The position numbers were made by a program, and so were the translations under genes. The notes under the pieces are model-generated. The model worked only from the letters and a program-made list of their open reading frames with translations. It had not been told where the DNA came from and searched no databases. Positions 1 to 25,598 of a stretch of 25,598 nucleotides of DNA are shown in pieces. The stretch comes from Alistipes sp. (GTDB lineage Bacteria; Bacteroidota; Bacteroidia; Bacteroidales; Rikenellaceae): NCBI GenBank assembly GCA_017559685.1, contig JAFYQY010000009.1, positions 1 through 25,598 on the forward strand. Direction: 5' to 3'. Numbering within the stretch: position 1 is the first letter of the stretch; every line of letters begins with the position of its first letter.

Positions 1-453
1 CTCGATATCCTCGCTAAGGCTAAGGCTCGTGGCGTTGAGTTCGTAATGTCGCCAGACGCACTCGTTTGCGACGACTTCAGCGAGAACGCAAACACTCAGT
101 CGGCTCCTGTTAAGGAGATTCCAGCAGAGTGGGAGGGTGTTGATATCGCCGAGGGTGGTAAGGAGCTCTTCCGCAAGGAGATTCTCAACTGCAAGACTAT
201 TCTCTGGAACGGCCCTGTAGGCGTATTCGAGATCAATAAGTTCTCTACTGGCTCTCGTGCTGTTGCCGAGGCTATCGCTGACGCAACTCAGCAGAATGGT
301 GCATACTCGCTCATCGGTGGTGGTGACTCTGTAGCTTGTATCAACAAGTTCGGCCTCGCTGATAAGGTATCGTATGTATCTACCGGTGGTGGTGCTCTCC
401 TCGAGTATATTGAGGGTAAGGAGTTGCCAGGTGTTGCCGCAATTCGCAAGTAA
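1..453 (+). CDS. pgk: Phosphoglycerate kinase, C-terminal part (5' truncated)
   Basis: Glycolytic enzyme that transfers phosphate between 1,3-bisphosphoglycerate and ADP in the cytoplasm. The reading frame is open from base 1, so the window holds only the last 150 residues; the ATG at position 46 is internal. The C-terminal nucleotide-binding half is recognisable: WNGPVGVFE, then [13 protein letters not shown], then the glycine-rich [19 protein letters not shown] near the end, all typical of PGK. The protein ends in the usual PGVAAI-type tail, so the 3' end is intact. A long imperfect hairpin element begins at its stop codon, and an intrinsic terminator follows. The upstream part and promoter lie outside the window. 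Confidence 0.97.
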
Positions 454-575
454 AATCGTTCTGATTGGCTCTTTTTGCACGAGAGCGTCGGACGCCAAAT
501 TTCTCACATAGGCCAACTATGCTGCGAATTTGTCGCCTAGCTTCGCACAAAAATAGCTCAATCAACTCCGATTTT
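452..575 (+). repeat. Long imperfect hairpin element, copy A (behind pgk)
   Basis: A 124-nt region folds back along almost its full length. Outer pairs are AAAATCG (452-458) with CGATTTT (569-575), TGATTG (462-467) with CAATCA (559-564), GCT (468-470) with AGC (555-557) and TTTTTG (472-477) with CAAAAA (548-553). Inner pairs include AAATT (497-501) with AATTT (527-531). The tip is CATAG (507-511), loop GCCAA, CTATG (517-521). The outermost pair uses bases of the pgk stop codon. Copy B at 10687-10796 has the same plan and the same apical sequence in the same orientation to the gene before it. Whether it acts as RNA or is a palindromic repeat cannot be told from one window. Confidence 0.75.
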
Positions 576-580
576 CAATA

Positions 581-619
581 AGAGAGAAGGTTGTACGAAT
601 ACAACCTTCTCTCTCTTTT
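581..619 (+). terminator. Intrinsic terminator behind pgk
   Basis: A perfect 15-bp stem, AGAGAGAAGGTTGTA (581-595) with TACAACCTTCTCTCT (600-614), closes on a CGAA loop and is followed by CTTTT. It lies just after the hairpin element and is oriented to stop transcription coming from pgk. Confidence 0.85.
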
Positions 620-698
620 GTGATGCACCACATCTTACGACTTATGACAAGAAATTGGTGGCGAGTTGAAAAAGGACAACTAATTCTGCATTTTGCAT

Positions 699-731
699 AA
701 AAAATAGCCAATAGCCAATGGCTAATGGCTA
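699..731 (-). terminator. Intrinsic terminator of the NUDIX-porX operon
   Basis: Near-perfect palindrome: TAGCCAATAGCCA (705-717), one A, TGGCTAATGGCTA (719-731). Read on the minus strand the stem is followed at once by six T (699-704), which makes a Rho-independent terminator about 30 nt behind porX. The stem itself is two direct copies of an AGCCAAT-like unit. Confidence 0.75.
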
Positions 732-759
732 AAAGCAAAATAAACACTCGTCTCTCATC

Positions 760-2307
760 TTAACCCTTCGGCTTGAGAACAATATACGGCACAATCATCT
801 CCTCCATCGAGATGCCGCCGTGTTGGAAGGTGTCACGATAGTAGCGGATATAGCGGTTGGCGTCGTTCGCATAGACCAGGAAGTCGTTGTTGTAGGCGAA
901 GATGTAGCTCGACGAGAGGTTCGACGCAGGCAACTGTATCTCCTCGGGGCGAGTAATCTCGAACACCTCCTTGCGATTGTAGTCCAAGTTGCGACCTGTC
1001 TTGTAGCGTAGGTTCAACGAGGTCTCTCTGTCGCCCTTCACTCGCACAGGGTTGTCGATGCGCACCGTTCCGTGGTCGGATGTTATAATTACGGTGTGTC
1101 CCTTTTCCGAGAGCATTTTCAATAGAGTATAGAGCTCCGAGTGGGCAAACCACGAACGTGTGAGCGAGCGGAACGAAGCATCGTCGTCGGTCAGCTCACG
1201 GATGATATCGGTCTCGGTGCGGGCGTGCGAGAGAATATCCAGGAAGTTGTAGACGATAACCGAAAAGTCGGAGTCGTAGACGTGGCGGATATTGTCAATG
1301 AGCTTACGTCCCGCCTCGGGGCGCACGAGCTTGTCGAATGACCACTTGTAGGGCTTGCCTGCACGCACGATCTGACGGTCGAGAAACTCCTCCTCGTATT
1401 GATTCTTGCCACCCTCCTCGTTGTCGTTGAGCCATCTGTTAGGCATCAACTTATCAATCGCCAACGGCATCAAACCCGCAAATACGGCGTTGCGAGCATA
1501 CTGCGTAGCCGTAGGAAGAATCGAGCAGTAGAAATCCTCGGTCGCAACCTCGAAGAGTCCGTGCACGATGTCGCTTATCGCACGCCATTGATCGTAGCGG
1601 AAGTTGTCAATCAGGAGCAGGGTAGTCTTGGTGTTGCTATCCACCTCGGGGAATATTCGACTGCGCATTAGGGTATGCGACATCACGGGCGAATCCTCGT
1701 CACGTGCATTTATCCAATCTTTATAGTTGTTGCACACGAAGCGTCCGAAGGCTCGATTGGCCTCCTCCTTCTGGTGTTGCAGAATCTCTCGTATCGACTC
1801 GTCGCCACCCGTAAGTTCGATATCCCAATTTACGAGTTTGCGGTATATTGTCGCCCACTGTCGAAAGGTCGAGGCGTTGTGCATCGATATCGAGATACGA
1901 CCAAACTCGGCCTGATAGTCGGCGGAGCTCTGCTCGCTGACGAGTTGCTTCGAGTGCACCAGCTTCTTAATCAGCGATAGCATCTGCGACGGATGTACGG
2001 GTTTGACGATGTAGTCGGCAATCTTCGAGCCAATCGCCTTATCCATAATATCCTCCTCCTCGCTCTTTGTAACCATCACGATAGGCGTAGTCGGGCGGAT
2101 ATCTTTGATAAGTGGCAGAGTCTCGAGACCTGTCATTCCCGGCATCATCTCGTCGAGAATAATCACGTCGTAATCGACCTCCGACGCCATATCTATAGCG
2201 TCGTAGCCATTGTTGCAGGTTGCCACCTCGTACCCCTTCGACTGAAGGAACATAATGTGCGGTTTGAGCAACTCTATCTCGTCATCTACCCAAAGAATCT
2301 TTACCAT
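760..2307 (-). CDS. porX: PorX-type response regulator with PglZ phosphodiesterase domain
   Basis: 515 residues with two domains. Residues 1-120 are a CheY-like receiver with the acidic pocket D8/D9, phosphoacceptor D52 in DEMMPG, T80 and K102 before a proline. There is no DNA-binding domain. After a helical linker (about 125-215) comes a PglZ domain of the alkaline phosphatase superfamily: LLLIDNFRYDQ (D234, N235), the LPTATQYARNA segment with the candidate nucleophile T266 or T268, a VYNFLDILSH segment and ITSDHG with metal-binding D-H. In Porphyromonas gingivalis PorX pairs with PorY and the sigma factor SigP to control type IX secretion, and its PglZ domain is a zinc phosphodiesterase acting on oligonucleotides. 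PorX homologues are common in Bacteroidota, including strains without T9SS, so a secretion role is not proven. It follows the NUDIX gene by 3 bp and ends in a strong terminator. No histidine kinase is adjacent. Confidence 0.92.
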   Translation of the reverse strand: MVKILWVDDEIELLKPHIMFLQSKGYEVATCNNGYDAIDMASEVDYDVIILDEMMPGMTGLETLPLIKDIRPTTPIVMVTKSEEEDIMDKAIGSKIADYIVKPVHPSQMLSLIKKLVHSKQLVSEQSSADYQAEFGRISISMHNASTFRQWATIYRKLVNWDIELTGGDESIREILQHQKEEANRAFGRFVCNNYKDWINARDEDSPVMSHTLMRSRIFPEVDSNTKTTLLLIDNFRYDQWRAISDIVHGLFEVATEDFYCSILPTATQYARNAVFAGLMPLAIDKLMPNRWLNDNEEGGKNQYEEEFLDRQIVRAGKPYKWSFDKLVRPEAGRKLIDNIRHVYDSDFSVIVYNFLDILSHARTETDIIRELTDDDASFRSLTRSWFAHSELYTLLKMLSEKGHTVIITSDHGTVRIDNPVRVKGDRETSLNLRYKTGRNLDYNRKEVFEITRPEEIQLPASNLSSSYIFAYNNDFLVYANDANRYIRYYRDTFQHGGISMEEMIVPYIVLKPKG

Positions 2308-2310
2308 AAT

Positions 2311-2901
2311 CTACCTGTTTTTCTCGGCGAACACATTGCGTATTGTGGGGTATGTCGAGCGCAAATTCTCCTCGAGCTCCTCGGCCGAGCACCATTTCGC
2401 CACGGCGATATCCTCCTCCTTCTGAGGCTTGGTCTCGCAGCTTTGCGCCGTAAGATGATACCACGAGGTGCGCTTCAGCTCCCACTCTCCATAAACGCTG
2501 TAGGTGTGGAAAGTATTGCACAAAAATCGGACTATTTTTGCCCCCTCGACGCCGGTCTCCTCGGCAACCTCTCGTACGGCACACACATCGGCGGTCTCGC
2601 CTGCGTCGATGTGACCCTTTGGCAAATCCCAATGGCGATAGCAGTAGATCATCAGCGTCTCGCCCTTCTCGTTTTCGACCAAACCGCCTGCCGCTTCGAC
2701 ATACTTAAATTCGCTCTTGAACGAGTCGAAATAGCACTCTATCATCTTGTCGATGACGAGTATCGTGTTGGTGGTTTCGAAAATTTTGAGTACATTCGCC
2801 CTTGAAAGTTCGGACGAAGGCATACGATAAGCACCCTCGACCGCTACGGGCGAGTCGGTGAGAATCAGTACCTTGTGTGCAAAGTATATATCAGCACGCA
2901 T
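2311..2901 (-). CDS. NUDIX hydrolase domain protein
   Basis: About 196 residues. The C-terminal part is a NUDIX domain with a complete signature: [11 protein letters not shown], then REVAEETGV, fitting GX5EX7REUXEEXGU; it should hydrolyse a nucleoside diphosphate linked to another group. The first 65 or so residues are an extra N-terminal segment of unknown role. The ATG at 2901 is chosen because a TTG start further upstream (2928) would lie inside the -7 promoter box at 2926-2933. The gene is first in an operon with porX, 3 bp apart, which hints that the substrate or signal is linked to the PorX pathway. The exact substrate cannot be read from the sequence. Confidence 0.85.
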
Positions 2902-2925
2902 AAAAAATATCGTTTTTGGACAATA

Positions 2926-2933
2926 CAAAGATA
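2926..2933 (-). promoter_or_regulatory. -7 promoter element for NUDIX-porX
   Basis: Minus-strand TATCTTTG matches the Bacteroidetes -7 consensus TAnnTTTG and lies 24 nt before the ATG at 2901. I see no convincing -33 TTTG at the right distance. Confidence 0.55.
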
Positions 2934-2952
2934 GGAAATTTAAGTTAAAAAT

Positions 2953-5064
2953 ATGAAGATGAAAAAACTATTTATTGCTATGTCATTGTTACTTTCAGGC
3001 TTTGCGGGGCAGAACGTCTCGGCCGAGCCTATCAAAATCGACAACGCTTTGACCGCCGAGGAGATTGCAGCCGCACGCCTCACGCCTGAGGTTATGTGGA
3101 AGATGGGACGAGTGGGCGAACACGCACTCTCGCCAAACGGCAAGACGCTCCTCTATACCCTCACTCGCTACAATATGGCGGAGAATAGGGGTGTAACAAT
3201 CATCGTAAGTCGCAACCTCGCTTCGGGCAAGGAGTGCGAGTTGACCGACACCTCGTCGAGTGCAGTATCGCCCGTTTGGAGTGCCGATGGCAAGTATATC
3301 TTCTTTGCCTCGAACCGTAGTGGCGAGATGCAGTTGTGGCGAATGAAGGCCAACGGCACCGCACCACAGCAGGTGTCGAAGATCGAGGGCGGTATCGAGG
3401 GCTTCGGTATCTCGCCCGACGAGAAACATATCTACTATACGCAGTTTGTTCACGCCAAGGATATCAACTCGGCCGATGTCTATGCCGATATGGCAAAGTC
3501 GAAGGCTCGTATCTACGACGACTTGATGGTGCGCCATTGGGACTATTGGGATAAGGGCGACTACCTCCATATCTTCGTTGCTGACCTCTCGACCGAGAGT
3601 GTAGGCAAGGGTGTGGATATCGTGGGCAAGGAGTCGGCTTGGGATGCTCCGCTTGCGCCATACTTCGACCACGCCGAGATTGCGTGGAGCCCCGACGGCA
3701 AGAAGTTGGCCTACACTTGCAAACCGCTTACGGGTGCAGAGTATGCCGTTTCGACCGACTCGGATATCTTTATCTACGACCTCGCAAGCGGCAAGACCGA
3801 GAATATCTGCAAGGGCAACAAGGCCTATCCTTTCGTGGGTTACGACAAGTATCCTGTATGGTCGCCAAGTGGCAAGAAGATCGCCTTCCGTTCGCAGGAG
3901 CGTGCAGGCAACGAGGCCGATAAGGAGCGTTTGATGGTCTACGACTTGGCTTCGGGCAAGGTCGATTATGTGACTAAGAATTTCGACTATCACGCAACCA
4001 ATGTGGTGTGGGATGGCGAGGATAGAGTGTACTTTATCGCCCCTATCGAGGCTACCCACCAAATCTGTGCGGCCAAAGTTGCAGAGGCGAGCGAGGTTGA
4101 GGTTTTGACCAAGGGCGACCACGATATCAACTCGTTCGAGATTGGTGGCGGAAAGTGCGTAGGCTCGGTGATGTCGATTTCGATGGCTTCGGAGATGTTC
4201 GAATTCGACCTTAAGAGCGGAGCTATGAAGCAGCTCACAAACGTGAATAAGGAGGTGTACGACAATATCAAGATGGGCAAGGTCGAGAAGCGTTGGGTGG
4301 CAACTACCGACGGCAAGAAGATGCTCACTTGGGTTATCCTTCCGCCCGACTTTGACGAGTCGAAGAAGTATCCCGCATTGCTCTACTGTCAGGGTGGCCC
4401 GCAGAGCGTGGTATCGCAGTTCTGGAGCTATCGCTGGAATTTCCAGCTTATGGCGGCACAGGGCTATATCGTAGTGGCACCTAACCGTCGTGGCTTGCCG
4501 TCGTTCGGACAGGAGTGGCTCGATCAGATTTCGGGCGACTACTCGGGACAGAATATCAAAGACTACCTCTCGGCTATCGACGACGTAGCGAAGGAGAAGT
4601 GGTGCGACAAGGAGCGTTTGGGTTGCGTGGGTGCATCGTATGGCGGCTATTCGACCTTCTACCTCGCAGGTCACCACGAGAAGCGCTTCAAGGCCTTTAT
4701 TGCTCACTGCGGAATTTTCAATTTCGAGTCGATGTATGGCGAGACCGAGGAGTTGTTCTTCCTCAATAACGACTATGGAGGTTCATATTGGGATAAGGAT
4801 AATGCCACCGCTGTGCGCTCGTACGCCAACTCTCCACACAAGGCAGTTGATAAGTGGGATAGTCCGATTTTGATTATCACGGGCGAGCGTGACTATCGCA
4901 TCCCTTATACGCAGTCGCTTCAGGCCTTTACTGCGGCTCGTATGCGTGGCTTGCCTGCACGATTGGTGTCGTTCGAGAACGAGGCTCACCAGGTTTTCAA
5001 ACCGCAAAACTCGTTGGTTTGGAATCGAGAGTTCTTCGGCTGGTTGGATAAGTACCTAAAATAG
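2953..5064 (+). CDS. Secreted S9 family prolyl oligopeptidase / dipeptidyl-peptidase (DPP5-like)
   Basis: 703 residues. A signal peptide ([10 protein letters not shown]..., cleavage likely after NVSA, residue 24) sends it to the periplasm. Residues about 45-450 are WD40-like beta-propeller repeats with several W-S-P/A-D-G-K-type blades. The C-terminal alpha/beta hydrolase holds the catalytic triad: S562 in GASYGGYS, D647 in GERDYRIP and H679 in NEAHQVF. Length and plan match bacterial DPP5 of Bacteroidales (about 680-700 residues), which releases dipeptides from oligopeptide N-termini for amino acid catabolism; subfamily assignment is by overall resemblance. It diverges from the NUDIX gene with 51 bp between starts, has no clear promoter match of its own, and converges with the glycerophosphodiesterase gene across a shared terminator. 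A second ATG two codons on is equally possible. Confidence 0.93.
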
Positions 5065-5092
5065 AGAAACTATACAACTTCTAAAAAAATAA

Positions 5093-5125
5093 GGGACTGT
5101 CACGAAAAAAGACAGTCCCCTTTTT
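5093..5125. terminator. Bidirectional terminator between S9 peptidase and glycerophosphodiesterase
   Basis: Stem GGGACTGTC (5093-5101) with GACAGTCCC (5111-5119), a 9-nt loop, a T-run on the plus side and an A-run before it that becomes a T-run on the minus strand. It serves both converging genes. Confidence 0.85.
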
Positions 5126-5143
5126 ATTCGGTTTTTACAGAGT

Positions 5144-6220
5144 TTAGAACTCGTAGAAGTAGATCTTTGCTGACTTGATTTTGCTCTCCTCTACGCCGTG
5201 GAGAGTCACCATACCCTTGCTGTTAATGAAGCGTGTTCCGAAGCGGTCGTGGTACGAGCCGTTATTGTAGAGGGTGTAGAGCTGCTTATCCTTTTCGAAA
5301 GCAATCTCGATAACGCCCTCGAACTCGATATCGATAGCAACGCCGCCATCCTTAACCTTCTTGTCGGCATCGATGCGGAGTGTTTGTCCCTGCGCCAAGG
5401 TCTGAGGATCGAGCTCAACAACCTTCGCAGGGTTGTTGTTAGGGTCTGGCATAAGGCTGAAATCCGAGAGTATGATTGTAGCACCATCACGCAAAGCGTA
5501 GACCTCACGAGGAGCCTTGTAGATTGACGACTGCACCTCGTAGCCACACTCCTTAAGACGCTTGTTGCGCTCACGGGTGAGAGCCTCACGCTTCATCGAC
5601 GAAACGCCCACCTTGCCACCGAGTTGAGGCAAAACCTCGAATGCGCTCTCGGCATTCTTCTCGTCAATGGCGTAGAGAATAAGGCACTTCGAGAATTTGC
5701 GACACTCCTTCAACGCCTGCACATCTTTGGTAAAGCAGACCCAATTATTGCCCATAATCTTCTGCGCCAAGCGGTACGACTCTACGTGTTTGGAGTGGAG
5801 CATAGGCACGATATTGTGCTTCTTGCACTCTTTCAACAACTCCTCCAAGGTAGGTATCGGCATACGATAGTCGTGGTTTGGAGAGGCGAGCACATAGTTG
5901 TTGCGCAACTCCTTGAATGTCAAATCTTCAACTCTTACCTTGCCCTGAATCTTCGAGTAGTCGTCGGCATTACGGCAGGTGCGGTTGATAGTTTTGTCGT
6001 GCATAAGCACCATCTTACCATCGGCGGTCATCTTCACGTCGCACTCGATACCCATATATCCGTGGCGTGCAGCACGACCTACGGCAGGGATAGAGTTCTC
6101 GGGGCAAATTTTGCTCCAACAGCCACGATGTGCAAACATCTTTGGCAATGGTTGCTCGCTCTGTGCCATCGCTACAATGGCGAAGCAGAGCACTGTACAT
6201 AAGGTTAGTAATCTCTTCAT
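5144..6220 (-). CDS. Secreted glycerophosphodiester phosphodiesterase family protein
   Basis: 358 residues with a signal peptide ending near AMA (residue 19). The GDPD TIM-barrel core is clear: AHRG (H31), PENS with E41, IECDV (E59, D61) and MHD (H74), followed by LTFKELRN and PTLEELL. These residues bind the divalent metal and perform acid-base catalysis, so the enzyme should be active. The family cleaves glycerophosphodiesters to glycerol-3-phosphate and an alcohol in the periplasm. The last 110 or so residues, after the barrel, form a beta-rich extension (VVELDPQT... onward) typical of Bacteroidales members and of unknown role. It lies 3 bp behind the DUF4837 gene and should be cotranscribed with it. 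Confidence 0.9.
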   Translation of the reverse strand: MKRLLTLCTVLCFAIVAMAQSEQPLPKMFAHRGCWSKICPENSIPAVGRAARHGYMGIECDVKMTADGKMVLMHDKTINRTCRNADDYSKIQGKVRVEDLTFKELRNNYVLASPNHDYRMPIPTLEELLKECKKHNIVPMLHSKHVESYRLAQKIMGNNWVCFTKDVQALKECRKFSKCLILYAIDEKNAESAFEVLPQLGGKVGVSSMKREALTRERNKRLKECGYEVQSSIYKAPREVYALRDGATIILSDFSLMPDPNNNPAKVVELDPQTLAQGQTLRIDADKKVKDGGVAIDIEFEGVIEIAFEKDKQLYTLYNNGSYHDRFGTRFINSKGMVTLHGVEESKIKSAKIYFYEF

Positions 6221-6223
6221 ACT

Positions 6224-7243
6224 CTATTTTTGTGTTGTAAATGATACTCCGTAAATCAGGTGCTCGAGCGAACGCAAAAGGTTGCGCTTGTCGTCCTTTG
6301 GCGAATAGATGTAGCAGTCGATGGTTATCAACTGATTTGTCGCCTTGTCGAGGGTGGTGTAGCTAACAAATGGGCCACCCATAAAGTCCTTCTCGACCTC
6401 CCAAAAACCTCGCAACTCAACCCAGTCGCAACCGTTTATTCTCACAACCTTGCGCTCGGGCTTGAACTCCACATATTTGTCGCCATCGATGTCGGGTATG
6501 TGGCTGACCGTGGTCATATATGAACCCTCCGATGGGCCAGGGATGCGTTTTGCAAATTGGTTGCGAGCCTCGACCAATGCCTCGGTGGTTATGCTCTTCT
6601 TACCGTCGAATGGGTGTGTGTAGATGAAGAAACCCTGACTTGCAACGGGGTACTCGAGCGACGCCCAGAGAAAATCTTTGCTTGCGCTACGCTTGGTGTA
6701 ACCCCTCAAGAGGTGTATTTCGATGCCGAATTGGCGCTTGATATCGTTCTCTAAGTTGGTTGCTCCATACGCCTTTGCGCTCTCGATGGTGCGGTCTCGC
6801 TCGGCAATTTCGAACACTCGCATAAGGCTCTTGCCATTCTCCTTGAGGTAGTCGACCATAGCCTCGACGGTTGGGCCTTGAAATGTAACTACAATCTGCG
6901 GAGCCGCCACTACATCGTACTCTGCGTTGGCAACCGCAGTGGTTGCATTTGGCGAGCAAACAACCTTCAAAATGTTGCGATGTGAAGGGTAGATACTTGT
7001 AAAGTTGCGAGGTGCGATATGAATCACATCGAACATCGGCTCCACCTGGTTTATCATTTCGACAGGTGTCTGGAACAGATCACGCAACTCGGCGCCGACT
7101 GCTCCATCCCAAAGCTGATCATCACAAACCACAACCACCTCGTATGGTGCGCCGAGAATCGATTTCTTGGCCGATGAGAACTTACAACCCACCAACGAAA
7201 CGAGTGCTACGGCGACTATAAAAACGGATAAAAAACGCTTCAT
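6224..7243 (-). CDS. DUF4837 family lipoprotein
   Basis: 339 residues. The N-terminus is a lipoprotein signal with lipobox LVGC (C20). The remainder resembles the Bacteroidota-specific DUF4837 family, including the early YEVVVVCDDQLWDG and the conserved stretch around APRNFTSIYPSHRN; function is unknown. It is first in an operon with the glycerophosphodiesterase gene and has the best promoter on the minus strand of this window. The pairing suggests a cell-envelope role but says nothing of mechanism. Confidence 0.85.
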   Translation of the reverse strand: MKRFLSVFIVAVALVSLVGCKFSSAKKSILGAPYEVVVVCDDQLWDGAVGAELRDLFQTPVEMINQVEPMFDVIHIAPRNFTSIYPSHRNILKVVCSPNATTAVANAEYDVVAAPQIVVTFQGPTVEAMVDYLKENGKSLMRVFEIAERDRTIESAKAYGATNLENDIKRQFGIEIHLLRGYTKRSASKDFLWASLEYPVASQGFFIYTHPFDGKKSITTEALVEARNQFAKRIPGPSEGSYMTTVSHIPDIDGDKYVEFKPERKVVRINGCDWVELRGFWEVEKDFMGGPFVSYTTLDKATNQLITIDCYIYSPKDDKRNLLRSLEHLIYGVSFTTQK

Positions 7244-7263
7244 AAATAGTTATATTAACTATA

Positions 7264-7294
7264 CAAAGTTATGTATATTTTGTGCAACGACAAA
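7264..7294 (-). promoter_or_regulatory. Bacteroidetes-type promoter for the DUF4837 operon
   Basis: On the minus strand TTTG (7291-7294) is followed by exactly 19 nt and TAACTTTG (7264-7271), the full TTTG-N19-TAnnTTTG consensus. The start codon lies 20 nt further on. Confidence 0.8.
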
Positions 7295-7313
7295 ATTTTT
7301 ACCAAAAAATACC

Positions 7314-7321
7314 TATATTTG
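7314..7321 (+). promoter_or_regulatory. -7 promoter element for the polysaccharide deacetylase gene
   Basis: TATATTTG fits TAnnTTTG, 25 nt before the ATG at 7347. No -33 match at the expected distance; it lies back to back with the DUF4837 promoter. Confidence 0.5.
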
Positions 7322-7346
7322 CGATTGGTTAGCACATTTGTGAACG

Positions 7347-7955
7347 ATGAAGATTTCGCCTCCAAAGTTTATACGCCGAATGTTCCCCGAGTTGATATGG
7401 CAAATCGAGGACGATAGGGGTGTCTATCTCACCTTCGATGACGGCCCAACGCCGGGTATTACGGAGTGGATATTGGAGATGTTGCGTCGCCACGACGCCA
7501 AAGCGACCTTCTTTGTGTTGGGTAAGAATGTGGAGAAGTACCCCGACCTCTACAAGAAGATTCTCGACGAGGGACACCGTGTGGGCAACCACACATACTC
7601 CCACCAGAAGGGTTATCGTATGTCGTTGGAGCGATATTTGGATGATATCGCCTTGGCATCCTACTCGGTGCAGAGCGATCTTTTTCGTCCGCCCTATGCT
7701 CGCATTACTCCGTCGCAGTTGAGGGCTGTGGCGCAACGCTATAGGATTGTGATGTGGAGTGTGATTTCTCGTGACTACAATCGAAAAATCACTCGTGAGT
7801 GGTGTTGGCGAGGTGTTTTGCCCCATATCAAACCTGGTGCGATAATTCTCTTTCACGATAGCGAGAAGTCGTTCGTGAATATGAGCTATGCGCTCCCGAA
7901 GACATTGGAGCATATCGAAAAACTTGGCCTTAAATGTAAAGCAATAGAACTGTAA
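7347..7955 (+). CDS. NodB-type polysaccharide deacetylase
   Basis: 202 residues, essentially one NodB domain of carbohydrate esterase family 4. Motifs in order: TFDDGP (D31, D32), NHTYSH with metal-binding H82 and H86, RPPYA (R114), the MWSVISRDY segment, and LFHDS (H170). All expected catalytic and metal positions are present. The family removes N- or O-acetyl groups from peptidoglycan or other amino sugar polymers. No signal peptide is visible; residues 1-20 are short and basic/aromatic, so its place in the cell is uncertain. Its stop codon overlaps the ubiX start (TAATG). Confidence 0.88.
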   Translation: MKISPPKFIRRMFPELIWQIEDDRGVYLTFDDGPTPGITEWILEMLRRHDAKATFFVLGKNVEKYPDLYKKILDEGHRVGNHTYSHQKGYRMSLERYLDDIALASYSVQSDLFRPPYARITPSQLRAVAQRYRIVMWSVISRDYNRKITREWCWRGVLPHIKPGAIILFHDSEKSFVNMSYALPKTLEHIEKLGLKCKAIEL

Positions 7956-8503
7956 TGAAAGTAGTGGTGGCAATAACAGCTGCAAGTGGCGCAATTTATG
8001 CACGTCAACTCGTGGAGGCGCTTGTGGCAAGCAATGAGGTGGAGCGTGTGGCTCTGATCTACAGCGCAAATGCTCGTGCTGTGGTGGCTCACGAGGGCGA
8101 GACGATGCCTCAATCGCCAAAAATCGAGGAGTACGACAACTCGAATCTCTTCGCTTCGCCAGCGAGCGGCTCGGCACGATGGGATGCGATGGTTGTGGTG
8201 CCGTCGAGCGTAGGCACGATTGGCCGTGTCGCATCGGGCGTATCGCAGACATTGATTGAGCGCTCGGCCGATGTGATGCTGAAGGAGCGTCGTCGACTCA
8301 TCTTTGTGGTGCGTGAGACGCCTTATTCGCTTATCCACCTTCGCAATATGACCACCTTGACCGAGGCTGGAGCGGTTATTCTGCCCGCTACGCCGTCGTT
8401 CTACTCACTTCCGAAGGATATCGAGGAGGTGTGCCAAACCGTTACCGAGCGCATCGTGGCGATGCTCGGCATCGAGAGCGAGCGATACGAGTGGGGCAAA
8501 TAG
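7955..8503 (+). CDS. ubiX: UbiX flavin prenyltransferase
   Basis: 182 residues, the usual size of UbiX. It joins dimethylallyl phosphate to FMN, giving the prenylated flavin used by UbiD-family decarboxylases. Seen in sequence: N-terminal AITAASGAIYA (FMN phosphate loop), VVPSSVGTIGRVASG in the middle, then the RRRLIFVVRETPYSLIHLRNM block and PATPSFYSLP. The start overlaps the deacetylase stop by one base. With mqnE also in this window, a role in menaquinone synthesis through a UbiD-like decarboxylase is likely, but no ubiD is seen here. Confidence 0.92.
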   Translation: MKVVVAITAASGAIYARQLVEALVASNEVERVALIYSANARAVVAHEGETMPQSPKIEEYDNSNLFASPASGSARWDAMVVVPSSVGTIGRVASGVSQTLIERSADVMLKERRRLIFVVRETPYSLIHLRNMTTLTEAGAVILPATPSFYSLPKDIEEVCQTVTERIVAMLGIESERYEWGK

Positions 8504-8568
8504 CCTTTGAGAGAGGGGTTGCGTAGCAAATTTTAATTCTGAAATTTTCAATTTTTAATTTTTAATCG

Positions 8569-8576
8569 TATATTTG
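8569..8576 (+). promoter_or_regulatory. -7 promoter element for pyrH
   Basis: TATATTTG fits TAnnTTTG, in an AT-rich stretch (8531-8568), 15 nt before the first possible ATG at 8592. No exact -33 element. Confidence 0.5.
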
Positions 8577-8591
8577 TAGTACGAACAAAAA

Positions 8592-9308
8592 ATGTGTAGT
8601 ATGAAATACAAAAGAATCCTTCTGAAATTGAGTGGCGAGTCGTTGCAGGGCGAGCAGAAATATGGTATCTCTATGGAGCAGGCTCGTGTCTATGCTCAGC
8701 AGATTAAGGAGGCGCAGGCTCTCGGCACCGAGATCGGTATCGTAATCGGTGGCGGTAACATCTTCCGTGGTTTGCAGGGTGCAAAGCGAGGCTTCGACCG
8801 TGTTAAGGGCGACCAGATGGGTATGTTGGCAACCATTATCAACTCGTTGGCATTGCAGGCGGTGTTGGTAGACGAGGGTGTTAAGTGTAAGGTCTTGACC
8901 TCGATTCGTATGGAGCCTATTGGCGAGTACTACTCAAAGGATAAGGCACTCGAGTACTTGAGCCAGGGCTATGTCGTAATTATCGGTGGCGGAACCTCGA
9001 ACCCATACTTCTCGACCGACTCGGCTTCGGCATTGCGTGGTATCGAGATCGAGGCTGACGGCTTCTTCAAGGGAACCCGTGTTGACGGCGTCTACACCGC
9101 AGACCCTGAGAAGGATCCTACCGCTACGAAGTTCGACGAGATTTCGTTCGACGAGATTTACGCTCGCAACCTCAAGATTATGGATATGACCGCCTTCACT
9201 CTCTGCAAGGAGAACGGTCTCAATATCATCGTATTCGATATGGATACTCCGGGCAACCTTATGAAGGTCTTGACTGGCGAGAATATCGGAACTTTGGTGC
9301 ACAAATAA
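8592..9308 (+). CDS. pyrH: UMP kinase
   Basis: 238 residues of the amino acid kinase fold. It phosphorylates UMP to UDP in the cytoplasm. Seen in sequence: YKRILLKLSGESLQG (phosphate-binding start of the family), GIVIGGGNIFRG, DQMGMLATIIN, and the GGTSNPYFSTDSASALR segment typical of bacterial PyrH, then TRVDGVYTADP. The ATG at 8601 is an equal or better start by homology, because many PyrH proteins begin close to KYKRILLKLSGE; only three residues are at stake. It precedes a TlpA-like gene and frr, echoing the common pyrH-frr neighbourhood. Confidence 0.96.
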   Translation: MCSMKYKRILLKLSGESLQGEQKYGISMEQARVYAQQIKEAQALGTEIGIVIGGGNIFRGLQGAKRGFDRVKGDQMGMLATIINSLALQAVLVDEGVKCKVLTSIRMEPIGEYYSKDKALEYLSQGYVVIIGGGTSNPYFSTDSASALRGIEIEADGFFKGTRVDGVYTADPEKDPTATKFDEISFDEIYARNLKIMDMTAFTLCKENGLNIIVFDMDTPGNLMKVLTGENIGTLVHK

Positions 9309-9404
9309 CATAAGCGTACTTCGTGAAACAAGACGTTATCAATGGATATCGGAAAACTAATTTTAATTAAATATATTTTCTTCCCTGACAATAATCGGAA
9401 AAAT

Positions 9405-9986
9405 ATGGTACACAGAAAGCATAAAAAGAAGAGCCCGCTGGGCTTGGTGATAATGACAATAATCGTTCTTATCGCATTGATCGCCTTTATGGTATTTGGC
9501 CCTTCGACCTCAGCAGTAGCGCAGGAGCGCCCAACACCCGAGCAGGCAACTATCGTTAAGGATGGTATGGTAGCACCCGACTTCGAGGTTACGATGTTTG
9601 ACGGCTCTATCGTTAAGTATGCCGACTTGAAGGGTAAGGTTGTGTTGTTGAACTTCTGGGCTACTTGGTGCCCTCCTTGCCGTGCCGAGTTGGCTCGTGT
9701 CGAGAAGGATATCATCGAGAGATTCAAGGGCGAGGATTTTGTTTTCCTCCCTGTTTCACGTGGCGAGAAGCACGAGACTGTAGCAGCCTTCCGTGAGAAG
9801 ATGGGTTACACCTTCCCTATGGGACTCGACACCGACAACACCATCTACAAGAAGTATGCTCAGACCTACATCCCTCGCAACTTCCTTATTGGCAAGGATG
9901 GCAAGGTCGTAAAGGCGAGCGTAGGCTACGACGAGGCGGAGTTTGCAGAGCTCGTAAATTTGATTGATAAAGAGATTAAAAAATAA
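9405..9986 (+). CDS. TlpA/ResA-like membrane-anchored thioredoxin
   Basis: About 193 residues from the chosen ATG. A basic start (MVHRKHKKK) is followed by one hydrophobic segment (about residues 12-33), then an AlkhP/TSA-redoxin-type thioredoxin domain in the periplasm: APDFEVTMFDG, LLNFWATWCPPC with the redox pair, and YIPRNFLIGKDGKVV with the cis-proline region. It should reduce or exchange disulfides outside the cytoplasmic membrane, perhaps for cytochrome maturation or stress defence; the partner is unknown. An ATG at 9342 would add 21 residues before the basic stretch; I prefer 9405 because it gives an ordinary positive-inside anchor. It sits between pyrH and frr. Confidence 0.85.
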   Translation: MVHRKHKKKSPLGLVIMTIIVLIALIAFMVFGPSTSAVAQERPTPEQATIVKDGMVAPDFEVTMFDGSIVKYADLKGKVVLLNFWATWCPPCRAELARVEKDIIERFKGEDFVFLPVSRGEKHETVAAFREKMGYTFPMGLDTDNTIYKKYAQTYIPRNFLIGKDGKVVKASVGYDEAEFAELVNLIDKEIKK

Positions 9987-9993
9987 AAAGTTT

Positions 9994-10075
9994 TCCGCCA
10001 ATAGGCGGACCAAGCCCCTGCCTGAGGCGGGGGTTTGGGGGTGGGTCAGAATTGTAAACGCAGGGGGACCCTGCG
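9994..10075 (+). other. G-rich intergenic region with three consecutive hairpins before frr
   Basis: Hairpin 1 is TCCGCC (9994-9999), loop AATA, GGCGGA. Hairpin 2 spans 10010-10038: CCAA, CCCC, a bulged T, GCC, loop TGA, GGC, GGGG and TTGG. Hairpin 3 is CGCAGGG (10059-10065), loop GGA, CCCTGCG (10069-10075). G runs at 10029-10044 stand out against the AT-rich spacers elsewhere. No T-run follows, so none is an ordinary terminator. Could be an RNA leader of frr, a 3' structure of the tlpA-like gene or a palindromic repeat. Confidence 0.5.
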
Positions 10076-10121
10076 AGCAATGCAGACTTAATGAGATCGA
10101 AAAAATTTAATTTTATACATT

Positions 10122-10679
10122 ATGGATACTAAAACAATCATTAATGACGCAACTGCTCGTATGCAGAAGGCGGTAGATTTCTTGGAGGAGTCTTTGGCAA
10201 ACATCCGTGCAGGCAAGGCTTCGGTAAATGTTTTGAATGGCGTTTTCGTTGAGTACTACGGATCGCAGACCCCTGTTTCGGGCGTAGCGAGCGTTACCGT
10301 ACCTGATGCAAAGACCATCCTCATCCAGCCATGGGATAAGAATATGATTCGCCCAATCGAGAAGGCAATCATCGACTCGAACATCGGTCTCACTCCATCG
10401 AACAATGGCGAGAGCATCCGTCTCTCAATGCCACCTCTCACCGAGGAGCGTCGTAAGGACCTCGTAAAGCAGTCAAAGGCTGAGGCAGAGAACGCTCGTA
10501 TCTCACTCCGCAACGCACGTCGTGATGCTGTCGAGGCTTTCAAGAAGGCCGTAAAAGATGGTATGCCTGAGGATGAGGGCAAGGACGGCGAAACACAGAT
10601 TCAGAAGATTGTTGAGAAGTTCAACAAGTCTATCGATGCTTCGTTTGAGAAGAAGGAGAAGGAGATTATGACTGTCTAA
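10122..10679 (+). CDS. frr: Ribosome recycling factor
   Basis: 185 residues, the same length as the Escherichia coli protein. RRF splits the post-termination ribosome together with EF-G. The N-terminal helix has MQKAVDFLEESLANIRAGKASVN with the family's I-R-x-G-(K/R) motif; then YYGSQTPVSGVASVTVPDA, IQPWDKN, and the domain I helix LTEERRKDLVKQ and RRDAVEAFKK. It follows a G-rich spacer with three hairpins and is followed 7 nt after its stop by hairpin element copy B. No clear promoter box was found upstream, so readthrough from the tlpA-like gene is possible. Confidence 0.96.
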   Translation: MDTKTIINDATARMQKAVDFLEESLANIRAGKASVNVLNGVFVEYYGSQTPVSGVASVTVPDAKTILIQPWDKNMIRPIEKAIIDSNIGLTPSNNGESIRLSMPPLTEERRKDLVKQSKAEAENARISLRNARRDAVEAFKKAVKDGMPEDEGKDGETQIQKIVEKFNKSIDASFEKKEKEIMTV

Positions 10680-10686
10680 AATTGTA

Positions 10687-10796
10687 TAAATAAGCGGTGA
10701 ATTTTGCACCGCATTTCGATAAGCGAGTTCCTCACATACGCCGAGTATGCTGCGGACTCGCTTTCTTATTTGGCACAAAATTCCCTCGCTTATTTA
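10687..10796 (+). repeat. Long imperfect hairpin element, copy B (behind frr)
   Basis: Outer stem TAAATAAGCG (10687-10696) with CGCTTATTTA (10787-10796) is a perfect 10 bp; AATTTTG (10700-10706) pairs with CAAAATT (10776-10782); inner GCGAGT (10723-10728) pairs with ACTCGC (10756-10761); the tip is CATAC (10735-10739), loop GCCGA, GTATG (10745-10749). Compared with copy A the apical block CTCACATA-GCC-A-TATGCTGCG and the TTTTGCAC/GCACAAAA blocks are shared, while the stem bases differ and still pair. It starts 7 nt after the frr stop codon. Confidence 0.75.
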
Positions 10797-11142
10797 AACA
10801 ATTTGGGTGCTGGTTGGGTATGCTGCGGTATTAGAAAGGGTTTGTTATTGTTGCACTCACCTCTCTATTTGCACTTTTGGGTTGGTGGGACACGCTTTCT
10901 TATTTGGCACAAAATTCCCTCAATCACCTCTGATTTTATGGTGGTGTGTGGGTAGTACTCACCTCTCTATTTGCAATTTTGGGGTTTCAGTACAACCGCA
11001 ACTCCCTATACACCCTATACTCCCTATCATTTTTTAATTTTGCACTCCTCCAAACGCCCTTATCCTATCCTTTTTGGTTGCAAAACTCGGAGCGTATGAA
11101 AATTTATTTTCATAGCCTTTTGTCGAAAATGTAAAGTAAAGT
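10797..11142. other. Gene-free spacer with decayed and direct repeats
   Basis: About 350 nt with no believable gene. It contains GTATGCTGCGG (10818-10828) and a 29-nt segment at 10893-10921 identical to copy B 10759-10787, followed by CAATCACCTCTGATTTT, which resembles the right flank of copy A; together these look like a broken third element. A 29-30 nt direct repeat starting ACTCACCTCTCTATTTGCA occurs at 10855-10883 and 10957-10986 (102 nt apart). A 9-nt micro-repeat of CCCTATA lies at 11001-11028. A small hairpin, TATGAAAA (11095-11102) with TTTTCATA (11107-11114), lies before the HAD promoter. Confidence 0.65.
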
Positions 11143-11173
11143 TTTGGCAAATGGTTAAAAATGGTTACCTTTG
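11143..11173 (+). promoter_or_regulatory. Bacteroidetes-type promoter for the HAD gene
   Basis: TTTG (11143-11146), exactly 19 nt, then TACCTTTG (11166-11173): the full consensus. It shows that the open frame's first start at 11151 lies within the promoter and that the ATG at 11217 is the real start, with a leader of about 35-40 nt. Confidence 0.8.
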
Positions 11174-11216
11174 TTTGTTAAAGTGTGAAACAAAAACAAA
11201 AAACATAGATAAAAAA

Positions 11217-12086
11217 ATGAAAGAGTTTAACAAATATCGCTCGATATACTCGCACGACGAGTTGATGGAGCGTTTGCGCAAATTGAAGCATTTTGCCCTC
11301 GATATGGACGGCACAATCTACCTCGGAACCACTTTGTTCCCATACACAAAGGGCTTCTTGGGTGGCGTTAAGGAGATGGGTTTGAACTACTCGTTCCTTA
11401 CAAACAACCCTTCGGCAGGTATCTCGGACTACCTTGCAAAGTTGGCGAAGTTGGGTATCGAGGCTACTCGTGAGGAGATGTACACCACCTCGATTGCCAC
11501 TATCGACTACATCAAGACTCACTATCCCGAGGCAAAGCGTCTCTTCTTGCTCGGCACCCCTTCGATGATTGCCGAGTTCGAGAAGGCGGGCTTCATATCG
11601 ACTGCCGACTCGGCTGACGATGTACCCGATGTAGTGGTTGTAGCCTTCGATAAGACCTTGCAGTACGAGCGTCTCTGCCGTGCAGCGTGGTGGGTGTCGC
11701 AGAATGTGCCTTACATCGCAACCAACCCTGACCGTGTTTGCCCTACCGACCAGCCTGTAGTGTTGGTTGATTGTGGCTCAATCTGCGAGTGTATCGCTCA
11801 CGCCACAGGCCGTCGTCCCGACATCACTCTCGGTAAGCCCGACCCAAATATGCTCTCGGGTATCCTCGGTCGCTTCGGCTACGAGGCTGACGAGGTAGCA
11901 ATGGTGGGCGACCGCATCTACACCGACATCGAGATGGCTCACAATGCTGGCGCCTTCGGTGTGTTGGTACTCTCGGGCGAGACCACTTTGGAGGTTTGCG
12001 ATGCTGCACCTAAGCAGCCACACCTCGTATGTGATAGTATTGAAGTGTTGGGTGCTCTTGTTAAGGAGGCGCACGGACTTAAATAA
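11217..12086 (+). CDS. HAD superfamily IIA phosphatase (NagD / glycerol-phosphatase-like)
   Basis: 289 residues. HAD motif I is FALDMDGTIYLG (nucleophile D29, acid/base D31); motif II is SFLTNNPS; motif III is the lysine in TLGKPDPNM; motif IV is GDRIYTDIEMA (D232, D237). The large C2-type cap between motifs II and III puts it in subfamily IIA with NagD, AraL, p-nitrophenyl phosphatase and mammalian glycerol-3-phosphate phosphatase. The substrate is not readable from the sequence; its place just before a GlpT-like transporter makes glycerol-3-phosphate or another small phosphate ester a reasonable guess. The start follows from the promoter at 11143-11173. Confidence 0.88.
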   Translation: MKEFNKYRSIYSHDELMERLRKLKHFALDMDGTIYLGTTLFPYTKGFLGGVKEMGLNYSFLTNNPSAGISDYLAKLAKLGIEATREEMYTTSIATIDYIKTHYPEAKRLFLLGTPSMIAEFEKAGFISTADSADDVPDVVVVAFDKTLQYERLCRAAWWVSQNVPYIATNPDRVCPTDQPVVLVDCGSICECIAHATGRRPDITLGKPDPNMLSGILGRFGYEADEVAMVGDRIYTDIEMAHNAGAFGVLVLSGETTLEVCDAAPKQPHLVCDSIEVLGALVKEAHGLK

Positions 12087-12088
12087 AC

Positions 12089-12130
12089 GGAAAACTGAAA
12101 GCGGAAAACTGAAAGCGGAAAACTGAAAAC
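12089..12130 (+). repeat. Three tandem copies of a 14-nt unit
   Basis: GGAAAACTGAAAGC at 12089-12102 and 12103-12116, then GGAAAACTGAAAAC at 12117-12130. It fills nearly the whole gap between the HAD gene stop and the transporter start and ends 8 nt before that ATG, so copy number would set the spacing of the two genes. Confidence 0.85.
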
Positions 12131-12138
12131 TATAGAAT

Positions 12139-13830
12139 ATGGACGCTCAAACTCAAAAGAGATTTAAGATTTGGCAGTGGCGCACCATCATCGCTACGAT
12201 GATTGGCTACGCCTTCTTCTACTTTGTCCGCAAGAACTTCTCATTTGCGATGCCGGGCTTGTCGGCTGAGTATGGAATATCGAATGCTTCGTTTGGTATT
12301 GTAATGACCATCGTCGGCATTGTTTACGGCTTCTCACGCTACTTTAACGGTATCTTGGCTGACCGTATGAATGCTCGCTATCATATGTCGATTGGTCTTG
12401 CACTTTGCGCTTTGGCGAGTATCGCATTTGGATTTATTCCTCATCTGCTCGGCATAGAGATTGGTAATGCTCCGCACACCCTAATCGTTGTTTTTGCCAT
12501 CTTGTTGGTGCTCAACAACATCTTCCAGGGTAGTGGCTTCCCTCCTTGCGCACGCTTGCTCTCGCACTGGATTCCACCTCAGGAGTTGGCTACAAAGCAG
12601 TCTATCTGGAACACTTCGCACTCTATCGGAGCGAGCATTTTGGCTATCCTCTGCGGATTTATTATGGCCAATATGGGTAATGATGTGAGCTCTTCGCAGA
12701 AGGATGTGGATAATATCACCAAAAACTACGTTACAACCATCTTCAAGGACGATGTTAAGAAGTCTAACGAGGCGATTGCTAAGGTTGTTAAGATTTGCGA
12801 GCCAAAGCACTTGGACGAGGGTGGTTACATTGTCGATGTAATTTGCTCGATGAAAGATGGCAAGCAGGATACTACCTCCTACACCTTCTCGAAAGAGAAC
12901 TTCTTGGCTGTAAAGTCGGCTGTAGAAGTTGTTTCCGAGAAAGAAGTTGAGGATTCCGATGAGGAGATTGCAAAGATGTGCAACATCGACAAGGCGCAAG
13001 CCAAAGCTACCCAGGCTATCATCACCCGTACCGAGCACACAGGTGCGTGGAAGTGGTCGTTCTGGATCCCTGGTTTGATTGCATTGTTTGGTGCATTGGC
13101 ACTCTTCGCAGTTTTGCGTGACACACCTAAGTCGGTGGGATTGCCTGAGCTGGAGAGCGCAAAGACCTCGTTGGATAAAGACGACGACCCTGCTGCTCGA
13201 CGTGCATACGTACGAAAGATGGTCTACAAGAACCCTATTATCTGGGTTTTGGCTTTCGCAAACTTTTTCGTTTATGTTGTTCGTTTCTCGGTGCTCGACT
13301 GGGGTCCAAAGTTCTTGACAGAGGCTTGCAATATGTCCTTTAAGGAGGCTGCCTATGCGGTTGGTGCATTCGAGATTATGGCTATTGTAGGAACACTCGT
13401 TGCAGGTTGGGCTACCGATAAATTCTTTGCAGGACGTGCTCACCGCACCTGTTTGTGGTGTATGGTTGGTGCTGGCGCTGCGATGGCAGCATTCTACCTC
13501 TTCTACCTCAATCCGGGAATGGTTCCAGGTTGGGCTTTGATTGGCGTTTTGGCTACAGCTGGTTTCTTCATCTATGGCCCGCAGGCGCTCATCGGTATCG
13601 CCGCATCGAATCAGGCAACCAAGAAGGCTGCCGCTACAGCAAATGGCTTGGTTGGTATCTTTGGTTACCTCTCGACAATCGTATCGGGTTGGGGTATCGG
13701 TAAGATTGCCGACACATTCGGTTGGAACGGTGTATTTATCGGCGTTATTGTTATGGCTATAGTCGGCATCGTGATATTTTTGGCAATCTGGGGCGCAAAG
13801 CGTGACGGATACGATAAGGCAAATTCGTAA
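12139..13830 (+). CDS. Organophosphate:phosphate antiporter (GlpT/UhpT-like MFS) with large insertion
   Basis: 563 residues, about 110 longer than E. coli GlpT. The resemblance is strong: FYFVRKNFSFAMP in TM1 (R31, equivalent to GlpT R45), GSGFPPCARLLSHW, WNTSHSIG (H161, equivalent to H165), and VYVVRFSVLDWGP (R382, equivalent to R269). These residues bind the substrate phosphate, so import of glycerol-3-phosphate or a hexose/other phosphate ester in exchange for phosphate is likely. Residues about 181-302 form a hydrophilic, charged insertion between TM5 and TM6, where GlpT has only a short link; by GlpT topology it would face the periplasm. The two EEP-fold hydrolase genes follow, 16 bp behind. 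Exact substrate unknown; UhpC-like sensing is an alternative. Confidence 0.9.
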   Translation: MDAQTQKRFKIWQWRTIIATMIGYAFFYFVRKNFSFAMPGLSAEYGISNASFGIVMTIVGIVYGFSRYFNGILADRMNARYHMSIGLALCALASIAFGFIPHLLGIEIGNAPHTLIVVFAILLVLNNIFQGSGFPPCARLLSHWIPPQELATKQSIWNTSHSIGASILAILCGFIMANMGNDVSSSQKDVDNITKNYVTTIFKDDVKKSNEAIAKVVKICEPKHLDEGGYIVDVICSMKDGKQDTTSYTFSKENFLAVKSAVEVVSEKEVEDSDEEIAKMCNIDKAQAKATQAIITRTEHTGAWKWSFWIPGLIALFGALALFAVLRDTPKSVGLPELESAKTSLDKDDDPAARRAYVRKMVYKNPIIWVLAFANFFVYVVRFSVLDWGPKFLTEACNMSFKEAAYAVGAFEIMAIVGTLVAGWATDKFFAGRAHRTCLWCMVGAGAAMAAFYLFYLNPGMVPGWALIGVLATAGFFIYGPQALIGIAASNQATKKAAATANGLVGIFGYLSTIVSGWGIGKIADTFGWNGVFIGVIVMAIVGIVIFLAIWGAKRDGYDKANS

Positions 13831-13846
13831 AAAAAAAGATAGAGTT

Positions 13847-14605
13847 ATGAAGAAGATTATTTTGGTTTTGGCGGTGTTGTTCATTGGTGCAACAACCGCA
13901 TCGGCACAGAAGGTGCGAGTAATGTCGTACAATGTGCACAACTGCATCGGTTCGGATAAGGTTAAGGATATCGACCGTTGCGCAAATGTTATCCGTGAGG
14001 TATGCCCCGATATCGTGGCTATCCAGGAGGTAGATAGTATGACTCGTCGCAACAAGCGCTATGTGCTTGGCGAGCTTGGCGAGAAGGCTGGCTACCACGC
14101 ATACTTTGGCCCAACCATCCCATACAAGGGCGGTAAGTATGGTATCGGCGTATTGTCGAGAAAGCCTGCAAAGTCGGTTGAGTTCCACCGCTTGCCTTGT
14201 CGCAAGGAGCCTCGTGGCTTGCTCGTTGTGGAGTTCGACAAGTACTACTTCCTCGCAACTCACCTCTCGCTTGTTCGTCCCGATCAGCGCACATCTACTC
14301 AAATCATCAAGGAGATTGTGTCGAAGCTCAATAAGCCTGTGTTCCTTGCTGGCGATATGAACGCACAGCCTCACTCGCCTACAATGGAGCTCTTCAAGGA
14401 GTATATGACCGTATTGACCGACGAGACAAAGTTTACCTTCCCTGCGACTGAGCCTCATGGTTGCATCGACTATGTGATGGGTGCAAATGCGCAGTTCAAG
14501 GTTAAGAAAACCGAGGTTCTCTATGGCGATATCTCGTCTGACCACCTTCCGCTCTATGTAGACGTGAAGATTTCGAAGCCAAAGAAGGCTAAGGCGAAGA
14601 AATAG
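13847..14605 (+). CDS. Secreted endonuclease/exonuclease/phosphatase (EEP) family hydrolase, paralogue 1
   Basis: 252 residues. The signal peptide ends near ASA (residue 20). The mature part is an EEP (DNase I/sphingomyelinase-like) fold: MSYNVHN (N29), IQEVD (E61, metal ligand), THLSL, GDMNAQP (D170, N172), CIDYVMG and SSDHLPLY (D232, H233). All core catalytic positions are present. The family cleaves phosphodiester or phosphomonoester bonds of nucleic acids, sphingomyelin or inositol phosphates; the substrate is not readable here. The ATG at 13847 is chosen because it opens the signal peptide; an earlier start at 13802 overlaps the transporter. A close paralogue follows 11 bp later. Confidence 0.85.
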   Translation: MKKIILVLAVLFIGATTASAQKVRVMSYNVHNCIGSDKVKDIDRCANVIREVCPDIVAIQEVDSMTRRNKRYVLGELGEKAGYHAYFGPTIPYKGGKYGIGVLSRKPAKSVEFHRLPCRKEPRGLLVVEFDKYYFLATHLSLVRPDQRTSTQIIKEIVSKLNKPVFLAGDMNAQPHSPTMELFKEYMTVLTDETKFTFPATEPHGCIDYVMGANAQFKVKKTEVLYGDISSDHLPLYVDVKISKPKKAKAKK

Positions 14606-14616
14606 TCTCAATTGTT

Positions 14617-15384
14617 ATGAAGCGACTTCTGATTTTGTTGATGTGCTGTGCTATGGGCGTATCGGCTCTCTCGGCACAGAAGGTGCGAGTGATGTCGTAC
14701 AACGTGAAGAACGGCATCGGAATGGACAAGATCAAAGATATATCTCGTTGTGCCGAGGTTATCCGTAAGGCCAAACCTGATGTGGTGGCTATCCAAGAGG
14801 TGGATAGTATGACTCGTCGCAACAAGAAGTATGTGCTTGGCGAGTTGGCCGAGAAGGCGGGTGGCTACCACGCCTACTTCGGTAAGGCTATCTCTTATCA
14901 GGGCGGTAAATATGGCGTAGGTGTATTGTCGAAGAAGCCCGCTTTGTCGGTAAAAACTTACCCTCTGCCAAACGAAAAGGAGGCTCGAGTGCTGTTGGTT
15001 GTCGAGTACGAGAAGTACTATATGCTCTGCACCCACCTCTCGGGTGTGCCGAGAAAACTCGGTCGAGGCATCCAAGTCGATATTATTCGAGATGTGGTGT
15101 CGAAGTTGGATAAACCAGCATTTATTGCGGGCGATACGAATGCACGCCCTGCGTCGGCTCCGATGATGGCGTTCAAAGAGTTCGCTACGATATTGACCGA
15201 CGAGAGCAAGATGACCGCCCCTTCGCATAAACCTGGCAAGTGCATCGACTATATTATGGGCGCAAATGGCTCGTTCAAGGTGAAGCGAGAGAAGGTGCAG
15301 TATGGCTGTCTCTATTCGGATCACCTACCTATCTATGTCGATGTCAAGATTGTAAAAACGAAGAAAACAGATAATGGCAGATAA
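14617..15384 (+). CDS. Secreted EEP family hydrolase, paralogue 2
   Basis: 255 residues with signal peptide ending near LSA (residue 20). It aligns with paralogue 1 end to end and, by eye, at well over half of positions; DNA is also near-identical in patches, such as the stretch around 14033-14056 and 14801-14824. Catalytic residues are kept: N29, E61, THLSG, D173 and N175 in GDTNARP, D235 and H236 in SDHLPIY. The two differ most in the middle region (about residues 110-160) and near 200-215, where substrate choice may have diverged. Its last 11 bases overlap the nitroreductase start. A recent tandem duplication is the simplest origin. Confidence 0.85.
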   Translation: MKRLLILLMCCAMGVSALSAQKVRVMSYNVKNGIGMDKIKDISRCAEVIRKAKPDVVAIQEVDSMTRRNKKYVLGELAEKAGGYHAYFGKAISYQGGKYGVGVLSKKPALSVKTYPLPNEKEARVLLVVEYEKYYMLCTHLSGVPRKLGRGIQVDIIRDVVSKLDKPAFIAGDTNARPASAPMMAFKEFATILTDESKMTAPSHKPGKCIDYIMGANGSFKVKREKVQYGCLYSDHLPIYVDVKIVKTKKTDNGR

Positions 15385-16006
15385 CTATCTTGGTCGTAAG
15401 ATGGAGGAGTACGAGGCGCAGAAATGCGCCTCGGTGCGTACTCGCCGAGTGTCGCTCGCTTCGCTCCTCTCCAAAAATCGTTCAACCCGAGGTTTCGACG
15501 CCTCGTTCAAGGTGCGTAAGGATCAACTCCTCTCGCTCGTTGAGGCGGCTCGTTTGGCACCTTCGGCAATGAATCAGCAGGCTCTCCGCTACCGCCTCGT
15601 AACCGAGGGGGAGGCCTCGCTCCTCTTGCCACACATCCGACTTGGCACAGCTCTGCCCGACGTGAAACTGCCAATGGAGGGCACCGAGCCAAACGCCTTT
15701 GTCGTTATCTGCTCGACCAAAGAGGGACGATTTGTGGATGTTGATATGGGTATCTCGGCGCAGACGATACTGCTTCGTGCCGTGGAGATGGGACTCAATG
15801 GCGTATGTATCGCCGCATTCGACCCCGAGGCGGTGCAGAAGGCGTTGCAACTTCCGCTTGCGCCACAACTCATTATCGCTATCGGTCGCTCTGCCGAGCG
15901 CATCGAGGTGGTCGATATTCACGAAGGAGAGTCGCAAACCTACTACCGTCGAAACGGAGTTCACTTCGTTCCCAAGCTCACGACCGAAGACCTGCTCATA
16001 AAATAA
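15374..16006 (+). CDS. Nitroreductase family protein
   Basis: 210 residues, FMN-dependent oxidoreductase fold. KNRSTRGFD supplies the FMN-phosphate-binding R-S-x-R motif; APSAMNQQ is the second FMN contact, and VDMGISAQTILLRAVEMGLNGVCIAAF and IIAIGRS are family blocks. About 35 residues precede the core. The reductant is probably NAD(P)H; substrates of this family range from quinones to nitro compounds and cannot be told here. The ATG overlaps the end of EEP paralogue 2 by 11 bp, so the gene is translated with that operon; a shared terminator with greA follows. Confidence 0.87.
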   Translation: MADNYLGRKMEEYEAQKCASVRTRRVSLASLLSKNRSTRGFDASFKVRKDQLLSLVEAARLAPSAMNQQALRYRLVTEGEASLLLPHIRLGTALPDVKLPMEGTEPNAFVVICSTKEGRFVDVDMGISAQTILLRAVEMGLNGVCIAAFDPEAVQKALQLPLAPQLIIAIGRSAERIEVVDIHEGESQTYYRRNGVHFVPKLTTEDLLIK

Positions 16007-16036
16007 AAACAGTCTGTCAATTTTGACAGACTGTTT
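16007..16036. terminator. Bidirectional terminator between the nitroreductase gene and greA
   Basis: AAACAGTCTGTC (16007-16018) pairs with GACAGACTGTTT (16025-16036) around a six-base loop. The A-rich and T-rich ends let it serve both converging genes. Confidence 0.75.
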
Positions 16037-16062
16037 CGTTGTTCATTGGTTTAGTAGTCCGA

Positions 16063-16536
16063 TTAGATTGAGATGTCGAGAATCTCGAACTTGATGATAC
16101 CAGCAGGTACTGAAACCTCTACAACATCGCCCTTCTTCTTACCGAGGAGAGCCTTTGCGATAGGGGTGCCAATAGCCAACTTGCCCTCACGGAGGTTAGC
16201 CTCGTTCTCCGAAACGAGAGTGTAGGTTACCTCACGCTTGTTGTTGTGGTTGAGAAGTGTTACCTTGCTCAAAATTTGCACCTTATCCTTGCTGATTTTG
16301 CTCTCGTCGATAACTCGAGAGTTGTTGAGGGTAGCCTCCAACTGTGCGATACGCATCTCGAGCAAGCCCTGCGCCTCACGAGCAGCATCGTACTCTGCAT
16401 TCTCCGACAAGTCGCCCTTGTCACGAGCCTCAGCGATAGCTGCCGCAGCTGCAGGACGCTCTACCGAACGCATATGGTCGAGCTCCTCTTTCAATTTCTT
16501 ATAGCCTTCGGCTGTAAGGTAGTTAATCTGTGCCAT
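16063..16536 (-). CDS. greA: Transcription elongation factor GreA
   Basis: 157 residues, the usual GreA length. It enters the RNA polymerase secondary channel and stimulates cleavage of backtracked transcripts. The N-terminal coiled coil (about 12-75) carries the tip GDLSENAEYDAAREAQ with acidic D42 and E45, equivalent to E. coli D41 and E44. The C-terminal FKBP-like domain includes VTYTLVSENEAN and GTPIAKALLGKKKGDVVEV. It is a single-gene unit with its own promoter about 100 nt upstream and a shared terminator. Confidence 0.96.
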   Translation of the reverse strand: MAQINYLTAEGYKKLKEELDHMRSVERPAAAAAIAEARDKGDLSENAEYDAAREAQGLLEMRIAQLEATLNNSRVIDESKISKDKVQILSKVTLLNHNNKREVTYTLVSENEANLREGKLAIGTPIAKALLGKKKGDVVEVSVPAGIIKFEILDISI

Positions 16537-16633
16537 AGTTATTGTGTGTTTTTATATTATCCCTTTTTTTAAACAACAAAAAAATAAAGAATTTCAACCC
16601 TCTTCAAGATTGAAACCCTATCGTTTTGTACTG

Positions 16634-16664
16634 CAAAGATAAGGCAAAAATTCTAATTTGCCAA
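16634..16664 (-). promoter_or_regulatory. Probable promoter of greA
   Basis: Minus-strand TATCTTTG (16634-16641) with TTG (16662-16664) 20 nt further upstream fits the Bacteroidetes consensus. It implies a leader of about 90 nt before the greA ATG, holding a weak TTTCAA/TTGAAA hairpin (16592-16615) followed by T-rich sequence; attenuation is possible but weakly supported. Confidence 0.6.
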
Positions 16665-16702
16665 CAAAATTACCAAATAGAAACCCTATTTTGCACAAAA
16701 AA

Positions 16703-18364
16703 CTAATTAGGAAGTTGCAGGAACTCTTTTTCACCTGCGACAATCTCCTCGTAGACCTCTCCGAATGGAGATGTGGACTTCACTCTGATGGTCGAGGTAG
16801 GCGAAGTGCGCTGTACTCGAAGCAGGTGCTGGCAGTTGTTGCGACCCATACGAGGCTTCTTGCGACTATGCTTGAGTGTGATGGCTGACGATGTCGCCAC
16901 AAAGAGAGGATCGGCCTGATGAATCTGTCTCACTCGCAGAGGTTTGTTATCCTCGAACACCTCCAACTTGGCGCCCTTCTCTTGTCCCCACCAATTTATA
17001 TAGAGTTGCAGGGCGAACTCGGGAGCGGCGTAGTTGATATATGTCTTCGGGTACTCACGAAGCAGATTCTGCATATCGAGATTCTCTCGGTAGTAGTGTC
17101 CCACCTTCGCCATATCGTAGACACGGAACGGCTTGTTGCTGCCCTTCTCGTCGGTGTAGCGCCACGAAATCTGCTTGCCCTTTATGTCGAATATCTCGAA
17201 TCCCGCAGGCACGCCCGCAGGGGTAATCTGCTCGTAGCCGCTGTAACCCGTCTTCCATCTGTCGCCCGAGGTTGATCCCACCTCGTGGCTTACGATGTTT
17301 GGCAACTCGTTAGCCTGGAATGTGCGACGGTCGGTCGAGCCCGCCGACACGAAGTGAACGTTCTTGAAGTTCGTGAAGCAGTTTGTCAGCGAGTCGAGGT
17401 GTTCGGGCTTGCTGAAGCGCTTCGAGATGCGGTTCTTTGAGTTCGATGTAAATGCAGTCTGGTGCATACACACCACGATAGGCTGGCTCTTATCCTTAAT
17501 CAATGCGAGGTCTTTGCGTAACCAATCAAGCTGGTCGATTGTTACAAATCGGTCGTAGTTGCGTTTGCCGACAATCTCGGTCGGATACTTACCTTTGCCC
17601 GCCTCGTTGCGGAATACGGTGTTGTCGAGCACGATGTAGTGCACATCTCCGATATTCATCGAGTAGTACTTCGGGCCACACGAGTAGACATACTGACGCT
17701 CCGCCTTGTAGTCGGTGAGTCCCGTTCCGGGTACTGCTCCGTCGTTGTCCTGGTCGCCCATAACGGTGTAGAGCATAGTAGGGTAGCGCAACGATGCAAT
17801 CAACGACACGGCATCGTCTACGTCGAACTCTCGGGAGTACCACATCGGGCAGTTGCTGATATCGCCCAAGAGGATGGTGTATACCGCTGTCGAGTCACCC
17901 GCCTCGGCTACAATTTTGCGTGCCGCAGGTACGGTATTGCGCTTGAACTGCAACAAGTCGTCGTTAGAGTTGTGCAGATAGAGGTTCGACATAAAGATTA
18001 TGCGGTGGTTGCTCTGATCTCGCTTTTTGAGGTTGAAGTCGTGCTGCTCGGCCACCTCACGCTTCTTGCGAAGGAGCGACCAGAAGCGTGGCAATATTCG
18101 CTTATTGCACTCGGGCTCATAACCCGAAGGCGTGATTACGAATACGGTGTTCTGAAACTTGTGCGAAGCGATGTTGTAGCGTCCCAACGAGTCGGTCTTA
18201 ACGATATGCACGCCGTCCGATACGGGAACATCGGCGAGTGGCTTACCCTCGCACAAAACTCGACCGAAAATGGTTATCGAATCACGCTTTGCAGGCTTGG
18301 CCTCCACGAAGAATATCGTGGTGGTAAGCATCAAAAGAAGCAATATCTTGCGAAGGCTTAACAT
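16703..18364 (-). CDS. Calcineurin-like metallophosphoesterase family protein with degenerate metal-binding site
   Basis: 553 residues. Signal peptide (cleavage near VEA, residue 22), an N-terminal beta domain (about 28-112, carboxypeptidase-regulatory-like), a calcineurin-like core (about 120-350) and a C-terminal beta domain (about 370-553). This resembles Bacteroidota phosphoesterases with MetallophosN and MetallophosC domains. In active members motif I is DxH, motif III is GNHD/E and the last is GHxH. Here the equivalents are N127-x-Y129 in MSNLYLH, GDQD (203-206) and G342-S-T-D345; GD (167-168) and H301 in CMHQ remain. Most metal ligands are therefore replaced and the protein is probably not a standard phosphoesterase. 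The reading frame is intact, so it is a pseudoenzyme candidate, not a pseudogene. Last gene of a four-gene operon, 4 bp behind rsmG. Confidence 0.82.
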   Translation of the reverse strand: MLSLRKILLLLMLTTTIFFVEAKPAKRDSITIFGRVLCEGKPLADVPVSDGVHIVKTDSLGRYNIASHKFQNTVFVITPSGYEPECNKRILPRFWSLLRKKREVAEQHDFNLKKRDQSNHRIIFMSNLYLHNSNDDLLQFKRNTVPAARKIVAEAGDSTAVYTILLGDISNCPMWYSREFDVDDAVSLIASLRYPTMLYTVMGDQDNDGAVPGTGLTDYKAERQYVYSCGPKYYSMNIGDVHYIVLDNTVFRNEAGKGKYPTEIVGKRNYDRFVTIDQLDWLRKDLALIKDKSQPIVVCMHQTAFTSNSKNRISKRFSKPEHLDSLTNCFTNFKNVHFVSAGSTDRRTFQANELPNIVSHEVGSTSGDRWKTGYSGYEQITPAGVPAGFEIFDIKGKQISWRYTDEKGSNKPFRVYDMAKVGHYYRENLDMQNLLREYPKTYINYAAPEFALQLYINWWGQEKGAKLEVFEDNKPLRVRQIHQADPLFVATSSAITLKHSRKKPRMGRNNCQHLLRVQRTSPTSTIRVKSTSPFGEVYEEIVAGEKEFLQLPN

Positions 18365-18368
18365 ATTG

Positions 18369-18998
18369 TTACTCTGCTGAATAGACTACTTGCTTTGTCT
18401 CGAAGAACTCCTCCTCGAAGAGCTCTGAAATGTAGTTGCGCTCCCACTTGCGACGGCTCGCCTTGAGCTCTTCGGTGAGGTCGCCACCTTTGAGGTAGAG
18501 AATGCCGTTTGGCAAGGTGCCTTTCTGCCCCTTGCGCACCATTCCCTTAACCCAACCCACGAAGGTTGGCATATCGGTTACGGCTCGAGATACGATGTAG
18601 TCGAACTTCTCCTTCAACTGCTCGACACGACCATTTACGGTGTGGATATTTTTGATACCAACAGCCTCGCAAACGCCCTCCACAACACGAATCTTCTTGC
18701 CGATAGAGTCGCAGGCGGTGAAGCGTACGTTTGGGAACATTATGGCGAGTGGCACCGATGGGAAACCGCCACCGCAACCTACGTCGAGAACGTGTGCGCC
18801 ATCCTCGAATTGGCACACCTTGGCTATGGCCAACGAGTGGAGAATATGGTGCAGATAGATGTGCTCCATATCTTTGCGAGAGATGACGTTTATCTTCGAG
18901 TTCCACTCCGCATAGACCTCGCCAAGACGAGCAAACTGCTCACGTTGTTCGGCCGAAAGGTTGTCGAAATACTTTTCGATAAGTGCTACACTGTCCAT
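18369..18998 (-). CDS. rsmG: 16S rRNA (guanine-527-N7) methyltransferase
   Basis: 209 residues, normal for RsmG/GidB. It methylates N7 of G527 in 16S rRNA with S-adenosylmethionine; loss gives low-level streptomycin resistance in several bacteria. The Rossmann methyltransferase motif DVGCGGGFPSVPLAI is at about residues 71-85, preceded by the family start NVISRKDMEHIYLHHILHSL. VSRAVTDMPTFVGWV is also typical. It starts 2 bp after the sigma factor gene and ends 4 bp before the metallophosphoesterase-like gene, so translation of the three is probably coupled. Confidence 0.95.
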   Translation of the reverse strand: MDSVALIEKYFDNLSAEQREQFARLGEVYAEWNSKINVISRKDMEHIYLHHILHSLAIAKVCQFEDGAHVLDVGCGGGFPSVPLAIMFPNVRFTACDSIGKKIRVVEGVCEAVGIKNIHTVNGRVEQLKEKFDYIVSRAVTDMPTFVGWVKGMVRKGQKGTLPNGILYLKGGDLTEELKASRRKWERNYISELFEEEFFETKQVVYSAE

Positions 18999-19000
18999 AG

Positions 19001-19573
19001 TTAGTTGTTGTTGGTTATCAACTTACACATCATATTTCGTACTCGGAAGATACGAGTTTTGACCGTTCCGAGTTTCATATCGAGTTTCTCGGCTATCTCC
19101 TCGTAGCTGTACTCGTCGAGGAAGCGCAACTCAAAGAGTTGGCGGTAGTCCTCGGGTAACATCGAGATATATCGCTCAATCTGCGCTCGTTGTTGGGCGT
19201 TGATGATATAATCTTCGGGTGTTGGCGATGAGGATTGTGCCGTGTTGTCGATCTCGGGCGAGATGTTCTGCGGGTTGAGCGCATTGCTCTTGCGTAGACG
19301 GCTGAAATCGACAAAGGTGTTGCGTGCGATGGTGTATATCCACGCTCCGAAGTCGTACTTCGGATTGTAGAGTCCGATCTTGAGGTACGCCTTCATAAAG
19401 GCCTCCTGCATAACGTCGTTGATATCGTCGGTGTTGGCAGTATACTTCTGCAACATTGTATAGATCGAGTCGCTGTGGCGTGCAAAGAGCACATCGAAGG
19501 CGACACTATCCCCCTCGGTGACCATCTTTGCCAAAGTGCAATCGTCGTGTTGATCGTAGTTGTTTGCTACCAT
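19001..19573 (-). CDS. ECF-type RNA polymerase sigma factor
   Basis: 190 residues. Region sigma-2 covers about 23-95: LFARHSDSIYTMLQKYT, DDINDVMQEAFMKAYLK and the -10 reading FGAWIYTIARNTFVDFSR. A linker of about 40 residues rich in S, N and P is followed by region sigma-4 (about 133-187): LPEDYRQLFELRFLDEYSYEEIAEKLDMKLGTVKTRI in two helices and a helix-turn-helix. No sigma-1.1 or sigma-3. No anti-sigma gene is adjacent, unlike the FecI/FecR pairs common in this phylum. Its start overlaps the glycosyltransferase stop by 7 bp, and rsmG follows 2 bp after it, so this sigma gene is tied to an operon of household and envelope genes. Confidence 0.92.
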   Translation of the reverse strand: MVANNYDQHDDCTLAKMVTEGDSVAFDVLFARHSDSIYTMLQKYTANTDDINDVMQEAFMKAYLKIGLYNPKYDFGAWIYTIARNTFVDFSRLRKSNALNPQNISPEIDNTAQSSSPTPEDYIINAQQRAQIERYISMLPEDYRQLFELRFLDEYSYEEIAEKLDMKLGTVKTRIFRVRNMMCKLITNNN

Positions 19574-20742
19574 TTTAAGCCCAGCGGTTTTTTGTGATAT
19601 CTGCGTGACGATATGTTTATTGAGAGTCGAAGCAATGGCTCGATCACATCGTAGATGAAGTGCATAGCCACGAGACCACCCTCGCCAAGTCGGCGGGCGT
19701 TGCGGGTTACGACAAAGAGCACCATAAAGTAGCGCACAAGTGCCAATATCAGAGCCGTGATTTTGAACTCATAAGGCAGGAGAATTAAGCCTGCAACTAT
19801 AGCCACAAAGAAGAGAGTCCTAAAGAAGAGCTCTGCGAAGCTCGACGCTGTAGCCCACTTAGGGTAGAAGCGATGAGTTGTGTTGAGCAACTTGGTGTTG
19901 TTCCACCACCAGCTCCAACCGCCCCATACACGCTCCGAAGTTGTAGCACGAGGGGTGAGCACCACGCTCACATTCTCGGGTGTGGCAATCTGCTGAACGA
20001 AGAGGTCGTTCTCGCCCACATTCATACCGAGCTGGCAGAATCCTCGCACCTCGAAATAGAGGCTCTTCTTGAAGCCCAAGGCGCTGCGGGATGCCGAGTA
20101 GGTGCGACGACGAATAGCCGAAGCTATCCACGCCACCGAGCAGTTGAACTGATACTCTCGGAAAATGAAGCTGAGGAAACCGCTTTGGCGCTGAACACTG
20201 CTATAGCCCAAAACGATATCGCCATAGAGGAATCCCTTGGCGAGGAGCGAAAGCCAACGATCCGACGAAGGTGTTGCATCCGACGTGGTTGTGATGACGA
20301 AGTCGTGCTTTGCGCTCTTGATACCTACGTTGAGTGCAGTTTTTGTAGTGATAGGGTATTGTGGCGAGTAGGCAATCTGCACAGGCGAGAGGTTGGGGTA
20401 GAGCCTCTGCAACGACTTTACGTCGGTGTAGAAATCGCCGTTGTTACCCACATAGACCAATACAACCTCGAACTTCTCATAGTCTTGAGTCAGGAGTGTC
20501 GGGAGTGTATGGTCGAGATAGTTGTAGTCCTCGGCAAAGAGCGGAACGATAACCGAAATTGCTGGCTCCTCCTCTCGAATTTTCTTTTTGTTCATCAGTC
20601 GGAACGAGGCAACTCGGCCGTAGAGTCCGAAATAGAGTGCAATTTGCAGTATGAACAGCACAATAATAACACCCCCTAAAATTAGGTCTAACGAGGTGTA
20701 ATTCATTGAGAAACTGTAGATTATGCTATATATCTTCTCCAT
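19567..20742 (-). CDS. Membrane-bound family 2 glycosyltransferase
   Basis: 391 residues. One N-terminal membrane segment (about 18-42), a GT2 catalytic domain (about 60-290) and two or three C-terminal membrane segments (about 305-370). GT2 signs are AISVIVPLFAEDYNYLDHTLPTLLTQ near the start, VVLVYVGNN, the ITTTSDA segment (in place of a full DxD), and GENDLFVQQIA as the ED-type catalytic motif. It should add a sugar to an envelope glycan or lipid from a nucleotide sugar in the cytoplasm; donor and acceptor are unknown. The first ATG at 20742 leaves a leader of about 25 nt after the -7 box at 20772-20779; the ATG at 20706 is an alternative. First gene of the operon with sigma, rsmG and the phosphoesterase-like gene. 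Confidence 0.86.
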   Translation of the reverse strand: MEKIYSIIYSFSMNYTSLDLILGGVIIVLFILQIALYFGLYGRVASFRLMNKKKIREEEPAISVIVPLFAEDYNYLDHTLPTLLTQDYEKFEVVLVYVGNNGDFYTDVKSLQRLYPNLSPVQIAYSPQYPITTKTALNVGIKSAKHDFVITTTSDATPSSDRWLSLLAKGFLYGDIVLGYSSVQRQSGFLSFIFREYQFNCSVAWIASAIRRRTYSASRSALGFKKSLYFEVRGFCQLGMNVGENDLFVQQIATPENVSVVLTPRATTSERVWGGWSWWWNNTKLLNTTHRFYPKWATASSFAELFFRTLFFVAIVAGLILLPYEFKITALILALVRYFMVLFVVTRNARRLGEGGLVAMHFIYDVIEPLLRLSINISSRRYHKKPLGLKW

Positions 20743-20771
20743 TTGTCGGGATTGAGTCTTTAATTATTTTG

Positions 20772-20779
20772 CAAACTTA
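20772..20779 (-). promoter_or_regulatory. -7 promoter element for the glycosyltransferase-sigma-rsmG operon
   Basis: Minus-strand TAAGTTTG fits TAnnTTTG. It lies 30 nt upstream of the glycosyltransferase ATG and nearly back to back with the tgt element at 20802-20809. No -33 match. Confidence 0.5.
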
Positions 20780-20801
20780 CGCAAAATTTCGTGAAAATTA
20801 G

Positions 20802-20809
20802 TAATTTTG
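20802..20809 (+). promoter_or_regulatory. -7 promoter element for tgt
   Basis: TAATTTTG fits TAnnTTTG and ends only 9 nt before the ATG at 20819, so the transcript would have a leader of a few bases at most. No -33 match. The TTG that could extend the tgt frame (20807) lies inside this box. Confidence 0.55.
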
Positions 20810-20818
20810 CACAAGATT

Positions 20819-21949
20819 ATGAAGTTTACACTACAATATAAGGATACGGCAACTAATGCACGTGCGTGCGAGATAGTTACTGACCACGGCGTAATACAGA
20901 CTCCGATCTTTATGCCTGTGGGTACTGCGGCTGCGATGAAGGGCATCTTTCATCGTGATGTTCGTGATGAGGCGAAGGCGCAAATTATCTTGGCAAACAC
21001 CTATCATCTCTACCTCCGTCCCGGAATGAAAATCTTGGAGGAGGCGGGCGGTGTTCATCGCTTTTCGAGCTGGGATAAGCCTATGCTTACCGATAGTGGT
21101 GGTTTCCAGGTCTTTTCTCTTGCAGGATGTCGCAAGTTGAAGGAGGAGGGTTGTCACTTTCAGTCGCATATCGACGGCTCACGCCACCTCTTTACGCCCG
21201 AGAGCGTAATCGATACTGAGCGTACTATTGGCGCCGATATTATGATGGCCTTCGACGAGTGTCCCCCAGGCGATGCTCCGAAGGAGTATGCCGCAAAGTC
21301 TTTGGCCTTGACCGAGCGCTGGTTGGATCGTTGTTTCAATCAATACCACAAGACGCAGCCAAAGTATGGCCACTATCAGTCGTTGTTCCCTATCGTGCAG
21401 GGATGTGGCTACCCCGACCTTCGTGCAAAGGCGGCTGAGAATGTGTTGCAGTACAACGCCGACGGCTATGCTATCGGCGGTTTGGCTGTGGGCGAGCCTA
21501 CCGAGGTTATGTATGCGATGATTGAGGTCGTGAACGCCGTATTGCCACAGGATAAGCCACGCTACTTGATGGGTGTAGGTACGCCGATAAATATCTTGGA
21601 GGGTATTGCTCGAGGTGTCGATATGTTCGACTGCGTGATGCCTACCCGCAATGGCCGAAATGGTCAGCTCTTTACGAGCGAGGGTGTTATCAACATCCGC
21701 AACAAGAAGTGGGAGAACGACTTCTCGCCAATCGACCCGAATGGTCCGACCTTCGTAGATCATCAATACTCGAAGGCCTATTTGCACCACCTTGTGGTAT
21801 GTGGCGAGATGTTGGCAGCACAGATTGCGTCGTTGCACAATACGGGCTTCTACTTGTGGCTCGTGGGCGAGGCTCGCAAGCACATTATCGCTGGCGACTT
21901 CGCTTCGTGGAAGGAGATGATGGTTGAGAAGCTTGGACGAAGACTCTAA
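20819..21949 (+). CDS. tgt: tRNA-guanine transglycosylase (queuine), lacking zinc cysteines
   Basis: 376 residues. It exchanges guanine at position 34 of GUN tRNAs for preQ1 in queuosine synthesis. The TIM-barrel core is intact: TDSGGFQVFSL (D92, general base), GGLAVGE and MFDCVMPTRNGRNG (D271, nucleophile). The zinc site is altered: after SPIDPNG the canonical C-x-C-x2-C positions are G309, T311 and D314, while the final histidine in SLHN remains. From memory this loss also occurs in other Bacteroidota Tgt proteins. The ATG at 20819 is chosen over a TTG at 20807 that sits in the promoter. The neighbour downstream is the LptF/LptG-type permease, a pairing often seen in this phylum. Confidence 0.95.
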   Translation: MKFTLQYKDTATNARACEIVTDHGVIQTPIFMPVGTAAAMKGIFHRDVRDEAKAQIILANTYHLYLRPGMKILEEAGGVHRFSSWDKPMLTDSGGFQVFSLAGCRKLKEEGCHFQSHIDGSRHLFTPESVIDTERTIGADIMMAFDECPPGDAPKEYAAKSLALTERWLDRCFNQYHKTQPKYGHYQSLFPIVQGCGYPDLRAKAAENVLQYNADGYAIGGLAVGEPTEVMYAMIEVVNAVLPQDKPRYLMGVGTPINILEGIARGVDMFDCVMPTRNGRNGQLFTSEGVINIRNKKWENDFSPIDPNGPTFVDHQYSKAYLHHLVVCGEMLAAQIASLHNTGFYLWLVGEARKHIIAGDFASWKEMMVEKLGRRL

Positions 21950-21987
21950 AACATCAGGGTCGTTATAGGCGTTAGGGTATTAGAGGG

Positions 21988-21995
21988 TAATTTTG
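21988..21995 (+). promoter_or_regulatory. -7 promoter element for the LptF/LptG permease
   Basis: TAATTTTG, the same octamer as before tgt and again followed by CA, ends 10 nt before the ATG at 22006. It implies a very short leader. No -33 match, so promoter strength is uncertain. Confidence 0.45.
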
Positions 21996-22005
21996 CATTT
22001 GATTT

Positions 22006-23136
22006 ATGATGGAGCCGCAATATAAGACAGGTTTGAATTGGTGGCCGGGGCTTAAAATCCTCGACCGCTACATCATTCGTAAGTTCGTCGGAACCTATCT
22101 CTTCTCTATTGCGATGATTGTGATTGTGGTGGTGGTATTCGACTATGTCGAGAAGATTGATGACTTCGCCACTAACCACGCACCTATCGATGCGATTGTG
22201 GACTACTACTTGAACTTCGTTCCTTTCTTCGTAAATCAGTTTAGTGCGCTCTTTACCTTTGTCGCCTGTATATTCTTTACCTCGAAGTTGGCACACCGAA
22301 CAGAGATTGTGGCAATGCTCTCGGGTGGTATGAGTTTCCGCCGATTGATGTGGCCATACTTTATTGGAGCGTTGGTTATTACTGCAATATCGCTCTCGTT
22401 GAGTTTGTGGATAATCCCTGTCTCACAGCGTACCTGCGTAAGTTTCGAGGAGACGTACATCACTCGTAACAAGAATCGAAGTGTTCGCTACGACCGCCAT
22501 ATCTATCGCCAGATTGAGCCAGGAACATTCCTCTATATCCGAGGCTTCAGCAACAACTCGAAGCAGGCGTCGTTTATGGCTATCGAGAAATACGAGGGTG
22601 GCTCCGTGCGAGAGTCCTTGGACGCCTCGGAGGTTAAGTTTGACGAGGCTGCTAAGCGATGGACTGCACAGCGCTATATCAAGCGATCATTCGACGAGAA
22701 TGGCGTGGAGACCTTCTCGCAACATCGTAACCTCGATACTCTCCTGAATATCGACATCAACGAGTTGGGTAATATGCAGTCGATGGTCAAGACTATGAAG
22801 ATTGGCGAGTTGAATGCCTTTATCGACCAACAGAAGGCCAAGGGTTCCGATATGATTCGCCACTTCGAGGTTGAGCACCACACTCGCTACTCCTATCCGC
22901 TCGGAACATTTATTTTGACACTTATTGGTGTGTCGCTCTCGTCACGAAAGTTGCGAGGCGGTACAGGCTTGCATATCGGTATCGGCATCGTGTTGTGCTT
23001 CTCCTACATCTTGCTCACTCGAATCTTCGAGGTGTTTGCACGAGGAGGCTCACTCCCTTCGATGCTTGCTGTATGGTTGCCGAATATACTCTATACGATA
23101 ATTGCGATCTATCTCTATCGCAAAGCACCGAAATAG
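22006..23136 (+). CDS. LptF/LptG family lipopolysaccharide export permease
   Basis: 376 residues. Plan of the YjgP/YjgQ family: three N-terminal membrane helices (about 27-47, 70-95 and 115-140), a large periplasmic beta-jellyroll-like domain (about 150-300) and three C-terminal helices (about 303-372). The start KILDRYIIRKFVGTYLFS and the following MLSGGMSFRRLMWPY with the coupling-helix region are characteristic. Two such subunits with LptB form the ABC transporter that pulls lipopolysaccharide from the inner membrane. LptF and LptG cannot be told apart here; the position after tgt and length fit LptG-like annotation. ATG codons at 22006 and 22009 are adjacent. mqnE starts 1 bp after its stop. 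Confidence 0.9.
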   Translation: MMEPQYKTGLNWWPGLKILDRYIIRKFVGTYLFSIAMIVIVVVVFDYVEKIDDFATNHAPIDAIVDYYLNFVPFFVNQFSALFTFVACIFFTSKLAHRTEIVAMLSGGMSFRRLMWPYFIGALVITAISLSLSLWIIPVSQRTCVSFEETYITRNKNRSVRYDRHIYRQIEPGTFLYIRGFSNNSKQASFMAIEKYEGGSVRESLDASEVKFDEAAKRWTAQRYIKRSFDENGVETFSQHRNLDTLLNIDINELGNMQSMVKTMKIGELNAFIDQQKAKGSDMIRHFEVEHHTRYSYPLGTFILTLIGVSLSSRKLRGGTGLHIGIGIVLCFSYILLTRIFEVFARGGSLPSMLAVWLPNILYTIIAIYLYRKAPK

Positions 23137-23137
23137 T

Positions 23138-24208
23138 ATGAATGTAGAGGTTGTTGCCGAGAAGTTGTTGCGTGGCGAGCGTATCGATGCCTGCGAGGCC
23201 AAGCTCCTGTGGGAGAAGGCTCCGCTGTGGCAGTTGGCGCAGTTGGCTACCACCGTCAAGGAGCGCAAGAGTGGCGATAAGGTCTTCTACAATAAGAATT
23301 TCCACCTCGAGCCTACAAATATCTGTCTCTTCGAGTGTCGTTTCTGTTCGTATCGTCGTCGTAAGGGCGAGGCGGGTGCGTGGGACTACTCGATGGAGGA
23401 GGTGCTGGCGCAGGTTGCATCTCGCAAGGCGAGTGGCGCTACCGAGGTACATATCGTGGGTGGTGTACATCCCGACCGTGATATCTACTACTACGCCGAG
23501 ATGATTCGCCGAGTTAAGGAGATTATGCCGTCGGTCTGCGTCAAGGCGTTTACGGCGGTGGAGTTGCACTATATGATTCGCAAGGCGGGTTTGACCATCG
23601 AGGCGGGATTGCAACTACTCAAAGAGGCGGGTATGGAGTCTATTCCTGGTGGTGGAGCCGAGATTTTCGATGAGAAGATTCGTGCCGAGATTTGCCCTGG
23701 CAAGTGCTCGTCGGCCGAGTGGCTCGAGATGCACGAGAAGGCGCACAACTTGGGCTTCGACTCGAACGCTACGATGCTCTATGGTCATATCGAGAGTATC
23801 GACCACCGCATCGACCACCTGCTTCGTCTGCGTGAGTTGCAGGATAGAACAGGGGGCTTCAATGCCTTTATTCCGTTGAAATTCCGCAGCGCTAATAACG
23901 GCTTGGAGTCGTTGGGCGAGACTTCGGTGGTGGATGATATGCGCACGTTGGCTATGAGCCGACTTATTTTGGATAATGTGCCCCACATCAAGGCCTATTG
24001 GGTGATGTATGGCAAGGAGAGTGCCGAGATGGCGCTGTCGTTCGGAGCTGACGATATCGACGGCACAATCGAGGACTCGACCAAGATATACTCGATGGCG
24101 GGAGCGTCGGATGAACGACCTCGTTTGACCATCGCCGAGATTGAGAGAATGTGTCAGGCTGCAGGCTACAGAGCCATCGAGCGAGACACACACTATAACG
24201 AGATTTAG
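23138..24208 (+). CDS. mqnE: Aminodeoxyfutalosine synthase (radical SAM)
   Basis: 356 residues. It joins chorismate-derived enolpyruvyl benzoate and S-adenosylmethionine to make aminofutalosine, an early step of the futalosine menaquinone route. The [4Fe-4S] radical SAM motif is C63-x3-C67-x2-C70 in NICLFECRFCSYRR. Family marks are EVHIVGGVHPD, VKAFTAVELHYM, GMESIPGGGAEIF, SNATMLYGHIES and LRELQDRTGGFNAFIPL, which favour MqnE over the related MqnC. The start at 23138 is an ATG 1 bp after the lptG-type stop; an upstream TTG would overlap that gene. It shows that this organism does not rely only on the classic Men pathway. Confidence 0.93.
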   Translation: MNVEVVAEKLLRGERIDACEAKLLWEKAPLWQLAQLATTVKERKSGDKVFYNKNFHLEPTNICLFECRFCSYRRRKGEAGAWDYSMEEVLAQVASRKASGATEVHIVGGVHPDRDIYYYAEMIRRVKEIMPSVCVKAFTAVELHYMIRKAGLTIEAGLQLLKEAGMESIPGGGAEIFDEKIRAEICPGKCSSAEWLEMHEKAHNLGFDSNATMLYGHIESIDHRIDHLLRLRELQDRTGGFNAFIPLKFRSANNGLESLGETSVVDDMRTLAMSRLILDNVPHIKAYWVMYGKESAEMALSFGADDIDGTIEDSTKIYSMAGASDERPRLTIAEIERMCQAAGYRAIERDTHYNEI

Positions 24209-24224
24209 ATAAAGGAGAAGAAGA

Positions 24225-25196
24225 ATGGCAAAGAGCAAAAATAGTAGCAACTTGAAGCGTGCTTTAGATTGGTTTCGTGCCCATCCGATAGTTAGCCATC
24301 TGTCGGCTATCCTACTTGTGTTCGTATGCTTGGCCGTGTTGTCGTTTGTGATTATGGCACTCGGTACTCGCCACGATGCACAGCGTACGGTGCCCGATTT
24401 TGTGGGTTTGACTATCGACGATGCGCACCACTTTGCTGCACGCCGTGATTTGCAGATTACAATCAATGACTCACTCTATGTACCTGCCTATCCAGGCGGT
24501 GTGGTGCTCGACCAGCTCCCTATAGGCGGAACAGTCGTGAAGCCTGGTCGCAAGATATATGTGACAATCAATTCGATGAATCAGCGTAAGGTGGCGGTGC
24601 CGTATGTGGCGGGTCGCTCGCTGCGTCAGGCGAAGAATGTGCTCGAGACAGCGGGCTTTACGATTGAGCGTCTTGAGTTTGTCGAGGATATCGCTACCAA
24701 TTATGTTCTTGCTCAGTTTGTGCAGGACGAGGAGGTGCTCGAGGATACCACTTTGGAGGCTCTCGTAGGTAGTGGCGTGGTGTTGCAGGTGGGTGTTGCA
24801 CCCGATGCGAGCGATGTCTTTATGCCGAATTTGTTGGGACTCTCGCTCCACGAGGCTAAGAGCCGAGTTTGGGAGACAGGTCTCAATGTTGATGCTAACT
24901 TCGACTTGGGTATCCAGGCGCACGAGCGTGGCCAGTCGAAGGTCTATCAGCAGTCGGTCGATCCGAAAGCTTTGTTGAAGCGAGGTGAGAGTGTTTCGCT
25001 CCATTTGACTCTCGACAAGGCGAAGGTCGATACCGCTATTGTACTCTACGAGCAGCGTGTAGCCGAGGAGTTGCGCTTGAAGATGGAGGCCGACTCGCTT
25101 GCGGAGGTTGAGCGACGAATGCTCGACTCTATTGCTAATGCTCAGAAGGCACAGCAGCCGAGCGCACCTCAAACCGAAGATAACTTCTTCTTTTAG
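24225..25196 (+). CDS. Membrane-anchored PASTA domain protein
   Basis: 323 residues. Short basic cytoplasmic start, one membrane helix (about 24-47), then three PASTA domains outside: about 55-118 (VPDFVGLTIDDA), 122-193 (VPYVAGRSLRQA) and 198-265 (MPNLLGLSLHEA), each ending in a beta strand such as VTINS. A charged, probably helical tail (about 268-323) ends in FFF. PASTA domains bind peptidoglycan or beta-lactam-like groups in other proteins, usually fused to a kinase or a penicillin-binding protein; here there is neither, so this is a stand-alone binder. It lies 16 bp after mqnE and 9 bp before the RluD-type gene, a pairing common in Bacteroidales. Confidence 0.9.
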   Translation: MAKSKNSSNLKRALDWFRAHPIVSHLSAILLVFVCLAVLSFVIMALGTRHDAQRTVPDFVGLTIDDAHHFAARRDLQITINDSLYVPAYPGGVVLDQLPIGGTVVKPGRKIYVTINSMNQRKVAVPYVAGRSLRQAKNVLETAGFTIERLEFVEDIATNYVLAQFVQDEEVLEDTTLEALVGSGVVLQVGVAPDASDVFMPNLLGLSLHEAKSRVWETGLNVDANFDLGIQAHERGQSKVYQQSVDPKALLKRGESVSLHLTLDKAKVDTAIVLYEQRVAEELRLKMEADSLAEVERRMLDSIANAQKAQQPSAPQTEDNFFF

Positions 25197-25205
25197 CAGA
25201 GAATT

Positions 25206-25598
25206 ATGACAGACGAAAGATATTTAGACGAAGAGTTTGACGATGTCGATGCGGTCGATTTCGAGGGCGACGACGAGGAGTGTGGCGTGGGCGTTATGCC
25301 TCGCAAGTTTCTCTCCGATCAGCAGCCCGACGAGAACGGTCTCTACGAACACTACGCCATAACTGTCGATAAGGGGCAGTCGATGATGCGTTTGGATAAG
25401 TACCTCACTACGCATATCGAGAACTGTTCACGCAACCGCATCCAGAATGCAATCGACGACGGCGGAGTATTCGTGAACGACAAGCCACAGAAGGCGTCGT
25501 ACAAGATTAAGCCTTTCGATAAGATTTCGATGCGATTGGCGTTCCCTCGCTACGAGGTGTTGCTCACACCCGAGGATATTCCAATCGATATTATGTAC
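25206..25598 (+). CDS. RluD-family pseudouridine synthase, N-terminal part (3' truncated)
   Basis: 131 codons are present and the frame is open to the window end. An acidic N-terminal extension (about residues 1-50, rich in D and E) precedes an S4 RNA-binding domain: MRLDKYLTTHIENCSRNRIQNAIDDGGVFVND, with the usual R-L-D start and S-R-x-x-x-Q pattern, then the VNDKPQKASYKIKPFDKI strand. The catalytic R-L-D domain lies outside the window, so the class is inferred from the S4 start, the linker YEVLLTPEDIPIDIMY (typical of RluA/RluC/RluD proteins) and the PASTA neighbour. Confidence 0.85.
   Translation, partial: MTDERYLDEEFDDVDAVDFEGDDEECGVGVMPRKFLSDQQPDENGLYEHYAITVDKGQSMMRLDKYLTTHIENCSRNRIQNAIDDGGVFVNDKPQKASYKIKPFDKISMRLAFPRYEVLLTPEDIPIDIMY

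Follow-up and report, generated by a model that had tools for sequence, protein, structure and literature searches.

ERIC (IRU, RU-1) is a single long hairpin of about 127 bp that lies between genes in several copies per genome, and its core was found in 5375 of 5426 E. coli genomes. The available part of one review gives its reported hosts as Enterobacteriaceae and Vibrionaceae (PMC10969869); that of another, from 2007, ascribes to it TA ends and target duplications and presents accounts of how such elements move as lacking experimental support (PMC2229807). In the available text of these two MITE reviews 'leading strand' is absent, as is 'stop codon' in this setting. Replication-oriented insertion is described for IS200/IS605, Tn7 and other insertion sequences in the accessible part of PMC5371812, and QMITE2 is described with 7-11 nt duplications and a GTAG palindrome in that of PMC5896051.

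The window analysed here, a stretch of 25,598 nucleotides from an Alistipes sp. contig, holds two members of a palindrome family that can be set beside these systems. The family is like ERIC in forming one long intergenic hairpin of similar length, several per genome, and the ERIC blocks, read in reverse complement, follow an order like that of the family (TGCGTTTGCG..TCACTTAC-TTAT-GTAAGCTCC..GCCTTCC..ACTCGAA). As to TA ends, TA or TAA stands before many copies of the family without being part of a clean terminal repeat. With IS200/IS605 and RAYT/REP elements, as far as the sources available in part describe them, the family shares an orientation that follows replication and, as we propose, a hairpin on the lagging-strand template, but it has one long hairpin rather than two end hairpins and no GTAG tag was noted. 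Like RUP, Correia/NEMIS and QMITE2, it is short, non-coding, palindromic and often in 3′ flanks, with a TNA repeat in its Modicisalibacter copies; unlike them, its core is conserved across phyla and its ends are not. Two palindromic candidate RNAs from human-microbiome Bacteroidetes, HMP_4078 (109 bp) and HMP2_4205 (132 bp), would fit in length, palindromy and host phylum, as compared by description only in the available part of PMC8040213.

No earlier description of the family was found in the literature searched, which lay mostly outside subscription papers and yielded no non-enterobacterial relative of ERIC, no stop-codon targeting and no MITEs of Alistipes. An initial sequence-only reading of the window had called these hairpins not previously known; that holds for the family as such and needs qualification where ERIC, known and probably related, is concerned, and where the PMC8040213 candidates, compared by description, might belong to it. 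We conclude that the family is real and widespread, that it is very probably a mobile DNA palindrome, and that, within the literature searched, it is new in host range, strand polarity and stop-codon placement; its mechanism we infer.

Two copies of one palindrome behind pgk and frr

The window contains two copies of one imperfect palindrome of about 125 nt (Table 1). Both begin on the base directly after a TAA stop codon (10677-10679 in the case of frr) and lie in sense orientation. The two hairpins that the sequence-only reading had placed near stop codons, in the same orientation to the gene, are present and slightly longer than it gave. As RNA, 446-580 folds to -40.8 kcal/mol (z -4.4) and 10679-10804 to -48.7 kcal/mol (z -8.4), and as DNA the copies reach z -3.9 and -6.7, with none of 200 shuffles as good in any of the four cases. 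The apical motif CTCACATA-N6..12-TATGCTGCG occurs twice against 0.00 expected by chance, and a common block of 60 nt is 70% identical; the shared fold and apical block of that reading are thereby borne out. R1, a covariance model built from 72 copies with the window copies left out, matches 447-579 at 66.6 bits (E 7.8e-16) and 10673-10805 at 59.8 bits (E 5.3e-14).

Table 1. Features of the window that bear on the two palindromes
Feature	Position	Strand	Basis
pgk, 3′ part	46..453	+	ORF; homologues in 22/26 Rikenellaceae genomes; gene name from the sequence-only reading
Element copy 1 (behind pgk)	454..573	+	base after stop TAA 451-453 to end of paired CGATT; fold and R1 match
Apical core of copy 1, CTCACATA to TATGCTGCG	503..526	+	pattern search
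TAA close behind copy 1, perhaps a 3-bp target duplication of the stop	579..581	+	read directly
Ordinary terminator-like hairpin 3′ of copy 1, AGAGAGAAGGTTGTA..TACAACCTTCTCTCTCTTTT	581..619	+	read directly
frr (185 aa)	10122..10679	+	ORF; homologues in 24/26 Rikenellaceae genomes; gene name from the sequence-only reading
Element copy 2 (behind frr)	10680..10803	+	fold and R1 match
Apical core of copy 2, CTCACATA to TATGCTGCG	10731..10754	+	pattern search
Right half of older element, begins at hairpin tip	10818..10879	+	62 nt at 95% identity with the frr element of L208, positions 71-132
Right half of further element, begins just after TATGCTGCG	10888..10937	+	similarity to L234 and L097 copies

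The terminator-like hairpin 3′ of copy 1 means that the element stands between the pgk stop codon and the putative terminator. By eye, a TAA on the right side occurs in a minority of Rikenellaceae copies, and there is no regular target duplication. The terminator-like hairpin (574-620) gave weak Rfam microRNA matches, among them let-7 (E 1.2e-4) with 30.5 bits, where the gathering score is 53.5; these matches were taken as chance. Elsewhere in the window, the adjacent ORFs 13802-14605 and 14617-15384 share direct repeats of 191, 93 and 71 nt, about 770 nt apart and 73-80% identical, and are likely a tandem gene duplication, judging from this similarity.

At the same gene ends in other Rikenellaceae, R1 finds an element at the stop codon in 5 of 25 frr loci and in 9 of 21 usable pgk loci (L248 adds one by eye), with arms that differ between genomes, while loci without an element carry other sequence at the stop, often a plain terminator-like hairpin. 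At one frr locus, L214, an antisense copy lies about 70 nt away. The older right half behind frr matches a second frr element, that of L209, at 93% over 59 nt, and the simplest history is that the ancestor had an element of the L208/L209 type at frr and that, in the lineage of the window, a new copy entered between the stop codon and the right half of the old element. Neither this right half nor the next was mentioned in the sequence-only reading. Behind the older half stands another, whose 10888-10921 is 91% identical to positions 80-113 of the L234 copies and whose 10903-10937 is 91% identical to positions 96-130 of L097. Three right-half remnants in the Rikenellaceae genome G016 likewise start at positions 71-72, the hairpin tip, suggesting that hairpin tips may be cut. 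At three frr or pgk 3′ ends of other Rikenellaceae (L218, L223, L239), palindromes with family-like arms have a G+C-rich terminator-like hairpin at their centre and no apex; these are possible chimeras of element arms and a terminator.

A family of covarying palindromes and its hosts

A scan of a genome collection for the apical motif gave at least 115 stretches, with hosts that include Alistipes, other Rikenellaceae, Legionella, Deltaproteobacteria, Nitrospirae, Balneolales, Mariprofundus, a Rickettsia endosymbiont, Modicisalibacter and Erwinia. In nearly all listed stretches, judged by eye, a palindrome of about 125 nt carries the motif at its tip, and the arms vary between hosts; two stretches with the motif and no palindrome (L027, L054) looked like chance and were dropped. 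The alignment behind R1, A1, holds 72 of 85 eligible rows; the other 13, which include L062, L070 and L107, were dropped because they nearly duplicated other rows or had odd arms. It omits L027 and L054, L104 with its runs of N, second copies of a locus, most Rikenellaceae, and the Enterobacterales loci L039 and L083, the last two because ERIC was kept as a blind test.

R1 matches 1 to 114 copies in each of the 51 genomes searched, which were chosen for holding the motif: 48 of 48 motif-holding genomes gave 1 to at least 70 copies each, and smaller searches gave at least 91 in G016 (matches among the best 150 of 454 candidates), 87 in G011, 114 in G023, 27 in G005, and 49, 6 and 1 in three others. 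The further copies in relatives for which the sequence-only reading proposed to search thus exist. The family has traits of a MITE, being short, with inverted repeats and many dispersed copies, and its length and variability suggest that it has no coding capacity. Head-to-tail arrays of two or three copies in one orientation, about 120-135 nt apart, occur at L001, L044, L081 and L101 and in G016 (C29:18511-18901). Several of the G011 contigs C17, C20, C34, C38 and C40 begin within 20 nt of an element, and the repeats probably break MAG assemblies. G023 has copies of GC 0.40-0.46 and weaker, A+T-rich matches of GC 0.31-0.37 (for example L317:5653 and L321:13062) that are perhaps a second subfamily. 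Among 2.9 million viral contigs, eight stretches carry the exact motif, five of them above 27 bits with R1, and phage were set aside as the main vehicle on that small number.

The apex is conserved and asymmetric, with a bulged C in CATAC/GTATG-C-TG and a bulged T beside a pair that switches from G-C to C-G (46 and 19 of the 72 rows of A1), although within A1 it is invariant only because loci were fetched by the CTCACATA..TATGCTGCG motif. Each arm has a conserved block, TGCGTT on the left and GCCTTG on the right, and compensated variants of the tip exist (TCATTTAC..GTAAACTCC, with Modicisalibacter and Rikenellaceae among its hosts, and TCACGTAC..GTACGCTGC). The attC sites of integrons, hairpins that are recognised by their bulges, were considered as a possible parallel.

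Across the 30 pairs of A1, 79.1% of cells pair, compared with 59.3% in shuffles; double-change cells number 467 against 197, and the covariation score is 0.390 against 0.129 in shuffles and 0.08-0.16 with slid partners, a control that leans towards the structure, as this was derived from the same sequences, yet the excess is large. The number of pairs with any double change shows no excess (23, and 22.6 in shuffles). The swaps of arm and tip that keep pairing, on which the sequence-only reading had based its case for covariation, are real and part of a much larger pattern in 72 copies from elsewhere. Selection of a fold at the RNA level would tolerate G-U and would not tolerate A-C. Over the 22 outer pairs, G-U and A-C number 92 and 92 in A1, 52 and 85 in A2, and 72 and 119 in A3, all below shuffled expectation, A2 and A3 having been fitted to the R1 structure. 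Because G-U is not favoured over A-C while the arms covary strongly, this pattern of changes indicates that the palindrome is kept as DNA and not as RNA. A hairpin can covary strongly without being an RNA, and in this one the scarcity of G-U pairs points to a DNA palindrome.

Rfam gave no match at gathering thresholds in the window nor, tRNA apart, in 18 loci. By eye, the element lacks the form of an intrinsic terminator: its outer stem is A+T-rich, and no G+C-rich stem leads straight into a run of U. Behind pgk in the window, and at L231, L246 and L253, the element is itself followed by a terminator-like hairpin.

Replication strand and stop codons

No contig of G016 mixes strands among its 91 matches on 27 contigs, drawn from the best 150 of 454 candidates. 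Third-position GC skew was taken over 20 regions of 17-20 kb that were chosen for holding matches and come from 14 contigs; its sign equals the element strand in all 20 and for 61 of 61 matches. With plain GC skew, 18 of 20 agree, and the two that do not (L285, L297) have a third-position skew of only 0.004 and 0.018. In three regions where coding is nearly strand-balanced (L284, L289, L292) the third-position skew, 0.07-0.14 in size, agrees with the element strand. By BLAST clustering, 63 of 65 full-length clusters of this genome are on the leading strand, and the two on the lagging strand are perhaps the other arm of the same palindromes.

A second Rikenellaceae genome, G011, agrees by third-position skew in 33 of 38 sampled matches and by plain skew in 32; five of its contigs have mixed strands, and one such exception (C58:148092) follows the local skew. 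On the chromosome of Legionella sp. PC1000, 21 of 26 matches lie on the leading strand of skew-defined replichores (one-sided binomial 0.0012; a 27th match is on another replicon). A free two-arc split reaches 23 of 26 there, as does the best of 300 shuffles, so the case for Legionella rests with the skew-defined replichores. G023, of the Desulfobacterales, has no strand bias (54 of 114; a two-arc split reaches 71 at best, and 69 in shuffles), and its own GC skew is indistinct. Both copies in the window lie on the strand of overall positive third-position skew (0.060), with a value of -0.002 in the middle third, where the frr copy stands. Judged by skew, then, Rikenellaceae elements lie mostly on one replication strand, following the leading strand.

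The motif scan together with G016 and G011 supplied 107 distinct Rikenellaceae copies, loci fetched by frr or pgk being left out; in 51 of them a sense ORF stop lies 40-60 nt before the core, at about the left end of the element, and in 2 the antisense equivalent occurs. With the window and the fetched loci, which favour gene ends, the counts are 61 sense and 3 antisense of 122 copies. The preference for gene 3′ ends is thus real, and sharper than the sequence-only reading held. Neither outcome by which that reading would have been refuted, a lack of further copies or many copies with no covariation and no such preference, was observed. The stops before the 51 abutting copies are TAA in 41, TAG in 9 and TGA in 1, compared with 121 TAA, 56 TAG and 16 TGA among leading-strand ORFs of G016. 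In that genome, 30 of 52 copies abut a sense stop, as counted by eye (58 of the 61 matches were entered, 6 of them without a recognisable core), while 2.4% of its non-ORF positions (753 of 31342) are situated so near, 0-3 nt, behind such a stop. Of 1050 TAAs in G016 with non-ORF sequence after them, 120 are such sense stops; copies are in excess there over other non-coding TAA, roughly 5-fold, which suggests that stop sites are also truly targeted. ORFs were called by a simple longest-ORF script, and most of the genomes are MAGs. In other hosts, 75 copies cluster at the same distances, more weakly.

Possible routes of movement and the relation to ERIC

Mobility is supported by the dispersed copies, by different arms at one gene end across genomes and by the layering of old and new copies at frr. 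Of the alternatives offered by the sequence-only reading, a palindromic mobile repeat of MITE-like kind is the one that these data favour, through dispersal, pairing at the DNA level and turnover at frr and pgk. The explanation that we consider best, and probable, is a short non-autonomous mobile palindrome of the MITE kind that enters 3′ of TAA or TAG in a manner coupled to the replication fork. As the fork passes, the element strand would be single-stranded in the lagging-strand template and would fold into a hairpin, which a mobilising enzyme would recognise through its apex; the element would then be inserted 3′ of a TAA or TAG in that strand. Insertion right after a stop codon would leave the gene intact, so that such sites could tolerate the element load. 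We lean towards replication-coupled insertion in Rikenellaceae; a single-stranded DNA intermediate is a tentative suggestion, a little short of even. IS200/IS605 elements, for comparison, have a short target at their left end.

Y1_Tnp (RAYT) was found neither in Modicisalibacter or Winslowiella nor in any of ten Rikenellaceae genomes, which have 22 to at least 70 copies each, and 24 of 50 host genomes, where MAGs may be incomplete, gave no Y1_Tnp. RAYT was rejected as mobiliser on the result for the ten Rikenellaceae genomes, which also tells against 'REP-like' in the strict sense, a label that the sequence-only reading had offered. No transposase was recognised by eye among 882 ORFs of at least 100 aa within 1.5 kb of a copy. 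A recurring neighbour gene was set aside as well, the largest families being common to at most eight loci and the biggest being the pgk and frr neighbourhood, fetched on purpose.

The family could instead be an ordinary MITE whose double-stranded DNA is moved by an IS5-family-like DDE transposase with a TNA target; this enzyme would touch the beta clamp and hence insert in one orientation, the stops being harmless TNA or TAR sites; we think this possible, if rather unlikely. Clamp-binding transposases with replication-oriented insertion are described in the accessible part of PMC5371812. In Modicisalibacter, 8 of 9 copies of the S2 group have, by eye, a 3-bp TNA repeat around GAGGGTG..CACCCTC, although a reading of the ends as AGAG..CTCT would leave just the middle base informative. 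An insertion sequence in the same genome (G003) has ends GAGCGCCTTTCAAAACC beside TTA/TAA that are, by eye, similar and not identical to the S2 end GAGGGTGTTTACAAAATG. Against this reading for the family at large, DDE_Tnp_1 (PF01609, the DDE family covered) was not found in two of six genomes searched, G007 and G004, the latter from Rikenellaceae and carrying at least 70 copies, though MAGs lose insertion sequences. It is also the core that is conserved rather than the ends, the reverse of a normal MITE, and TAG, which is not TNA, precedes 9 of the 51 stop-abutting copies. For Modicisalibacter itself a DDE enzyme is plausible, given the TNA repeats and the insertion sequence with DDE_Tnp_1 and similar ends beside TTA/TAA; its copies look like ordinary DDE insertions, and the mechanism may differ between lineages.

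Polarity and stop adjacency might also have arisen by selection alone, from random insertion followed by loss of other placements and orientations, an account that we find improbable. A stop would be a harmless site and other TAA near genes might be costly, but other non-coding sites far outnumber stop sites, given the 753 in 31342 positions of G016, and a near-symmetric palindrome offers little by which to distinguish orientations, so that 61 of 61 would be hard to reach by loss.

The other alternative of the sequence-only reading, a structured 3′-UTR RNA, here one under selection for mRNA stability or as an sRNA and spread to gene ends, did not hold up well and seems quite improbable. Sense placement directly after stops would suit it, as would a position ahead of a terminator, seen in the window and at a few other loci, and in the available part of PMC2229807 ERIC RNA in 3′ regions of Yersinia alters mRNA stability in an orientation-dependent way. 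The compensating changes are, however, Watson-Crick changes, with no tolerance of wobble beyond that of A-C, and orientation follows replication: the 22 of 52 G016 copies that are not at a sense stop keep the same polarity. Arms and presence vary between related genomes, and no Rfam family matches.

Some group II introns are copied at lagging-strand primers. An RNA-templated retroelement, its transcript copied into DNA at such primers by a reverse transcriptase in trans, would fit a sense strand that is the lagging-strand template and the right halves, three in G016 and one in the window, that start at the hairpin tip as 5′-truncated copies might, but is very improbable given the near-equal numbers of left-only and right-only remnants (18 and 17 of 147 G016 clusters) and pairing without an RNA signature.

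Whether related to ERIC or only similar to it, the family reaches about 90 copies in a genome, is fully polar with replication in one genome and stands at stops, and so offers a clean system, in which the target and strand rules can be read from sequence and the enzyme sought by co-occurrence. A wider reading, in which a trans-phylum hairpin superfamily that includes ERIC moves as single-stranded DNA at forks by a non-Y1 enzyme, with insertion at stop codons in Rikenellaceae and the same mobiliser for ERIC, is unlikely as a whole; if true, stop-codon insertion would be a 'harmless landing site' strategy.

With E. coli ERIC, R1 yielded 5.5 bits or no match, and because it did not score ERIC we built R2, from 85 matches without Enterobacterales. 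With R2, ERIC is the best match, on the expected strand, in 8 of 8 ERIC loci, and is in register in the three alignments printed; the eight loci are relatives, so that the result counts for little more than one observation. At 11.5-21.3 bits (E 0.0033 to 2.2) these matches score weakly, and the one in L305 extends over 22 nt only. On these comparisons, homology of the family with ERIC is moderately probable. Elements of Winslowiella and Erwinia give good scores and may be intermediates to ERIC.
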